Source of the DNA: an uncultured Fretibacterium sp.
GTDB lineage: Bacteria; Synergistota; Synergistia; Synergistales; Aminobacteriaceae
NCBI GenBank assembly: GCA_946186205.1
Contig: CAMHMH010000004.1
Span: forward strand, 1-64,000
Direction: 5' to 3'
DNA: 64,000 nt
Position numbers and translations under genes: made by a program. The notes under the pieces are model-generated. The model searched no databases and was not told where the DNA came from. It saw nothing but the letters and a program-made list of their open reading frames with translations. Each line of letters starts with the position of its first letter. The first letter of the stretch is position 1. Positions 1-64,000 of this stretch are shown here, one piece after another.

Positions 1-58
1 GTCAGCAGTCAGCAGTCAGCAGTCAGCAGTCAGCAGTCAGCAGTCAGCAGTCAGCAGT
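1..58. repeat. Heptanucleotide tandem repeat (gtcagca), at least 8 copies
   Basis: Eight perfect gtcagca units start at the first base of the window, so the true copy number and any upstream start codon are out of view. The unit length is not a multiple of three. Leaving the repeat, one frame stops at TAA 58-60, a second at TAA 63-65, and only the third stays open, crossing the ATG at 102 and ending at TGA 107-109. The tract is therefore placed where copy number could decide whether an upstream reading frame reaches the acyltransferase start. Confidence 0.95.
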
Positions 59-101
59 AACTTAATCTGTCCATTTTTCTGTCCCGTCAAGAGAATAAAT
101 C

Positions 102-641
102 ATGATTGATTACATTAAGAGTGATTTATTTCGGTACTGCGGGAAATGTAGTTTTCTTACCTTTGTATGTGAGTATTTCAGGAACAGGACATTCCGTCTT
201 CAGGTTGCGTTCAGATTAGCTCAGGGAAAGGGATTCGCTAAATTATTGGGCTTGTTCTTGCGGACAGTGAGCGGTATGCGGAAATATATACAGCTTCCTT
301 TGAAGACACGTGTAGGCTATGGGCTTTACATAGGTCATGGCGGCCCGGTAATCATAAACCAGACAGCCGTCATCGGGAATAATGTCAACCTGTCGCAGTT
401 CACAACAATAGGCTCTAATCATGAGAAGGCAGCCGTCATAGGAGACAACGTCTATATAGGTCCTGGAGTCTGCATTGTGGAATATGTCAGAATCGGAAAT
501 AACGTTACCATAGGCGCGGGCAGCGTTGTTACGAAAGATATTCCGGATAATGCCACTGCCGCAGGAAACTATGCGAAGGTTCTCAACTATAGCAGGCCGG
601 GAAGATACATCAAAAACAAGTGGCCTGTAAGTAGCAGGTGA
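102..641 (+). CDS. Hexapeptide-repeat acyltransferase (serine O-acetyltransferase-like)
   Basis: The 179-residue protein has a left-handed beta-helix of hexapeptide repeats from about residue 80 to 150 (VIGNNV, VIGDNVYIGPG, RIGNNVTIGAGSVV). This is typical of the CysE-like/LbH acetyltransferases found in polysaccharide clusters. It probably acetylates a sugar or a serine-type amino group using acetyl-CoA in the cytoplasm, but the substrate cannot be read from sequence. The ribosome site is weak (AAGAGA upstream of ATG), which fits dependence on a translated leader. It stands alone before mutL and is the first of several solitary glycan-type genes preceded by a short tandem repeat. Family confidence is high, substrate unknown. 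Confidence 0.8.
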   Translation: MIDYIKSDLFRYCGKCSFLTFVCEYFRNRTFRLQVAFRLAQGKGFAKLLGLFLRTVSGMRKYIQLPLKTRVGYGLYIGHGGPVIINQTAVIGNNVNLSQFTTIGSNHEKAAVIGDNVYIGPGVCIVEYVRIGNNVTIGAGSVVTKDIPDNATAAGNYAKVLNYSRPGRYIKNKWPVSSR

Positions 642-678
642 TAATATTACGGGCATAATCTCACAAAAGGAGTCAATC

Positions 679-2421
679 ATGCCCGCAATAAAATCACTTC
701 CCGAAAATGTATGGTCAAGAATCGCCGCCGGTGAAGTCGTTGAACGCCCCGCATCAGCAGTGAAGGAACTCACAGAGAACGCACTCGACGCAGGAGCAAC
801 CCGAATCGCAGTATCACTCAAAGACGGAGGAAGGCTGAGAATCACAGTTGATGATAACGGAGAAGGAATAGCGTTTGACGATTTGCCCCTCGCGTTAATG
901 TACCACGCAACAAGCAAGCTCCGTGAAATCTCAGACCTCGAACGCATAAGCACATTGGGTTATCGCGGTGAAGCACTCGCAAGCCTCGCTGCCGTAGCGG
1001 ATGTAGAGATTCGGAGTCGGCAGGCTGACGACTCAGAAGGCGGACTCGTTCGGACTCATGACGGAAAAATCTCTGAGCATATCCGCGTGAAATGCTCTCA
1101 GGGGACTCGCGTCCAGGTCTCGGATTTGTTCTCAGGACTCCCGGCCCGGCGAAAGTTCCTCAAGAGTGCTTCCGGTGAATTGAGAAGGGCGGCCGTGTTC
1201 TTGCGCGAGTACTCCGTGTGCAATCCGGCTGTGTCATTCTTCCTTGAGCATGACGGAAAAGAAATCTTCAGCACTGACGGTTCAGGCGACCGAAAAAGAG
1301 TCCTCGCTAAAATCTGGCCTGAAGGAGCAGAGATTCAGACGGTAAATATACAGTCCGAACACATGACTCTTGAGTGCTGGTTTCAGTCCCGCGCAGGCAT
1401 ATCGGGCCGGGGCGATCTGATGTCGTTCGTTAATGGCCGGGCGGTTAATGATCCCGTCATAAGATCCGCAGTCGCAACAGCAGCGCGAGAGCTCGCAGGG
1501 AACTGGGCATTGTTCTTCACTCTTGAGCCTTCACTCGTCGACGTTAATATTCATCCCGCAAAAGCTGAAGTGCGCTTCCGTTATCCTGATGAAATTTATT
1601 CCGCGCTTCATGCCGCCGTCAAACGTCTGGGCAGCCCCGGATATATTTCAGCAATCACAGACTCACCCGTCAGAATCAATCCATCACCAGCGAAAATGAA
1701 TCATCAAGTCAAAACTCAGACTCCCAGAACACAACCGGGCTGGAACTTTCACGACTCTGAATCGCGAATCAATGACTCGAAAGGTTACGGCCATGATGAT
1801 TTTGGTCAAAACGATTCGGAGTCAGCGAGTCTTTTTTCAGACGCCGGGAATGAAACGGGCGGTGTGATTTTTATGGGACAAAATTCGGGAGGCTATTTAG
1901 TTTTCGACACGCAGGAAGGACTCGTGATAATTGACCCGCACGCGGCGCATGAGAGAATAAACTACGAGCGCATAAAGTCATCGGCTGAAAAGTCGCAGAA
2001 CGTTCAGAAGCTATTAGTGCCTGTGATTTTGCATCCTACGTTAGCTCTTGAGACGGCAGAATTTGAGTCCGCGCTGAAAGATTCGGGCTTTGAGTTTGAG
2101 AATACAGCATCAGGCGTTGAGATGAGATCCGTACCCGCAATCGGAAGCGTTGACTTTGAACCTGAAGCGTTACTGCGTGCGTCACTGAAGGCGTTAAAGA
2201 ATAATCATGACGGTGATACGAGAAATATATTGTGGCGTATGTGGGCAACGATGGCGTGCAAAGCGTCGGTGAAGCTCACCACAAAATTAACACAGGACGA
2301 GGCATTAACTTTGTGGCGTAATCTTCATGAGTGCGAACAGCCTTTTGTGTGTCCTCATGGCCGGCCGGTGATGATTGAGCTTAAGAATGATGACCTGCTG
2401 AAACGTTTCGGGCGTGAATGA
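679..2421 (+). CDS. mutL: DNA mismatch repair protein MutL
   Basis: MutL couples mismatch recognition by MutS to strand processing. The 580-residue product has the N-terminal GHKL ATPase motifs in order: IAAGEVVERPASAVKELTEN near residue 16, DNGEGI near 60, ATSKL near 80 and GYRGEAL near 96. The C-terminal domain keeps the metal-dependent nicking-endonuclease motifs: DPHAAHERINYE near 418 (Gln of the usual DQHA replaced by Pro), CPHGRP near 557 and a terminal FGR. This suggests a nicking MutL rather than the E. coli type. AAAGGAG lies six bases before the ATG. MutS is not in the window. Confidence 0.97.
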   Translation: MPAIKSLPENVWSRIAAGEVVERPASAVKELTENALDAGATRIAVSLKDGGRLRITVDDNGEGIAFDDLPLALMYHATSKLREISDLERISTLGYRGEALASLAAVADVEIRSRQADDSEGGLVRTHDGKISEHIRVKCSQGTRVQVSDLFSGLPARRKFLKSASGELRRAAVFLREYSVCNPAVSFFLEHDGKEIFSTDGSGDRKRVLAKIWPEGAEIQTVNIQSEHMTLECWFQSRAGISGRGDLMSFVNGRAVNDPVIRSAVATAARELAGNWALFFTLEPSLVDVNIHPAKAEVRFRYPDEIYSALHAAVKRLGSPGYISAITDSPVRINPSPAKMNHQVKTQTPRTQPGWNFHDSESRINDSKGYGHDDFGQNDSESASLFSDAGNETGGVIFMGQNSGGYLVFDTQEGLVIIDPHAAHERINYERIKSSAEKSQNVQKLLVPVILHPTLALETAEFESALKDSGFEFENTASGVEMRSVPAIGSVDFEPEALLRASLKALKNNHDGDTRNILWRMWATMACKASVKLTTKLTQDEALTLWRNLHECEQPFVCPHGRPVMIELKNDDLLKRFGRE

Positions 2422-2422
2422 C

Positions 2423-3358
2423 TCACTGCCGTATATATCCCCAGCGGTTTTCGACTTTCACGGCGGCTAATCCCTCGCTGAACGTTCTTGCGTCCTCATA
2501 CTGCGCTGCTATCTCCCATTCTGCCGCGATGTTCACATATCCCCAGCGAGAGTCTCCCGTAACAGGCGCGAGTCCGTCGCCGAAATTCCCGGCATTGTTG
2601 TAGCGTCGTGGAATCGCTTTGTTGTTCCAGTGTCCTATGTAGCCCCAGCCGCGATAAGTTGTGCGTGTCCTTACTGGCGCGACTCCGTAGGCGAAATCTC
2701 CTGCCTCTGTGTATTGCGGGCGTATTGCGTACTTTCCTTCCTTGTTGATGTAGCCCCATTTGCCCCGGATGTATACAGCCGCGAGTCCCTCGTGAAACTC
2801 CCTTGCGCGTACAAACTTCGGATCTATTACCCAGTTTCCCCGAACGTCGATATATCCCCAGAGTCCATTTCTGCGGGCGGGGGCGAGTCCGTCAACAAAT
2901 CTCCCGGCTCTCTCGAATGACGGCGGTATCAGGTAATTCCCCATCATGTCAATATATCCCCATTGCCCCGCTACCTGTACTGCTGCCATGCCCTGCGAGA
3001 AAGGCAAGCCGTTCGTGAAGAATCTCTCTGTACGTTCGTCAGTGTCAGGATCAATTCGGACGAATGCGGGCTGACCTTCCGTATCAATATAGTGATCCCC
3101 GACGAACGCGAATCCCTCTGAGAAATCTCCGGCTTCAGGAACACGATGCACAAAAGGAATCGCAATCCTTCCGAGATAGTCGACATACCCCCATCGGTCA
3201 TTTGATTTCACGGCCGCGAGTCCCTCGTGAAAGTCTCTTGCTTCCTGGAATGAAGGAGGAATAACGAACACTGCCGGGCGCGTGTATGCCGCGTGTGATG
3301 CTGATGATGATAATAGTATGAGCGTGAAAAGAAACAGGGCGGTTAATCTGTGCTTCAT
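2423..3358 (-). CDS. Exported WG-repeat protein
   Basis: After a signal peptide (residues 1-23, ending SHA/A) the 311-residue protein consists almost entirely of about eight WG (KWG) repeats of 30-40 residues with the core GLAAV...WGYI...G...I.P.F. The second unit is degenerate and lacks WG. Such repeats form beta-propeller-like or solenoid folds of unknown role on the cell surface or in the periplasm. It converges on mutL with one base between the stops. GAAAGGA lies 13 bases before the start. No specific function can be assigned. Confidence 0.85.
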   Translation of the reverse strand: MKHRLTALFLFTLILLSSSASHAAYTRPAVFVIPPSFQEARDFHEGLAAVKSNDRWGYVDYLGRIAIPFVHRVPEAGDFSEGFAFVGDHYIDTEGQPAFVRIDPDTDERTERFFTNGLPFSQGMAAVQVAGQWGYIDMMGNYLIPPSFERAGRFVDGLAPARRNGLWGYIDVRGNWVIDPKFVRAREFHEGLAAVYIRGKWGYINKEGKYAIRPQYTEAGDFAYGVAPVRTRTTYRGWGYIGHWNNKAIPRRYNNAGNFGDGLAPVTGDSRWGYVNIAAEWEIAAQYEDARTFSEGLAAVKVENRWGYIRQ

Positions 3359-3393
3359 GAGTGAGTATCATTCCTTTCGTGGGATATTATATG

Positions 3394-5121
3394 CTATTTG
3401 AGTCGGCCAAGTGCGTATTGCGCCCATTCATCACCTTGCGCCGCTGCCTGCTCGTATAGTTTGCGGGCTTGATCTAAATCCTTTGCCACGCCTTTTCCGT
3501 TTTCGTACATGAATCCCAAATGAGACATGCCCGACGCGCTTCCCTGTTCTGCCGACAATCGGAACAATCTCACAGCCTCGTCATAATTCCGCTCGACTCC
3601 GTAGCCGTATCGGTACATGTATCCTAAGTTTGCCTGTGCTGCCGCGCTTCCCTGTTCTGCTGACAATCGGAATAATCTTGCGGCTTCCTTGTGGCTTCTG
3701 CTGACTCCCCGCCCGTAACGGTACATATATCCGAGGTTGTTTTGTCCTCCTGCGTTGCCTTGCTCAGCTGATAACCTGAACCATCTGACGGCCTCCGCGT
3801 AATCTTGCTCGACTCCATAGCCATACTGATACATGCTTCCTAAATTATTTTGCGCGGGGGCGTAACCTTGTCCGGCGGATTTCATGAACCAGTGCAAAGC
3901 CTGCGCGTAGTCTTTAGCATCGTAATATTTCTCGCCAAGTTCATATTGTGATTTCGGGTCTGTCGGTTCGGTGAAGATTTGAATCTCTGAGGGCTTCTTG
4001 TCATCGTGCTGTGAGTCTGACTCCGGCTGAAGGGAGCTGTAACTTTTCGCGTATATATCTTTCAGCTGAAACTGTGCTATTGCGTGTCCTTGCTCTGCTG
4101 CTTTTGTGTACCATTCAATAGCATCCGGGTAACTCTGCTCAGTTCCGCAGCCCCTCTGATACATAATCCCGGTCATGTATTGAGCCTCTGAATATCCCCC
4201 TTCTGCTGACATGTGATACCATCTGAAAGCCTCTTCATAGTCATGAACGACTCCGCGGCCGTTGTAATACATTGATCCCAGATTGTATTGTGCTTTTGCA
4301 TCTCCGTTTTCTGCTGACCTGCTGTAAAATCTGAATGCCTCTTTGTAGTCCTGCTTGACTCCGCGCCCGTTGTAATACATATCACCGAGTGCATTTTGCG
4401 CGGGAATATATTTCTGTTCTGCTGACTTCCTGTAATAATACAAAGCATGCTCATAATCTTTTGCCTGATAATATTTCCTGCCAAGCTCGTATTGTGACTG
4501 AGGGTCTTGCGGTTCGCTTGTGGTTTGAGCCTCGTTGTCTTCCTGCTGAATGTCTGAGCTGTCCTTTGTTGTTTCGGGATGATCATGCGACTCGAGCTGC
4601 CTTTGCGCTTCTTCTCTGAGGCGTTCTTCTTGCGCTTTCCTTTCTTCAGCCTCTTTAAGCTCTTGATGTTTGCGCTGAAGCTCGGCTATTATTCTCCCTG
4701 CTTCCTGCCGTTTTTCCTCAATCTGCTTCCGTATGTCTGCCTTCTGCCTTTCTTCCTCCTGCTGGCGGCGTTCATCAAGCTGCTTCTGTATATTTTCTCT
4801 TTGCTGAATCTCCTCTGCTATTTGTTCCTGCGTTTGCTTCAAGGCTTCTTCTTTGTGCTGAAGCTCCTCTTTGAGCTGTGAAAGTTTCTGTTCTTCCTGA
4901 CGCAAAATTTCGAGCCCGCTTTGAATCTCATCATGCGATTCAGAATCAGAATGTTCATTTTCACCGGGCTGTTTTGTTTTGCTGACGATGGTTTGATTCT
5001 TGTGCCTGAAAATTGAGCCGAAAGCCGGGAATAAAAGCAGCGCGACAATCATAATACCTGCAATAATTTCATCCGGAAAATTCCTCAGTGCTTCAGCAAT
5101 AAAATTAATGACAGCTTCCAC
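3394..5121 (-). CDS. Membrane-anchored coiled-coil protein with Sel1-like repeats
   Basis: GTG start with AGGAGG seven bases upstream. The 575-residue protein has one N-terminal membrane helix (about 18-36), a long Glu/Gln/Lys/Arg-rich coiled coil (about 60-185), and two blocks of Sel1-like TPR repeats (about 208-355 and 392-575) separated by a low-complexity linker. The repeats have the pattern A..LG.MY..G.GV..DY.EA..W...SAEQG. Sel1 proteins serve as scaffolds in envelope or stress signalling; the partner here is unknown. It lies downstream of typA behind a terminator, so it is probably separately transcribed. Confidence 0.85.
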   Translation of the reverse strand: MEAVINFIAEALRNFPDEIIAGIMIVALLLFPAFGSIFRHKNQTIVSKTKQPGENEHSDSESHDEIQSGLEILRQEEQKLSQLKEELQHKEEALKQTQEQIAEEIQQRENIQKQLDERRQQEEERQKADIRKQIEEKRQEAGRIIAELQRKHQELKEAEERKAQEERLREEAQRQLESHDHPETTKDSSDIQQEDNEAQTTSEPQDPQSQYELGRKYYQAKDYEHALYYYRKSAEQKYIPAQNALGDMYYNGRGVKQDYKEAFRFYSRSAENGDAKAQYNLGSMYYNGRGVVHDYEEAFRWYHMSAEGGYSEAQYMTGIMYQRGCGTEQSYPDAIEWYTKAAEQGHAIAQFQLKDIYAKSYSSLQPESDSQHDDKKPSEIQIFTEPTDPKSQYELGEKYYDAKDYAQALHWFMKSAGQGYAPAQNNLGSMYQYGYGVEQDYAEAVRWFRLSAEQGNAGGQNNLGYMYRYGRGVSRSHKEAARLFRLSAEQGSAAAQANLGYMYRYGYGVERNYDEAVRLFRLSAEQGSASGMSHLGFMYENGKGVAKDLDQARKLYEQAAAQGDEWAQYALGRLK

Positions 5122-5182
5122 GATATAGCCTCCTGATTTGGGATGCTCATATTTTAACGGGCTGTGATGAAATTTTCAGCGC

Positions 5183-5215
5183 AAAAAAAATCCCCCTCAC
5201 TTTTTCATGAGAGGG
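5183..5215 (-). terminator. Rho-independent terminator of typA
   Basis: On the minus strand a CCCTC/GAGGG stem with a 12-base loop, directly after the typA stop, is followed by eight T residues. Confidence 0.75.
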
Positions 5216-5233
5216 AAAATATTTTCTCCGTGA

Positions 5234-7114
5234 TTATTCCTGAGTGCCCGGGGCGACTCTTCTTGCCTTCCTTCGTTCAAGCTCATCAAGTATTGCCTTC
5301 CTGAGTCTGACTGACTGCGGAGTAACTTCTACAAGCTCGTCCGACTCTATCCACTCCATAGCCTTTTCGAGAGGCATACGGCGGGGCACATCAAGTTTTG
5401 TTGTGAGTTCCTTTGTTGCTGAACGGTGGTTAGTCTGCTGCTTCTTCTTTGTGGGGTTGCAGGGAATATCGCCCGGCCTAGAGTTTTCGCCGATAATCAT
5501 TCCGTTGTAGACCTGCTCAAGAGGTGAGATGAAAAGAACGCCCCGGCTCTGCAAGTTCTCAAGCTGATACGCTGTCGCTTCTCCCGTGTCCATGCTTACG
5601 AGCGAGCCTCTGTTGCGCGTGATGAGATCTCCTGCCCATTCTTTATAGCCGCTGAAACAGTTCGACATGATGCCAAGCCCGCGGGTGTCAGTCAGAAATT
5701 CTCCCCTGTAACCGATTAATCCTCTTGTAGGAATTTCGATCTCAATACGTAAGAGTCCTCTGTCAGGGTTCTCAATGTTAAGCACCTTTCCTTTTCTCCG
5801 TGTCATTTTCTCAAACACAATCCCTTGATACTCTTCAGGCACATCGATAGTAACAAGCTCGTAAGGCTCAAACTTTTTCCCGTCGTGATACTCAACAATG
5901 ACTTCAGGTTTTGAGACGCAGAACTCCATACCCTCGCGGCGCATTTCCTCAATGAGAATCCCAAGCTGCAATTCACCGCGCCCGGAAATTTTCACACCGT
6001 CAGGCCGTCCGAGATCCTCCATACGAAGCGAAACATTCACGTGCATTTCACGCTGCAACCTCGCCTTGAGCTGCCTTAGTGTTACTGCTTGACCCTCGCG
6101 CCCGGCAAAAGGCCCGGAATTGACAAGGAAGAACATTGATACGGTAGGTTCCTCAATGGATAAAGGCTTCAGGGGTGAGTCAGAAATTTCTTCAGCGCAG
6201 AACGTATCGCCGATATTAATCTCGTTAGGGCCGGTAATCCACACTATATCGCCTGCGCTAACCTCGTCAACTTCCGTTCGGTCAAGCCCGCGAGTTACCC
6301 ATAACTGAGCTGCCTTTGCGTTTTCATGGCCGGTGATTTCCCAGTCATCGCCCGTGTGGTCTGTGGTGTTCCATTTTGTTGACACTCTCGTGAACGGATC
6401 GCCCTTGCGTATATGTCCCTGAAGGATTTTGCCGCATCCGATTCGCCCGACATATTCATTCCACGCCAATGTGCTGACCTGCATCAAGAACGGTTTGTCC
6501 GGGTCAACGTCAGGTGCAGGAACGTAATCTATTATCGCCTGGAACAAGTCGTCCATACCCTCATGAGGTTTGCTTAAGTCATTAACTGCCCAGCCGTTTA
6601 AGCCTGAACCGTAAAGAACCGGGAAATCTGCCTGCTCATCACTCGCTCCAAGCTCAAAGAATAAATCAAACGTGAGATTTAACGCGCGATTCGGATCTGC
6701 TCCTTCACGGTCTACTTTGTTGATGAAGACAAGAGGCTTCATTCCGATTGATAATGCGTGCTGTAAAACGTAACGAGTCTGCGGCATTGGGCCTTCGTTA
6801 GCGTCAACGATAAGAATAACGCTGTCAACTGTCGATAAGATTCTCTCAACCTCGCCAGAGAAGTCAGCGTGCCCGGGTGTATCAATGATGTTAATCTGAT
6901 AGCCTTTCCATGAGACTGTACAGGGCTTGCTTCTGATTGTGATTCCTCGTTCGCGTTCGAGGGGATTTGAGTCCATTACGCGCTCGGCTACTTGTGTGTG
7001 TGCCGCGAATGTCTGCGCTGCTCTGAAGATTGAATCGATGAGGGTAGTTTTTCCGTGGTCAATGTGTGCGACAATGGCAAGGTTTCGGATGTTCTTTGCG
7101 TCTTGTGATTGCAT
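5234..7114 (-). CDS. typA: Translational GTPase TypA/BipA
   Basis: TypA is a ribosome-associated GTPase of the EF-G family involved in 50S assembly and stress adaptation. The 626-residue product carries G1 AHIDHGKTT near residue 16, RERGIT (G2), DTPGH (G3) and NKVD (G4). EF-G-like domains and the TypA-specific C-terminal region follow ([15 protein letters not shown], then [16 protein letters not shown]). Length is close to the usual 600-620. It is a single-gene unit with its own terminator and an extended -10 promoter candidate upstream. Confidence 0.97.
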
Positions 7115-7156
7115 GTAAAAATTTTCAGTCCTGTTTGTGATAAATTTTTTTTCGCA

Positions 7157-7165
7157 ATTTTAGCA
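7157..7165 (-). promoter_or_regulatory. Extended -10 promoter candidate for typA
   Basis: The minus strand reads TGCTAAAAT about 40 bases before the typA start. The TGn extension matches the promoter style seen repeatedly in this window. No clear -35 was found. Confidence 0.4.
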
Positions 7166-7203
7166 CAATAATTTTTTCAGGCCGTTTATGATGCGATTCT
7201 TTC

Positions 7204-7254
7204 TGCTATAATTCTTAATGCAAATTTCCCAAGAAAGGACGTTGACATTCATTG
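7204..7254 (+). promoter_or_regulatory. Shared glycan-gene promoter/leader module, copy 1
   Basis: TGCTATAAT (7204-7212) is followed 20 bases later by GAAAGGACGTTGACA (7233-7247). The same pair of elements recurs before 14862, 46692 and 47948. GAAAGGA can be read as a ribosome site for a leader ORF starting at TTG 7252. Alternatively TTGACA (7242-7247) with TATAGT (7264-7269) is a 16-bp-spaced sigma70-type promoter that would start transcription inside the repeat. Confidence 0.55.
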
Positions 7255-7269
7255 CAGGTTCTGTATAGT

Positions 7270-7299
7270 GCCTTGTGCCTTGTGCCTTGTGCCTTGTGC
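7270..7299 (+). repeat. Heptanucleotide tandem repeat (gccttgt)4 plus two bases
   Basis: Four perfect gccttgt units and a partial fifth lie 83 bases before the methyltransferase start. Leaving the repeat, frames stop at TAA 7316-7318 and TAA 7327-7329. The third frame runs on to TAA 7389-7391, overlapping the ATG at 7382. Confidence 0.95.
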
Positions 7300-7381
7300 G
7301 TATTGTCTGCTCATTTAACCCTTCATTAATTTCCGAAACTCACAGAAAAATATTTGCGCTTTCACTTCAGGAGGCCGGGTT

Positions 7382-8347
7382 ATGTTTGTAACTTCTCCCC
7401 TGAAACTCAATGAAGATGATGTGCGTTTGTTCTCCGAGAAATATATCATGTCGCTTGAGTCTGAATATATAGGCTGGTACAACATCATCAAGAACACACC
7501 TTCCGAGAGCCGAATAAAATATGCCTCAGACAAGCCTTTCAATTCTTCCGACCTTCTCGCGCTGTATCCGAATCCCAAAGTCCTTGAAGTAGGCTGCGGC
7601 CCTTATCCTGCCGGGAGCATTCCCAATGAAGGAGGACATAACATTTCCCTTTCGTGCTGTGATGCTCTTGCTGTACCGTATAGCATTCTTCATTCACTTT
7701 TCGGAATCACGCCGCATATCAAGATTGATTTCTCATTCGTTGAGAGACTCACAGACAGGTACGAGGAGAACAGCTTTGACATTGTGAGAATGAGCAACGC
7801 TTTGGATCACAGCTATGACCCTTTCACGGGAATATTTGAGATGCTGAAAGTTACTCGCAAGGGTGGGACTCTCAGGCTGAGTCATTATGAGAATGAAGCA
7901 CAGCGCGAGCTTGAATACGGTATGCACCAGTGGAATATCACATCAGCCGGCTCTGACTCGATGTTGATATGGCGCAAAGGTTTCAGGGCTGAAATCAGAG
8001 ATGTATTAGGGGCTTCAGCGCGTGTAACTACAAAGATACTTACCGGCAAGCGTCCAACAAGAGAAGAGCCTGACAGTGTAATTCAGACGGACATATTAAA
8101 GCTGGACGACATACAGACTCCGGCGAAACGAGGCATGAATATACTTGATGAGTCATTCTTGAATTTCTGCCTCATGAAGAGTTCACCGAGATTCGCATCA
8201 GCCTTCAGAAAAGCACGCGGCTATGACCCTTTCAGAAAGAGCATATTCAGGAGATTGATTGCGTATGCGCCCATGAGCCTGCGTAAATATGTCCCTTCAT
8301 GGCTCGAACGCTTTGTGAGGAACACCGCACGCAAGATAGGTTACTAG
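7382..8347 (+). CDS. SAM-dependent methyltransferase, probably surface-polysaccharide associated
   Basis: The 321-residue protein has a class I methyltransferase core with motif I VLEVGCGPYPAG near residue 68. A conserved stretch DIVRMSNALDHSYDP near 138 and a basic C-terminal extension follow. This arrangement is common in glycan-modifying methyltransferases. AGGAGG lies seven bases before the ATG, so it has its own ribosome site besides the repeat-bearing leader. It stands alone between typA and the converging trpB-like gene. The acceptor is unknown. Confidence 0.75.
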   Translation: MFVTSPLKLNEDDVRLFSEKYIMSLESEYIGWYNIIKNTPSESRIKYASDKPFNSSDLLALYPNPKVLEVGCGPYPAGSIPNEGGHNISLSCCDALAVPYSILHSLFGITPHIKIDFSFVERLTDRYEENSFDIVRMSNALDHSYDPFTGIFEMLKVTRKGGTLRLSHYENEAQRELEYGMHQWNITSAGSDSMLIWRKGFRAEIRDVLGASARVTTKILTGKRPTREEPDSVIQTDILKLDDIQTPAKRGMNILDESFLNFCLMKSSPRFASAFRKARGYDPFRKSIFRRLIAYAPMSLRKYVPSWLERFVRNTARKIGY

Positions 8348-8352
8348 TACAC

Positions 8353-8400
8353 AAAAAGGGCAGATCCTCACGCATTAATTCTCCGCGCAAAAACCTGCCC
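8353..8400 (-). terminator. Terminator between converging genes
   Basis: GGGCAG (8358-8363) pairs with CTGCCC (8395-8400) around a long loop. On the minus strand five T residues follow, serving the trpB-like gene; it may also act on the plus strand. Confidence 0.5.
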
Positions 8401-8439
8401 CGTTAATTCAGACTCGAATCACTGGTTTACATTTCAGCA

Positions 8440-9807
8440 TTACAGGTTTACATTCGGAAGCGTCGCAAATCCTTTCGCTAAATCCTCGTCCGTAGGAATA
8501 TAGTCGCTCATTTCACCGTTGTTGTACTTCTCGTATGCTGTCATGTCGAAATATCCCGTGCCAGTGAGACCGAAAATTATCGTCTTCTCTTCTCCTGTCT
8601 CTTTGCACTTCAAAGCCTCGTCAACCGCGGCGCGTATAGCATGTGCGCTTTCAGGTGCCGGCAGAATCCCTTCAACCCTCGCGAACATTTCAGCCGCCTC
8701 GAATACACTCGTCTGTTCGACAGATACAGCCTCCATCATTCCGTCGTGATAAAGCTGAGACAATATGCTGCTCATTCCGTGATACCTGAGTCCGCCCGCA
8801 TGGTTTGCTGACGGTATAAAGTCATGGCCGAGTGTGTACATTTTCGCCATAGGGCAGACCTTCCCGGTGTCGCAGAAATCATACGCGAATTTTCCCCGCG
8901 TGAAGCTAGGACAGCTCGCAGGCTCTACAGCAATGATCCTGTAGTCAGCTTCTCCCCGGAGTTTTTCGCCCATGAACGGAGAAATGAGTCCTCCCAAGTT
9001 TGAGCCTCCTCCAGCGCACCCGATAATAATATCAGGCTTTATCCCGTACTTGTCGCAGGCCGCCTTTGTCTCAAGCCCTATCACTGACTGATGAAGCAAT
9101 ACTTGATTCAGAACGCTGCCAAGCACGTACCTGTATCCCTCTGTTGATGTCGCGACTTCTACAGCCTCGCTTATCGCACAGCCAAGAGAGCCAGTTGTGC
9201 CGGGGTGATCCGAGTTAATCTTGCGGCCTATCTTTGTGTCCATTGACGGCGACGGTGTTACGCTCGCACCGTATGTGCGCATGACTTCACGCCTGAAAGG
9301 TTTCTGCTCGTACGACACTTTCACCATGTAGACTTTGCAGCCCAGCTTGAAGAACGAGCATGCCATAGCAAGAGCCGTTCCCCATTGACCTGCGCCCGTC
9401 TCAGTTGTTACGCCCTTGAGTCCCTGCTTCTTCGCGTAATATGCCTGAGCTATCGCGCTGTTGAGCTTGTGAGAGCCTGAAGTGTTATTGCCCTCGAACT
9501 TGTAGAAGATATGCGCGGGAGTGTCAAGCAGCTCTTCAAGAAACACCGCATGCGTTAAAGGCGAGGGGCGGTACATCTTGTAGAAGCTCAGAATCTCGTC
9601 GGGTATCGGTATGTATGCTGTCGTGTCGTCAAGCTCCTGGCGTATTAACTCGTCGCAGAATATCGGCCTCATGTCGTCGAACGTCAAAGGCTTCAGCGTT
9701 CCGGGATGGATTAAAGGCGCGGGCTTGTTCTTCATGTCGGCTCTTACGTTGTACCATGATGATGGAATTTCTGACTCGTCCAAGTATATTTTGTAGGGTA
9801 TGTTCAT
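8440..9807 (-). CDS. trpB: TrpB2-type tryptophan synthase beta-like PLP enzyme
   Basis: The 455-residue length and the N-terminal extension before RPSPLTHA match the TrpB2 (TrpB-like) branch rather than canonical TrpB of about 400 residues. The PLP lysine is in NTSGSHKLNSA near residue 115, and CAGGGSNLGG near 265 is the phosphate-binding glycine loop. It catalyses condensation of indole with serine, either in synthesis or as a stand-alone indole scavenger. No trpA or other trp gene is adjacent, which favours the stand-alone role. AGGAGG precedes the ATG by seven bases. Confidence 0.88.
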   Translation of the reverse strand: MNIPYKIYLDESEIPSSWYNVRADMKNKPAPLIHPGTLKPLTFDDMRPIFCDELIRQELDDTTAYIPIPDEILSFYKMYRPSPLTHAVFLEELLDTPAHIFYKFEGNNTSGSHKLNSAIAQAYYAKKQGLKGVTTETGAGQWGTALAMACSFFKLGCKVYMVKVSYEQKPFRREVMRTYGASVTPSPSMDTKIGRKINSDHPGTTGSLGCAISEAVEVATSTEGYRYVLGSVLNQVLLHQSVIGLETKAACDKYGIKPDIIIGCAGGGSNLGGLISPFMGEKLRGEADYRIIAVEPASCPSFTRGKFAYDFCDTGKVCPMAKMYTLGHDFIPSANHAGGLRYHGMSSILSQLYHDGMMEAVSVEQTSVFEAAEMFARVEGILPAPESAHAIRAAVDEALKCKETGEEKTIIFGLTGTGYFDMTAYEKYNNGEMSDYIPTDEDLAKGFATLPNVNL

Positions 9808-9893
9808 GTTGTTTCCTCCTGTTTTAGTAATGGGCGTTATTATAGTGCATGGGAAAAATTTTCATGTGCCGCATATTTGATTGTTATTTGCCC

Positions 9894-10757
9894 TTAACGC
9901 CTCCCGAAAAGAATCGTAAGTATTATCATTATGATTAGAAGAGGCAGAAGAATTTTGTTCTTGTACCATGCTTTGCCGCTTTCGTATTTCCGCCGCGAGA
10001 AAATGTTTCTCTTCTTTCCTTCAGATTTCCACGTGCAATTTTTGAGCTTCCCATTCTGCCACGTCCCTGTCGCCGAAAAATTTTTCCCCGGTGTTAATGT
10101 GCTGAGTCTTTCTTCAAGGCTTAACGGAAAATAGCAGTCTACTTTGTGTACCGTAGTCATTAATGCAGAATTGTCTTGAGGTTTCGACAGGAGAGTTACG
10201 ACAAAAGCATCTCCGACTCGCTTCACCTTAAGCACATGGCCGCCCGTGATTGTGACTCGCCTTCCGTTGTATTTCTTCCCGGCTGATGATGAGTCCTGTT
10301 CGTATTCATTCATGATGTCAGTGATCGATATGGTTACGTGTGAAAGGTTAGTGTTTTCTGTGATGACTGACTTGTTGCCGCCGTAATTCTTCACGAGCCA
10401 TTCGCATAGAGTCCGAGCCTGCTTCATGAGCATAACGCTGTCTTTCTGTGATGTGTCCTCGTTGTGAGCGTTCTTGTTTCTGAACATCCTCATGCTGTGG
10501 AGGATACGAAGAATTTTGCCGCTGATGATCCTTTTGTCTTTAAGCTCGTCAATCAGATCCGACAAGTTCCGGTCTTTACCTTCAGACTTGAGACTAATAT
10601 TATTGAGAGTGCATAAAGTTTTGAGAATGTTATCGAACACACGCGAGATGTAAAACACACAAGCTGCGTTGTCTTTGAAGAGATAATTTTCGGCCTTCTG
10701 TCCGTCCTCTGAAATCTCAGGAAATTTTGAACGCATGAAATCAAAGCTGCCTGACAT
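9894..10757 (-). CDS. HEPN/DUF4145-like protein with OB-like domain and C-terminal membrane helix
   Basis: The N-terminal 125 residues are helical and contain FRNKNAHN, whose R93-x4-H98 fits the RNase-type HEPN motif; the overall look is of the DUF4145 family. Residues about 155-240 are rich in beta structure (VTITGGHVLKVKRVG, FSATGTWQNGKL) and resemble an OB-fold of the tRNA_anti-like type. The C-terminus is a single hydrophobic helix (about 267-284), giving a tail-anchored protein with its domains in the cytoplasm. No neighbour suggests a function. Domain assignments are by eye. Confidence 0.6.
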   Translation of the reverse strand: MSGSFDFMRSKFPEISEDGQKAENYLFKDNAACVFYISRVFDNILKTLCTLNNISLKSEGKDRNLSDLIDELKDKRIISGKILRILHSMRMFRNKNAHNEDTSQKDSVMLMKQARTLCEWLVKNYGGNKSVITENTNLSHVTISITDIMNEYEQDSSSAGKKYNGRRVTITGGHVLKVKRVGDAFVVTLLSKPQDNSALMTTVHKVDCYFPLSLEERLSTLTPGKNFSATGTWQNGKLKNCTWKSEGKKRNIFSRRKYESGKAWYKNKILLPLLIIMIILTILFGRR

Positions 10758-10814
10758 TGTAACGCCCTCCGATTTTTATTACGTTGCTGTGATTATACAA
10801 TGCGTAAATTTTTG

Positions 10815-10823
10815 TGATAGAAT
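10815..10823 (+). promoter_or_regulatory. Extended -10 promoter candidate for tig-clpPX-engB
   Basis: TGATAGAAT lies about 80 bases before the tig start and has the TGn extension. A GCCCTG/CAGGGC hairpin (10837-10858) follows in the leader. Confidence 0.4.
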
Positions 10824-10901
10824 TTCCCATAATTACGCCCTGTTGAAAAGGTCAGGGCAATTTCACATTTCACAATTCACAGAAGGAGTCCTGATTTCAC
10901 A

Positions 10902-12284
10902 ATGAGAACAGAATTGCTGGGGCAGGAGAAAAATATCATCAAGATCAAGGCCGAAATAGAAGCCTCCGATTTCACAAAAGCAATCAACAAAACAATCTCG
11001 CAGTTATCACAGCAGGGAAATTTCCCCGGATTCAGAAAAGGACACGCGCCGCGCAGGATAGTTGAGATGCGATTCGGACGCGCTGCAATCTACAACGAGA
11101 CAATAGAGACATTAGTCAGCAATGAGCTTCAGCAGATAATCACCGACTACGAGCTTGAACCCATCGAGACACCGACTCTTAACGTTACGGAAGCAATCGA
11201 GGAAGGCAAGCCCGTTTTCTGTGAGCTTACGTTTGAGGTAAAGCCCGAAGTTACTCTGCCTGAGATTGACGGCATGGAGATTGAGAAAGTCATAACTGAA
11301 GTAACAGATGCTGACGTTGACAGGCTCGCGCAGAGAATCCGTATGCAGCTCTCGGAAATCAAAGAGGCTGAAAGACCGATACAGGACGGAGATTTAGTTG
11401 ACGTTGACCTCACAATAAGGGTGCTAAATCCTGACGGTTCAGAGGCAGAAGAGCAGCCCAAGCCCGTAACAACCCGCGAGAAAATCAACCTTGCTGACGA
11501 AACAATAAGGGCAGAAGTTCGCGCGGCATTAATGGGCAAGTCAAAAGGCGAGGAAGTTACAGCAGTATTTGACGTTGAAGAAGGCCATGCAGACCGGGCA
11601 CTTGCAGGAAAGCACGTAAGCTACAAAATGAAGATAGACACGGTTTCAGAATACATTCAGCCGGAAGTGAACGAGGAATTTTACCGCAATGTTTTCGGCC
11701 CTGACACTGACATAAAAGACGATGCCGCGTACCGTGAAAGGCTCAGGCAGGACATAACCGGGGAAGTTGAGCAGGAGAACAAATCAGACCTCTATAACCG
11801 CGCTGTAGATCTCGTTGCGTCAAAATCATCTGTAGAGATTCCCGACAAATTCATCGACCGCCAGTTAGCCTCGCTCCGCCGGGAAGATGCAGAATGGGCG
11901 AGTTCAAACGGTATAGACCTCAATACGGCGTTCGGAGTCGGAACAGAGGAAGGCCGCAAGGGTTACGAGGCACTTTTAAGGACACGCGCAGAAACGTCAG
12001 TGCGCAATGTTCTTGTGATGGACGAATTAGCAAAGCATTATGATGTTCACATTGAGCAGGAAGATTTAGAAGCGGAATTTGAGCGCAGAGCAGCCGAGCT
12101 TCATGTAACAAAAGGCTTCGTGTCAAAATATTTCTACGAGAACAAGAATCAGCTTGAACGCCTCATAGACCAAATGAAATGGGACAGAACAGTAGAGATA
12201 ATGCTGACTCACATGGCCGTGAAAGAAGTAAAAGAACTCTCAAAGCCTGAAGCGCAGACTGAGAGTCAGAATCAGGGAGAATAA
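10902..12284 (+). CDS. tig: Trigger factor, ribosome-bound peptidyl-prolyl isomerase and chaperone
   Basis: The ribosome-binding signature near residue 42 reads GNFPGFRKGHAPRRI. The ribosome-binding domain (1-130), a PPIase-like region (about 150-240) and a helical C-terminal chaperone domain (about 245-450) follow, ending in acidic/Gln-rich residues. At 460 residues it is normal in length. GAAGGAG lies 13 bases before the ATG, a long spacing. It heads the tig-clpP-clpX-engB group, a common conserved order linking nascent-chain folding to proteolysis. Confidence 0.96.
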   Translation: MRTELLGQEKNIIKIKAEIEASDFTKAINKTISQLSQQGNFPGFRKGHAPRRIVEMRFGRAAIYNETIETLVSNELQQIITDYELEPIETPTLNVTEAIEEGKPVFCELTFEVKPEVTLPEIDGMEIEKVITEVTDADVDRLAQRIRMQLSEIKEAERPIQDGDLVDVDLTIRVLNPDGSEAEEQPKPVTTREKINLADETIRAEVRAALMGKSKGEEVTAVFDVEEGHADRALAGKHVSYKMKIDTVSEYIQPEVNEEFYRNVFGPDTDIKDDAAYRERLRQDITGEVEQENKSDLYNRAVDLVASKSSVEIPDKFIDRQLASLRREDAEWASSNGIDLNTAFGVGTEEGRKGYEALLRTRAETSVRNVLVMDELAKHYDVHIEQEDLEAEFERRAAELHVTKGFVSKYFYENKNQLERLIDQMKWDRTVEIMLTHMAVKEVKELSKPEAQTESQNQGE

Positions 12285-12290
12285 AACTTC

Positions 12291-12875
12291 ATGGCGTACT
12301 ACATACCATACGTAATAGAGCAGACCGGGCGCGGTGAAAGAAGCTATGACATTTACAGTCGGCTTCTTAAGGATAGAATAATATTTCTCGGTTCAGAAAT
12401 TGTAGATGATGTAGCAAATTCGATCGTCGCTCAGATGCTGTTTCTTGAGAGCGAAGACCCCGAAAAGGACATCAGCATTTACATCAACAGCCCCGGCGGA
12501 AGTGTTACGGCCGGGCTTGCGATATATGACACAATGCAGTACATAAAGCCGCAGGTTTCGACGATATGTGTGGGACTCGCCGCGAGCATGGCAGCAATAC
12601 TCCTCGCAGGAGGCGCAAAAGGAAAAAGACTCGCCCTCCCGAATGCAGAAGTCATGATTCATCAGCCCCTCGGAGGTGCAAGAGGTCAGGCCAGCGACAT
12701 AGAGATTCAAGCAAAGAACATCATCAAGACAAAAGAACGAATGAACCGTATATTAGCGTCTCACACAGGGCAGGACTACGACACAATAGCAAGAGACACT
12801 GACCGCGACAACTACATGACAGCAGATGAGGCACTGAAATACGGCCTGATCGATAAGATAATCGAGGCAAGATAG
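12291..12875 (+). CDS. clpP: ATP-dependent Clp protease proteolytic subunit
   Basis: The 194-residue serine peptidase has the catalytic Ser99 in GLAASMAA, His124 in VMIHQPLGG and the Asp in RDTDRDNYM. It forms the tetradecameric chamber fed by ClpX, encoded three bases downstream. The gene starts six bases after the tig stop, so the genes are co-transcribed. Confidence 0.98.
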
Positions 12876-12878
12876 ATT

Positions 12879-14222
12879 ATGCCTTCAGACAAGAACAAGA
12901 ACAAGAACGACGAAATTTGCTGCTCATTCTGCGGTAAGCCCCGCTCAATGGTGAATGACATGCTTGAAGGCCCGAACGGCAACGTGAGAATCTGCGATCA
13001 GTGCGTGGCGTTGTGCAATCTCATGATGTCGGGAAAACCGGGTCAGAATGTTTTGTTTCAGCAGAACGGACAGAATGATAACTTTTCGGACATAATTTTT
13101 GACGAGGAAGAATCCCATTCAGCAAAAAACCCCGGCGGCAAATTCTCAAATTCTCCCATAAAACCAAGAGACCTTAGCGGATATTTAGATCAGTATGTCA
13201 TTGGACAGTCTCGCGCAAAGAAGGTTGTATCTGTTGCAGTGTACAATCATTATCAGCGTGTCAGGAATAATTTAGACAGCAAAAATGCAGATGTTGAGCT
13301 CCAGAAAAGCAATGTTTTGCTTCTCGGCCCTACTGGTTCAGGAAAGACTCTCATAGCACAGACCTTAGCGCGCAAGCTCAATGTGCCGTTTGCGATTGCT
13401 GATGCTACGACACTGACGGAAGCGGGCTATGTAGGCGAGGACGTAGAGAATATACTCGTGCGGCTGTTGCAGGCTGCTGATTATGACCTCAAGGCTGCCG
13501 AACGCGGAATAATATATCTTGATGAGATCGATAAGATTTCGCGCAAATCCGAGTCAACATCAATCACCCGTGATGTTTCAGGCGAGGGAGTACAGCAGGC
13601 ACTCTTGAAGATTCTTGAGGGCACAATCTCGAACATTCCCCCGAAAGGCGGACGCAAGCATCCTCATCAGGACTTCATACAGATCAACACGGAAAATATT
13701 TTGTTCATATGCGGAGGAGCTTTTGACGGGCTCGAACCTATAGTAGCAAGAAGAGAGCTGCAAAAATCTATAGGGTTCGGCGGAGAACTTGCGCAAAAAT
13801 CCGGGAGCTATGAAATTCTCAGCAAGGTACAGCCTGAAGACCTCGTAACTTATGGCTTTATCCCTGAGCTTGTCGGACGTATTCCCGTTCTTGTTACTCT
13901 TGAGGAACTCGACAAGGAAGCATTTGTACGAATATTGCAGGAGCCGAAAAATTCCCTCGTCAAGCAGTACACAAAAATTTTTGAGATGGACGGAGTGAGT
14001 CTGACCTTCACGCCTGAAGCACTAGATAGAGTCGCGGAACTGGCCGTGAAACGCAAGACAGGCGCAAGAGGTTTGCGGGCTATCATGGAGAATCTTATGC
14101 TTGATATTGAGTACGAGCTTCCGTCAATCGCTGACGCTGAGAAGTCCGGCAAAAAGTTAATCATCACTCCCGAATATGTGAACAATCCCGTAACGCCCCT
14201 GAAAGATTTATTGCATGACTGA
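12879..14222 (+). CDS. clpX: ATP-dependent Clp protease ATP-binding subunit ClpX
   Basis: The 447-residue unfoldase has an N-terminal zinc-binding domain (CSFCGKP...CDQCVALC, about residues 13-50). The AAA+ module has Walker A GPTGSGKT near 150 and Walker B YLDEIDK near 215, and the ClpX arginine-finger/sensor region includes [11 protein letters not shown]. It recognises tagged substrates and threads them into ClpP. Its 3' end overlaps engB by eight bases. Confidence 0.98.
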
Positions 14223-14844
14223 GAAACTAATCACAAAAGCCCGGCTTGAGGCGACATGCTTTAACCCGGGCCAGCTTATCCCGCAGGACAATAACATACC
14301 CGAAATCGCAATCGCAGGACGCTCGAACGTCGGAAAGTCATCGCTCATTAACGCCCTCTTAGGGACTCGACTCGCAAAGACAGGACAGACTCCCGGCAAG
14401 ACTCGCAGCATAAATTTTTACCGCGCTGAGACTCCCGCAGGCACTGTGAGATTTGTTGACCTTCCCGGCTACGGTTACGCAAAACGGAGCAAGGACGAGC
14501 GAAACGAATGGCAGAGACTCATATCAGCGTACATGAATGGGCGTGAAAGTTTGCGGCTTGTGTGTCATCTCGTTGATTTCCGTCATGGCCTCCTCAAGAA
14601 TGACAGAGAGCTTCAAGAATGGATCAGGGCTTGCGGGAAAAATATACTTGTTGTTTTCACGAAGGGCGACAAGATTTCGCGGGGCAAATGGAGGTCAACA
14701 CGTGATAGCTACATAAGGGACGGCATGTTCTCGTATGATGTTCCTGTGATAACGTCAGCAGAAAAACGTGAAGGGATTGACGCGCTCGCGGAATCTCTCG
14801 TGAAGTTCATCAAGAATTATGATACAATCTCGGAAAATTCATAA
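14215..14844 (+). CDS. engB: Ribosome biogenesis GTP-binding protein EngB/YsxC
   Basis: The 209-residue TRAFAC GTPase has G1 GRSNVGKSS near residue 37, G2 [11 protein letters not shown]3 DLPGYGYA, G4 TKGDK and G5 TSAEK. It acts in late 50S subunit assembly. It overlaps the clpX end. The last codons (YDTISENS) are encoded by the stretch that also carries the TGATACAAT element of the next locus, so the downstream promoter is embedded in this gene. Confidence 0.96.
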
Positions 14845-14864
14845 GAAAGGACGTAGACAAAGTG
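14820..14864 (+). promoter_or_regulatory. Shared glycan-gene promoter/leader module, copy 2
   Basis: TGATACAAT (14820-14828), inside the end of engB, is followed by CTCGGAAAATTC and GAAAGGACGTAGACA (14845-14859). GAAAGGA sits ten bases before GTG 14862, which opens a leader ORF running into the heptamer repeat. Alternatively TAGACA (14854-14859) with TATAAT (14877-14882) forms a 17-bp-spaced promoter. Both readings place the repeat in the 5' leader of the next gene. Confidence 0.55.
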
Positions 14865-14883
14865 ATTTTCGGCGGCTATAATC

Positions 14884-14935
14884 AGCTCACAGCTCACAGC
14901 TCACAGCTCACAGCTCACAGCTCACAGCTCACAGC
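14884..14935 (+). repeat. Heptanucleotide tandem repeat (agctcac)7 plus agc
   Basis: Seven perfect agctcac units. The leader frame from GTG 14862 passes through them and stops at TAA 14949-14951. The frame that would open after adding one unit runs to TAG 15035-15037, six bases before the methyltransferase ATG at 15044. Confidence 0.95.
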
Positions 14936-15043
14936 CTTGATTGTGCCTTAATACTCCATAACATAATCGGAAGAAATTTTCAGCTTTCATGCCATAATGA
15001 TGTGAGAGCGTCTTTTTCTGTTTGTGAACGGGGGTAGACTGGC

Positions 15044-16000
15044 ATGTTCAAGCGATTAAGAAGAAGTCTGCTCAAAAAGTTTTACGGTGAAAATCCATTT
15101 CTTTCAAATGTACTCAGAAAAAATTTCAGCAAATCTCCACTGAAATACACTGCGCTTTCGCTGTATCTTTTACCTGTACGCAAAATGCTGAGGCTCAATG
15201 AATACTCAAAGAGCAGAACATTCATAGTCTCGAAAGATTACCTTGAACAGTTTCACAGCTTGTTACACATTGGGAAAGCAGAAGGTTTCAACCTTATCAG
15301 GATAGGTGATTACTGCGGGTATATCATGCTGGATGATTTCCACGCGGGCGGTGTTGCGTACTCATTCGGATTAGGGGAGGATGTTTCTTGGGACAGGGAT
15401 ATGGCTTCACGCGGCTATGATGTCTTCATGTATGATCATACAATTGACGGCCTTCCTGAAAAGAATCCGCGCTTTCACTATTTCAGAGAAGGTATAGGGG
15501 ATGGAAGCGGGGAAAATGAGAAACTGAAAACTCTTGAGGAATATATTACACGCAACGGCCATGAAGGACAGCGCGATATGATTCTGAAGATGGACGTTGA
15601 AGGAGCTGAATGGGGATTCCTTGAGAGCGTGAAACCTGAGACTCTCGCACAATTCAGACAGATAACGTTCGAGCTTCACGGCATGTTGAACGGTAAATTT
15701 CCGTTTGAGCAAGTACTTGAATTGCTAAAGAAACTCAACAAAACTCATCAGCTTATACATCTTCACCCCTGCAACTGGGGACTAAGTTATTTCTCATGGG
15801 GTAACAAAAATTGGTTCAACACTATGGAAGCCTCATATATTCGCCGTGATTCATATACTATTTCTGATGACTACGCAGAAAATCTCCCTCTCAGCATAGA
15901 CCGCCCCGATGCTTACGAATGGCCCGACATAGGGCTTGGCCGCTGGAATGACTCAATAGAGTACGGAGACATGATTACTTCAACAGTAGCTATTCTGTAA
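15044..16000 (+). CDS. FkbM/METTL24-like methyltransferase
   Basis: The 318-residue protein has the pattern of the FkbM/Methyltransf_22 group: SFGLGEDVSWDRDMASRGYD near residue 108, then YDHTIDGLP near 131. The hallmark LKMDVEGAEWGFLESV lies near 184. These enzymes usually O-methylate sugars or other small acceptors in glycan and secondary-metabolite pathways. Only a G-run (CGGGGG) serves as ribosome site, and an in-frame TAG lies three codons before the ATG, consistent with coupling to a leader. A terminator follows. Confidence 0.78.
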   Translation: MFKRLRRSLLKKFYGENPFLSNVLRKNFSKSPLKYTALSLYLLPVRKMLRLNEYSKSRTFIVSKDYLEQFHSLLHIGKAEGFNLIRIGDYCGYIMLDDFHAGGVAYSFGLGEDVSWDRDMASRGYDVFMYDHTIDGLPEKNPRFHYFREGIGDGSGENEKLKTLEEYITRNGHEGQRDMILKMDVEGAEWGFLESVKPETLAQFRQITFELHGMLNGKFPFEQVLELLKKLNKTHQLIHLHPCNWGLSYFSWGNKNWFNTMEASYIRRDSYTISDDYAENLPLSIDRPDAYEWPDIGLGRWNDSIEYGDMITSTVAIL

Positions 16001-16008
16001 AATCCTTG

Positions 16009-16042
16009 AGCCTCTCACATTATGGGAGGCTGATTTTTTTTT
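16009..16042 (+). terminator. Rho-independent terminator
   Basis: AGCCTC/GAGGCT stem (16009-16014, 16026-16031) followed by a run of nine T residues, nine bases after the methyltransferase stop. Confidence 0.9.
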
Positions 16043-16069
16043 GCGCCGAAAATTTTTGCAAAGCCCTTG

Positions 16070-16078
16070 TGATATACT
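16070..16078 (+). promoter_or_regulatory. Extended -10 promoter candidate of the rpsB operon
   Basis: TGATATACT lies about 110 bases before rpsB, after the upstream terminator. The rest of the leader contains CGCTCA and TGAGCG arms about 45 bases apart, which could fold, but no known S2 leader structure was recognised with certainty. Confidence 0.45.
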
Positions 16079-16188
16079 AACAACGATTCAAATTTCACAC
16101 GCTCATATTAACGTTAAAGGTGTCATGTTGATTTTCACGTGATTAAATTTGAGCGCAAGACAATAACCTTTAGGAGGTATTATTCTTT

Positions 16189-17004
16189 ATGGCAGTAGCA
16201 AGCATGAAACAGTTGCTCGAATGCGGAGTCCATTTCGGACATCAGACACGCCGCTGGAATCCCAAAATGAAGCCCTACATTTTCACCGAACGCAACGGAG
16301 TCTATATCATTGACCTTCAGAAGACAGTGAAGGGACTCGACCGCGCATATGATTTCATCCGTGAGACAGCAGCAGCGGGCGGGCATGTTCTTTTCGTCGG
16401 CACAAAGAGGCAGGCGCAGGACACAATCCGCGATGAGGCGACAAGGTGCGGGCAGTACTACATCAATCAGAGATGGCTCGGCGGACTCATGACGAACTTC
16501 CCGACAATCAGGCGCAGGATTTCACGTATGCTTGAGCTTCGCAAGTATGACGAGGAAGGAACATGGGAAGAGTTCAACAAGAAAGAAATCGCCGCCCTCA
16601 AGAAAGAGCAGCTTAAACTTGAGAAATATCTCGGCGGTATTGCGAACATGGCCGCAGTTCCTGACGCAATATTCCTCATTGACCCCCGCAGAGAAGAGAA
16701 CGCAATCGCAGAAGCACGCAAACTTCATATCCCCGTCGTGTCAATCGTAGATACAAACTGCGACCCCGAAATGATAGACTACCCCATTCCCGGAAATGAT
16801 GACGCAATCAGGGCGATAAAGTTAATCACGGGCTTGATGGCGAATGCAGTAATCGAGGGCAGGCAGGGTGAAGACGCTGTTATTATCCCCGTTCAGGAAC
16901 TCAGCGAGCCGGAAGCGATCAGCAACGAGGAACTTATAGCCGCAAGCGAGAGACTCTACGAGAAATACGAAGGCAACATTGACGACGAAACCAGAGAGGA
17001 CTAA
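16189..17004 (+). CDS. rpsB: 30S ribosomal protein S2
   Basis: The 271-residue protein begins with the characteristic S2 start ([20 protein letters not shown]) and has [12 protein letters not shown] and the [19 protein letters not shown] signature. The C-terminal acidic tail is slightly longer than E. coli S2. AGGAGGT lies ten bases before the ATG. It leads the conserved rpsB-tsf-pyrH-frr group. Confidence 0.98.
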
Positions 17005-17009
17005 CAACA

Positions 17010-17882
17010 ATGGCAGAAATTACAGCCGCAAAGGTGAAAGAATTACGCGAACGCACAGGCTCAGGAATGATGGACTGCAAGAAGGCACTTGCTGAGACTG
17101 GCGGAGATATGGAGAAAGCAATAGACTACTTACGCGAAAAGGGACTCGCAAAGGCCGCTAAGAAAGCAGAACGCACAGCCGCTGACGGCAGAATCTTCCA
17201 CGTGTTGAGCAAGGACGGCAAATTAGGAGTCATGATTGAGCTTAACAGCGAGACGGATTTTGTTGCGAAGACAGATGAATTTAACGGGCTCGGCGACAAG
17301 ATTACGGCTCACCTTGCAGCAAAGTCATATGATGATGTGCCCTCATTGCTTGCGAGCGTTCACGAGTCAGGCAGCACAATCAATGATCTTGTTACGGCGA
17401 TAATCGCAAAGCTCGGTGAGAATATCGTGCTGAAGAGATTCGCCCGCTATGATGCCGCAAACGGAAAAGCCTTCTGCTACATTCACAGCAACTACAAAGT
17501 AGGCGCATTGCTTGAGCTTGAAGCGGATGACAAGAAGGTACTCGACTCAGACGGATTTGCTGAACTCGGCCATGAAATTTGCATGCAGATTGCCGCCGCC
17601 GCTCCTCAGTATTTAGTGTCTGATGATGTCCCTGAAGATGTATTAGACCGTGAAAAAGCCGTATACCGCCAGCAGCTTATTGACGAGGGGAAGCCCGTCG
17701 ACAAGGTAGAGAAGATTATCCCCGGCAAGCTCAGGAAATATTTTGAGACAGTATGCTTGCTTGAGCAGGAATATATACGCGACACTGACAAGAAGGTTAA
17801 AGACCTCATAGCCGAAACAGGAAAGAAGCTCGGCACAAAAATAACTGTGAGACGTTTTGAACGTTTTGCAATAGGCGAGTAA
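17010..17882 (+). CDS. tsf: Translation elongation factor Ts
   Basis: EF-Ts exchanges GDP for GTP on EF-Tu. The 290-residue product has the N-terminal UBA-like domain with ELRERTGSGMMDCKKAL and the core contact motif ELNSETDFVAK near residue 77. Two core subdomains follow. It starts five bases after rpsB. Confidence 0.98.
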   Translation: MAEITAAKVKELRERTGSGMMDCKKALAETGGDMEKAIDYLREKGLAKAAKKAERTAADGRIFHVLSKDGKLGVMIELNSETDFVAKTDEFNGLGDKITAHLAAKSYDDVPSLLASVHESGSTINDLVTAIIAKLGENIVLKRFARYDAANGKAFCYIHSNYKVGALLELEADDKKVLDSDGFAELGHEICMQIAAAAPQYLVSDDVPEDVLDREKAVYRQQLIDEGKPVDKVEKIIPGKLRKYFETVCLLEQEYIRDTDKKVKDLIAETGKKLGTKITVRRFERFAIGE

Positions 17883-17895
17883 CAAGACAAGTGAA

Positions 17896-17931
17896 TATCC
17901 CCGGTGTGAATGACTTTGCGCCGGGGGTATT
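17896..17931 (+). terminator. Hairpin between tsf and pyrH
   Basis: A 10-bp stem ATATCCCCGG/CCGGGGGTAT with one G-U pair follows the tsf stop. The following T-run is short (TTTCT), so it may be a partial terminator or a processing site that lowers pyrH-frr expression. Confidence 0.5.
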
Positions 17932-17953
17932 TCTATAAACGGAGGCTGATATT

Positions 17954-18670
17954 ATGCCCAAATACAAGCGTGTGCTTCTGAAATTGTCAGGTGAACTCTT
18001 AGCGGGTGAAAAGCATATTGGGATTGATTTCGGGACTGTGAGAGATTTTGCGGAGAAGCTCTCAGAAATCAGGAACGCAGGAATCGAATTGTCTCTTGTT
18101 ATCGGAGGCGGGAATATGATTCGCGGGCGTGATTCTCATGATTACGGACTCGACCGTGTGAGCCTCGACGGAATCGGAATGCTCGGTACTGTCATGAATG
18201 CCCTTGCGGTTAAGACAGCTCTTGACAGCATGAACATTCCCGCAAAAGTCCTTTCAGCGGTCTCAATATCACCAATTGCGGAATTGTACAGCCGTGAAAA
18301 AGCTCGTGAATACCTGAAGGCCGGAAATATTCTTTTGTTCGGAGCCGGCACGGGTCATCCGTTTTTCTCGACAGATACGGCGGCTGCACTGAGAGCTTCA
18401 GAATTAGGGCTTGACTGCGTGATCAAAGGGACAAAAGTTGACGGAATTTATGACAAAGACCCGAACAAATTTGATGACGCAATATTTTTCCCTGAGCTTA
18501 CGTACAGCGAGGCAATTTCGCGCGGTCTTAACGTAATGGACACGGCAGCATTCGCATTATGCCGCGAGAATAACATACCGATATGGGTAATAAATGTTCA
18601 GGATTCAGGCGCATGGGTCAAGAATATCATTGACGGTGCTAACGTAGGAACAATCGTAAAGGAGGACTAA
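17954..18670 (+). CDS. pyrH: UMP kinase
   Basis: The 238-residue amino-acid-kinase-fold enzyme phosphorylates UMP to UDP. It has KLSGELLAG at the N-terminus, the GGGNMIRGR phosphate-binding loop near residue 54, GTGHPFFSTDTAAALRA near 134, and KVDGIYDKDP. GGAGG precedes the ATG. Two bases separate it from frr. Confidence 0.97.
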   Translation: MPKYKRVLLKLSGELLAGEKHIGIDFGTVRDFAEKLSEIRNAGIELSLVIGGGNMIRGRDSHDYGLDRVSLDGIGMLGTVMNALAVKTALDSMNIPAKVLSAVSISPIAELYSREKAREYLKAGNILLFGAGTGHPFFSTDTAAALRASELGLDCVIKGTKVDGIYDKDPNKFDDAIFFPELTYSEAISRGLNVMDTAAFALCRENNIPIWVINVQDSGAWVKNIIDGANVGTIVKED

Positions 18671-18672
18671 TC

Positions 18673-19230
18673 ATGCCCAAAGATATACTTTCGGAGCTTC
18701 GCGGAAATATGGAGAAGGCAGTATCGTTTTTGCAGAATGAATTTCTCTCGATACGCACAGGAAGAGCGCACCCCGGACTCGTCAGCGACATCAAAGTAGA
18801 CTACTACGGAACGCCCACGCCGATAAAGAGCCTCGCTAACGTAACAATACCCGAAAGCAGATCTATACAGATTGCCCCGTTCGACAAGACAGTGTTGAAG
18901 GCAATGGAGAAAGCAATTCTTGCGGCCAATATCGGAATGACTCCCCAGAGCGACGGCACTGTGATACGCATGACTCTTCCCGAGCTCACTAAGGCACGCC
19001 GCGTTGAGCTTACGAAATTATTGGCGCGTAAGGCTGAAGAGTCGAAAGTCGTTATCAGAAACTACAGGCGCGACGCAATAGAGGCACTCAAGAAGCAGGA
19101 GAAAGCCTCAGAGATTACAGAAGATGACCTGAAGAAGTTCACGAAAGACGTGCAGGACATCACAGACTCATACATCAAGAAAATTGATGAGGTCTACAAG
19201 GTCAAGGAGAAAGAAGTACTTGAAGACTGA
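18673..19230 (+). CDS. frr: Ribosome recycling factor
   Basis: The 185-residue protein releases ribosomes after termination together with EF-G. It has the signature SIRTGRAHPGL near residue 26, the Y-G-T-PTP segment, and the helical C-terminus with VVIRNYRRDAIE. Length is normal. Its last codons overlap the start region of the Rpn-type gene downstream. Confidence 0.97.
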   Translation: MPKDILSELRGNMEKAVSFLQNEFLSIRTGRAHPGLVSDIKVDYYGTPTPIKSLANVTIPESRSIQIAPFDKTVLKAMEKAILAANIGMTPQSDGTVIRMTLPELTKARRVELTKLLARKAEESKVVIRNYRRDAIEALKKQEKASEITEDDLKKFTKDVQDITDSYIKKIDEVYKVKEKEVLED

Positions 19231-20302
19231 TGACGATTTAGCACTCGCTGAACCGTTCAACAGGCTTAATGACTCGTACTTCAAGAGCGTCATGGCCTCT
19301 CCTGAACGCAAGCATATCACGATAGCTTTTCTCAATGCGTTAATGTCTCATGCTTATCCGGAAGGATTCCCGGAAGTTGAAGACGTAGAATTTCTTGACC
19401 GTGAGGCCGTAACGAAATGGGAAGGCGAGAAAGTGCCGCGTTTTGATGTATTTCTGCGTGCGTTTTTCCTGAATCGTGTCATTGAGGAAAGATTGTTTCA
19501 TATCGAGGTGCAGGACGCAAAGGACAATTTTTTCATGAAACGCGGATTTTTTTACTCATGCCGTGATTACGCGGGGCAGTCAGAGCGCGGACACAGCTAT
19601 GAAGATTTCAAGCCTGTAGTTTTCGCCGGGCTTCTCAATTTCGGGCTTCACGGAGAGTCGGGTTCGCCGGAATGGTACAGCCTTCACAAGGTGCTGAATA
19701 TGTTTACGCACAAATGTGATTGTGATTTGCTGGATATGCACTTTGCTGAATTGTCGCTGCTCCGGCGCAAATGGCGCAGAGTCAAGCATAAGCCTTCAAC
19801 AAAATTCGAGGAGCTTATGTTTTATTTCGGCAATGTAGGAGGCAAAAGCATGGGAGATACTTTAGTACAGGAAATTGCAGAACATAATCCCGTTGTCGCT
19901 GACCTTCTTGAATACGAAAAGGAGTTCAGGTCAGACCCGCTCATGATGAGGCAGTATGTCTTTGCGGAGCGAGCACACTATGATTACCTTGCTAATCTTG
20001 AATACGAGCGTGAAGAAGGACTCAAAGAAGGCCGCAGAGAAGGACTCAAAGAGGGACGCGCAAAAGGTCTTGAGGAAGGAATCGCAAAAGGTCTTGAGGA
20101 AGGAATCGTGAAAGGACTCGCAAAAGGACGCGAAGAGGGACTCCTTAAAGGATTTGTGAAGGGCCGCGATGAAGGACTCACAGAAGGGCGCGAAGAGGAA
20201 CGCAGAGACATTGTACGGACAATACGCGCAGGAGGAACAATGACAGATGAGCAGATAGCCGAAATGTTGAAGCTGCCGCTCCAATTTGTCAAAAACGCAT
20301 GA
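19220..20302 (+). CDS. Rpn-family PD-(D/E)XK nuclease/transposase-like protein
   Basis: TTG start chosen at 19220 because AAGGAG lies ten bases upstream; the longer frame from 19184 has no ribosome site. The 360-residue protein begins with LNDSYFKSVMASPERK, and has an Asp in RFDVFLRAF with E/Q in HIEVQDAKD, which fit the PF12784-type nuclease core. The C-terminus (about 265-345) is a run of (E/K)EGxxxGL units typical of Rpn proteins. Two units are encoded by a perfect 24-bp tandem duplication. Rpn proteins promote RecA-independent recombination; it sits immediately after frr. Confidence 0.8.
   Translation: MKTDDDLALAEPFNRLNDSYFKSVMASPERKHITIAFLNALMSHAYPEGFPEVEDVEFLDREAVTKWEGEKVPRFDVFLRAFFLNRVIEERLFHIEVQDAKDNFFMKRGFFYSCRDYAGQSERGHSYEDFKPVVFAGLLNFGLHGESGSPEWYSLHKVLNMFTHKCDCDLLDMHFAELSLLRRKWRRVKHKPSTKFEELMFYFGNVGGKSMGDTLVQEIAEHNPVVADLLEYEKEFRSDPLMMRQYVFAERAHYDYLANLEYEREEGLKEGRREGLKEGRAKGLEEGIAKGLEEGIVKGLAKGREEGLLKGFVKGRDEGLTEGREEERRDIVRTIRAGGTMTDEQIAEMLKLPLQFVKNA
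20060..20107 (+). repeat. Perfect 24-bp tandem duplication inside the Rpn gene
   Basis: The 24-base unit beginning gcaaaaggtcttgagg occurs twice in a row and encodes eight residues each time. Because 24 is a multiple of three, copy-number change would alter tail length, not frame. Confidence 0.9.
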
Positions 20303-20331
20303 TACATACACAAAAGGAGGAATAATTCAGA

Positions 20332-21135
20332 ATGGAAGAAGCAAGCCAGTACAATTCACCGGGTTACACAACATTCAAGATGAAGCTCAAGAAGTTAATC
20401 GGCATAGACCTTAACTCCTACAAAGAGCAGATACACCGCAGGACTCACGAGCTTATGTCGCGCTGGGGCTGCAAAACTTATGACGAGTATTACGACATGA
20501 TGAGCAAGGACGAAAAGAAGTTACGCGAGTTCCTTGACCACCTCACAATAAACGTCTCAGAATTTTTCCGCAATGACTCTCAGTGGTGGAAGCTCAGGGA
20601 CAAAATCATTCCCGAACTCATTCAGAAGCGAAAGACAAAACGACTCAAATTATGGAGCGCGGGCTGTGCAACTGGTGAAGAGCCTTACTCACTCGCTATC
20701 CTCTCTGCCGTCTGCGGACTCGACACAATGAATCCCGTACTCGCTGCTGACATTGACCAAGGTGCAATCTCTCTCGCGCAGAGAGCGAATTACCGCAAAG
20801 CACAGCTGCTCAACGTCCCGAAAGAATATCTCGCAAAATATTTCACAACACGCGACGCAGGTGCTACATATGACGTTAACGCCGACATAAAGCGCAGAGT
20901 CTCATTCAAGCGCATGAACATGATAGAGGATCCTTTCGGCGCAAATTTCGACATCATTCTTTGCCGCAACGTCGTAATTTATTTCACGGCTGAGACAAAA
21001 GACAAGCTGTATCACAAATTTTATGACGCGCTCGCACCGGGGGGATATTTCCTCGTCGGGTCAACTGAGCAGATATTCGGCTATCAGAAAATCGGATTCG
21101 TTTCGGCAGGCCCGTTCCTTTACACGAAGAATTAG
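20332..21135 (+). CDS. cheR: Chemotaxis protein methyltransferase CheR
   Basis: CheR methylates glutamates on chemoreceptors with SAM. The 267-residue protein has the N-terminal helical domain, the signature TINVSEFFRN near residue 83, and SAM motif I WSAGCATGEEPYSLA near 112. CRNVVIYF follows in the catalytic domain. AGGAGG precedes the ATG. It is separated from the other motility genes (cheD, fliA) at the far end of the window. Confidence 0.96.
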   Translation: MEEASQYNSPGYTTFKMKLKKLIGIDLNSYKEQIHRRTHELMSRWGCKTYDEYYDMMSKDEKKLREFLDHLTINVSEFFRNDSQWWKLRDKIIPELIQKRKTKRLKLWSAGCATGEEPYSLAILSAVCGLDTMNPVLAADIDQGAISLAQRANYRKAQLLNVPKEYLAKYFTTRDAGATYDVNADIKRRVSFKRMNMIEDPFGANFDIILCRNVVIYFTAETKDKLYHKFYDALAPGGYFLVGSTEQIFGYQKIGFVSAGPFLYTKN

Positions 21136-21141
21136 CGCGTT

Positions 21142-21504
21142 ATGTTTGAGTTCACGCTCACAAATTCGATCAATGACGCTCTGCAGAGATTATGCCGTCT
21201 CACAGGATGGAAGAAAGTGCGCCGGGTTCTCGTAAGAGTCGGCGGTGTGAGAAAAGTTAATCCTGAGCTGATGGCCTTTGTCTTTGCGGCTGCTGCTAAA
21301 GATACTCCCGCTGAAGGTGCTTTGCTGTCTGTGATGATTTTGCCTGTTACGGTGAAGTGCCTATCATGCGGGAAAATTTCTGTGAGCGAGGATCCAGAAT
21401 TTGCATGTCCCCTATGCGGAAGCAAGAATGTACAAATACTATCAGGGCTTGAGCTTAACATTGAAGCCCTCGAAATCGAAAATGACACGTTAAATTATGA
21501 CTGA
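21142..21504 (+). CDS. HypA-like zinc protein lacking the nickel-binding N-terminal His
   Basis: The 120-residue protein has the HypA layout: a short alpha/beta domain and a zinc ribbon with CLSCG (C73, C76) and CPLCGS (C89, C92). In HypA the N-terminus is MHE and His2 binds nickel; here it reads MFEFTL. No hypB or hydrogenase gene is in view. It may be a divergent HypA or a repurposed zinc protein. No strong ribosome site is seen, and it overlaps pcrA by eight bases. Confidence 0.65.
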   Translation: MFEFTLTNSINDALQRLCRLTGWKKVRRVLVRVGGVRKVNPELMAFVFAAAAKDTPAEGALLSVMILPVTVKCLSCGKISVSEDPEFACPLCGSKNVQILSGLELNIEALEIENDTLNYD

Positions 21505-23527
21505 AAACTCAAAAGATATACTGCTTTCACTCTCGGAGCGTCAGAAGGAAGCAGTAAGATATATTGACGGGCCTTTGCTCGTTCTCGCAGGTGCCGGGAG
21601 CGGTAAGACCCGTGTTTTGACGCACAAAATAGCCTGGCTCATCTCTCAGAATATTTCAGACCCCCAAAACATCATGGCCGTAACTTTCACCAACAAAGCA
21701 GCCGGAGAAATGAAATCACGAATTAATGCCCTTGTCCCGAAATCAGCAGGGCTTTACGCAGGGACTTTCCACGCTTACGGACTCAAATTTTTGTTCAGAC
21801 ATCCTCAGCAGGCGGAAGAAATTGCAGGGTTAAGGCGTGATTTTACGGTGCTTGACAGAGGAGAAAGCCGCTCACTTGTTCAGGAGATTATGCGCGAGAT
21901 GGGCTTCAACGAAAAAGAAACAAGTCCCGCTTCAATGCTCGAAATTATTTCACGCGACTATATGACTTGGAGTCCGATTCCTCATGACACTACAATTGAT
22001 GACGATGCAGTGTACAAGCTCTCAATTGAATACCGCAAAAGACTCCGCGAGATTAACGCAGCAGATTTTGACGACTTAATGATTCTCCCGCTTGAGATTC
22101 TCAGACAGGACATTGACGCAAGAAGAGCTGAACAGAATCACATAAGCTGGCTTCTCGTTGATGAGTATCAAGATGTAAACCATCCTCAATATTTGCTCAT
22201 CAAGTATCTTGCCGGGCCTCACTGTATCGTTAATGTCGTGGGAGATCCTGACCAGTCAATTTACGGCTGGCGGGGCGCGGAGATAGGAATGATTCTGAAC
22301 TTCACGAGAGATTTTGATGGCGCGAAAACGATTGTTCTTGATGAGAATTACAGGTCAACAGGAAATATTTTGACAGCCTCGAACGCTCTAATCCGAAACA
22401 ACAAAGCACGTCTCAAAAAGAATCTTCACACGGCAAAAGGAAAGGGCGAAAAGATTTATACCCTCGTCGCACAGAATGACTTTCAGGAAGCAGACTTCAT
22501 TCAGCAGGAAATCGAACGGCTCGTATCAGTTTACAATTACAATTACAGCGACATAGCAATACTTTACAGGGCTAACGCTATGAGCAGGCTTTACGAGAAT
22601 AAATTTCTTGAGGAAGGCATACCCTACAGAGTCATCAAGGGGCTTTCGTTTTATGACCGAATGGAAGTCCGCGACGTATTATCGATTCTACGTGCCGCAA
22701 TGAATCCTTTTGACAAACCCGCGTTCGCAAGGTCAGCAGGATTCGCAATAAAGGGTATGGGAGCATCCCGCCGCGATAACTGGTACGAATGGTTATCGAC
22801 TCAGCCTCATGACGTAACAGAAGACCCCGTAAAAGTCTGGAGCCTCACTGCAGGGGGAGCATGGCCGGTTAAAGGGGCTTTCAGCGAAAACATGAAGGCT
22901 TTTGCGTCCCACATGTGCGCGATTCTTGACATGGCCGATGAAGGAATAAAGCCCGCGATTGATTATGTGCTTTGTGATATGGGCTATGAGAAATATTTGC
23001 AGGGCTATGACACTGAGAACTTCAAGGACAGACTCGACAACGTGAAAGAATTGAAGTCAATCGTTCCTGACGGCAATTTATCCGAGACTCTCGCAGAAGC
23101 TGCACTCTTCACGGACGCGGATAAAGATGACTCTGACAATAACGCTGTAGGTTTGCTCACTCTTCACGCCTCAAAGGGACTCGAATTTCCCGTAGTCTTT
23201 ATCGTAGGAATGGAGGAAGATATTTTCCCTCACTCACGCTCAAAGGACAATGAAGACGAACTTGAAGAGGAGCGCAGATTGTGTTACGTCGGAATGACAC
23301 GCGCAGAGGAAAGACTCTATCTCACTGCCGCAAAGTCAAGAAGGATCTACGGCACTGTGAAATCAAACAGCCTCTCACGATTCTTGTTTGAGATTCCCGA
23401 CGACTGCAAGAAAACTGACGACAGGGGCAGGGGTTCAGCATTCCGCAGCGAACCGAGAATACTTTACACGCAGGAGAGAAACAAATATGGCGGTTATCGC
23501 GGTAACAGGGGAAATAGGCTCTGGTAA
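21497..23527 (+). CDS. pcrA: UvrD/PcrA-type ATP-dependent DNA helicase
   Basis: The 676-residue superfamily 1 helicase has the Q motif LSERQKEAVRY, Walker A AGAGSGKTRVLT near residue 34 and motif Ia TFTNKAAGEM. LLVDEYQDVN (motif II), GDPDQSIYGWRGA (motif III), LTLHASKGLEF (motif V) and YVGMTRAEERLYL (motif VI) follow. The C-terminus is shorter than typical PcrA. It unwinds DNA in repair and replication restart. Its 3' end overlaps coaE by 41 bases. Confidence 0.95.
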   Translation: MTENSKDILLSLSERQKEAVRYIDGPLLVLAGAGSGKTRVLTHKIAWLISQNISDPQNIMAVTFTNKAAGEMKSRINALVPKSAGLYAGTFHAYGLKFLFRHPQQAEEIAGLRRDFTVLDRGESRSLVQEIMREMGFNEKETSPASMLEIISRDYMTWSPIPHDTTIDDDAVYKLSIEYRKRLREINAADFDDLMILPLEILRQDIDARRAEQNHISWLLVDEYQDVNHPQYLLIKYLAGPHCIVNVVGDPDQSIYGWRGAEIGMILNFTRDFDGAKTIVLDENYRSTGNILTASNALIRNNKARLKKNLHTAKGKGEKIYTLVAQNDFQEADFIQQEIERLVSVYNYNYSDIAILYRANAMSRLYENKFLEEGIPYRVIKGLSFYDRMEVRDVLSILRAAMNPFDKPAFARSAGFAIKGMGASRRDNWYEWLSTQPHDVTEDPVKVWSLTAGGAWPVKGAFSENMKAFASHMCAILDMADEGIKPAIDYVLCDMGYEKYLQGYDTENFKDRLDNVKELKSIVPDGNLSETLAEAALFTDADKDDSDNNAVGLLTLHASKGLEFPVVFIVGMEEDIFPHSRSKDNEDELEEERRLCYVGMTRAEERLYLTAAKSRRIYGTVKSNSLSRFLFEIPDDCKKTDDRGRGSAFRSEPRILYTQERNKYGGYRGNRGNRLW

Positions 23528-24062
23528 GTCGACGCTCTCACGGATATTATCACGGCTCAAGAAGTGCGCTCTGATTGACGCGGACAAAACAGCCGCTGAA
23601 GTTTGGACTCGCCCGGACGTTAAGAGAGTCTTTGCTCAGAGATGGGGCAATGAAATTCTTGACGCTGAAGGAAACATCATCAAGGCAAAAATCGCGGACA
23701 AAATTTTCACGGACGATGAAGAGCATAAATTCTGCGACTCAGTCATTCACCCGGTTGTGATGGATGAGATTCACGCTCTCACAGAAAATATTGATGCTGT
23801 TGCTGAGATTCCGTTACTCCCTGAAGCCGGGCGGCCTGAATGGATTGACAGAGTCATTTATACTGAGGCAGATTTTTCCGTGAGGGCTGAAAGGTGTCGG
23901 AACTCTCGCGGATGGAGCTATGAAGAATTAATGAGGCGCGAGAAATTTTTGCTCCCGAAAAGTGAAAGGCTTGCGGTTTGCGACTATGTTATACGGACTG
24001 AAGGCAGCCTGCAGGATCTCAAAGCACAGGCTGTGAAGTTACTACAGGAGATTGAAACATGA
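23487..24062 (+). CDS. coaE: Dephospho-CoA kinase
   Basis: Start set at ATG 23487, where AGGAGA lies nine bases upstream and translation begins directly at the P-loop strand (MAVIAVTGEIGSGKS). The longer frame from 23388 is an overlap artefact. The 191-residue protein also has LIDADKTAAEVW and the AEIPLLPEAG segment of the family. It phosphorylates dephospho-CoA in the last step of CoA synthesis. It overlaps pcrA by 41 bases and pepF by four. Confidence 0.9.
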   Translation: MAVIAVTGEIGSGKSTLSRILSRLKKCALIDADKTAAEVWTRPDVKRVFAQRWGNEILDAEGNIIKAKIADKIFTDDEEHKFCDSVIHPVVMDEIHALTENIDAVAEIPLLPEAGRPEWIDRVIYTEADFSVRAERCRNSRGWSYEELMRREKFLLPKSERLAVCDYVIRTEGSLQDLKAQAVKLLQEIET

Positions 24063-25855
24063 CAAACAAAAATGAAGTACCCGAAAGAAAAGACATTCCC
24101 GAAAATTTCAGATGGAACTTAGAAGCGATATACCCGGATTTTGAGACGTGGCAGAAAGTTTACGGTGAGACTTCAGAAAAGATTGACGCGCTTAAAGATT
24201 ACGCCGGGAAACTTGGCGAGGGTTCAGCAACTTTGCTCGCATTCATTAAGGCTGATGAGTCTGTGTCGCTTGAGCTTGAGAGACTCTATGTATACGCGAA
24301 CATGAAAAGCCACGAGGATTTACGCGAGTCAAAGCCTATGGAGCTTGCCGGGCTTGCAGAATCTCTCACTGTGAAATATGCCGCCGCAGTAGCATTCTTT
24401 GAGCCGGAAATTTTGTCGCTTCCTCATGACTACATCAACGACTGCATAAAGAATGAGCATGAACTGACGCGCTATGAATTTTTCTTCCGCAAGTTACTGC
24501 GCGAACGTGAACACATACTCCCTCATGAGCAGGAAATACTTTTAGCAAAAGCCGCTGAAGTTATGTCGACTCCCTCAAACGCTTTCACGCTTCTTACTGA
24601 CGCTGATATGAAGTTCCCCGACATTACGGACGAGGACGGAAATACATCAGAGCTTACGGAGGAAAGATGGTACAGGTTCAGCAGGAGCCGCAACAGGCAG
24701 GTAAGGCACGATGCCTTCATGGGAGTCTACGGAACATACGCGAAATTCAAGAATGCCATTGCCGCGCTCTATTCGGGCTCAGTAAAGGGAGATATATTTT
24801 CGTCAACCGCAAGGAAGTACGCAAGCTCGCTCGATATGGCACTGTTCGCAGAGAATGTCCCGGAAGATGTTTACGGCCATGTTGTAGACACAGCACGGAA
24901 ATATTCACCCTCACTGCACAGGCTCGTAGCATTGCGCAAAAAAGTTTTGGGACTCAGCGACTTTCATTTTTACGACCTCAACGCACCATTAACGAAAGAA
25001 CCTGAAACGCGAATCGATTTCCCTGAAGCTGTAGATTTGGCGGTGAAAGCATTAGCCCCGCTCGGTGATGAATACATTGCTGACTTCAAGCGCGGAATCT
25101 CTGAACGGTGGATCGACATTTACGAGAACAAAGGCAAAAGGAAGGGCGCATATTCATGGGGGGCGTATGGCACAAATCCGTATGTCCTTCTCAATTATGA
25201 CGGGACAATTCACGATGTCTTTACGCTCGTTCATGAGATGGGACACAGCATGCACAGCTATTACTCACGAAAGAATCAGCCGCAAGTTTACGCCGATTAC
25301 ACGATACTGCTTGCTGAGGTCGCGTCAACAACAAACGAGTCATTGCTGCTTGAGTACCTCCTCAATCACTCGTCAAGCGATGACAACCGCAAATGGTTAT
25401 TGAGCTACTATTATGACATGGTTCGGGCAACGTTCTTCCGTCAGGCAATGTTCGCCGAGTTTGAGCGCGAGACTCATTCTTGCGCCGAGTCAGGAGGAGT
25501 CTTAACGCCGGATTATCTCTGCTCATTGTGGGAGAAGCTCAACGGGAATTATTACGGCCCAGAGATGACAATTGACCCGGAACTCTGCGCGGAATGGGCG
25601 AGGATTCCTCACTTCTACACAGCGTTTTACGTCTACAAATACGTTACGGGATTCACGGCGGCGAATGCTTTTGCGTCATCAATACTTTCTGGCGAGGACA
25701 AAGCGACAGGAAGATATTTGCATTTCCTCAAGAGCGGCGGAAGCGATTACAGCCTCAACATTTTACGGCGGGCAGGCGTTGACCTTATGAGCGATGAGCC
25801 ATTCGAGCGGACAATGAAATTATTTGACGAGAGGTTAGACGCATGGGACAAGTAA
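24059..25855 (+). CDS. pepF: Oligoendopeptidase F, zinc metallopeptidase
   Basis: The 598-residue M3-family peptidase has the zinc site HEMGHSMHS near residue 393 with the downstream glutamate expected in LLAEVASTTNE. It hydrolyses short peptides in the cytoplasm, in keeping with a peptide- and amino-acid-fermenting life. It is translationally coupled to coaE (ATGA overlap). Confidence 0.96.
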   Translation: MTNKNEVPERKDIPENFRWNLEAIYPDFETWQKVYGETSEKIDALKDYAGKLGEGSATLLAFIKADESVSLELERLYVYANMKSHEDLRESKPMELAGLAESLTVKYAAAVAFFEPEILSLPHDYINDCIKNEHELTRYEFFFRKLLREREHILPHEQEILLAKAAEVMSTPSNAFTLLTDADMKFPDITDEDGNTSELTEERWYRFSRSRNRQVRHDAFMGVYGTYAKFKNAIAALYSGSVKGDIFSSTARKYASSLDMALFAENVPEDVYGHVVDTARKYSPSLHRLVALRKKVLGLSDFHFYDLNAPLTKEPETRIDFPEAVDLAVKALAPLGDEYIADFKRGISERWIDIYENKGKRKGAYSWGAYGTNPYVLLNYDGTIHDVFTLVHEMGHSMHSYYSRKNQPQVYADYTILLAEVASTTNESLLLEYLLNHSSSDDNRKWLLSYYYDMVRATFFRQAMFAEFERETHSCAESGGVLTPDYLCSLWEKLNGNYYGPEMTIDPELCAEWARIPHFYTAFYVYKYVTGFTAANAFASSILSGEDKATGRYLHFLKSGGSDYSLNILRRAGVDLMSDEPFERTMKLFDERLDAWDK

Positions 25856-26673
25856 AGCTGGTTGCGTTTGATCTTGACGGCACACTCTTCAACGACAAAA
25901 AGGAAGTTACTCCCGAAACTTTTGCGACGTTGGAACAGGCTGCGAACATGGGAGTCGAAATTGTTCCGGCGACCGGGCGTTTTTGGAATGCAATCCCCGA
26001 AAGCATCAAGGCCATGAAGTTCGTGAATTACGCTCTGACTCTAAACGGCGCGGCTATATTCGACGTAAAAGCCGGGAGGACTATTTATGAGTGTGCGATT
26101 CCGATTCACAGGGCTGAAACTTTGTGCCGTGTCTTTGATGATTTGGGAGTGATTTATGATCTCGTTGCTGAGGGTAGCGGCTATATGAGGCGTGATCTTT
26201 ATGACCGTCTCGCGGATGTCATGATAGGCGAATGGCAGGTGAAAGTCGTCCGTGATATGCGCCTGCCTGTTGATGATGTCTATGAGACTTTGCGCGGCAA
26301 AAACGGAGTCCAGAAAATGCAGATATATACGCTCGATAAGACTCTCCGTGAAAATTTGCTGAAGTCATTGCCTCATGTATTCCCCAAGCTGCTTTTCACG
26401 TCCTCAGTTCCCAACAACATAGAAATCAATGACCCCAAAGCAAACAAAGGAGACGGACTCAAATTTCTTGCTGAATATCTGAGCATTCCGATTGAGTCGA
26501 CTCTCGCGTTCGGGGACGGTCTTAATGATATGAGCATGATTCAATCTGCCGGAGTCGGCGCGGCCATGTCGAACGGCATCCCGGAGCTTAAAGAAATTGC
26601 AGATTACATTGCGCCAAGCAACAACGAGAACGGAGTCGCCGAAGGGGTAAAGAGATTTTGTTTCGCACAGTAA
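25843..26673 (+). CDS. Cof-type HAD-superfamily phosphatase
   Basis: The 276-residue protein has HAD motif I FDLDGTLFND near residue 8, a C2-type cap, and a C-terminal FGDGLNDMSMIQSAGVG motif with KANKGDGL upstream. Members dephosphorylate sugar phosphates or related metabolites; the substrate is unknown. The start overlaps pepF by 13 bases. Confidence 0.92.
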   Translation: MGQVKLVAFDLDGTLFNDKKEVTPETFATLEQAANMGVEIVPATGRFWNAIPESIKAMKFVNYALTLNGAAIFDVKAGRTIYECAIPIHRAETLCRVFDDLGVIYDLVAEGSGYMRRDLYDRLADVMIGEWQVKVVRDMRLPVDDVYETLRGKNGVQKMQIYTLDKTLRENLLKSLPHVFPKLLFTSSVPNNIEINDPKANKGDGLKFLAEYLSIPIESTLAFGDGLNDMSMIQSAGVGAAMSNGIPELKEIADYIAPSNNENGVAEGVKRFCFAQ

Positions 26674-27041
26674 CAATCGCGGCATTGTGCATAAATCTTG
26701 AGCATATAGGGCGGATATTGCTGGCTGATTCTGAATGTCTCGTGTTCAATTACGGGATGGCGTTCAGTCTCTTCAGCGATTATCCGTCCTTCACTATGTG
26801 GCTTTCTGTGATTGCGTGCCTCATGCTTGCGTCGGTTTTTGTCCTTGCGGATCTCAATGACGCTGAAAGAATCGGTTACTCAATAATGCTCGGCGGCGCG
26901 TTGTCGAACTGCGCGGAGAAATTAATACTAGGCTATGTGATTGACTGGATACACCTTCCGTTAATACCCCTCACGATTAATATTGCTGACATTGAGGTAA
27001 CACTCGGCGCATTGATTGCGTTTGTGAATTTCGTTGTGTAG
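26658..27041 (+). CDS. Degenerate signal-peptidase-II (LspA)-like membrane protein
   Basis: The 127-residue protein (TTG start) has three to four hydrophobic helices and recognisable LspA motifs: NYGMAFSLF near residue 31, GGALSNCAEK near 79, GYVIDWI near 92 and TINIAD near 106. LspA removes lipoprotein signal peptides. Asp96 (VID) and Asp111 (IAD) are kept, but the conserved GNxxDR is SNCAEK (Asp to Glu). The usual N-terminal D-Q-x-x-K motif is missing, and the protein is about 30 residues short. Either a divergent LspA or a paralogue with another role. Confidence 0.6.
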   Translation: MFRTVTIAALCINLEHIGRILLADSECLVFNYGMAFSLFSDYPSFTMWLSVIACLMLASVFVLADLNDAERIGYSIMLGGALSNCAEKLILGYVIDWIHLPLIPLTINIADIEVTLGALIAFVNFVV

Positions 27042-27045
27042 GAAC

Positions 27046-27068
27046 TCCCCTGAGTCAATTTCAGGGGA
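27046..27068. terminator. Hairpin after the LspA-like gene
   Basis: An 8-bp perfect stem TCCCCTGA/TCAGGGGA between converging genes. The following sequence is T-rich but not a clean run. Confidence 0.55.
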
Positions 27069-27075
27069 ATCATTA

Positions 27076-27435
27076 TTATTCGGTATTGCCCTTCAGCTTG
27101 TTCAGTTCATCACGGATTATTCCGCGAATATCATCGGACGTTGTATATTTGTTCTTATCCCTGAAAATTTCACGGAACATCGGCGCAAGTGTTATGGCAA
27201 ATCCCACAATGCCGACAACAATCGCAAGCGTTGTGAAATGCCAGTTTACTGACGATTTTATCTCTTCTGTTTTCACAGCGTTCACACGCAATTCTGTCTT
27301 TACTTCCCTGATTTGGTCTTTCAGTTCGTTTGTCCTGGCATCAAGTTTGTTCTCAAGATCAACAATGCGCCCGTCTATGTAGAGTTTTAGCCCTCTTATT
27401 TCTGAGCGTATAATCTCGCTGTCGCTGCTTGTCAT
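27076..27435 (-). CDS. Small coiled-coil protein with one membrane helix
   Basis: Not a recognised family with certainty. The 119-residue product starts at ATG 27435, nine bases after AGGGGG; a GTG six bases upstream is possible but too close to that site. The N-terminal 60 residues form a heptad-rich coiled coil (LENKLDARTNELKDQI). A membrane helix spans about 68-88 (FTTLAIVVGIVGFAITLAPMF), followed by a charged cytoplasmic tail. It resembles XhlA-like or CCDC90-like small membrane proteins only in shape. Confidence 0.6.
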   Translation of the reverse strand: MTSSDSEIIRSEIRGLKLYIDGRIVDLENKLDARTNELKDQIREVKTELRVNAVKTEEIKSSVNWHFTTLAIVVGIVGFAITLAPMFREIFRDKNKYTTSDDIRGIIRDELNKLKGNTE

Positions 27436-27470
27436 ATTCACACGCCCCCTTCTTTTTTCGGATTATAATA

Positions 27471-27502
27471 CAAAAACTCCCCCGACTCGTAATCAGGGGA
27501 GT
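27471..27502 (-). terminator. Rho-independent terminator of the metY operon
   Basis: On the minus strand an ACTCCCC/GGGGAGT stem is followed by five T residues, just after the metY stop. Confidence 0.85.
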
Positions 27503-27508
27503 GAAATT

Positions 27509-28792
27509 TTACTTCACAGACTCAAAGCCTTTCGACAAGTCCGCAATAATATCATCAATGTGTTCTGTTCCGATTGAGAGTCTTATCGTTGTAGGACGAA
27601 TCCCGCATGACAATAACTCTTTCTCGTCAAGCTGTGAATGAGTCGTAGAGGCAGGATGAATGACGAGCGATTTCACGTCAGCAACATTCGCAAGCAGTGA
27701 GAAAAGCTCAAGGCTCTCAGTGAATTTCTTTGCCGTCTCAGCGTTCCCCTTTATGTCAAACGTGAATATTGATCCAGCGCCGTTAGGATAATATTTCGCG
27801 TAAAGCTCTTTCTGCTTACCCGCTGCGAGTGAGGGATGATTCACACGCTCGACTTTCGGGTGATTCTTGAGGAAGTCGACAACTTTCAAGGCGTTCTGCA
27901 CATGACGTTCAACCCTCAGCGAGAGAGTCTCAAGCCCCTGAAGAAGCAAGAACGAATTGAACGGAGAAATGCACGCGCCCAAATCACGCATTAACGTTGT
28001 GCGCAGCTTGATGATGTACGCGAGATTTCCCGCAGCTTTCGTGAAGACTATACCATGATATGACGGATTCGGCTCAGAGAGTCCCGGAAACTTGTCGCTT
28101 GATGCCCAGTCAAAATTTCCTCCGTCAACAACAACTCCGCCCATCACTGTACCATGTCCGCCCATGAATTTTGTAGCAGAATGAACCACGATGTCAGCTC
28201 CGTATTCTATCGGCCTGCACAAGAACGGAGTCGCGAACGTGTTGTCAATCACAAGCGGTATGCCGTGAGAGTGCGCGATTTTTGCGGCTGACTCTATGTC
28301 GAACACGTCAGAATTTGGATTGCCGAGAGTCTCAGCGTATATCAGTTTCGTGTTTGGCTTTATGGCTTTCTCGAAATTCGCAAGGTCTGAAGGGTCTACG
28401 AATGTCGTTGTTATTCCCTGCTCAGCGAGAGTATTTGCGAAAAGGTTGAACGTTCCGCCGTAAAGATTCGTTGACGAGACTACATGATCCCCGGCCTTAG
28501 CAATGTTCTGCACAGCGTACGCAATCGCCGCCGATCCTGAAGCACAAGCAAGCGCGCCGACTCCCGACTCCATTGCCGCGACTCTCTTCTCGAAAACGTC
28601 ATTTGTCGGATTCATCAGCCGTGTGTAAATGTTCCCCGGCTCAGTCAATGCGAATCTTCCCGCAGCCGTCGCCGAGTCCTTGAAGACATATGATGTTGTC
28701 GCGTAAATTGGGACTGCACGAGAGTCTGTTACTGGGTCTGCATGTTCCTGGCCCGCGTGAAGCTGGATTGTCTCAAACTTGTATTTGCTCAT
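27509..28792 (-). CDS. metY: O-acetylhomoserine sulfhydrylase
   Basis: The 427-residue PLP enzyme of the Cys/Met metabolism family makes homocysteine from O-acetylhomoserine and sulfide. It begins FETIQLHAGQ, has YTRLMNPTNDVFEKR near residue 56, and the PLP lysine lies in HSATKFMGGHG near 207. Length and the LHAGQ start indicate MetY rather than MetB or MetC. It is the last gene of the argF-adenosyltransferase-metY run. Confidence 0.94.
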   Translation of the reverse strand: MSKYKFETIQLHAGQEHADPVTDSRAVPIYATTSYVFKDSATAAGRFALTEPGNIYTRLMNPTNDVFEKRVAAMESGVGALACASGSAAIAYAVQNIAKAGDHVVSSTNLYGGTFNLFANTLAEQGITTTFVDPSDLANFEKAIKPNTKLIYAETLGNPNSDVFDIESAAKIAHSHGIPLVIDNTFATPFLCRPIEYGADIVVHSATKFMGGHGTVMGGVVVDGGNFDWASSDKFPGLSEPNPSYHGIVFTKAAGNLAYIIKLRTTLMRDLGACISPFNSFLLLQGLETLSLRVERHVQNALKVVDFLKNHPKVERVNHPSLAAGKQKELYAKYYPNGAGSIFTFDIKGNAETAKKFTESLELFSLLANVADVKSLVIHPASTTHSQLDEKELLSCGIRPTTIRLSIGTEHIDDIIADLSKGFESVK

Positions 28793-28796
28793 AGTA

Positions 28797-29276
28797 TCAT
28801 TCCTTTCTTCCGAACGATATTACTTTGTTGTAGCCTTCAGGTAAATATTCATAAATGAGTGTGTATACGGCACTGCTTAAGCGGTTAAGAATGTGGCAGA
28901 TTCTCAGCGGGTCTTCATGGCCGAAAACTTTTACCGCGCATAACTCAGTTTCACGAACAAGAGTCCGCAATAGATTCAGCATGGCCGACTCCCTTCCCAT
29001 CTCATAATGAGGGAGAATATGACTCAGCCCGTAATATTCCGCCGGATTATGTGAACGTTGATACAGTTCCTCCGAGTCAATCCCCCTCAGCGTGAATCCT
29101 TCAGCAAAAATTTTCCCGCAAGCCTCGCACCTTTGGAGTCGATTCACAACCGCTTTCACTTCTTCAAGGTCAGCAACAAATTCCTGCGACTGTGAGTCCG
29201 TCTGAAACATTATGATTTGTGCGTTAAGGCTGTCGAGCTTTCCGCGCAGTTCTATTCGCGGCGAGTCTTTTGTCAT
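28797..29276 (-). CDS. Cobalamin adenosyltransferase-like protein
   Basis: The 159-residue helical protein resembles PduO/EutT-type ATP:corrinoid adenosyltransferases: [11 protein letters not shown] near residue 14, [14 protein letters not shown] near 99 and [16 protein letters not shown] near 125. A CEACGK motif near 51 recalls the metal-binding cysteines of EutT. The enzyme would make adenosylcobalamin, needed by the NrdJ reductase encoded in this window. It overlaps argF by four bases. Assignment rests on motif resemblance. Confidence 0.6.
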
Positions 29277-30208
29277 GACAGAGTCGCAACCATTACGGCT
29301 TTGATTGTGTGCATTCTGTTTTCGGCCTCGTCAAAAACTTTTGAGCATTCCGACTCGAAAACTTCCTCTGTTACTTCAGCACCTTTCACGGCGGGCAAGC
29401 AGTGAAGAAATATTGTAGTGTCCTTGCCTGTAGCTTTCATGATGTCTGATGTAACCTGCCATGACCCCAAGAGTTTATAACGTTCCTCCTTGAGTGCTTC
29501 CTCGCCCATTGAGACCCACACGTCTGTATATATTGCGTCCGCGCCTTTCACGGCCTCGAAAGGATCATTGATGACTGTGATTGTTGAATGTGAAGCGATG
29601 CCCCGGCATTTTGCTAATAATTCTGCGTCAGGCTCTAATTCTTTCGGAGTGCTGATTACGTAATCGATTCCCATTTTCGCGCAGCCAATCATTAAAGCGT
29701 TGCTCATGTTGTTACGGCCATCACCCAAATACGCGAGTTTGAGTCCCCTGAGAGTCCCGAAATTTTCGCGCAAAGTCAGGAAGTCAGCGAGAACTTGAGT
29801 CGGATGATCCGAGTCGGTGAGTCCATTCCAGACAGGAACGCCGGAATATTTTGCGAGGTCTTCTACGGTTGACTGCTTGAAGCCCCGGAACTCTATGCCG
29901 TCGAACATTCTGCCTAAAACCCGCGCCGTGTCTTTAACGTCTTCTTTTGCGCCGAGCTGTATATCGTTCTTGTTGAGATATTCCGGGAATGCTCCTTCAT
30001 CGTTGCATGCTACAGTGAATGCGCACCGGGTTCGTGTTGATGACTTCTCGAATATGAGCGCGATATTTTTTCCCGCGAGCAAGTTACCGCGAATGCCTGA
30101 ACGTTTCTTTGCTTTGAGGTCAGCTGAAAGTGTGAGGAGATAATCTATTTCACCGGGCGTGAAGTCCATTAGAGTCAGGAAACTTTTGCCCCTGAGATTT
30201 TGTGCCAT
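29273..30208 (-). CDS. argF: Ornithine carbamoyltransferase
   Basis: The 311-residue enzyme has the carbamoyl-phosphate motif SSTRTRCAF near residue 55, HPTQVLADF near 131 and the ornithine/catalytic HCLPA near 267. It interconverts ornithine plus carbamoyl phosphate and citrulline, for arginine synthesis or, in fermenters, the arginine deiminase route. No other arg gene is adjacent, so direction is open. Confidence 0.95.
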
Positions 30209-30255
30209 TGTTCCGGCCTCCTGTTTGTGTGAATGTGAATTTTTGCCCGTCTGCG

Positions 30256-30264
30256 ATTATAGCA
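30256..30264 (-). promoter_or_regulatory. Extended -10 promoter of argF
   Basis: The minus strand reads TGCTATAAT about 48 bases before argF. It lies back to back with TATAAT at 30273-30278 on the plus strand, giving closely spaced divergent promoters. Confidence 0.55.
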
Positions 30265-30272
30265 CCGTGAAT

Positions 30273-30278
30273 TATAAT
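30273..30278 (+). promoter_or_regulatory. -10 candidate for the PARG-like pair
   Basis: TATAAT lies 34 bases before the TTG start at 30312. It is close to the divergent argF promoter, so the two could compete for polymerase. Confidence 0.4.
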
Positions 30279-30311
30279 AGCCGTAATTCCCACGAAAAGG
30301 AGATTTTGATA

Positions 30312-31121
30312 TTGCCGAGTAAATATGAGCTTGCAGAAGTTTTTGCTGACACTCTGAGATTATGCCGTGAGAATGAGACTCTCCGCGAGGCCGTGAGAAT
30401 TTCAACGGAAGGCACGAAACATTACCCCGCAGATTTCAGCATTGAGACAGAGTCGCACAAGGCAGGAGAGATCCGAGTCGTTAAAGGAAGGACTCTTGAG
30501 ACAGCGTTGAAGATTGCCCGCAAATTTCCCGGAAAAAGAATCGCCGTACTCAATTTTGCGTCAGGAACAAAACCCGGCGGCGGTGTGATCAATGGCAGCA
30601 GAGCGCAGGAAGAAAGCATTTGCCGTTCATCGACTCTTTATCCCTCAATAAACACCGACGAAATGAAGAGAGCGTTCTACATTCCGCACGAGGAAAATTA
30701 CACGTTCAGGGGATGGGATGACTGCATATATTCACCGGGCGTTGTGATATTCCGTGATGATTCGGATGAGATTCCCAAAATTTTGCGGCCTGAAGATTTC
30801 GTGAATGTTGACGTTGTTACTTGCGCTGCTCCTCACTTAAGGGACGACGTAATAACGGCTGAAGAGCTTTTCCGAATCCACGTAAAGAGGGCAGAAAATA
30901 TCCTGAGAGTTTGCGCTCACAACGGAGTCGATATATTCATCGGCGGTGCTTTTGGGTGCGGAGCGTTCCACAATGACCCGTATATAGTTGCTTGGGCATG
31001 GCGCGAGGCTCTGAAAGTTTACCGGGAGAAATTCAGCCTCATATTGTTTGCGATTTACGCGCATGGTGATGATGAGAGCAATAATTATCGCGCATTCAGG
31101 AACGAATTTGCAGAACAGTAG
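30312..31121 (+). CDS. PARG-like macrodomain protein (TIGR02452 family), copy 1
   Basis: TTG start chosen because AAAAGGAG lies nine bases upstream and the N-terminus then aligns with the next gene; the frame from 30159 runs through the divergent promoter region. The 269-residue protein has the poly(ADP-ribose) glycohydrolase signature GGG-x7-QEE (residues 89-101) preceded by VLNFASGTKPGG, and FGCGAFHNDP near 218. Microbial PARG domains of this type remove ADP-ribose from proteins or bind ADP-ribose. No ADP-ribosyltransferase is visible nearby. Confidence 0.82.
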   Translation: MPSKYELAEVFADTLRLCRENETLREAVRISTEGTKHYPADFSIETESHKAGEIRVVKGRTLETALKIARKFPGKRIAVLNFASGTKPGGGVINGSRAQEESICRSSTLYPSINTDEMKRAFYIPHEENYTFRGWDDCIYSPGVVIFRDDSDEIPKILRPEDFVNVDVVTCAAPHLRDDVITAEELFRIHVKRAENILRVCAHNGVDIFIGGAFGCGAFHNDPYIVAWAWREALKVYREKFSLILFAIYAHGDDESNNYRAFRNEFAEQ

Positions 31122-31132
31122 AGGACAGCCCA

Positions 31133-31951
31133 ATGATTCCGACAAGGCAGCAGATGATTGAAGTATTCAATGACACGCTGAAATTTTTTGACGAGGACTC
31201 AATTCTTCACGATTCTATTGTAAACTCAATTCATCAAACAAGGGTTTACAATTCAAATTTTGCGGTTGAAACTGAGTCCCACAAAGCCGGAAAAATTGAC
31301 GTTATCCCCGGCAGGACATTGCAGACAGCGTTAGACCTTCATGAAAAATTCCCGGACAAGAAAATAGCTGTTCTTAACTTTGCGGCCTCGCAGACTCCCG
31401 GCGGAGGAATCTGGAAAGGAAGCCGGGCGCAGGAAGAAAGCCTTTGCAGAAGCTCGACTCTTTACCCGTCATTGAGGACTGATACAGCTCGTGAGGGTTT
31501 CTACAGATTTCACGAAAAGGGCGGATTCGGATGGCTCGCAAGCGACACATGCATATATACTCCTGATGTGATTATCTGCAAAAATGATGATGACTATATC
31601 CCCGCGAGATTATCCCGTGAAGAGTTCGTGAAAATTGATGTTGTTACATGCGCTGCCCCTCATATTTTCAGGAGCGTGATAATTTCTGACGAGGGTTTGT
31701 ACGCGATTCACCTTTCACGCGCAAAGAATATTCTGCGTGTATGTGCGTATAACGGCGTTGATATTCTCATCACTGGCGCATTCGGCTGCGGTGCATTCAA
31801 GAATCCCCCGGCTATTGTGGCGCGTGCGTGGCGTGAAGCACTGAGAGATTACCGCGAAAAATTTGACCTCGTTGCGTTCGCTGTGAAGTGTTACTCAGAG
31901 TCACCGAATAATTTTGACGTATTCAGGGAGGAATTATCCCCTATAATGTAG
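31133..31951 (+). CDS. PARG-like macrodomain protein (TIGR02452 family), copy 2
   Basis: The 272-residue paralogue of the preceding gene has the same layout: ETESHKAGKIDV near residue 46, VLNFAASQTPGGG with GGG-x7-QEE at 90-102, CRSSTLYP, and GAFGCGAFKNPP. GAGGA lies seven bases before the ATG and 11 bases separate the two genes, so they are one transcript and clearly a tandem duplication. The two proteins differ widely, so the duplication is old. Confidence 0.82.
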   Translation: MIPTRQQMIEVFNDTLKFFDEDSILHDSIVNSIHQTRVYNSNFAVETESHKAGKIDVIPGRTLQTALDLHEKFPDKKIAVLNFAASQTPGGGIWKGSRAQEESLCRSSTLYPSLRTDTAREGFYRFHEKGGFGWLASDTCIYTPDVIICKNDDDYIPARLSREEFVKIDVVTCAAPHIFRSVIISDEGLYAIHLSRAKNILRVCAYNGVDILITGAFGCGAFKNPPAIVARAWREALRDYREKFDLVAFAVKCYSESPNNFDVFREELSPIM

Positions 31952-31980
31952 CATTATCAACATCAACAGGAGGAATCATT

Positions 31981-33024
31981 ATGGGAGTACTTAAACATTA
32001 CCGTGAGTTATTGCCCGTAACAGACAAAACGCCCGCAGTAAATCTTGAAGAGGGAATGACACCATTAATCTATTTGCCCCGCGTAAGTGAGAGGCTCGGA
32101 ATAAAGTTATACGGAAAATTTGAGGGCTGCAACCCGTCCGGCTCATTCAAGGATCGCGGAATGGTTCTCGCAGTCGCAAAGGCACTTGAGGAAGGAAAAC
32201 GCGCTGTGATTTGCGCCTCAACAGGGAACACGTCAGCTTCAGCGGCAGCATACGCGGCGAGTCAGGGCATACCGTGCTTTGTGTTACTGCCAGCGGGTAA
32301 AGTCGCTCTCGGAAAACTGGCGCAGGCGTTAATGTACGGTGCAAAGGTTATCGCCGTGAAAGGAAATTTTGACCGTGCGTTAGAGTTAGCGAGAGATGGC
32401 GCGGAGAAAACCGGGTGTGCAATGGTCAACAGCGTCAACCCCTATCGTCTTATCGGACAGCGTTCGGGGGCCTGGGAGATCTGCGACGTTCTCGGACATG
32501 CTCCCGACTGGCACGCAATACCCGTAGGCAACGCGGGAAATATCTCGGCATACTGGGCGGGCTACAACGAGTATCACAAGCTCGGAAAAATTAACGCGCT
32601 CCCGAAAATGATGGGCTTTCAGGCTGAAGGAGCAGCTCCCCTCGTCTACAACAAGCCATGCCCTAACCCTGAGACAATAGCGACCGCAATACGAATCGGA
32701 AATCCCGTAAGCGCACACCTTGCACGGGCAGCAGTCAGTGAGTCGGGCGGTGAGTTCAACGCAGTAACAGATGAACAGATATTAGAGGCTCAGAGGATTC
32801 TTGCGGCTGAAGGGGGAGTGTTCGCAGAGCCTGCATCATGCGCGCCGTTAGCAGGACTCCTCAAGCTGAAACGTTCAGGGCGACTCCCGGAAGGAATCAC
32901 AGTAACAATGATTCTTACTGGGAACGGACTCAAAGACCCCGACACGGCCATGTCTCAAGTAGGAAGGCCGATAGAGATCAACGACACATTAGACGACTTA
33001 ATGCGGGTGCTTGAGGGAAAATGA
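31981..33024 (+). CDS. thrC: Threonine synthase
   Basis: The 347-residue PLP enzyme converts O-phosphohomoserine to threonine. The PLP lysine is in NPSGSFKDRGM near residue 60, with ASTGNTSASAAAYA (phosphate loop) and GNAGNISAYW following. It is the short thermophile/Bacillus-type ThrC. AGGAGG precedes the ATG. It overlaps thrB by four bases. Confidence 0.95.
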   Translation: MGVLKHYRELLPVTDKTPAVNLEEGMTPLIYLPRVSERLGIKLYGKFEGCNPSGSFKDRGMVLAVAKALEEGKRAVICASTGNTSASAAAYAASQGIPCFVLLPAGKVALGKLAQALMYGAKVIAVKGNFDRALELARDGAEKTGCAMVNSVNPYRLIGQRSGAWEICDVLGHAPDWHAIPVGNAGNISAYWAGYNEYHKLGKINALPKMMGFQAEGAAPLVYNKPCPNPETIATAIRIGNPVSAHLARAAVSESGGEFNAVTDEQILEAQRILAAEGGVFAEPASCAPLAGLLKLKRSGRLPEGITVTMILTGNGLKDPDTAMSQVGRPIEINDTLDDLMRVLEGK

Positions 33025-33932
33025 TACGGCTGAAAATTCCTGCCACAACCGCGAATCTTGGCTCAGGTTTCGACACTCTCGGAATGGCTCTCAATCTCTA
33101 CAACATTTTCACCGTGAAAGAAATCCTGCCAGAGGGTGAATACACGTCAGAAATTTGGGGCGAAGGAGTCGACCTCCTCAAAGACGCGCGCAAGAACATG
33201 CTCGTTACGAGCTACATTAAGGCTTGCGATGAATGGAACGTAACGCCAAAGGGATTCGCTTTCGAGAGCTGTAACGCAGTGCCACTGAATCGCGGACTCG
33301 GTAGCTCATCAACCGCTGTAGTTGCGGGCGTAATGATTGCGGATATTCTTTCGGGCGTGAAACATAATGAGGCTGAATTATTGCGAGTGATGACGAAAAT
33401 CGAGGGACACCCGGACAATGTTGTGCCGTGCTACACTGGCGGAATGACTGTATCATGCTGGGACGGAGAGTCTTTGCGCTATGTGAGGCTGCCTGCGCTC
33501 CCTGAAGATTTGAACGTTATCGCGGCTGTACCTGATTTCGAGGTTCGCACGGAGGACGCAAGAAGGATTCTGCCTGAAAGTGTTCCTTTTCGTGATGCTG
33601 TCTTCAACGTGAGTCACGCAAGTATTCTTTGCGCTGCTTGGGCTATGGGACGCTGGGACTTATTGCGCGTGGGAATGGAGGACAGACTCCACCAGGCGCA
33701 CAGGGCTAAACTTTTTCCGGGCGAGACTGGCGAAAAATTCTTCAGCGAGATTGCGAATCACCCGGACTGTGTAGCGACGGCGATTTCAGGTTCAGGCCCT
33801 ACGATGATTGCGATCGTTCGCGGAAAACCCGGAAAACTCTCTCAGGCTATGTGCAGAATCTTCACAGAAGGCGGAGCAGGTTCACACTTCTTTGTTCTGA
33901 ACTGTACATCTTGCGGCGCGTCTGCTGAGTGA
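33021..33932 (+). CDS. thrB: Homoserine kinase
   Basis: The 303-residue GHMP kinase phosphorylates homoserine to the ThrC substrate. It has ATTANLGSGFDTLG at the N-terminus, the ATP loop LNRGLGSSSTAVVAG near residue 92, and AISGSGPTMIA near 254. It is translationally coupled to thrC (ATGA). Confidence 0.96.
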   Translation: MIRLKIPATTANLGSGFDTLGMALNLYNIFTVKEILPEGEYTSEIWGEGVDLLKDARKNMLVTSYIKACDEWNVTPKGFAFESCNAVPLNRGLGSSSTAVVAGVMIADILSGVKHNEAELLRVMTKIEGHPDNVVPCYTGGMTVSCWDGESLRYVRLPALPEDLNVIAAVPDFEVRTEDARRILPESVPFRDAVFNVSHASILCAAWAMGRWDLLRVGMEDRLHQAHRAKLFPGETGEKFFSEIANHPDCVATAISGSGPTMIAIVRGKPGKLSQAMCRIFTEGGAGSHFFVLNCTSCGASAE

Positions 33933-33943
33933 GTCAACAAAAA

Positions 33944-33978
33944 TCCCCTCTGACTCATCATCGGAGGGGAAAATTTTT
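33944..33978. terminator. Bidirectional terminator after thrB
   Basis: TCCCCTC/GAGGGGA stem with AAAA on the left flank and TTTTT on the right, between converging genes. Confidence 0.85.
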
Positions 33979-33979
33979 C

Positions 33980-34513
33980 TCAGTCATCCCATTTGTCATA
34001 TTTGTAGATTAACTGAATAAATTTGCTTGTGAGTGAGCTTCCCGGAAATCGTTTCGACATTTCGGAGTTGTACGTTAATGTTATTGTCGTGTACTTGTCT
34101 GGAGTCCATACGTTTTTGAGCATGATTTTACCCGCCGCCCTAGTGTTTGCTGTGGGAGTCTCCTGCGTTTTTCCGTAAAGCGCATTCATTCCCGCCCGCA
34201 ATGCCTCGTAAAATTTCCTGTCATACTCCGCGCTGCCCATGCTCTGAAGGTAAACGCTCTTTGTCTTTAGTAACTTGTTCTTGTGGAAGCCGAATATGAA
34301 CGTTGCCGGGTAATTCTCAAACATTCCTTCCATTGTGAGAGAGTCTTTACGCGGGGTTAAGACTTTTGCGCCGCTCTTCTCCATTCGTTTTTGAGTCCTC
34401 GCGTAAGTATGTCCGAAAGGAAGCGACAAAAACGCCTCCGAGCTGTTACTAGCGCACAATGACTCACACGCCGAAAGTGTCAGGAACATCACCGCAAGTA
34501 TTATCTTCCTCAT
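33980..34513 (-). CDS. Putative lipoprotein of unknown function
   Basis: The 177-residue protein has a signal peptide with lipobox LSAC (Cys15), so it is probably lipid-anchored. The rest has no recognised domain; it begins with a segment (SLPFGHTYARTQKRM) like those in small periplasmic proteins. It overlaps the preceding HicB-like gene by four bases. Confidence 0.65.
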   Translation of the reverse strand: MRKIILAVMFLTLSACESLCASNSSEAFLSLPFGHTYARTQKRMEKSGAKVLTPRKDSLTMEGMFENYPATFIFGFHKNKLLKTKSVYLQSMGSAEYDRKFYEALRAGMNALYGKTQETPTANTRAAGKIMLKNVWTPDKYTTITLTYNSEMSKRFPGSSLTSKFIQLIYKYDKWDD

Positions 34514-34710
34514 CTTATCACCTCATGCGCTGGAATCTCACGCCCTAAAAGTTCTGCTGTCTCTATCCATTCCGAGACAATAACGCCGAAATTTTTCAGG
34601 GCTTCTTCGAGCGTATCACCATCGGCCATGCACCCGGCTAATTCGGGGACTTCAGCTATAAATTTCCCGTCATCATCTGACCAGTATATTATTCTCGTGT
34701 ATTTGTCCAT
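34510..34710 (-). CDS. Stand-alone HicB-like antitoxin domain protein
   Basis: Start taken at ATG 34710 with AGAGGA nine bases upstream; a longer frame to 34800 overlaps the previous gene. The 66-residue protein is the short HicB N-terminal fold: YTRIIYWSDDDGKFIAEVPE then GDTLEEALKNFGVIVSEWIE. It has no DNA-binding domain. It follows a complete HicA-HicB pair and has no toxin of its own. Confidence 0.75.
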   Translation of the reverse strand: MDKYTRIIYWSDDDGKFIAEVPELAGCMADGDTLEEALKNFGVIVSEWIETAELLGREIPAHEVIR

Positions 34711-34762
34711 AAATCTGAATCCTCTCAGAATATCAGGTTGTTTTTCAGAATTATTTATTGTC

Positions 34763-35077
34763 TCACGCCAAAGCACCGTCAGGCTCATTCCACATATCAC
34801 GGACTGGAGTCATGAACGCCGCAACCATCTGTACGAATCCCCCTGCAGGAATATCAATATCACTTGCTTTTGTCGGTGAAGGTATATCATCATTCTGAAT
34901 CTCGCGGAAATACATGCAGTCTTCAAGCACAGCCCGCGCATCAATAATAGCTTCTTCAAGACTTTCTGCTGACGTGAAAGCGTTCTCAATGTCCGGGAAT
35001 CTCACTGTCCACATATCACCGTCAGGCTGAAAAATTGCCGGGTACATGTAATATTTCGGGTAAATCATTTTCATCAC
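34763..35077 (-). CDS. hicB: HicB-family antitoxin
   Basis: The 104-residue protein has the HicB fold (YPAIFQPDGDMWTVRFPDIE, then ESLEEAIIDARAVLED) and a C-terminal region that may bind DNA or the toxin. It lies three bases after hicA in the usual toxin-first order. Confidence 0.8.
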   Translation of the reverse strand: MMKMIYPKYYMYPAIFQPDGDMWTVRFPDIENAFTSAESLEEAIIDARAVLEDCMYFREIQNDDIPSPTKASDIDIPAGGFVQMVAAFMTPVRDMWNEPDGALA

Positions 35078-35080
35078 TCC

Positions 35081-35272
35081 TTAATCTTTTATGCCTAGTC
35101 TTTTCTTTATCATGTCATGAACGCCGGGTGATATTTTCTGCGGTATCGGGAAAGGCCGTTCACCTTCCTTAATGGCCAGAGCATGACTTCCCTTGCCGCG
35201 TTTTTCGCTGACGCTCCAGCCCCTGCTTAATGCTATTGCTATAAGCTCTCGTCTGCTGTATTGTTTTCCCAT
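35081..35272 (-). CDS. hicA: HicA-family mRNA interferase toxin
   Basis: The 63-residue protein has the HicA double-stranded-RNA-binding-like fold: RRELIAIALSRGW and KRGKGSHALAIK with the catalytic His in GSH, ending IPQKISPGVHDMIKKRLGI. It cleaves mRNA when HicB is lost. Confidence 0.82.
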   Translation of the reverse strand: MGKQYSRRELIAIALSRGWSVSEKRGKGSHALAIKEGERPFPIPQKISPGVHDMIKKRLGIKD

Positions 35273-35275
35273 TCT

Positions 35276-35623
35276 CTAGAACTCCCACTCCAAATAGCGA
35301 GCACGTTTCGCCTCCTCGCCCGTTCCGTAGCTGAAGAAGCCTTTGTACCTTCTCGATGACCGCCGCTTGATTTTTGCCGTCAGCAATTCAGCCTTAGCTA
35401 TGACCCTGTAATTGCGGTCAAGAAATATCATCGTCCCCCCGAAATTCACGTTATACTTTGAAGGGTTCTTTATCGTTACGCTTAACCCTTTGAACGTGTA
35501 CGACACCGCGCTGAATGAGAGTCTTTTGCCGCGTATAGCTCCGTCCCTTATAAGAGCTTCTGAAGTCCCGACAAGAATCAGCACAGCAAAAAGCATTGCC
35601 GCGAATGAAAATCCCTTCTTCAT
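35276..35623 (-). CDS. Small exported protein of unknown function
   Basis: The 115-residue protein has a signal peptide (about 1-24). A short beta-rich domain follows, with VTIKNPSKYNVNFGG and RSSRRYKGFF, suggestive of an FxLYD-like or immunoglobulin-like fold. It precedes hicA by three bases and may be co-transcribed. No family is named with confidence. Confidence 0.6.
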   Translation of the reverse strand: MKKGFSFAAMLFAVLILVGTSEALIRDGAIRGKRLSFSAVSYTFKGLSVTIKNPSKYNVNFGGTMIFLDRNYRVIAKAELLTAKIKRRSSRRYKGFFSYGTGEEAKRARYLEWEF

Positions 35624-35689
35624 TTTTTCCCCGCTCCCTGTGAAAATATTTCGTGATGCAAAAATTATATCAGCAAGGAGCTTTTGAAC

Positions 35690-36178
35690 ATGTCAGACTC
35701 GAACCGCCCGCCCTTTTTCCCGATGATGATAAATTTATCGTGCAAAAAAGTTTTGATTGTCGGAGGAGGACTCGTAGCATCAAGACGAGCATTGACTCTC
35801 AAGAATTGCGGAGCCGAAATCAAAGCAGTGAGTCCGAAATTCAGCCCTCAGTTTCCTTCCGTCAGTCTCAGAATCGAACGTGAATTTGTTCCTGAAGATG
35901 TTACTTCCGATTTGTCGATTGTAATCGCGGCGACTAATAACAGGTTTACAAATCACAGAGTTTATTGTCTTGCCGGGGCTCTTGGTCTTCCTGTGAATGT
36001 TGCTGACTGCAAAGAGGAATGCTCATTCTTTTTCCCGTCGCTGATAAATTGCGGTAATGTTGCTGTCTCAGTGTGCAGCGCGGGCGAGTCATCATCATTG
36101 ACTCACAGGCTCTCGGAACGTCTGCGAAAAGTTTGGCCTATATGGATTACTGAGGAAAATACGCATAAAATACGCTGA
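35690..36178 (+). CDS. Precorrin-2 dehydrogenase / siroheme synthase N-terminal domain
   Basis: ATG 35690 is nine bases after AAGGAG. The 162-residue protein has the NAD-binding start FFPMMINLSCKKVLIVGGG near residue 10 and NVADCKEECSFFFPS near 101. This is the CysG-N/Met8p/SirC family that oxidises precorrin-2 to sirohydrochlorin. It would feed siroheme or the anaerobic cobalamin pathway, in line with B12-dependent enzymes in the window. It lacks a clear C-terminal ferrochelatase extension. Confidence 0.85.
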   Translation: MSDSNRPPFFPMMINLSCKKVLIVGGGLVASRRALTLKNCGAEIKAVSPKFSPQFPSVSLRIEREFVPEDVTSDLSIVIAATNNRFTNHRVYCLAGALGLPVNVADCKEECSFFFPSLINCGNVAVSVCSAGESSSLTHRLSERLRKVWPIWITEENTHKIR

Positions 36179-36196
36179 TTGACTGAGTTTTCACTG

Positions 36197-36278
36197 TGCT
36201 ATAATTTCCGCATTCGTGAGCAGGTGAACTCATTGTTTCGGGGTAAGTATTTATGACTAGTTGCAGCTATGTTATAAT
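36197..36278 (+). promoter_or_regulatory. Two extended -10 elements before the LysM-M23 gene
   Basis: TGCTATAAT (36197-36205) and TGTTATAAT (36270-36278) lie in the 194-base gap before the peptidase gene. A perfect 12-bp palindrome AATTACGTAATT at 36335-36346 could be an operator for the second promoter. No other feature was seen in this gap. Confidence 0.45.
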
Positions 36279-36372
36279 GCGTAGTGTCCAATCATGATTT
36301 CACATTTTCAGAGGTATCAAAATTTCATGTCGTAAATTACGTAATTGCGCGGCAGGTCGGGAGGAATCTTTT

Positions 36373-39589
<3,217 letters not shown>

Positions 39590-39597
39590 AGCACATA

Positions 39598-40755
39598 ATG
39601 AAGGCTGTAAAAATTTGCGTGTTGATGATGTTCGTATTGTCCGCAAGTGTATGCTTTGCATCTGAGGCAGTCCCAGACCCTGACAACAGCCCCGGCTCAT
39701 CGCGTCAGATGATGGGCGAGATTGAGCAGATAATATACGGCTATGTGGCAAAGGGAGGACTGATTGAGCGTCTCGGAAAAGTCGAGGAGGATTTATTCGG
39801 AAGGAGTCTGCCCGGAACAATAGCGGAAAGGCACGCCGCAATCCTGAATTTTCTTGAGAACGGCACAGATGAGCAGCCTTCTATGATGTTCAAGCTCGGT
39901 GTTGCTGAATGGGTAGTCGACAAAAAGATTCGCGCCTCTGAACCCGCCATAAGAAGACTTGAGGACTTAGAGACAAACTTGACAGGAGCATCACGCGCAG
40001 GCAATCCCATTGTAATGAGGGTAGAAAGTCTGCTTGCGACTCTGATTATGGATCCCGTTTCAGCAGTCCCCGTAACAATCCCGGCAAACACGGTAATGAA
40101 ATTCAGGTTTATGGACGAACTGAGTCCCGCGAAATCAAAAGCAGGTGATTCAGTGAGGCTTGAGCTTGCGAATGACTTGATTGTGAATCAAAATCTAGTT
40201 GCGCCGGCAGGGTCATTACTGCTGACTGAAGTAAAGTCTGTGAAGCGTCCCGGCATGTTCGGAATGCCCGGTGAAGTCAGGCTTACTTTCAGCGAGCTGA
40301 AGCCCCTCGGACCTCAAAGGCCGTCAGTCTGGGCAGGCAGTGAATCGCAGAAAGCCATCAAGGAAGCGCGCACAACAGGCGGAAGGGGTGAAGGTGCTGT
40401 AATCGGAGCTGGCGCAGTGAGCATAGCAGGAGCAGCACTGCTCGGACCGGTCGGACTCGTCAGCGGCGTTTTCATTCGCGGCAACTCGATAAAGATTCCG
40501 GCAGGCTCAGTAACATTCCTTCAGATTTCGGGAGACTGCACAGTGGCAGCTTACCCGATACCTATCAGCCTTCAGAAGCCCGACAACAACATAGTAACAA
40601 AGCAGCCCGCCAAAGAAGACTCATCAGGAGGCTACAACCCTGACAGAGATACGATAATCAAGGGGGACGTTTTCAACAGGAACTCTTACGGAACGCCCGC
40701 AAACGCAAATTCAGGAGGAGACTTTGAGCTTCCACCGGAACAAAATGTTAATTAG
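39598..40755 (+). CDS. Conserved exported protein of unknown function
   Basis: Signal peptide 1-21 (SVCFA/S). The 385-residue protein has a helical region with FLENGTDEQPS near 80-90 and a beta-rich segment near 155-245. A glycine/alanine-rich hydrophobic stretch near 262-290 (GAVIGAGAVSIAGAALLG) may insert in a membrane, and the C-terminus is disordered. No family was recognised. It sits between pyrG and the outer-membrane biogenesis genes and overlaps the next exported gene by 32 bases, suggesting a linked envelope role. Confidence 0.65.
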   Translation: MKAVKICVLMMFVLSASVCFASEAVPDPDNSPGSSRQMMGEIEQIIYGYVAKGGLIERLGKVEEDLFGRSLPGTIAERHAAILNFLENGTDEQPSMMFKLGVAEWVVDKKIRASEPAIRRLEDLETNLTGASRAGNPIVMRVESLLATLIMDPVSAVPVTIPANTVMKFRFMDELSPAKSKAGDSVRLELANDLIVNQNLVAPAGSLLLTEVKSVKRPGMFGMPGEVRLTFSELKPLGPQRPSVWAGSESQKAIKEARTTGGRGEGAVIGAGAVSIAGAALLGPVGLVSGVFIRGNSIKIPAGSVTFLQISGDCTVAAYPIPISLQKPDNNIVTKQPAKEDSSGGYNPDRDTIIKGDVFNRNSYGTPANANSGGDFELPPEQNVN

Positions 40756-41878
40756 CACAAGAAAATTATTACTCGCCGCGATATTTACGGCGGGTATTTT
40801 TTTTGCCTCAGCACACGGGGCAGAAATGACAGCTTTTGACCAGACAATAAGAATCCTTGAACGCTGGACTTCTTCACACTGGGGGCAGGACTGCTTTGTA
40901 TGGGTAGTGCATTACCCTGAAGAACTCGCAGGCCCTTGGGCTGAGTCTGAAGCTATACGGGCGGGAATGAGCGAGGCAGAGCAGGAACGGTTCAGAGAAA
41001 ATTTTGTGTCAGAGCTGCAGCTCAAAACGTCGGAAACATTTTTAGTCAGCGTTTACTCATTCGGAGCAAGGCCGGTTAATTTATACCCCGTCCGTGATAA
41101 TGTCTCTCTTCTTTCAGCAACAGGAGAAAGAATCAAGCCGGTGAAATATGACGGCTCACTAGATAACCCGTCAGCAGGAGTCGTGCAAGGCCTCGTGTTT
41201 TTCCCAAAGCAGACGAACAAAGACTACGTTATAGGCGTTAGGGGAATGGGACGGACTGAGCGCATATTTTCGTTTGCTCCGCCTGAAACGCCCCCGCCAG
41301 TTTCACCGCAGAAGCCCGATGTTGTTGTCGTTAATGTCCCTCCGAGAAAGCCCAGAAAGCCCGTGCCGATTCCCGTCAAGAAACCTGAGCCGCCCGCACC
41401 GCCTCCGATTCCGCCCAAGCCGATCAAGCCGATATTCCAGCAGGAGTCAAGCGACATGGCCGAGTTCGTGAAGTCAGTGAAGGAACGCGGGAACGATACG
41501 CAGAAAGACACGCGCAAAGACACACCGCCGCCGACTCAGTCACCCAAACCACGCGACAATATAGACAGCGCATATACGAGCCGTGAGACAGTTCTGCGGA
41601 GATTCCTCAACCTTTGGGCAGATGGCTCTTACGGTGAAATGTATGACATGCTGTCGGAAGCCTCAAAGAAAGTCATATCCCCCGAAAATTTTGCGAAGGA
41701 AGCCGGGAAAGCCTCAGACATTCGCGCAGGGATTAAGGGCGGGGATTTCCGAATCGATTGGGTAGGCGATGAACGCGCAAAGGTCATAACAGTTCGCAAG
41801 ACTCTTGTGTTCCGCACGGTTTCGAGTCGCACGATAGGAGTCAGGCGCGAGGGTTCTTCGTGGCGCGTCGTGTGGTAA
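40724..41878 (+). CDS. Exported protein with proline-rich linker and NTF2-like C-terminal domain
   Basis: TTG start is favoured by AGGAGG five bases upstream; ATG 40745 is the alternative. The protein has a signal peptide (about 11-33), an N-terminal globular part with two Trp motifs, and a Pro/Lys-rich linker (about 190-245). A C-terminal domain (about 290-384) is of NTF2/lumazine-binding-like type (RFLNLWADGSYGEMYDMLSE). The linker suggests spanning of the cell wall. Function unknown. Confidence 0.65.
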   Translation: MSFHRNKMLISTRKLLLAAIFTAGIFFASAHGAEMTAFDQTIRILERWTSSHWGQDCFVWVVHYPEELAGPWAESEAIRAGMSEAEQERFRENFVSELQLKTSETFLVSVYSFGARPVNLYPVRDNVSLLSATGERIKPVKYDGSLDNPSAGVVQGLVFFPKQTNKDYVIGVRGMGRTERIFSFAPPETPPPVSPQKPDVVVVNVPPRKPRKPVPIPVKKPEPPAPPPIPPKPIKPIFQQESSDMAEFVKSVKERGNDTQKDTRKDTPPPTQSPKPRDNIDSAYTSRETVLRRFLNLWADGSYGEMYDMLSEASKKVISPENFAKEAGKASDIRAGIKGGDFRIDWVGDERAKVITVRKTLVFRTVSSRTIGVRREGSSWRVVW

Positions 41879-41932
41879 AATCGACAAATCCCAAATCAAT
41901 TTGATGATTATCACACAAGGAGGAATATTTTT

Positions 41933-42193
41933 ATGGCTACAGCAACAGCAGAAAAGCCCGCAATCAAAACAGGAAATGCGACTCTCGATATGGTACTGCC
42001 TTTGCTGACGGAAAAAAAACTTGAGAGACTCGCGGAGTTCGCACAATTTCTCAGATGGTCAGGTGATGATGACAATGATGACTGGGCTGACGCTCCTTTG
42101 ACAGAGGAAGAAGAAGAAGCACTCAGGCAGGGACGCGAGGACTTCAAGAACGGTAATTACCTCACGTTAGCAGAATTTCTTGAGGGGCTATAG
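41933..42193 (+). CDS. Putative antitoxin of a RelE-type pair
   Basis: The 86-residue acidic protein has a helical region (LTEKKLERLAEFAQFLRW) and a C-terminal stretch EEEEEALRQGREDFKNGNYLTL. AGGAGG precedes the ATG. Its place directly before a RelE/ParE toxin and its acidity indicate an antitoxin, although the DNA-binding class is not recognised. Confidence 0.65.
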   Translation: MATATAEKPAIKTGNATLDMVLPLLTEKKLERLAEFAQFLRWSGDDDNDDWADAPLTEEEEEALRQGREDFKNGNYLTLAEFLEGL

Positions 42194-42204
42194 GAGGCGG
42201 CATT

Positions 42205-42459
42205 ATGTGGACAGTCGCAATCAACAAAATTGTAAGGCGGAAAATAGAACGTATACCTGAGCCGGAAAAAACAAGAATAAAGCAGGCACTCAAGTATTTA
42301 GAGACAAACCCCGAACTGCTCGACATAAAGCCTTTAACCGGGCGTGATACTTTTCGGCTTAGGGTAGGCGGCTGGCGTTTGCTGATGGACGTATACGAGG
42401 AAGAGAAAATATTTTCCGTCTACATGCTTGCTTCTCGCGGTGATGTCTACAAAAAGTAA
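42205..42459 (+). CDS. RelE/ParE-family toxin
   Basis: The 84-residue basic protein has the RelE fold pattern: ARRKIERIPE-like start (VRRKIERIPEPEKTRIKQAL), LTGRDTFRLRVGGWRLLM and a C-terminal beta strand IFSVYMLASRGDVYKK. It is probably a ribosome-dependent mRNA interferase. It begins 11 bases after the antitoxin gene. Confidence 0.85.
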   Translation: MWTVAINKIVRRKIERIPEPEKTRIKQALKYLETNPELLDIKPLTGRDTFRLRVGGWRLLMDVYEEEKIFSVYMLASRGDVYKK

Positions 42460-42465
42460 AACGCA

Positions 42466-43035
42466 ATGAAGATCAGAATTTCACCCAAAAAAATAATCCT
42501 CGCACTCGTAATTCTCGGTACAGTCAGGCTCGTACAATACGCAATCAGCGACATGAATCTTGACATTGATCTACTGCGTGAAAGCCTCCTCAATATGCCC
42601 GGCATGGTCATGGAGAATATACGATTTTCCCGCGAGATTTCCGGCGATTTGTGGCAGGTAAAGCTCCCCTACGTTGAGGAGAAAAATAAATTGCTGATCT
42701 TTATGTCAGCGGATATTTCACGCACACTCAGCGGCGACAAGGGAAGATGGTCATTTTTCGGGAGGACAGGCACATATTCAGATGACGCAAAGACCGCAAG
42801 CATTACAGGTTTAACGGGAACGCTTCAGGAAAACAATAGGACATGGGTTCTTGAAAGCCCGAAATTTACATGGCAGGACAAAAATACAACGTTCACTTTT
42901 CCCGAGGGACTTACGATTCGTGATGAAGAATTTTCACTTGTTACCCCGGTTGCAAGCACAGATAACAGCCGCGTGATATTATTACAGCATGGAGGCGTAA
43001 TCAGATGGCGAAAAGCAAAATCCTTAACGCGGTAA
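42466..43035 (+). CDS. lptC: LptC-like LPS export protein
   Basis: The 189-residue protein has one N-terminal membrane helix (about 9-27) and a periplasmic region of repeated short beta strands (GRTGTYSDDAKTASITGLTG, then WVLESPKFTWQDK) like the LptC/LptA jellyroll. It would hand LPS from the inner-membrane transporter to LptA/LptD. It overlaps the following lptD-like gene by 31 bases, which supports the assignment. Confidence 0.65.
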   Translation: MKIRISPKKIILALVILGTVRLVQYAISDMNLDIDLLRESLLNMPGMVMENIRFSREISGDLWQVKLPYVEEKNKLLIFMSADISRTLSGDKGRWSFFGRTGTYSDDAKTASITGLTGTLQENNRTWVLESPKFTWQDKNTTFTFPEGLTIRDEEFSLVTPVASTDNSRVILLQHGGVIRWRKAKSLTR

Positions 43036-44765
43036 TATTATCATTGGCTGTAATTTTTCTGCTCACTTCTGAAAGTTATCCCGCTGATTTCCAGAATTAT
43101 CAGGTCAGCGAGACTCAGCAGGAAATTTCTTCTCCACCTCCCGCAGCTGCTCCCGACAAAGTTACACTGAATGCAGAGCGCGTATCATTCAACGACGAAA
43201 CAGGCCACGCATTAGCAGAAGGAAACGCAGTTCTTCAATACAACGGCACAACAATCATGGCCGAGCGAATAGAATATGACGCGGACAGCCAGAAGGTTAA
43301 AGCTATGCCCCTTCCCGGCGACAAAGTAGTCCTCAAGAATGCTGACAGAACCATTAACGGAGATCAGCTTGATTATGACCTTAGCAGCGGAGAAGGAATA
43401 TTATCCGGCCCGGCGACTCGTCTTTCTGTCGGCGAACATGGAGAAGTACTTTACGTTTACGGAGGAGAGATTAACGTCATCCCCTGGGAGCTTGCGCAGG
43501 AACGCGGACTCGTGAAAGGCTCTGCGGAAGATTACATGATGCAGTGGCAGAACGTCGTAATGACAACATGTGCTCTTGATCACCCTCATTACAGGCTGGA
43601 AACGAAGCTGATTACATTCATTCCCAACAAGAGAGTCATTGCTAAGAAGCCCCGCGTTTATCTCGGAAATACATATCTTTTCACGTCCCCTCTTGATTAC
43701 GTCGTCCAGTTGAAACGCAAGAAGCTCGGATATACTATGCTTCCGTTTTTCCAGAGAACAGATGTCAAAGGCTCGCACGGAGGAATCACGGGGACATTAG
43801 GATGGGAAACAGGGTCAGTGTCATTAGGGCTTTCGTACGCGAGAAATTCAGGGCTTGAATACATGATAGAGGTTGAGCAGGAACTTAACCGGGACTTTGC
43901 GATTCGAGTCGGCACAGCATATTCTTGGGATGACGTGTGGAACGAAAAAGTATGGAGGCCGTATGCTTCACTCATGTACGATCATAACGGCTGGGCAGCT
44001 CATCTCAACTGGTCGCACAACGAATATATTTCAGACAAGAAAGACAGCTACTATGAATACAAAGGCAAACTTGACCGCAAGCCGGAGTTAATTGTGTGGG
44101 CACCGTGGTTCAGAAATTCAAAATATTCATGGACGAGAGTTTTTGCGACAATCGGCAGCTATGAAGAGACACTATACAGGCGGCCTTCAGAAGGAACAAA
44201 GACGCGCTACGGAGTCGGCATCAGGAATTACGCTGAGAGGAAAGCCGGCGAGGTTGAACTTTTTGCGAACACTGAGGGAGTAATTCTCGCGTATAACGAC
44301 GGATCAGACCAGGAAATGCTGAGGAGTTTTATGGGACTGCGTTATAAAATAGGAGTATTCGAACTAGGAACAGCATACGAGAGGCAATACTCATGGGGCG
44401 ACAGTGCTATGTATTGGGATCAGTACAGCAACAGGAGAAGGATACACCAGCGTGTTAGATTCCCGGTCGGGCGCGAGGTCTATTTAGGATTCCGGGGAAG
44501 CTATGACTTGTTCAACTCAATGATTGATGAGACATTCTACAGTGTACAGTGGGATACGGACTGCATGATCTGGGATCTTCACTACAAGAATGACAAGACA
44601 CGGAACGGCAACAGCTCCATAGGACTGACCATATCACTGAAGGCATTCCCGGAGAGGTCAGCGGCATTCGGTCAGAAGATAGATGTTGACCCGTTCGACA
44701 GGCCGTATGATGTCCCGGATAATGACGGAAAAATAAGAAGAGAAAGTTGGTATCAGTTACAGTGA
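43005..44765 (+). CDS. lptD: LptD/OstA-like outer-membrane LPS assembly protein
   Basis: The 586-residue protein has a signal peptide (about 1-27), an N-terminal OstA/LptA-like jellyroll (about 50-140: VSFNDETGHALAEGNAVLQY, AERIEYDADSQKV) and a C-terminal beta-barrel rich in aromatic alternating strands. It is shorter than the usual 750-800 residues. LptD inserts LPS in the outer leaflet, so this is strong evidence for a diderm envelope. Confidence 0.82.
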   Translation: MAKSKILNAVILSLAVIFLLTSESYPADFQNYQVSETQQEISSPPPAAAPDKVTLNAERVSFNDETGHALAEGNAVLQYNGTTIMAERIEYDADSQKVKAMPLPGDKVVLKNADRTINGDQLDYDLSSGEGILSGPATRLSVGEHGEVLYVYGGEINVIPWELAQERGLVKGSAEDYMMQWQNVVMTTCALDHPHYRLETKLITFIPNKRVIAKKPRVYLGNTYLFTSPLDYVVQLKRKKLGYTMLPFFQRTDVKGSHGGITGTLGWETGSVSLGLSYARNSGLEYMIEVEQELNRDFAIRVGTAYSWDDVWNEKVWRPYASLMYDHNGWAAHLNWSHNEYISDKKDSYYEYKGKLDRKPELIVWAPWFRNSKYSWTRVFATIGSYEETLYRRPSEGTKTRYGVGIRNYAERKAGEVELFANTEGVILAYNDGSDQEMLRSFMGLRYKIGVFELGTAYERQYSWGDSAMYWDQYSNRRRIHQRVRFPVGREVYLGFRGSYDLFNSMIDETFYSVQWDTDCMIWDLHYKNDKTRNGNSSIGLTISLKAFPERSAAFGQKIDVDPFDRPYDVPDNDGKIRRESWYQLQ

Positions 44766-45586
44766 TTCACCTTTGTTTTATTGACGGAAAATTTGTTAAG
44801 CCTGAAGAAGCATTTTTGCCCGTTTCAGACTTGATCATACAGCGCGGAGTCGGAGTGTTTGAGGCGTTCGCTTCATTCGGCGGAAAATCCTTGATGCTGA
44901 CTCCCCACATGGAGAGATTCATAGCCAGCGCGAAAAGCTCTGAGATCGCGAATATCCCGGATATTGAGTACATGAAGAATGTTGTGCGCGAAGGAATTGC
45001 GAGAGTCGGCCATGACGTGAGAATACGCACATTCCTGACGGGCGGAGATGATTTTGACACGGAGAAAGGCTGCTTCCCTGAGCCGAGATTCTTTGTGATA
45101 TTCGATGACGCAGGATTAATCAGCGAGGAAGACCGCGAAAAGGGCGTGAAACTTCATCCCGTAACATTCGGGCGAGACAATCCCGACGTTAAGAGCGTCA
45201 ACTACCGCGCAACCTACAAGATGCCCAAAGATGCTTACGATATACTTTACTGCCCCGGCGGTGAAATAACCGAATGCGGGCACAGCAATTTCTTTCTTGT
45301 CATCAACAACAAAATCATCACAGCTCCATTATCGCGAGTCCTCAAAGGCACAACACGTTCGGCAGTGATTGAGCTTGCCAAAAAGGACGGCTATACGGTT
45401 GAGGAACGCTGCCCGCTCTGGTCAGAATTAACGACAGCTTCAGAAGCATTCATTACAGGGAGCATGAAACTTGTAGTACCTGCTGTGAAAATCGGAGGGA
45501 TTACGATCTCTGACGGGAAAATGGGAAAAGTAACGCGCCGAATCTTTGAGCTTTACAAAAAATATATGGAGAACTGGTTAGAATAA
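44762..45586 (+). CDS. Class IV aminotransferase (BCAT/D-amino acid/ADC lyase family)
   Basis: Start placed at GTG 44762, which overlaps the lptD stop as GTGA and gives the usual family opening (CFIDGKFVKPEEAFLPVSD). A TTG at 44747 is possible. The 274-residue fold-type IV PLP enzyme has RGVGVFEAF near residue 29, the PLP lysine in VKSVNYRATY near 146 and EITECGHSNFF near 173. Members transaminate branched-chain or D-amino acids or cleave aminodeoxychorismate; which applies is not decided. Confidence 0.82.
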   Translation: MIHLCFIDGKFVKPEEAFLPVSDLIIQRGVGVFEAFASFGGKSLMLTPHMERFIASAKSSEIANIPDIEYMKNVVREGIARVGHDVRIRTFLTGGDDFDTEKGCFPEPRFFVIFDDAGLISEEDREKGVKLHPVTFGRDNPDVKSVNYRATYKMPKDAYDILYCPGGEITECGHSNFFLVINNKIITAPLSRVLKGTTRSAVIELAKKDGYTVEERCPLWSELTTASEAFITGSMKLVVPAVKIGGITISDGKMGKVTRRIFELYKKYMENWLE

Positions 45587-45654
45587 CGGCAACACCTTCA
45601 GAGTTTATGCTTTGGAGTCATCACATAAAATTTCAACAGGAGGAAAAAATTTTC

Positions 45655-46587
45655 ATGGAACAGATTCGCTCATTGTCGCAGTTAATTGAGGAAGCAACGA
45701 AACTCTGCGCTGAAAAGGGACGCAAGCGCATATCCGTAGCAATGGCAGAAGACGCTGGCCTCATCTCAGCAATCGAGGAAGCAAGAAAGTGCGGGCTTGT
45801 TGACGCGACACTCGTAGGAAATCCCGAAAAGGTAAAAGCCTGCATAGCCGAAGCCGGAGCAAGCGAGAAGGACTATCACATAATCGCCGAAAACAACGAG
45901 GCAGCCTGCGGAATCGTCGCCGTAACAGAAGTGTCATCAAAACGCGCCGACATCTACATGAAGGGCCAGCTTCACACGGACAATTTCTTACGCGGAATGC
46001 TCAACAAAGAAGTCGGACTCAGAGTCGGAAAACGCGCAATCTCTCATTGCTACTTCCACTCGATTCCCGGATATGACCGCGTAATCTTCATCGCTGACGG
46101 AGCATTCAACATGTACCCGGACTTGAAGATGAAAGCCGACATCGTTCAGAACACAGTAAACTTTGCGCGCTCACTCGGAGTCGAAATGCCGAAAGTCGCA
46201 TGTCTCGCAGCCGTTGAGATGGTGAACCCCGATATGCCCTGCACGCTTGACGCAACAGCACTTGTGCAGATGAACGCAAGAGGCCAGATCAAGAACTGCG
46301 TAGTTGACGGGCCTTTAGCACTGGACAACGCAATAGACGAGGAAGCCGCGAGAATCAAGCACATCAAATCACCCGTAGCAGGCCATGCGGATGTACTCTT
46401 TGTGCCTCAGATTGAAGTCGGCAACGCCCTCGCAAAGTCAATAAGTTTCTTCGCAAAGGGAAGCGAGACAGCCGGACTCATCATCGGAGCAGCCGCGCCC
46501 GTAGTACTCACAAGCCGCGCAGACTCACCGAGAGCAAAATTACTCTCAATCGCCGGAGCCGTAATGCTCGCACATCATCAGGGATAA
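45655..46587 (+). CDS. ptb: Phosphate butyryltransferase
   Basis: ATG 45655 has AGGAGG 11 bases upstream. The 310-residue protein of the phosphate acetyl/butyryltransferase family has RISVAMAEDAGLI near residue 24, IYMKGQLHTDNFLRGML near 102 and AAPVVLTSRADSPRAKL near the C-terminus. It exchanges CoA for phosphate on butyryl- or branched acyl-CoA, a step to ATP from amino-acid fermentation through a kinase not in this window. Confidence 0.9.
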   Translation: MEQIRSLSQLIEEATKLCAEKGRKRISVAMAEDAGLISAIEEARKCGLVDATLVGNPEKVKACIAEAGASEKDYHIIAENNEAACGIVAVTEVSSKRADIYMKGQLHTDNFLRGMLNKEVGLRVGKRAISHCYFHSIPGYDRVIFIADGAFNMYPDLKMKADIVQNTVNFARSLGVEMPKVACLAAVEMVNPDMPCTLDATALVQMNARGQIKNCVVDGPLALDNAIDEEAARIKHIKSPVAGHADVLFVPQIEVGNALAKSISFFAKGSETAGLIIGAAAPVVLTSRADSPRAKLLSIAGAVMLAHHQG

Positions 46588-46602
46588 TCTCAGAAACTCA
46601 CG

Positions 46603-46635
46603 GCGGGGGATTCGCAAAAGAGTCTCCCGCTTTTT
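46603..46635 (+). terminator. Rho-independent terminator of ptb
   Basis: GCGGGGGA/TCTCCCGC stem with one G-U pair followed by TTTTT. It ends three bases before the TGATATAAT of the next locus, so termination and new initiation are adjacent. Confidence 0.85.
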
Positions 46636-46637
46636 CA

Positions 46638-46694
46638 TGATATAATCTCGTAAATTCCCGCAAAAATATTATAGTGAAAGGACTTGACATAATG
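46638..46694 (+). promoter_or_regulatory. Shared glycan-gene promoter/leader module, copy 3
   Basis: TGATATAAT (46638-46646), CTCGTAAATTC, then GAAAGGACTTGACATA with ATG at 46692. Spacing from GAAAGGA to ATG is nine bases, ideal for a ribosome site. The upstream half is nearly identical to the copy at 47899. Confidence 0.65.
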
Positions 46695-47817
46695 ATTTTA
46701 GGCGTGTACCACACCACACCACACCACACCACACCACACCACACTAATTAGCTGTCTTTTTTTCTTATCATCACTCATTCAAGCGTCAATAGATTTCGGG
46801 ATTCATCAGCTTATATTATCGGGAGTCCTCGCGCTTTTCTCTGAGACAATAGAGTTTGAGGCAAGAATTTTCACCTCAGGGATAATTGTTCTCTGTTATG
46901 CTTTCGGGGGGCTGTATAAATTCGGGCGTTTCGGGCGTGATTTCTCCCGAGAAATTTCCGCGCTTCTGCGAGTCTGGACACTCGTAACATTTCTCACTGT
47001 TCTTTTTGCGTTCACGTCGGATTATGTGCTGCCGCTATTCCCGGTTCTTGTGACTCTGATTGCGTTCATGGCCGTGAATTTGGGGTTGCGTTACTCACTG
47101 CGCAAATATCTTGCCTCATCTCCTGCTTATGCTGAATCAGTTGAGATTGAGAATGACACATCACTCCGAAAAGATTACAGGCACAACATGAAGGACATAC
47201 TCAGGAAGAAGAGCCGTATATATTTGTTCATCAAGAGGGCGTTTGATATATTGTCGTCAGGACTCGCGCTCGTGTTATTGTCGCCGCTGTTCTTGGTTAC
47301 GGCAATCGCTATAAAACTTGAGGACGGCGGGCCGGTGTTCTTCAGCGCAAAACGTTACGGAAAAGACATGACAACATTTCACATGCTCAAATTCCGCTCA
47401 ATGATACCTGATGCAGAGAGCCACATAAAAGAATTGATGAAGGACAACGAAATGACAGGCCACACATTTAAGATAAAAGATGATCCGCGAATAACGAGAG
47501 TCGGAAAATTCATCAGGAAGTACAGCATTGACGAACTGCCGCAGCTCTGGAATATTTTTACGGGCGACATGTCCGTTGTAGGTCCGAGGCCGATTATCAC
47601 GCTTAATATGGAGAGTTGCGACGATTACGACAAACAAAGATGGCTAATTCGTCCTGGCCTGACGTGTTACTGGCAGGTTTCAGGAAGGGCGGAAGTTAAG
47701 TGGGCTCAATGGATTGAAATGGATCTTGATTACATCGAGAACATGAGCATAACTGAGGACATAAAACTTATTCTGAAAACATTTCCCGTTGTGATTAAAG
47801 GCGAAGGAGCATATTAG
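46692..47817 (+). CDS. Polyprenyl-phosphate sugar-phosphate transferase, phase-variable and out of frame here
   Basis: The C-terminal half is a bacterial sugar transferase domain (WbaP/WcaJ type): KRAFDILSSGLALVLLSPLF, EDGGPVFFSAKRYGKD, KFRSMIPDAE, KYSIDELPQLWN, MSVVGPRPI and RPGLTCYWQVSGR. It would load the first sugar phosphate on undecaprenyl phosphate. The good ATG (46692, after GAAAGGA) reads into seven ccaca units and stops at TAG 46749-46751 after 19 codons. The frame of the transferase is open from 46702, through the repeat and three hydrophobic segments, but has no ATG, GTG or TTG until GTG 47026. One more repeat unit, or two fewer, would join ATG and body into 376 residues. Confidence 0.85.
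46709..46743 (+). repeat. Pentanucleotide tandem repeat (ccaca)7
   Basis: Seven perfect ccaca units start 17 bases after the A of the ATG at 46692 and lie inside the coding frame of the sugar transferase. The unit is not a multiple of three, so slippage switches frame. Confidence 0.97.
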
Positions 47818-47823
47818 ACGCTC

Positions 47824-47880
47824 AACAAAAATCCCCCTTTCTGTGCTGCGCAGTGAGGGGGAAAAATTTTACTTGCAGGG
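47824..47880 (+). repeat. Direct repeat A: copy of the nrdJ 3' end and terminator
   Basis: About 55 bases match 49114-49169 with roughly four differences. They include the terminator hairpin and acttgcaggg, which in the other copy encodes the last residues of NrdJ. The pair flanks the pyruvyl transferase gene. Confidence 0.9.
47832..47870 (+). terminator. Rho-independent terminator of the sugar transferase
   Basis: TCCCCCT/AGGGGGA stem with an inner CTG/CAG helix, followed by A-rich then TTTT. It is part of direct repeat A. Confidence 0.8.
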
Positions 47881-47898
47881 AGGCTCGCGCATCTTTCA

Positions 47899-47950
47899 TG
47901 ATATAATCTCGGAAATTCTCACAGTGAAAGGACTTGACAAAACAAAAATG
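47899..47950 (+). promoter_or_regulatory. Shared glycan-gene promoter/leader module, copy 4
   Basis: TGATATAAT (47899-47907), CTCGGAAATTC, then GAAAGGACTTGACA (47926-47939) and ATG at 47948. Here GAAAGGA is 15 bases from the ATG and no tandem repeat is present, apart from a short acaaaacaaaaa stretch. Confidence 0.6.
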
Positions 47951-49111
47951 GCCGCTGCAACTGACCAGATTGTTGCTCATGCTCAAAAACGCAAAATACT
48001 TCTCCTAACTAAATACGGTGAATACAATTACGGAAATGTACTTCAGAGATACGCAATGACACGAACACTTGAAAGTTTCGGATTCGAGGTTACTCACCTT
48101 TGCGACGTTCCTCCTTTTTCGGAAAAACTAAAAACTTTCATTAAGCTGCCTGTAAAGTATATCCTTGCGCTTTTGGGGTCAAAGAAATTCCGCAGGCAGT
48201 TTCAGATAAGAAGGGCTGACTCTCTCAGAATGGAACGCTTCAGAAAGTTTCAGGACAAATTCACGGCTAGGAAAATTTTTTCATCATACGGCGGAGTGCT
48301 CAGACAAAACAAATCAGAATGGGACAAGTATGATTATGCAGTTACTGGCAGCGACCAAGTCTGGCATAATTGGACTCACGCACGCGAGGAGCTTGAATAT
48401 TATTATCTTGAGTTTATAGAGCGTGAAAAGCGTGTATGTTATGCGCCGAGTTTCGGTTTCTCAAAATTTCAGGAAGAAGACATAGAGATTCATCGCAAAG
48501 GACTTGAAGGTTTCGACCGTCTTTCATGCCGCGAGCAGGAAATGCAGGGGCTTATAAGCGGCCTCACAGGGCAGGAATCGGAGTTAGTGCTTGATCCTAC
48601 ATTGCTTCTTGCGCCGGAGCAGTGGCGTAAGGTCTCATCGAAGCCTGAATATGATGTGCCGGAACGTTACGTGATGTGCTATTTTCTCGGTGATATTACG
48701 CCGGAATATTCGCGGGCAATTCATGACATGGCCGGAGGGCTTCCGATAATCAACGTTTTAGACATCAATAACGCAGAGCATTACAGCACACACCCGGGCG
48801 AGTTCATTTACCTGATTGACCATGCCGATTGTGTTGTTACAGATTCTTTTCACGGGACTGCTTTTTCTGTGAACTTCAGCAAAAATTTTATCGTATTCAA
48901 GCGTCATGATGAAAACGATGATGATTTCAATAATATGTTCGGAAGAATTGAGAGCATTCTCACAAACACAGGGCTGATGAATCATGTTTACGTTCCGGGA
49001 ATGACATCGAGGCTCGAAGCAGTCGACTCTGTTTCTGTCAATGAAAAGTTAAGTGCTATGCGTGAAAGCTCAATGAAGTATCTTCGCGAGTGCCTTAAAG
49101 TTCAAGGCTGA
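47948..49111 (+). CDS. Polysaccharide pyruvyl transferase family protein
   Basis: ATG 47948 was chosen; a longer frame from GTG 47843 begins inside a terminator. The 387-residue protein has the PF04230 pattern: KILLLTKYGEYNYGNVLQRYAM near the N-terminus, VTGSDQVWHNW near residue 133 and VTDSFHGTAFSVNF near 298. These enzymes add ketal pyruvate to polysaccharide sugars. It stands alone between direct repeats, suggesting acquisition as a cassette. Confidence 0.82.
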   Translation: MAAATDQIVAHAQKRKILLLTKYGEYNYGNVLQRYAMTRTLESFGFEVTHLCDVPPFSEKLKTFIKLPVKYILALLGSKKFRRQFQIRRADSLRMERFRKFQDKFTARKIFSSYGGVLRQNKSEWDKYDYAVTGSDQVWHNWTHAREELEYYYLEFIEREKRVCYAPSFGFSKFQEEDIEIHRKGLEGFDRLSCREQEMQGLISGLTGQESELVLDPTLLLAPEQWRKVSSKPEYDVPERYVMCYFLGDITPEYSRAIHDMAGGLPIINVLDINNAEHYSTHPGEFIYLIDHADCVVTDSFHGTAFSVNFSKNFIVFKRHDENDDDFNNMFGRIESILTNTGLMNHVYVPGMTSRLEAVDSVSVNEKLSAMRESSMKYLRECLKVQG

Positions 49112-49113
49112 TA

Positions 49114-49169
49114 ACAAAATCCCCCTTTCTGTGTTGCGCAGTGAGGGGGAAAAAGTTTCACTTGCAGGG
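49114..49169 (+). repeat. Direct repeat B: nrdJ 3' end and terminator
   Basis: The native copy, since it contains the final codons and stop of nrdJ on the minus strand. See 47824-47880 for its partner. Confidence 0.9.
49120..49150. terminator. Bidirectional terminator between pyruvyl transferase and nrdJ
   Basis: TCCCCCT/AGGGGGA stem with A-rich and T-rich flanks between converging genes. Confidence 0.8.
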
Positions 49170-51668
49170 TGAATATCCGCAGCTGAAGCAGTACTCGCAC
49201 CCCGAAATCATTTCCAGAGGCGCGCCGCAGTCAGGACATATCAGAGACTTATCAGACCTCCGAGCATCAGCCGTTTTCCTGTCTATGAGCCTGTCAAGTA
49301 ATAGTGCTATTGCGTCAGGTATCGACCTCGCTACATGGTCATCATCGCAATTCAGCATCCAGTATTGTTTGCCCGATAAGCCCTTCAGCGTGTCAATGAA
49401 ATCTTCAAGACGGCAGCCCGAACGCAATCCGATAGAAATCACCCGCGATAATGCTTCAGTCATCGCTTTCATTTCTGAGCCGGATTTGCCGACGTTTATG
49501 AATATCTCAAAGGGGTCTTTGCCGTCAAGATTCAGCGTAACATATATGCTTCCCCAAGGGGTCGTATCCTTTATTGTTTTCCCGAACACCACAGGGCCGG
49601 GGCGTTCCTTCACGCGCTTTGACTTCTCATTTTCAGGCTCAGGATGATTTTTGACCTCTTCTTTCTTTGTCTCGATAGGCTGGAATGACCGAGAACCGTC
49701 CCGGTATATCGTTATTCCCTTGCAGCCCATGTTGTAGCAGTCATGATATACCCGCCGAACATCATCAACCGTCGCTGAGGCAGGAAGATTGACCGTCTTG
49801 CTGATTCCGCTGTCGACAAAGTGAGCAAATATCCCCGTAACATTCACGTGCTGCTGAGGCGTTATGTCATAGGCCGTAACGTATTCAGGCGATGAAATAT
49901 GACCTCCCGTCGATCTGTATTCGGCTCTGAGTTCGGGAGTCAGCAGCTTGTGCCAGAACTCTAAATCCTCGAAGCCGTTGCCGTCAGTTTTTGCTACATG
50001 CCTGCTCCATGACCACGCGAAATTAGGCTCAATCCCTGAGCTTGCGTCCATCAGCATTGATATTGATCCTGTAGGCGCGATTGAGAGTCGGCGGCTGTTG
50101 CGCATGTTGCCTTTGAACAAATTCGACAGTATGAATTTTGCGTCCTCAAAGTCAAATTCTTCAAGCGTGTTAATCAGTGTTGCGGGGATTTTTCCTTCTT
50201 CCCTCATTGCGCGTAACATTGCTCTGTATTCGCCGTTGTTCTCAGGAATCTTAACGCCCGCGAAAAGCTCACGTACGAGCCCGTGTTCAGGGAATGGATT
50301 TTTGCCAGCGTCCGTAACAATCTGTATCGTTGCGCTCAGTGCTGAACGTGCCATTATCCCGCCGAGTTTCTTGCAGAACGCGCTGAATTTGTCCGTGCCG
50401 TATGTTATCCCCTGCATTATAGAAGCATCAGCGAGTCCCATTATGCCGAGTCCAACGGGGCGAATCGCTTTCGTCCTCACTCCGATTTTCTCAAGAGGAT
50501 ACGAGCATGCGTCAATCACCAAATCAAGATAGTATATGCTCCTGAAGACCTGTGCGCTGAATTTCTCACGGTCAAATTTCCGTTCGCCGTTCACGAACAT
50601 TTCTACGTTGATTGAGCCGAGATTGCAGCTTGTGAAATTGGGTAACGGCTGTTCACCGCACGGGTTTGTTGACTCTATGTCCCATTCCGCGCCGCCCATC
50701 TTGAGAATGTTGTCCTGCCTCGCCCGGTCAATGAAGAAGACTCCCGGGTCTCCTCTCTTCCACGCAGACTCGCAGATGTGATTCATGAGGTCTTTTGCTT
50801 TCACTGTCCGAACAACGCTGCCGTCAACACGCGAATGAAGGTCAAAATCTCCGTCCTCTTTCGCCAACTTGATGAGATTGTCCGAGACCGCCACAGAAAT
50901 GTTGAAGTATGACAATTTCCCGTCCTCTGTCTTGCAGTCAACAAAGTCGTAAATATCCGGGTGATCGTCGAATAACATCCCCATTAACGCCGCGCGTCTC
51001 TTTCCTCCCTGAACAACAACCGCGCCCATTGTGTTCCACGTCTCCATGAATGACACAGGGCCGGAAGCCTTGCCGCCGGTGCCGCCCGCAATTTCTGAGC
51101 TTTGTTCCCGGAGGTGTCCGAAATTACCGCCGACTCCGCCTCCGAACTTGCTGATTATGCTGGCGTTCTTCACCGAGTCAAATATTCCCTCTATGCTGTC
51201 AGGGACGCTTATCACGAAACATGCGAATAGCTGCTGATTCTTTGTGCGCGACTCGTACAGCTTCTTGTAATCGTCATAAGTCATCTCATCCGGCGACTTG
51301 TAGATTATCCCGGCATATTCAGGAATCACGGTCAATCCCGCCGCCGCGCTGAACAAACACGGGGAGTTGAAGAGAAAGCGACGGTTCAGAATGTCATCGG
51401 CAATGTTCATCTCAACCGTGCGAATCCAGTCAGCATCATCGGAATAATTCACTTCCGCGCTTGCCACTGTCCTTGAGACTCTCCGCGCAAATTCCTCAAA
51501 GGTATTCTCTTTCCTGACTGCTTCAATTTCCGCGTCATATCTCTGCACATAGTAACGCTGATCGAGAAGCCACACCGCATTTTCTGAGAGCCTCGGAGTT
51601 TCTGAAGGCTCAAGATCACGGGCGTTAATCTCTGTGCTGAAGTATTCTTTTATGTCCTGTCTGCCCAT
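49158..51668 (-). CDS. nrdJ: Adenosylcobalamin-dependent (class II) ribonucleotide reductase
   Basis: Start set at ATG 51668; the longer frame to 51752 runs through the terminator of the upstream gene. The 836-residue enzyme reduces ribonucleotides using B12. It has [12 protein letters not shown] near residue 95, [19 protein letters not shown] near 335 (active-site region) and [19 protein letters not shown] near 550. A C-terminal zinc-ribbon follows, [21 protein letters not shown]. It allows DNA precursor synthesis without oxygen. No good ribosome site is seen at the chosen start. Confidence 0.93.
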
Positions 51669-51697
51669 TTTGATGTAATACTTGTTCCCCTTTCTGC

Positions 51698-51738
51698 AAA
51701 AAATTACCCCCAGACCCCCATTCAAGAGAGTCTGAGGG
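51698..51738 (-). terminator. Terminator upstream of nrdJ
   Basis: On the minus strand CCCTCAGAC pairs with GTCTGGGGG (one wobble) and is followed by TAATTTTTT. It lies between the exported-protein gene and nrdJ, so nrdJ needs a promoter in the short space after it or depends on read-through. No B12-riboswitch core was recognised. Confidence 0.7.
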
Positions 51739-51776
51739 CTGATTGCATTCATATTTTTTTGTTGTTGATTAAGTCT

Positions 51777-53465
51777 TTACTTGCTGAATTTCTGGTATAT
51801 CTTGATCGCCCGGGCAATGATTCCGTTCTCGGAGTTTATTTTCACGTTCGCAAACTCAAAGCGGAATTTCTCTGCGCTTTCTGCCCTGAATGAGAATGAC
51901 GGAACAGAATATTCTGCTGTCAGTATCTCGTTCACAGCGTCAATTAAATCACCAAGCCCGAACATTTTGCCCATCGGAACAGCTGTAGCCATGACTCCGT
52001 TCTCATCGTCAAGAATCCACGAGCGAATACCGTCAAAGTCTATCCACATGGCCGAGATGCCTTCCGCGTCAATGAGACTCTGCAGTGCCGGCTTCACTGA
52101 AGGATTACCGTTGAGGCTTGCGAGTTCAGCAAAGTTTATTCCGAGTGCCTCGCCTTTGTCCTGAATCAAGCATGACACCGGGCTTATTGACGTATCAAGC
52201 TGCAAAATTCCGTCCTGCACTTTCTGGAAATGGGGCGATTTCACGAACTTGGCAAAAATTTTCGCGGCGACTCCCTTTTCACCAGTCTGTGAGACATAGA
52301 GCGCGGGAAACTTGAAGCTCTCAAATGTTACGCTGTCATTCACCGTGAGCGAGAAAGGCCCCTTGAAGAATGCTGTCGTCTCCTCCTCAGTGATTCCGAA
52401 CCTCGCGCGCAGCTGGCGTGCAAATTCGTTGTACCCCTGCTTTGTTTCTTTGGTGTCTTTGAGCGCGGCAATATTCATGACTCCTCCGAACGCGACAAGA
52501 GGACTCTTTGTTCCCGCAAGTTTGAGATATGACCCCTTCACGGGCGTTGTAGGAGCTTCCATCTTTGCGGCGTATTTTTTATTCACGGCTTCAATGAGAT
52601 TAACTGCGAGTGAGAATATAAACTTGTCCGGCTTGCTCTCGAATGCCATCTCAAAATCAAGCGGCTTGTCAAAAAGTTCTGTTACGAGTTTGTCCGCGCT
52701 GTCAAGAGCTTTCCCCGTGTCGAGTTTGTCGAGCGTCTTATAGTCCACGTGAATAAACGCAAAATCTTTCTCCGTGAACTTGCGCTTAACGCTGCTGAAA
52801 AGTCTTGCTTCACCGCCATTGAACGCTGATAACCCCTCTGCAAGCTCATCAAGTGTCGTCGCAAGAATGAGAGTCTCACCTTCAGCCTTTACGAATAATT
52901 CATTGTCGAGACGGTAGCCGCCGTCCTTGAGCTTTTCGGCCTTGATCATAGTCTGTGCGATTGCTGTTATCGGGTTGTCATTTCCGAGAATGAGTTTTGC
53001 GAAGTCTGAGTCCTCTGCTGTTCCGTCAGAAACTTTCTTGACTGTTCCGGCCATGCTTGCGTCAACCGTGAAAGCCATCTGAAAGAACGGGGGCTTCTTT
53101 GTGTCAGGGTCATTCATTCCGAAAATTATCGCCGCCGACTTTAACGGTGTCTTTGTCGCAAAAGCGCGGAAAAATTCAATCCCGCCGATTATGTCGTTCG
53201 AGTCCTCAGATTTCAGAATCAACGGCATGAAGAGGTTAATATTCTCGTCTGAAGCAAGCCATCTCAAGAATGAAGCCGTGTCGTCAAGTTTCAGCACGAA
53301 ATACACAGACTCTTCCGGCCTGACGATAAACGAATCTTCCGGGAGAGACTCTGAGGCTTTCGGGAGAATTTTGCTGTTGATTTCTCCGAGGCTCAATGCT
53401 GACGCTATACCCGCCGAAATCACAACGGATATTACTGCGAGAAACAAAACTTTTCTCAGTTTCAT
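51777..53465 (-). CDS. Large exported protein of unknown function
   Basis: ATG 53465, ten bases after AGGAGG, gives a clear signal peptide (MKLRKVLFLAVISVVISAGI, cleaved after ASA near residue 24). The 562-residue secreted protein is mixed alpha/beta with no recognised motif. It contains internally similar segments (ESVYFVLKLDDTASFLRWL, DFAFIHVDYKTLDKL, GISAMWIDFDGIRSWI), suggesting a repeated fold of the DUF3352-like type, which is only a guess. It follows tpiA behind a terminator. Confidence 0.65.
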   Translation of the reverse strand: MKLRKVLFLAVISVVISAGIASALSLGEINSKILPKASESLPEDSFIVRPEESVYFVLKLDDTASFLRWLASDENINLFMPLILKSEDSNDIIGGIEFFRAFATKTPLKSAAIIFGMNDPDTKKPPFFQMAFTVDASMAGTVKKVSDGTAEDSDFAKLILGNDNPITAIAQTMIKAEKLKDGGYRLDNELFVKAEGETLILATTLDELAEGLSAFNGGEARLFSSVKRKFTEKDFAFIHVDYKTLDKLDTGKALDSADKLVTELFDKPLDFEMAFESKPDKFIFSLAVNLIEAVNKKYAAKMEAPTTPVKGSYLKLAGTKSPLVAFGGVMNIAALKDTKETKQGYNEFARQLRARFGITEEETTAFFKGPFSLTVNDSVTFESFKFPALYVSQTGEKGVAAKIFAKFVKSPHFQKVQDGILQLDTSISPVSCLIQDKGEALGINFAELASLNGNPSVKPALQSLIDAEGISAMWIDFDGIRSWILDDENGVMATAVPMGKMFGLGDLIDAVNEILTAEYSVPSFSFRAESAEKFRFEFANVKINSENGIIARAIKIYQKFSK

Positions 53466-53490
53466 AACGGTTATTCCTCCTTTGAGCGAT

Positions 53491-53522
53491 AAAAATACCC
53501 CCCTGATGTTACAGCAGGAGGG
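53491..53522 (-). terminator. Rho-independent terminator of pgk-tpiA
   Basis: CCCTCCTG/CAGGGGGG stem (one wobble) followed by TATTTTT on the minus strand. Confidence 0.85.
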
Positions 53523-53531
53523 CATGACAAA

Positions 53532-54275
53532 TTAGCCTTTGTACGCTGTGTAAATCTCAAGGAACGGTGCGACCTTAAGCGATGCCCCGCCTACTAACGC
53601 TCCGTCAATGTCGGGCTGTGAAAGAAGCTCTTTTGCGTTTGAGCCTTTGACGCTTCCGCCGTAGAGTATTACCGCTTTGGGCTGTCCGATTAATTCCCGA
53701 CTCCATTTGCAGACCTCTTCAGCCTGTGCGGGAGTCGCAGTTTTTCCCGTTCCGATTGCCCAGACGGGTTCATATGCGTAGATTATCTTCGCGGCTTCTG
53801 CGGGCGTTAATCCTTCAATCGCGCTCTTTATCTGGCGTTCCATCACTGAGAATGTATTGCCGGACTCGCGTTCCTCAAGCGTTTCACCGTAGCAGAATAC
53901 GGGAATCATTCCCGCGTCAAGTACTGCTTTCACTTTCTTTGCGATAAGCTCATCTGACTCACCGAAAATGTGCCTGCGTTCGCTGTGTCCTATGATGACA
54001 TGAGTCACGCCGTATTCTTTCAGCATGGGTATTGAAATTTCGCCGGTGAATGCTCCCTTTGCCTCATAGTATACATTCTGCGCGCCGAAAACGATTCCGC
54101 ACTTCTTTGCGCCCTGCGATAACGGCCATAATGACGTGAACGGGGCGAATATTCCTACTTCGAGATCTTCAGCCTTCACTGCGTTATATGCCGCGGGGAA
54201 CTCCTCAAAGAATTTCTCCGTCTCGCTGTAGGTGTTGTTCATTTTCCAGTTGCCATACAGATATATTTTCTTCAT
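53532..54275 (-). CDS. tpiA: Triose-phosphate isomerase
   Basis: The 247-residue TIM barrel starts GNWKMN (Lys), has IIGHSERR (catalytic His) near residue 94, AYEPVWAIGTGKTA (catalytic Glu, loop 6) near 166 and LYGGSVKGSN near 209. It interconverts glyceraldehyde-3-phosphate and dihydroxyacetone phosphate. It follows pgk by 15 bases. Confidence 0.98.
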   Translation of the reverse strand: MKKIYLYGNWKMNNTYSETEKFFEEFPAAYNAVKAEDLEVGIFAPFTSLWPLSQGAKKCGIVFGAQNVYYEAKGAFTGEISIPMLKEYGVTHVIIGHSERRHIFGESDELIAKKVKAVLDAGMIPVFCYGETLEERESGNTFSVMERQIKSAIEGLTPAEAAKIIYAYEPVWAIGTGKTATPAQAEEVCKWSRELIGQPKAVILYGGSVKGSNAKELLSQPDIDGALVGGASLKVAPFLEIYTAYKG

Positions 54276-54290
54276 GATTATGTGCGCTCC

Positions 54291-55481
54291 TTATACCCTG
54301 AAAGGCTCCATGCCGGGAAGTTTTTTGCCCTCGCAGTATTCGAGGCTTGCTCCTCCGCCGGTTGATACGTGCGATACTTTGTCGGCTACTTTGAACTGAC
54401 GAACCGCGCTGGCTGTGTCTCCTCCGCCTATTACGCTTATTGTTCCGTGCTTCTGGGTCATATCTGCTACTGCCTCAGCGAGTTTCTTTGTGCCTTCCGC
54501 GAATTTCGGATCCTCAAAGACTCCCATAGGGCCGTTCCACAAAATTGACTTTGCGCCGTCAAGTGCTGCCGTGAAAAGTTTGACTGTCTCCGGGCCGATG
54601 TCGAGTCCCATTTTGTCGGCGGGCATGTTGTCGCTTGATACTGTCTCGGTGTCTGTCGCGTCCATTCCTGAAGCCACTACGCTGTCAACAGGAAGAAGAA
54701 TCTTCACGCCCATGTCAGCGGCTTTCTTGAGTGTGTCTTTCGCGAAATCGAGCCTCTCAGCATCGCATAATGATTTCCCGATCTCTTTTCCCTGTGCTTT
54801 GAGGAAAGTATATGCCATACCTCCGCCGATAAGAATCGTTGTTGCCTTGTCGAGAAGGTTGCCTACGATGTCGATTTTGTCCGAGACTTTTGCGCCGCCA
54901 AGTATAAGCACGTAGGGTTTCGCGGGATTCTCGCTGACAGCTCCGAGCATATCGCCCTCACGCATGAGGAGATCACCCGCAAATGCTGCCTTGACGAACG
55001 GGATAACTCCGCATGTTGAGCAGTCCGCCCTGTGAGACGCGCTGAATGCATCCATCACAAAGACATCAAACGGCGCGGCCATCTTCTTTGAGAACTCCTC
55101 GTCATTTTTCTGTTCTTCAGGGTGATAGCGTGAGTTTTCGAGCATTACGACTTCACCGGGCTTGAGTGCGTCAACAGCCTTTGCTACCTTGTCGCCGACA
55201 CAGTCATCAACAAACACTACTTTGAGGCCGTATGCTTTCTCGACATCGGGGACAATCTGAGAGAGTGAGAATGCCGGGTCTACTTTGCCTTTGGGTCTTC
55301 CGAAGTGTGAGACTAATGCGACCTTTGCGCCTGCGTCAAGAAGTTTCTTAAGCGTGCTTGTGTGCGCAAGTATGCGGGCGTTGTCCGTAACTTTTCCGTT
55401 CTTGAAGGGTACGTTGAAATCTACGCGCATGAGTACTTTTTTCCCTGCTACATCTGAAGGGGTGAAAGTTTTCAGCTTCAT
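54291..55481 (-). CDS. pgk: Phosphoglycerate kinase
   Basis: The 396-residue two-domain kinase has VLMRVDFNVPFKNGKVTDNAR at the N-terminus, VSHFGRPKGK and the ADP-binding GGGDTASAVRQF near 355. It makes ATP from 1,3-bisphosphoglycerate. GGAGGA precedes the ATG by nine bases. It forms an operon with tpiA. Confidence 0.98.
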   Translation of the reverse strand: MKLKTFTPSDVAGKKVLMRVDFNVPFKNGKVTDNARILAHTSTLKKLLDAGAKVALVSHFGRPKGKVDPAFSLSQIVPDVEKAYGLKVVFVDDCVGDKVAKAVDALKPGEVVMLENSRYHPEEQKNDEEFSKKMAAPFDVFVMDAFSASHRADCSTCGVIPFVKAAFAGDLLMREGDMLGAVSENPAKPYVLILGGAKVSDKIDIVGNLLDKATTILIGGGMAYTFLKAQGKEIGKSLCDAERLDFAKDTLKKAADMGVKILLPVDSVVASGMDATDTETVSSDNMPADKMGLDIGPETVKLFTAALDGAKSILWNGPMGVFEDPKFAEGTKKLAEAVADMTQKHGTISVIGGGDTASAVRQFKVADKVSHVSTGGGASLEYCEGKKLPGMEPFRV

Positions 55482-55592
55482 GAGTCTTATTCCTCCGTAT
55501 AAATTTTTGTCTGTGGATTGGTTTCTACCTGCCGGATATTTTACAGCAAAATTTTCTGTAAGTCTGTTTGCATGTTATAAGCCCGCTGAGAA

Positions 55593-56441
55593 TCAAGACT
55601 CAAAAATTTTTCGTATCTTGTTCCATCTGTAATTGACTGTGCTTTTGCTGACGGGGGGATTAAGCCTCATGCCTAATTCCTGAAGTGATAAGTCCGGGTT
55701 GTCGAGTCTCATTCTCAGAAGCTCGCGAAAGTTTTCAGGAAGTGAGTCAATGAGTCCTGACTCCAAAATCTTTTGTGCGATTCGTTTTTGTTCATTCGCT
55801 GCCTTAACAGACCGCGCAATATTGGCCGTGTCATAATTCCTCACAAGGTTAGCTTTGTTCCTTGCAGATCTGATTATAGTCATCTCCTCGAAATCAAGCG
55901 CGCCTGACTCCATTCCTGCGTTGTAAAGGAACGTCGTAATGTCATCGTGATTCCTCAGAGTAAATTCGTTCCTGTGTTCGCTCCAGGTGAGTCCGGTCTC
56001 AGCGAGGAAGCTCCGCACCTTTCGTGAAAGCTCAGAGTCAGAAACAATGAGCGTCAAATAGTAGCCTGTTTTCGGGAAGTATAACCCGCCTGTGCTGCCC
56101 CATAAGCCTTTGAGCCATGACCACAAGGACGGCATATTTTCGGGAAGCCTGAGAATCTCCGGGGGGCATGAGAATTTTACGGAGGGTTTGCGGTTCGGAC
56201 GAGTAATCATTGAGATATTGAGCGTGATATTTCTTGAGTAAGACGTGAGAGGCCACAAGGGGAATTTTCCCGGCCCTGTGAGTCTCCGCGCTGCCCTGAG
56301 CCTGTTTGTCGTGAAGACTCCGTTATGATTCTTCATTCCCATCAGCAGGCCGGAAGTTTCAGCGTCAGCATTTCTCCGTGATTTTACGGGAGAAGCGAGC
56401 CATTCATCCCAGAGCTTAGAGAGCCATAAATCTTTGTCCAT
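55593..56441 (-). CDS. whiA: WhiA-type DNA-binding protein
   Basis: The 282-residue protein has an N-terminal LAGLIDADG-like domain (about 25-165, WGSTGGLYFP and residues around it) and the C-terminal helix-turn-helix region with RNKANLVRNYDTANIARSV near 192. SLQELGMRLNPPVSKSTVNY lies near 250. WhiA controls cell division and sporulation genes in Actinobacteria and is conserved in Firmicutes; its role here is unknown. The usual neighbours (rapZ, yvcK) are absent from the window. Confidence 0.88.
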   Translation of the reverse strand: MDKDLWLSKLWDEWLASPVKSRRNADAETSGLLMGMKNHNGVFTTNRLRAARRLTGPGKFPLWPLTSYSRNITLNISMITRPNRKPSVKFSCPPEILRLPENMPSLWSWLKGLWGSTGGLYFPKTGYYLTLIVSDSELSRKVRSFLAETGLTWSEHRNEFTLRNHDDITTFLYNAGMESGALDFEEMTIIRSARNKANLVRNYDTANIARSVKAANEQKRIAQKILESGLIDSLPENFRELLRMRLDNPDLSLQELGMRLNPPVSKSTVNYRWNKIRKIFES

Positions 56442-56442
56442 C

Positions 56443-57156
56443 TCATGAAGCCTTGAACCGCTTGAAGCCTACATATTCTGCGTCTTCTTCTGACCATGCA
56501 TATCTGTCGCCCTCAGAGAGATTCACTTTCACCGACAAATATTCATCATCATCAGGAACGTAATACACTCCCCCGCCGTTATGATCTGCCTTGCACCTTA
56601 CGCACGCAAAGTTACGGAAGTAAAAATGTTCCCTCACTGAAACGCTGAACTTTTGCGCGAGACTCCTCACTCTGCTTATTAACGCCGATGATGTTATGCA
56701 CATTGCGCTGACTTTTGACGATGCGTTGTCCTTCCTGCACTCCATAGCCGCGCCGACAAGCGAATACATGTTATCAAGGTCAACTGTTGCGGCTGCCTCA
56801 GCGAGCGTTACGATGATATGATCATTTTTCCTGCTGATTAAGTTTTTCCCGCAGAAGTAATCAACCTCCCAGCCCATTCGCTCATAAAGATAGCCTATGA
56901 ATATCCTGTAGCGTTTGTTGATTCCCATGTTGTTTGACGCAAAATTTCTCCACAGGCTTATGGATTCGACTTTCTCATTCTGTGATTTTTCGTCTGTGGC
57001 AAGAAAATCGTCCGCAACTGGTGAAAGCTCCATAGTATTCGGACGTGTGATATTTGCGATTTGTTCCCGAAGAGCCGAGTTAAGCTGCCTTAGCCTTGTC
57101 CTCTCAGCTTCAGCCCGCAAATATTTTGCCTGCAGGCTGTCAATGTTGTCCGGCAT
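56443..57156 (-). CDS. Coiled-coil plus degenerate restriction-endonuclease-like protein, copy 1
   Basis: Start placed at ATG 57156 (AGGGGA nine bases upstream) because MPDNIDSLQAKYLRAEAERTRL aligns with the N-terminus of the next gene. The 171 bases upstream are a leader shared with another locus, not coding sequence. The 237-residue protein has a short coiled coil (about 8-38) and an Mrr/PD-(D/E)XK-like domain. There IGYLYERMGWEVDYFCG and KNLISRKNDHIIVTLAE replace the usual G-x-D-L-I and Q-x-K, so catalysis is doubtful. A shared C-terminal module FRNFACVRCK follows. Confidence 0.6.
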   Translation of the reverse strand: MPDNIDSLQAKYLRAEAERTRLRQLNSALREQIANITRPNTMELSPVADDFLATDEKSQNEKVESISLWRNFASNNMGINKRYRIFIGYLYERMGWEVDYFCGKNLISRKNDHIIVTLAEAAATVDLDNMYSLVGAAMECRKDNASSKVSAMCITSSALISRVRSLAQKFSVSVREHFYFRNFACVRCKADHNGGGVYYVPDDDEYLSVKVNLSEGDRYAWSEEDAEYVGFKRFKAS

Positions 57157-57330
57157 GTTTTGATTTCCCCTGTGAGCATATAAAAAAATTTTCCCCGAAT
57201 CAAATTGCGCCGGAGATGATTTATCTTTACCCAATGCCATAACGCTGGCACTTTTTTTTCTCATTATACATTCCCCCGCAGCAAGTATATTATTTTCATT
57301 ATCGCCTCTTTTTTTCTGAGACTTCATGAC
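57157..57330 (-). repeat. Duplicated promoter-leader, copy X
   Basis: This stretch upstream of 57156 aligns over most of its length with 59423-59580 upstream of the fucosyltransferase-like gene. The common core includes TATACTTGC, GAATGTATAATG, and a shared end from AAATTTTTTTAT through the ribosome site to ATGCCGG. It probably contains a promoter (TATAAT on the minus strand near 57263-57268). Confidence 0.7.
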
Positions 57331-57336
57331 TGTCTT

Positions 57337-58344
57337 TTACGGAGACTCGAATCCTTTTTCAGCTGCTTCAATTTCTGTGCTGCAAAACATATCTCCGTTT
57401 TCGGGAATTATCTGCAGTGTGATGTAGTCTCTGTGCTTGGGAGTGTAATATACTCTTCTTTCACCGTTGCTTTCATTCTTGAGTACTTTGCATTTTACGT
57501 AAGGGAAATTCCTGAAGGGCATATCTTCTTTTATGGCTATGTTGAATTTTTGCGCAACGATTTCTGCCTCTGCTGAAAGTCTTTGTTCTGACATGACGCA
57601 CAGCGCGCTTACTTCAAGTGCCGGGTCGTCCATCTTGAAACGCAATGCCCTCGCCGCAAGGTAATACATATATGCTTTGTTCATTCCCCTTTCCCTGCAC
57701 CGAACTAAAATTACCCTGCTGCCCTTCCTGCATATCAGATCCATTCCGTCGTCATAAACACCGTTAGTTATTCCGCAGTACTCGACAGTGAAGCCCCTGC
57801 GCTCAAAAAGATAGCCTACGTACAAAACATAACGGGTTCTTCTTCCGGCACTTTCATTCAGCCCAAAATTTCTGAAATATGCCGGCCAGAAATTAGCTCC
57901 GTCAACTCCGCCCGTGTTAATGTCATCTCTTATGAACATCAATTCTCTTGGCAAAGGTGAGAGCGGAGCAATCAATGAGCTTTTGAGAGCGGCGATTTCT
58001 GCTTCAAGTTTTGATTTGACGGCTTCATTTTCAGCCTTGAGGAACTCATTCTCTGCTATGAGTCTTTCATTGTCTGTTTTGCGGGCTTCATTATCTGCTT
58101 TGAGCGTTTCAACTTCTGCGGGTGCGGGACGTTCAGAGAGTTCTTTTGCGAGTGCTGAGATTTTTTCATTGAGTGCTGAGATGTCGCCGGGCTTTGGGAG
58201 TTTTTCTATTTCTTTTCTCAGTGCTGAGTTAAGAGTCTTTAGCCTGTTTCTTTCGGCTTCAGATTGTTTTCTCTTGGCTTCTGCTGAAAGATAAGCCGTG
58301 TAAAGCTCATCAATATTCCTGAGTAATTCTTCTTTGGGTAACAT
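57337..58344 (-). CDS. Coiled-coil plus degenerate restriction-endonuclease-like protein, copy 2
   Basis: The 335-residue paralogue of the next gene downstream has a long coiled coil (about 12-125, repeated ETLKADNEARK-like heptads) and an Mrr-like domain. That domain reads YVGYLFERRGFTVEYCG then GMDLICRKGSRVILVRCR near 205-225: the Asp of the nuclease core is kept, but the usual Q-x-K is V-R-C-R. The C-terminal module FRNFPYVKCK with YYTPKHRDYITLQI matches its paralogue. Possibly a DNA- or complex-binding protein; no function is established. Confidence 0.65.
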   Translation of the reverse strand: MLPKEELLRNIDELYTAYLSAEAKRKQSEAERNRLKTLNSALRKEIEKLPKPGDISALNEKISALAKELSERPAPAEVETLKADNEARKTDNERLIAENEFLKAENEAVKSKLEAEIAALKSSLIAPLSPLPRELMFIRDDINTGGVDGANFWPAYFRNFGLNESAGRRTRYVLYVGYLFERRGFTVEYCGITNGVYDDGMDLICRKGSRVILVRCRERGMNKAYMYYLAARALRFKMDDPALEVSALCVMSEQRLSAEAEIVAQKFNIAIKEDMPFRNFPYVKCKVLKNESNGERRVYYTPKHRDYITLQIIPENGDMFCSTEIEAAEKGFESP

Positions 58345-58371
58345 GTAAATATCTCCTGTGCGTGTGCAAAA

Positions 58372-58410
58372 TAAAAGTCCCTGAAGCAGGGGGATATACT
58401 TTCAGGGACT
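58372..58410 (-). terminator. Rho-independent terminator of the fucosyltransferase-like gene
   Basis: A perfect 10-bp stem AGTCCCTGAA/TTCAGGGACT followed by TTTATTTT on the minus strand. The stem begins within the stop codon. Confidence 0.9.
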
Positions 58411-59422
58411 AATATACACCGAGATTGAATAAATATTCGCGTTCATACCTGCCGTTGTTCATGACGCGCGCGAATTTTGCTCCTGATGTGCCGGATGCTA
58501 TGAAGAACCTGCATTCGGAAAGGCATAACATCTTCACAAGGTAATCGAGTCCGAACTGGTATTTATTTTCCGCGCCGATTGAGTTTGCTATGTAGTCATG
58601 GCCGGAGTAATTCGTGATTAAATTCTTGTCTGTGGTGTATATCAAGCTCCCGTATTTTTGCGTGAAGAAAGAATAAATGTCATAGTCTTCCGTTGCGAGG
58701 AATATTCTTCTTGTCCCATACTCTGCGAGGAACTCATCAATTTTTTCTGAGACCATTTCAGGAGTCGGGGCTATGGGATGTCCTGCCGGCTTTAGCTTTG
58801 TGTAATCAGTTCCGCGAACGAGCACTCCGATCATTTCGCTTATTCCGTCAGCGTTTGCTTTCTCTCGCGCAATGTCAGCAATATATTTCTTGACCGGGGC
58901 AGCTCGCATCATGTCATAAGTAATAACCCGTGAATCTTCTTTGTGAGTTTTGTAATGCTGAAAGAACCTCCAGCCGGACAATGTTACGTCCATGCTTTTA
59001 TAGACTTCCTCGAGGGTATAGCTTGAAGGCTGCTCAAAATAATATTCCCATGCGTTGCGTGTACCGTTCACCGGGAAATCGACATTGTACTGTGTCTTAT
59101 AGTTTTCCCAGTCTACAACGGGGACAAATCCTGCTTGCCTCAATGAATGTATCTGCTGTATACGTCCTAGGTACAAAGACAGAAGCCCTTCATCCGTTCC
59201 GCTGCTGCGAATGACATAGAATTTCAATGAAGGGTTGAGCGTCCCGAAAGATTTATGCTGCTGCCTCTTGTCCCATTGAAAAATAGCAAGGTTTATATCT
59301 GTTGCGGGGCCTTTAAGAAGTTTGCTGTGTGAAATGTACATGCCTAATGCCCGCTTGATCTGCATGAATTTCCGAAACAAATACTGAGTCTTCCTTTCCA
59401 AGTAAGTAACATTGCCCGGCAT
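58409..59422 (-). CDS. Fucosyltransferase-like (GT-B, NodZ/FUT8-type) glycosyltransferase
   Basis: The 337-residue protein has GVLVRGTDYTKLKPAGHP near residue 199, the basic-residue nucleotide-sugar motif typical of alpha-1,6-fucosyltransferase/O-fucosyltransferase-like proteins. RRIFLATEDYDIY and a C-terminal CRFFIASGTSGAKFARVM follow. It probably adds fucose or a related sugar to a surface glycan. Its leader is the duplicated copy also found before 57156. Donor and acceptor are not known. Confidence 0.72.
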   Translation of the reverse strand: MPGNVTYLERKTQYLFRKFMQIKRALGMYISHSKLLKGPATDINLAIFQWDKRQQHKSFGTLNPSLKFYVIRSSGTDEGLLSLYLGRIQQIHSLRQAGFVPVVDWENYKTQYNVDFPVNGTRNAWEYYFEQPSSYTLEEVYKSMDVTLSGWRFFQHYKTHKEDSRVITYDMMRAAPVKKYIADIAREKANADGISEMIGVLVRGTDYTKLKPAGHPIAPTPEMVSEKIDEFLAEYGTRRIFLATEDYDIYSFFTQKYGSLIYTTDKNLITNYSGHDYIANSIGAENKYQFGLDYLVKMLCLSECRFFIASGTSGAKFARVMNNGRYEREYLFNLGVY

Positions 59423-59580
59423 ATTTTGATTATCCCTGTATGCATAAAAAAATTTTCCGGGTTCAGTTTGTGCCTGAGATGCTTTTGTCTTTATTTCCCG
59501 GCATCATAAAGCATTATACATTCTCACGCGGCAAGTATATTACCTTCATTGCTTTTTTCTGAGACTGCAAAGACAAACCA
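59423..59580 (-). repeat. Duplicated promoter-leader, copy Y
   Basis: Copy of the leader at 57157-57330 placed before a different type of gene. It carries TATAAT on the minus strand near 59513-59518 within the conserved GAATGTATAATG. The remaining 59 bases up to the EpsG-like stop hold only a weak CTCTG/CAGAG hairpin. Confidence 0.7.
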
Positions 59581-59639
59581 TAACTCTGTTTCCTTCAGAG
59601 CCTCGAAGACTTTTGAAACTGAGTCATTAATAGTGCTGT

Positions 59640-60728
59640 CTAATGTGGAAAATATTGATATGACACACTGAACTGCCACAACGTAAAGGAAGCCAGCACA
59701 AAAATTTTCTCAAGCAGCTTAACTCTTTTGCCCGTAACATAATAATAAAACGCTGGGAGCATAAAAATATTGCACAGAGAAAATATGCGGTTTGGTGAAG
59801 GAACAGCACTGACTATAAACGTTATGCTTAGATTAAATATAAATATCCTCATCATATCACGCTGTATAGGGTTGTCTTTGTCTCTGAGCAAAACCATTAA
59901 GGCGGCAAAAATGGGTATCTTCTTGCTGAACATTGTTGTTGTCTGAAGAAATTTATCCATGTCGTAGTAGTACGTATATTTATTGAAATACTCGACTCCT
60001 GATACTATTCCTCCCAAAAAATTTATCAGGGAAGCAGAAAATATGCGTTCAAAATGAATAGTCTCCAGCACTATTATTACTGAAATATAGGTAAGAATTG
60101 CGGATTTGCTCTGAAGCCTGAAATATTTTGAGAGAAAAAGAATGAAGAAAAAAATTATCACAGACTTATGGAACGTAAACGCAAAGCAGCCAAGAAATAT
60201 TGCAACTAAAAACTTTCTGCGCCTCACAAACGTATAAGCCAGAAAGGAAAACATAAGCGCGACACCGGCCCTTATTACTACTCCTGAATAGTACGCTCCG
60301 TAGTACCCGAACCATATTGAGAAGCTCACGCAGTAAAAATGTTTCCTCCGATAAAATTTGTTCTCCGTGAGAATGTTATTAATCCCGTAAAAGTAAGCGA
60401 ACATATCAAGCAGCGAAACTACAACAAACACGGCGCGATAGTCAAAGCCTGCCCATTTCAGTATCAGATTCATCAGCATATAGCCGCTTTCAAAGGTTGT
60501 TTTGTTCCATTCCCAAACATTCAAGCCGCTGTTGATATTTATTTGTTCAAAGGCCTCAACGTAAGCTCCAGTATCAAGTGTGTTATATACACCTCTTGAA
60601 GCAAGAACAAAGACAAACAAGACAGCTAAAACCGAAAAAAATATCCCGTAGCTTCTGTTTGTTGCAAGTTCTATCGCGCTGAATACACAGCACAGCAGCA
60701 GAAGCAGAAACAGCAAAGGAAAATTCAT
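59640..60728 (-). CDS. EpsG-family polysaccharide polymerase-like membrane protein
   Basis: The 362-residue protein has about ten hydrophobic helices and the EpsG signature region: DTGAYVEAFEQI near residue 52, then FESGYMLMNLILKWAG near 79 in the first periplasmic loop. The family is thought to act as Wzy-like polymerases of exopolysaccharide. GGAGA precedes the ATG. It begins 12 bases after the small gene downstream of fapA, so it may be transcribed with it. Confidence 0.78.
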   Translation of the reverse strand: MNFPLLFLLLLLCCVFSAIELATNRSYGIFFSVLAVLFVFVLASRGVYNTLDTGAYVEAFEQININSGLNVWEWNKTTFESGYMLMNLILKWAGFDYRAVFVVVSLLDMFAYFYGINNILTENKFYRRKHFYCVSFSIWFGYYGAYYSGVVIRAGVALMFSFLAYTFVRRRKFLVAIFLGCFAFTFHKSVIIFFFILFLSKYFRLQSKSAILTYISVIIVLETIHFERIFSASLINFLGGIVSGVEYFNKYTYYYDMDKFLQTTTMFSKKIPIFAALMVLLRDKDNPIQRDMMRIFIFNLSITFIVSAVPSPNRIFSLCNIFMLPAFYYYVTGKRVKLLEKIFVLASFTLWQFSVSYQYFPH

Positions 60729-60740
60729 AAGTTTTCTCCG

Positions 60741-61076
60741 TCAAGCAAGAAAGCTGAAACTCTTTTTACTTTTGACATTTTCAGACTTGAGCGGAGCAGC
60801 TAATTCATTTCCGCCCTTCTTTTCCTCAGACTTCACGAAAGAGTCCCGCTGATTATTTCTGCGCTGTCCCTCGCGTTCGTCATTCTCTGTTTTACGGTGG
60901 ACTCTCTGCGACTCATTTGCTGCCTCGCTTGCCTGGACAGTCTGAACCGCTCTTATGCCCTCGCGTACGATCTCCTGATTCTGCCCTGTGTCCTGAGCTG
61001 CTGCGAGAGCGTTGGGCGCGTGATGGGTCATAGCTTCGACATTCATATTTGACATCAACATGCTTACGGGCTGCAT
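60741..61076 (-). CDS. Small disordered hydrophilic protein next to FapA
   Basis: The 111-residue protein is unrecognised: Met/Ala-rich at the N-terminus (AMTHHAPNALAAAQDTGQNQ), then Glu/Arg/Lys-rich and probably disordered, with no signal peptide or membrane helix. It lies three bases after the FapA gene, so it is co-translated and may be a partner. Confidence 0.55.
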   Translation of the reverse strand: MQPVSMLMSNMNVEAMTHHAPNALAAAQDTGQNQEIVREGIRAVQTVQASEAANESQRVHRKTENDEREGQRRNNQRDSFVKSEEKKGGNELAAPLKSENVKSKKSFSFLA

Positions 61077-61079
61077 GAT

Positions 61080-62699
61080 TTAGCCTCCTCCTATTTTCCC
61101 GGCCATGTAGTCATACGGCACTAATTCTATTGCGCGCTTCTCGTCATTGGCAATGAACGCCGTGTACTTGCAGATTTCGTGCACAATGTACGTCAAGCCC
61201 CTTACGGTTATGACTGCTCCGGGGTAACATATATCCTTCACTCGCACTATGCCTTTGTCTTTCACGAGTGCTATTTGTTCTTCAAGCGCGTTAAGCTCCT
61301 TCTGCATTCCTTCCTTTGCGGCCTGAAGCTGAAATTTCATCTTCGTCAAGTCCATCATCATGGCGCGTTTCTTGTCGTCAAGTTTCCCGGCTGCCTCAAG
61401 AGTTTTGAGTATCTTCATGTTAGGCTCTAAGCGTTCGAGATTTTCCTCGCAGCGTTTTATTTCTGTCGTGAAGATTTTGCGCTTCTCTAACTGTTCGGGC
61501 GGCAGTCCTACAACGACTTCTGTTTTTGTTCCCATTTCAGAGCCGAGAATATGACATGCGACTTCGAGTCCTGCTTCGATTCTTCCTCCTGCAATCTGTG
61601 AGTGCTTGCCGGAGTCCAAAGCAATAACGGCTGTCTGCGCATAAAGATGGCTGTGAAGTATTGCGTTTTTGACGAGTATAGAACCTCCGCTCCTGATTGT
61701 AGCGTTGTCGCCGAAACTCAAAGAAATATCACCGTTTGCGCGTACAGAGCCTCGACCCATCCCCCTGACTCCGCCCTGAATGACAATAACTCCCTGGCTG
61801 TCAATGTCAGCACCTTCTACAGGGCCGTTGATCATAATATTTCCCTGCGCCGCCACGTGAAAGCCATCACGAACAGCACCAGTGATTTTCACCGCGCCAG
61901 TGAAGTCAATGCTTCCGACCGCAAAATCAATGTCCCTGTGAATATCAAGCTCAGGGAGAACGACTAGCCGCCCTCGTTCATTCTTGAGCTGTCCTTCAGC
62001 AGTTGCGAGCAGGAGAAGGGGATTCATTTCGTCGCGCTTGAGTCCCTCGCCGAACGAGAAATCTACATTGCGGACTGATTGAGCTTTTGCGACTCCGCCG
62101 GTAACATCGACTCCGTTTTTGCCGTTGACTAAAGGGTGCTTGATTGCGATCTCCTGTCCGGGGTGAACAGTAACGATTGTGCTTCGACTCCAAAAGTCTA
62201 TTTTCTCGTCATCACGTACATCAAAAGGCTTGTCGGGATCTTTGATGAGTTCAATTTCTGCGTCTTTACCCTCAACGGGAGGAACCCCGGTCGCAACAAC
62301 GACAGCTTCATTTGCGAGCTTCCGCGCTAACAATGACTGAATAGCATCGTCGCTGATTCCAACTTTCACGCCGTGAGCGTCGAGACTCTTTTTTATGTCG
62401 TCAACAGTCGGCCAAGGCTTTGTGAAAAATGGCGGCTCAATCTCAACGAAAGCATTCATTTTCGGAGCGTCCAAAGTAATTTTGACTCTTGCGGGCTTCT
62501 CAAACGCTTCACTTCTAACGCAAAGTTTGCAGGTCTTCTTGTCCTTTATGAACTGCCTTACAGCTTTGAAGTCATAGCGCGCTACTCCCCATTCTTTCAG
62601 GAAGGCGTAAAGGTCGCTCTCTTTGAAGTCCTCCGTGTAGCACGACAAATAGATCCCGTCGGGTTTTGCCTCAAGGTAAAATTTATCCTTCTCGAACAA
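61080..62699 (-). CDS. FapA/DUF342 family protein
   Basis: The 539-residue protein has the DUF342 layout: an N-terminal alpha/beta region and a PGQEIAIKHPLVNGKNGVDV motif near 178. A right-handed beta-helix (about 245-380) has repeats such as GNIMINGPVEGADIDSQGVI, and a C-terminal coiled coil (about 400-475) follows. FapA-type proteins occur with flagellar regulators and are implicated in polar or motility signalling; the exact role is unclear. It follows fliA by 16 bases. Confidence 0.85.
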   Translation of the reverse strand: MFEKDKFYLEAKPDGIYLSCYTEDFKESDLYAFLKEWGVARYDFKAVRQFIKDKKTCKLCVRSEAFEKPARVKITLDAPKMNAFVEIEPPFFTKPWPTVDDIKKSLDAHGVKVGISDDAIQSLLARKLANEAVVVATGVPPVEGKDAEIELIKDPDKPFDVRDDEKIDFWSRSTIVTVHPGQEIAIKHPLVNGKNGVDVTGGVAKAQSVRNVDFSFGEGLKRDEMNPLLLLATAEGQLKNERGRLVVLPELDIHRDIDFAVGSIDFTGAVKITGAVRDGFHVAAQGNIMINGPVEGADIDSQGVIVIQGGVRGMGRGSVRANGDISLSFGDNATIRSGGSILVKNAILHSHLYAQTAVIALDSGKHSQIAGGRIEAGLEVACHILGSEMGTKTEVVVGLPPEQLEKRKIFTTEIKRCEENLERLEPNMKILKTLEAAGKLDDKKRAMMMDLTKMKFQLQAAKEGMQKELNALEEQIALVKDKGIVRVKDICYPGAVITVRGLTYIVHEICKYTAFIANDEKRAIELVPYDYMAGKIGGG

Positions 62700-62715
62700 A
62701 TTTTTTCACCTCCTC

Positions 62716-63468
62716 TTACATTTCGTTGATTTTCCTTCTGAGAATTGCGCGTAACATTGAGAGTCCTTTTCCGTGAATTTGTGAGACCCTGCTTTCTGAC
62801 ACTCCCATTACCGCGCCGATTTCCTTCAGCGTTAATCCCTCGTAGTAATACAGGCTCAACATTTGCCGCTCACGTTCGGGAAGTTCCGCGAGTGCTTCGG
62901 CTAATTGCTGCTTGTCGCTCTCATCGTCGAGTCGGTCTGCTGCTGTCTCTCTGTCGTCAGCAAGTGTAGCTTCAACAGAAACATCACCGTCATCAAGCGG
63001 CGTTGTGTCATCAAGCGACGTGATATAACCCCGTGAGGCCAAGTCCTGAATCTCGTAGTACTCATCCTCAGAGACTCCCATTTCGGCCATGATTAATGAG
63101 TCGTCCATCTGCCCTTTGTCGCGGAGTATCTTTTCTGTTGCCCGGTTGAACTTCTGAACCTTCTCGCGGCCTGTGCGTGAAAACCAGTCGCATTTTCTCA
63201 GCTCGTCAAGAATTGCCCCTCTTATGCGCGGGATTGCGTATGTCTGAAACACGTAGCCTTTATCCGGGTCAAATTTTTCTACCGCGTCCATCAGTCCGAA
63301 AACGCCGAACGATAATATGTCCTCATAGTCGAGTCCCTGCGGAGGAGTTACGGCCATTCTTCCGACAACGTACTTTATCAGCGGCAAATAGCGCATGATT
63401 AATTCGTCGCGCCCCTGCCCTGTGCTTGAATATTTCTGCCACAATAATTTTTCTTCTGCTGTCGTCAT
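62716..63468 (-). CDS. fliA: Flagellar sigma factor sigma-28 (FliA/WhiG type)
   Basis: The 250-residue sigma factor has region 2 (YEDILSFGVFGLMDAVEKFD near 45, then FQTYAIPRIRGAILDELRK), the FliA-typical DWFSRTGREK segment, and region 4 with LPERERQMLSLYYYEGLTL. The HTH ends VMGVSESRVSQIHG. It directs late flagellar and chemotaxis genes. It lies between cheD and fapA. Confidence 0.95.
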   Translation of the reverse strand: MTTAEEKLLWQKYSSTGQGRDELIMRYLPLIKYVVGRMAVTPPQGLDYEDILSFGVFGLMDAVEKFDPDKGYVFQTYAIPRIRGAILDELRKCDWFSRTGREKVQKFNRATEKILRDKGQMDDSLIMAEMGVSEDEYYEIQDLASRGYITSLDDTTPLDDGDVSVEATLADDRETAADRLDDESDKQQLAEALAELPERERQMLSLYYYEGLTLKEIGAVMGVSESRVSQIHGKGLSMLRAILRRKINEM

Positions 63469-63477
63469 CTCTTCACA

Positions 63478-63969
63478 CTAAATCTCGCTGACTCCTTTCC
63501 CAAGAGTCTTTACTTTCAGCATCCAGTTGCTTGTGGAAAATTCGATTGTGCGTCCTTTGTTGCCTCCCGTATCTGAAGCTATAAGAGCAATGCCCATACG
63601 TGCGAGACGTTTTTTTGTTTCTGCTACGTTCTTTGCGCCGACTGTGAGAAACTCTGCGCTTGCACCGGGAAGCGAGAACATTTGCGCCCCTCCTGCGATT
63701 TTGGCTTTGATTCGCGGACGTGTTGCACCCTTCTTGAGCATTTCTTCTATGATTGCCGGGACTGCTGTGTCTGCGAATTTCCCGACCTTTTCCGAACCGT
63801 GAAGCCCGCGGCTGTCAGGGAGCATTATATGAGCCATGCCCGCGACTTTTGCGAACGAGTCATAAACTACAAGCCCTATGCACGAGCCGAGTCCGAGAGT
63901 GATTAACTTTATGGGTGCCGATACAACCATCAAATCAGCCATTCCCAATACTATACTTTGTTCAGCCAT
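63478..63969 (-). CDS. cheD: Chemoreceptor glutamine deamidase CheD
   Basis: The 163-residue protein has the catalytic Cys in TLGLGSCIGLVVYD near residue 29, His in VAGMAHIMLP near 46 and Thr/Gly-rich parts of the fold (IKAKIAGGAQMF). It deamidates receptor glutamines and can work with CheC. AAGGTG lies five bases before ATG 63969; GTG 63972 is an alternative. The ATG overlaps a TGA of an upstream frame. Confidence 0.93.
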   Translation of the reverse strand: MAEQSIVLGMADLMVVSAPIKLITLGLGSCIGLVVYDSFAKVAGMAHIMLPDSRGLHGSEKVGKFADTAVPAIIEEMLKKGATRPRIKAKIAGGAQMFSLPGASAEFLTVGAKNVAETKKRLARMGIALIASDTGGNKGRTIEFSTSNWMLKVKTLGKGVSEI

Positions 63970-64000
63970 CACATCACCTTCAATTTCTTGAGTAACAGCT
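63969..64000 (-). CDS. Possible 3' end of the gene upstream of cheD (partial)
   Basis: The minus strand at the window edge reads an open frame ending LLLKKLKVM and TGA overlapping the cheD ATG, the overlap style common here. Only about ten codons are visible, so neither the gene nor its product can be confirmed. Confidence 0.3.
   Translation of the reverse strand, partial: LLLKKLKVM

Follow-up and report, generated by a model that had tools for sequence, protein, structure and literature searches.

Slippage in coding simple repeats is known to switch glycan genes in Neisseria, Haemophilus and Campylobacter, as exemplified by the SSR loci of H. influenzae (PMC2651432). There, slippage takes an array within the open reading frame (ORF) out of frame, and one class of the loci described below, which includes our focal gene, would work in the same manner. 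We know of no single promoter/start cassette that is shared by these coding-repeat loci; in our case, by contrast, the array is almost always part of the same cassette, whatever the gene.

The closest precedents for such an arrangement are the pil1 leader switch of S. gallolyticus and the promoter repeats of H. influenzae hmwA, with pil1/pil3 being nearest in mechanism. In S. gallolyticus, transcription read-through depends on GCAGA repeats within a leader ORF (PMC3894217). Both that system and ours feature pentanucleotide repeats and a short leader ORF ahead of a surface gene, the frame setting the ribosome stop and expression. However, pil1/pil3 employs one unit at two pilus operons with a hairpin terminator before the gene, whereas the 94 loci described here have no fewer than 37 types of 5- or 7-bp unit, a start codon located in a nested promoter, glycan genes as targets and, in place of a terminator, mostly stop-start coupling or direct fusion. 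In H. influenzae hmw1A/hmw2A (PMC8262952), a heptamer array directly follows the -10 box of one of two promoters and lies in the 5' RNA. The arrays here likewise follow the -10 box of the nested promoter, but the other, promoter-like element lies upstream of that promoter rather than beyond the array. The hmwA repeat is untranslated, and transcription is graded with copy number, whereas here a frame through the repeat is conserved and open. A literature search, with most subscription journals outside its reach, found no report of phase variation in Synergistaceae. While slippage switching of glycan genes is thus already known, what sets the present loci apart is a standard, genus-wide cassette with its start codon inside a nested promoter and with two downstream outputs.

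Results

The focal locus

The window analysed here is the whole stretch of 64,000 nucleotides, in which the focal locus occupies positions 46692-47817 (Table 1). For this locus, the initial annotation had proposed a sugar transferase switched off by a pentanucleotide repeat inside its reading frame, and its account of the frames held up throughout. The leader frame starting at ATG 46692 reads MILGVYHTTPHHTTPHHTN (19 residues) up to TAG 46749, TRF reports a perfect 5-bp array of 7.4 copies at 46708-46744, and the transferase-domain frame is open from 46702 to its stop at 47815-47817, with GTG 47026 as its first ATG, GTG or TTG; in the inspected sequence upstream of this GTG, no ribosome site could be recognised. 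As assembled, the leader ATG and the transferase frame are out of frame, corresponding to an OFF state, and the claimed arithmetic is right in that the gain of one unit or the loss of two joins them into 376 residues. Absent from the initial annotation was the observation that GAAAGGA...ATG doubles as the first half of a sigma70-like promoter (TTGACA-N17-decayed -10).

Table 1. Features of the focal locus and of the further cassettes in the window
Feature	Position	Strand	Basis or remark
(GTCAGCA)8.3 array, cut by contig start	1..58	+	promoter half at contig C7 end; hexapeptide acyltransferase gene from ~102
Cassette AAAGGACG-TTGACA...TATAGT + (GTGCCTT)4.6	7234..7299	+	coupled; methyltransferase-like gene from 7382
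Cassette AAAGGACG-TAGACA, GTG 14862, TATAAT 14877-14882, (CAGCTCA)7.6	14846..14935	+	coupled; FkbM-type methyltransferase gene from 15044
P1, extended -10 promoter ATGATATAAT	46637..46646	+	RTGNTATAAT upstream of AAAGGA; would transcribe leader start codon
AAAGGA, Shine-Dalgarno-like	46677..46682	+	conserved in all cassettes
TTGACA, -35 of nested promoter P2	46684..46689	+	
ATG start codon within P2 spacer	46692..46694	+	9 nt after AAAGGA
Short leader ORF, present (OFF) phase	46692..46751	+	stop TAG 46749-46751
Bac_transf polyprenyl-phosphate sugar-1-phosphate transferase frame, array-fused, without own start codon	46702..47817	+	ORF, domain searches, selection
Decayed P2 -10 (TACCAC), overlapped by array	46707..46712	+	consensus elsewhere TATAAT/CATAAT
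(ACCAC)7.4 tandem array, the putative switch	46708..46744	+	TRF; CCACA unit of the initial annotation
GTG, earliest standard start in transferase-domain frame	47026..47028	+	no recognisable SD
P1 of second cassette	47898..47907	+	
AAAGGAC-TTGACA of second cassette	47927..47939	+	-10 decayed, array absent (one GACCA unit)
Polysaccharide pyruvyl transferase ORF, 387 aa	47948..49111	+	read from spacer ATG of array-less cassette

The sugar-transferase domain claimed for this frame is real: Bac_transf (PF02397) scores 224.2 bits across the entire model, whose gathering cut-off is 27 bits, and the nearest PDB structure is WbaP (2.8e-47). The protein nevertheless stays under the curated cut-offs of all three TIGRFAM models (TIGR03022, TIGR03023 and TIGR03025; WbaP, WcaJ and EPS_sugtrans), reaching 246.6 bits against the WbaP model TIGR03022, for which 403 bits are required. 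With the WbaP/WcaJ polyprenyl-phosphate hexose-1-phosphate transferases it shares the catalytic Bac_transf domain and hydrophobic N-terminal segments, but it is shorter (376 aa if joined), and no CoA_binding_3 domain was found in it.

Homologues in five sister genomes (G005, G002, G024, G022 and G010) follow the common layout AAAGGA-N1/2-TTGACA-N16/18-TATAAT and then an array, with other units; between sister species, homologous loci vary in both the sequence and the length of the unit. G005 shares the focal unit, at 4.6 copies, and its spacer ATG is in frame with the gene, i.e. ON, whereas the source genome (G000) is OFF. In G002 and G024, a normal start and ribosome site follow the array; this stretch is gone in G000 and G005, where the array is fused to the coding sequence and the -10 box of the nested promoter is weak (TACCAC and TACACT, respectively). 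Between G000 and G005/G002, pN is ~0.19 and pS ~0.76 (saturated), indicating that the frame is kept by purifying selection and is not that of a decaying pseudogene. In a further homologue (L030, G010:C12:16445-17424), membrane part and transferase domain occupy different frames behind a (TCACC)8.8 cassette.

Anatomy of the cassette

The initial annotation treated the focal repeat as an isolated feature of one gene. This could not be upheld, as the repeat is one member of a genus-wide set of putative switches, with 94 distinct cassette loci across dozens of sister species of one ruminant Synergistaceae genus. In order, the cassette comprises an extended -10 box (RTGNTATAAT), AAAGGA(G), TTGACA, a spacer with a start codon, a -10 box and a stop-free tandem array. 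The 94 cassettes were collected by an AAAGG..TTGAC motif, and the conservation of those letters is hence partly by construction, but the results on -10 box, ATG, unit length, stop codons, P1 TATAAT and coupling are not built in by this motif. As cassettes of related genomes are not independent, excesses over shuffled sequence serve as guides rather than as exact probabilities.

Two promoter-like elements can be discerned. The extended -10 box of P1 usually lies 15-30 nt before AAAGGA, upstream of P2 and not beyond the array, and exact TATAAT occurs in 57 of 94 cassettes against 6.3 expected; its TG is partly selected, since the score gave a bonus for it, and no -35 element above chance was found in the cassette set. 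If P1 is used, as we infer, its RNA would carry the leader. P2 consists of TTGACA-N17-TATAAT (spacer N16-18), with 84% of its -10 boxes matching at 5 or 6 positions compared to 6% expected, and the array starts within ~2 bp of this box (mean 0.6, sd 2.0).

About 14 such loci are found in the source genome (C1:44.7k, C1:105k, C1:399.8k, C1:706k, C2:1, C2:304.8k, C2:520.7k and C2 end; C4:7.2k, C4:14.8k, C4:46.7k, C4:47.9k with its array lost, C4 end and C7 end), including a GT10 fucosyltransferase gene (G000:C1:399836) as a second locus with the cassette layout and a different unit. The window itself touches three further cassette arrays (1-58, 7268-7299 and 14883-14935) and the array-lost cassette at 47927, none of which had been noted before. 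In a count without any motif, 464 kb of the source genome contained 11 perfect arrays (4-12-bp units, at least 3.4 copies). Nine of the ten with a readable upstream flank follow a cassette, so that the association is not due to chance; the eleventh lies at the first base of the window, its cassette sitting on another contig. The 464-kb stretches were not random, several having been picked for known cassettes, but the arrays within them were found without the motif. The sole array without a cassette in this sample is (AGTGTGA)4.4 at L185:4247-4278.

Several side observations concern individual copies and contig edges. In the cassette at 47927-47950, the array has shrunk to one GACCA unit and the spacer ATG is now the fixed start of the pyruvyl transferase; at G000:C2:520.7k, a comparable cassette retains (GACCA)8. 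Contig C7 ends (L232/L233) in a (GTCAGCA) array behind a cassette and the window opens inside that array, so that the two contigs abut. C2 and C4 likewise end inside arrays, and C3, C5 and C7 start inside them. We set aside the idea that such edges prove population heterogeneity, because arrays of at least ~55 bp can break assemblers by k-mer length alone. G000:C2:1-10000 and G000:C10:58877-68876 (L191, L212) are identical over 9.9 kb up to the array, both ending in (CGAACCA)n, which could be either an assembly duplicate or a true large repeat.

Reading frames through the arrays

Although units of 4 to 9 bp were sought, the 94 cassettes contain only units of 5 bp (n=47), 7 bp (n=45) and 8 bp (n=2), and never of 3, 6 or 9 bp. 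The only two 8-bp units, GGCTTCAG and CGAAGCCA (L194:4854-4889 and L170), are again not multiples of three. One further cassette, with a CA dinucleotide tract, stands apart; at L189 (G000:C1:706308, minus strand), such a tract replaces the 5-/7-bp array before a methyltransferase gene. All 37 unit types are free of stop codons in every frame, where 3.8 types with a stop would be expected from their own letters (P ~0.01); antisense stops occur in 14 of them.

An ATG is present in the spacer between the -35 and -10 boxes in 78 of the 94 cassettes, against ~27 by shuffle, mostly 2 or 8 nt after TTGACA, and in 75 of these 78 its frame runs without a stop across the -10 box and the array. Where this frame would read the TAA of TATAAT, only 2 of 9 -10 boxes bear TAA, compared to 47 of 69 otherwise (Fisher p=0.011); the avoidance of TAA in the -10 box where it is in frame indicates that promoter box and reading frame are constrained together. 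At phased loci, the spacer ATG is ON in 18 and OFF in 45 cases (~29% ON), near the chance value of one third (1:2). Two paralogous cassettes of G047 (L090 and L097) differ by exactly one unit, their flanks being 99% identical over 101 bp before and 100% identical over 54 bp after the array. These comparisons rest on one genome per species, and the L090/L097 pair represents paralogues, not clones.

Two observations speak against frame switching through the leader: in about half of the cassettes, the ATG follows AAAGGA only after 15-16 nt, which is far for a ribosome site, and 16 of 94 lack a spacer ATG (some have GTG or TTG). A first reading, in which the cassette is a promoter followed by a repeat in a non-coding 5' UTR, was rejected by the frame, stop-codon and coupling tests. 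The loci show two of the features that define an SSR contingency locus, namely a perfect array with units other than multiples of three between start codon and functional domain, and homologous loci in different frames (G000 OFF, G005 ON; 18 ON:45 OFF). The earlier proposal that the window captures the OFF phase of a phase-variable glycan enzyme thus gains comparative support from the in-frame G005 homologue, from purifying selection, from stop-free units that are never multiples of three and from the roughly one third of loci that are ON. Frame switching by repeat slippage, with the assembled focal copy as a putative OFF form, is supported on these comparative grounds, whereas copy-number change within a population and expression have not been shown.

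Fused and coupled loci

Downstream of the array, the loci fall into two classes. At 31 fused loci, the focal one included, the gene frame enters the array and no start follows it, while the genes at 45 coupled loci are equipped with a ribosome site and start of their own. For 39 of the latter, one array frame reaches the gene start, compared to 24 expected when the intervening sequence is shuffled; the junctions are mostly ATGA or TAATG overlaps, and the two remaining frames usually terminate tens of nucleotides before this point. Some loci in the coupled class are arguably fused (e.g. L188, L169), since even a weak ribosome-site match sufficed if it lay within 250 nt. The coupled loci share one defining feature of a pil1-type switch, a leader ORF with a ribosome site running through the repeat to a frame-dependent stop.

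A terminator-like hairpin lies between array and gene at 6 of 38 coupled loci (L027, L009, L134, L133, L158 and, at 14935-15044 of the window, the 14883 locus) compared to 0.45 expected, which suggests pil1-like attenuation at a minority of loci. As a general mechanism, terminator attenuation was rejected given this small number and the absence of a hairpin at the focal fused locus. We likewise rejected a sequestered ribosome site as the cause of silence without coupling: at coupled loci, the unpaired values of 0.275 and 0.278 reveal no effect, so that the ribosome site is not unusually sequestered and RNA folding does not explain why uncoupled RNA would stay silent, a further point against frame switching.

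Targets and distribution

Judging from sequence, the targets are mostly genes of putative glycan assembly and decoration. Among 82 downstream proteins scanned, for which the family tallies overlap, we found 11 Bac_transf proteins, 8 MBOAT O-acyltransferases, 5 acyltransferase-3, 5 GT2, 4 pyruvyl transferases, 4 GT61, 2 GT11, several methyltransferases, 3 sugar-transfer ATP-grasp and 3 nitroreductase-family proteins. Targets in the source genome comprise methyltransferases, a hexapeptide acyltransferase, GT10, GT4/GT1, an acyltransferase-3 and a nitroreductase-family protein.

In order-wide and family-wide scans, the cassette pattern is restricted essentially only to its own genus. The pattern AAAGGAN{1,2}TTGACAN{16,18}YATAAT is present in 26 of 43 genomes of the genus, but in only one of 140 other genomes of the order, where it occurs at two sites in another genus; the reversed control of the AAAGGA..TTGACA..YATAAT pattern gave no hits in the order-wide scan. 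Within the genus, a longer pattern including P1 is found in 15 of the 21 genomes sampled; 40 genomes from other genera of the family lack it. In the named assembly collection, the array-followed hits come without exception from goat, red deer and reindeer assemblies of Synergistaceae/Synergistales. From this collection, which may not contain the record of the source genome itself, we infer the source organism to belong to this ruminant Synergistaceae genus. Pattern hits in Firmicutes and Patescibacteria, as well as two in Fretibacterium, were rejected as evidence for the cassette beyond the genus, since none is followed by an array; the two out-of-genus sites of the order-wide scan match these Fretibacterium hits in sequence.

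Discussion

We consider it very probable that the cassette is a standard ON/OFF switch operated by slipped-strand mispairing, in which copy number sets the frame of the leader. Its anatomy, the statistics thereof, its spread and the purifying selection on the focal gene can be read from the sequences themselves, whereas slippage in life, the use of P1 and of the spacer ATG, and a change in glycans are inferred. RNA from P1 would carry the AAAGGA ribosome site together with the start codon in the spacer of the nested P2, and ribosomes starting there would cross a stop-free array of 5- or 7-bp units, being shifted among the three frames by the gain or loss of units. At fused loci, one frame would continue into the enzyme and the two others would terminate shortly past the array; at coupled loci, one frame would end on the start codon of the gene, leading to translational coupling, in a few cases with a terminator hairpin in between, and two would stop early. 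The copy number assembled at 46692-47817 would then represent the OFF phase of a WbaP/WcaJ-type first-step glycan enzyme.

As an alternative, the arrays might act only through transcription or the UTR, as P2 spacer or initially transcribed sequence whose copy number adjusts the output of the promoter or the stability of the mRNA as in hmwA, with the ATG being incidental. The strong conservation of P2, the placement of the array within ~2 bp of its -10 box and thus at the expected RNA start, the similar geometry of H. influenzae hmwA (PMC8262952) and the fact that genes of the coupled class own ribosome sites are all in keeping with such a role. This would, however, leave unexplained why multiples of three are avoided, why stop codons are absent and spacer ATGs in excess, why -10 box and frame are co-adapted, why stops and starts overlap and how 31 fused loci could do without a start after the array; moreover, the P2 -10 box of the focal gene itself is decayed (TACCAC). 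We therefore regard this explanation as improbable.

Even less can be said for the notion that the focal gene is merely broken, either as a pseudogene or through a miscounted repeat in the assembly, without any switching. The gene is out of frame in the assembly, short repeats are prone to miscounting, and several contigs of the source genome end inside arrays; but 356 codons have remained open under strong purifying selection, the G005 homologue is in frame with the same ACCAC unit, the cassette recurs at 94 loci with an ON:OFF ratio of ~1:2, and a miscount would still leave the switch in place, which makes this notion very improbable. A constitutive short form of the enzyme, translated from GTG 47026 without the transmembrane bundle but with the catalytic domain, the repeat controlling only the membrane segment, is scarcely credible in the absence of a recognisable ribosome site before this GTG, and homologues with their own start codon (G002 and G024) begin before the transmembrane segments, even though single-domain relatives of ~200 aa, such as N,N'-diacetylbacillosaminyl-1-phosphate transferase, match the catalytic domain.

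Among the observations, the maintenance of P2 fits the preferred frame switch least well. RNA from P2 would begin inside the array, past the ATG, and be of no use to fused genes; even so, the -10 box is clearly kept in both classes, with an average match of 4.97 of 6 positions at fused compared to 5.36 at coupled loci (p=0.02). P2 could mediate a copy-number effect as in hmwA, provide coupled genes with basal expression whatever the phase, or promote slippage at the melted array. The simplest idea, as far as our analysis goes, is that array length may tune P2 at the promoter level, as in hmwA. More speculatively, and in our estimation rather unlikely, P2 could be kept because a polymerase opening the -10 box and start site melts the array and drives slippage, turning the cassette into a transcription-linked hypermutation device that re-creates arrays of changing unit before surface-glycan genes. 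This proposal rests on the tighter abutment of the array to the -10 box than of the ATG to it (sd 2.0 vs 3.8), on the retention of P2 at fused loci, where it can yield no translatable full-length message, and on the divergence of unit sequence and length between homologous loci of sister species.

The cassette joins leader-peptide frame switching and promoter-proximal repeats in one reusable element, posing the question why a start codon should lie within a further promoter that has its start site in the repeat. In addition, it provides a simple signature by which such switches could be found and phased in metagenomes. For the organisms themselves, a genus of ruminant gut commensals, our results imply that at least a dozen genes per genome, most of them concerned with surface glycans, may each be under an independent repeat switch of one design, potentially giving rise to thousands of surface-glycan combinations per strain.
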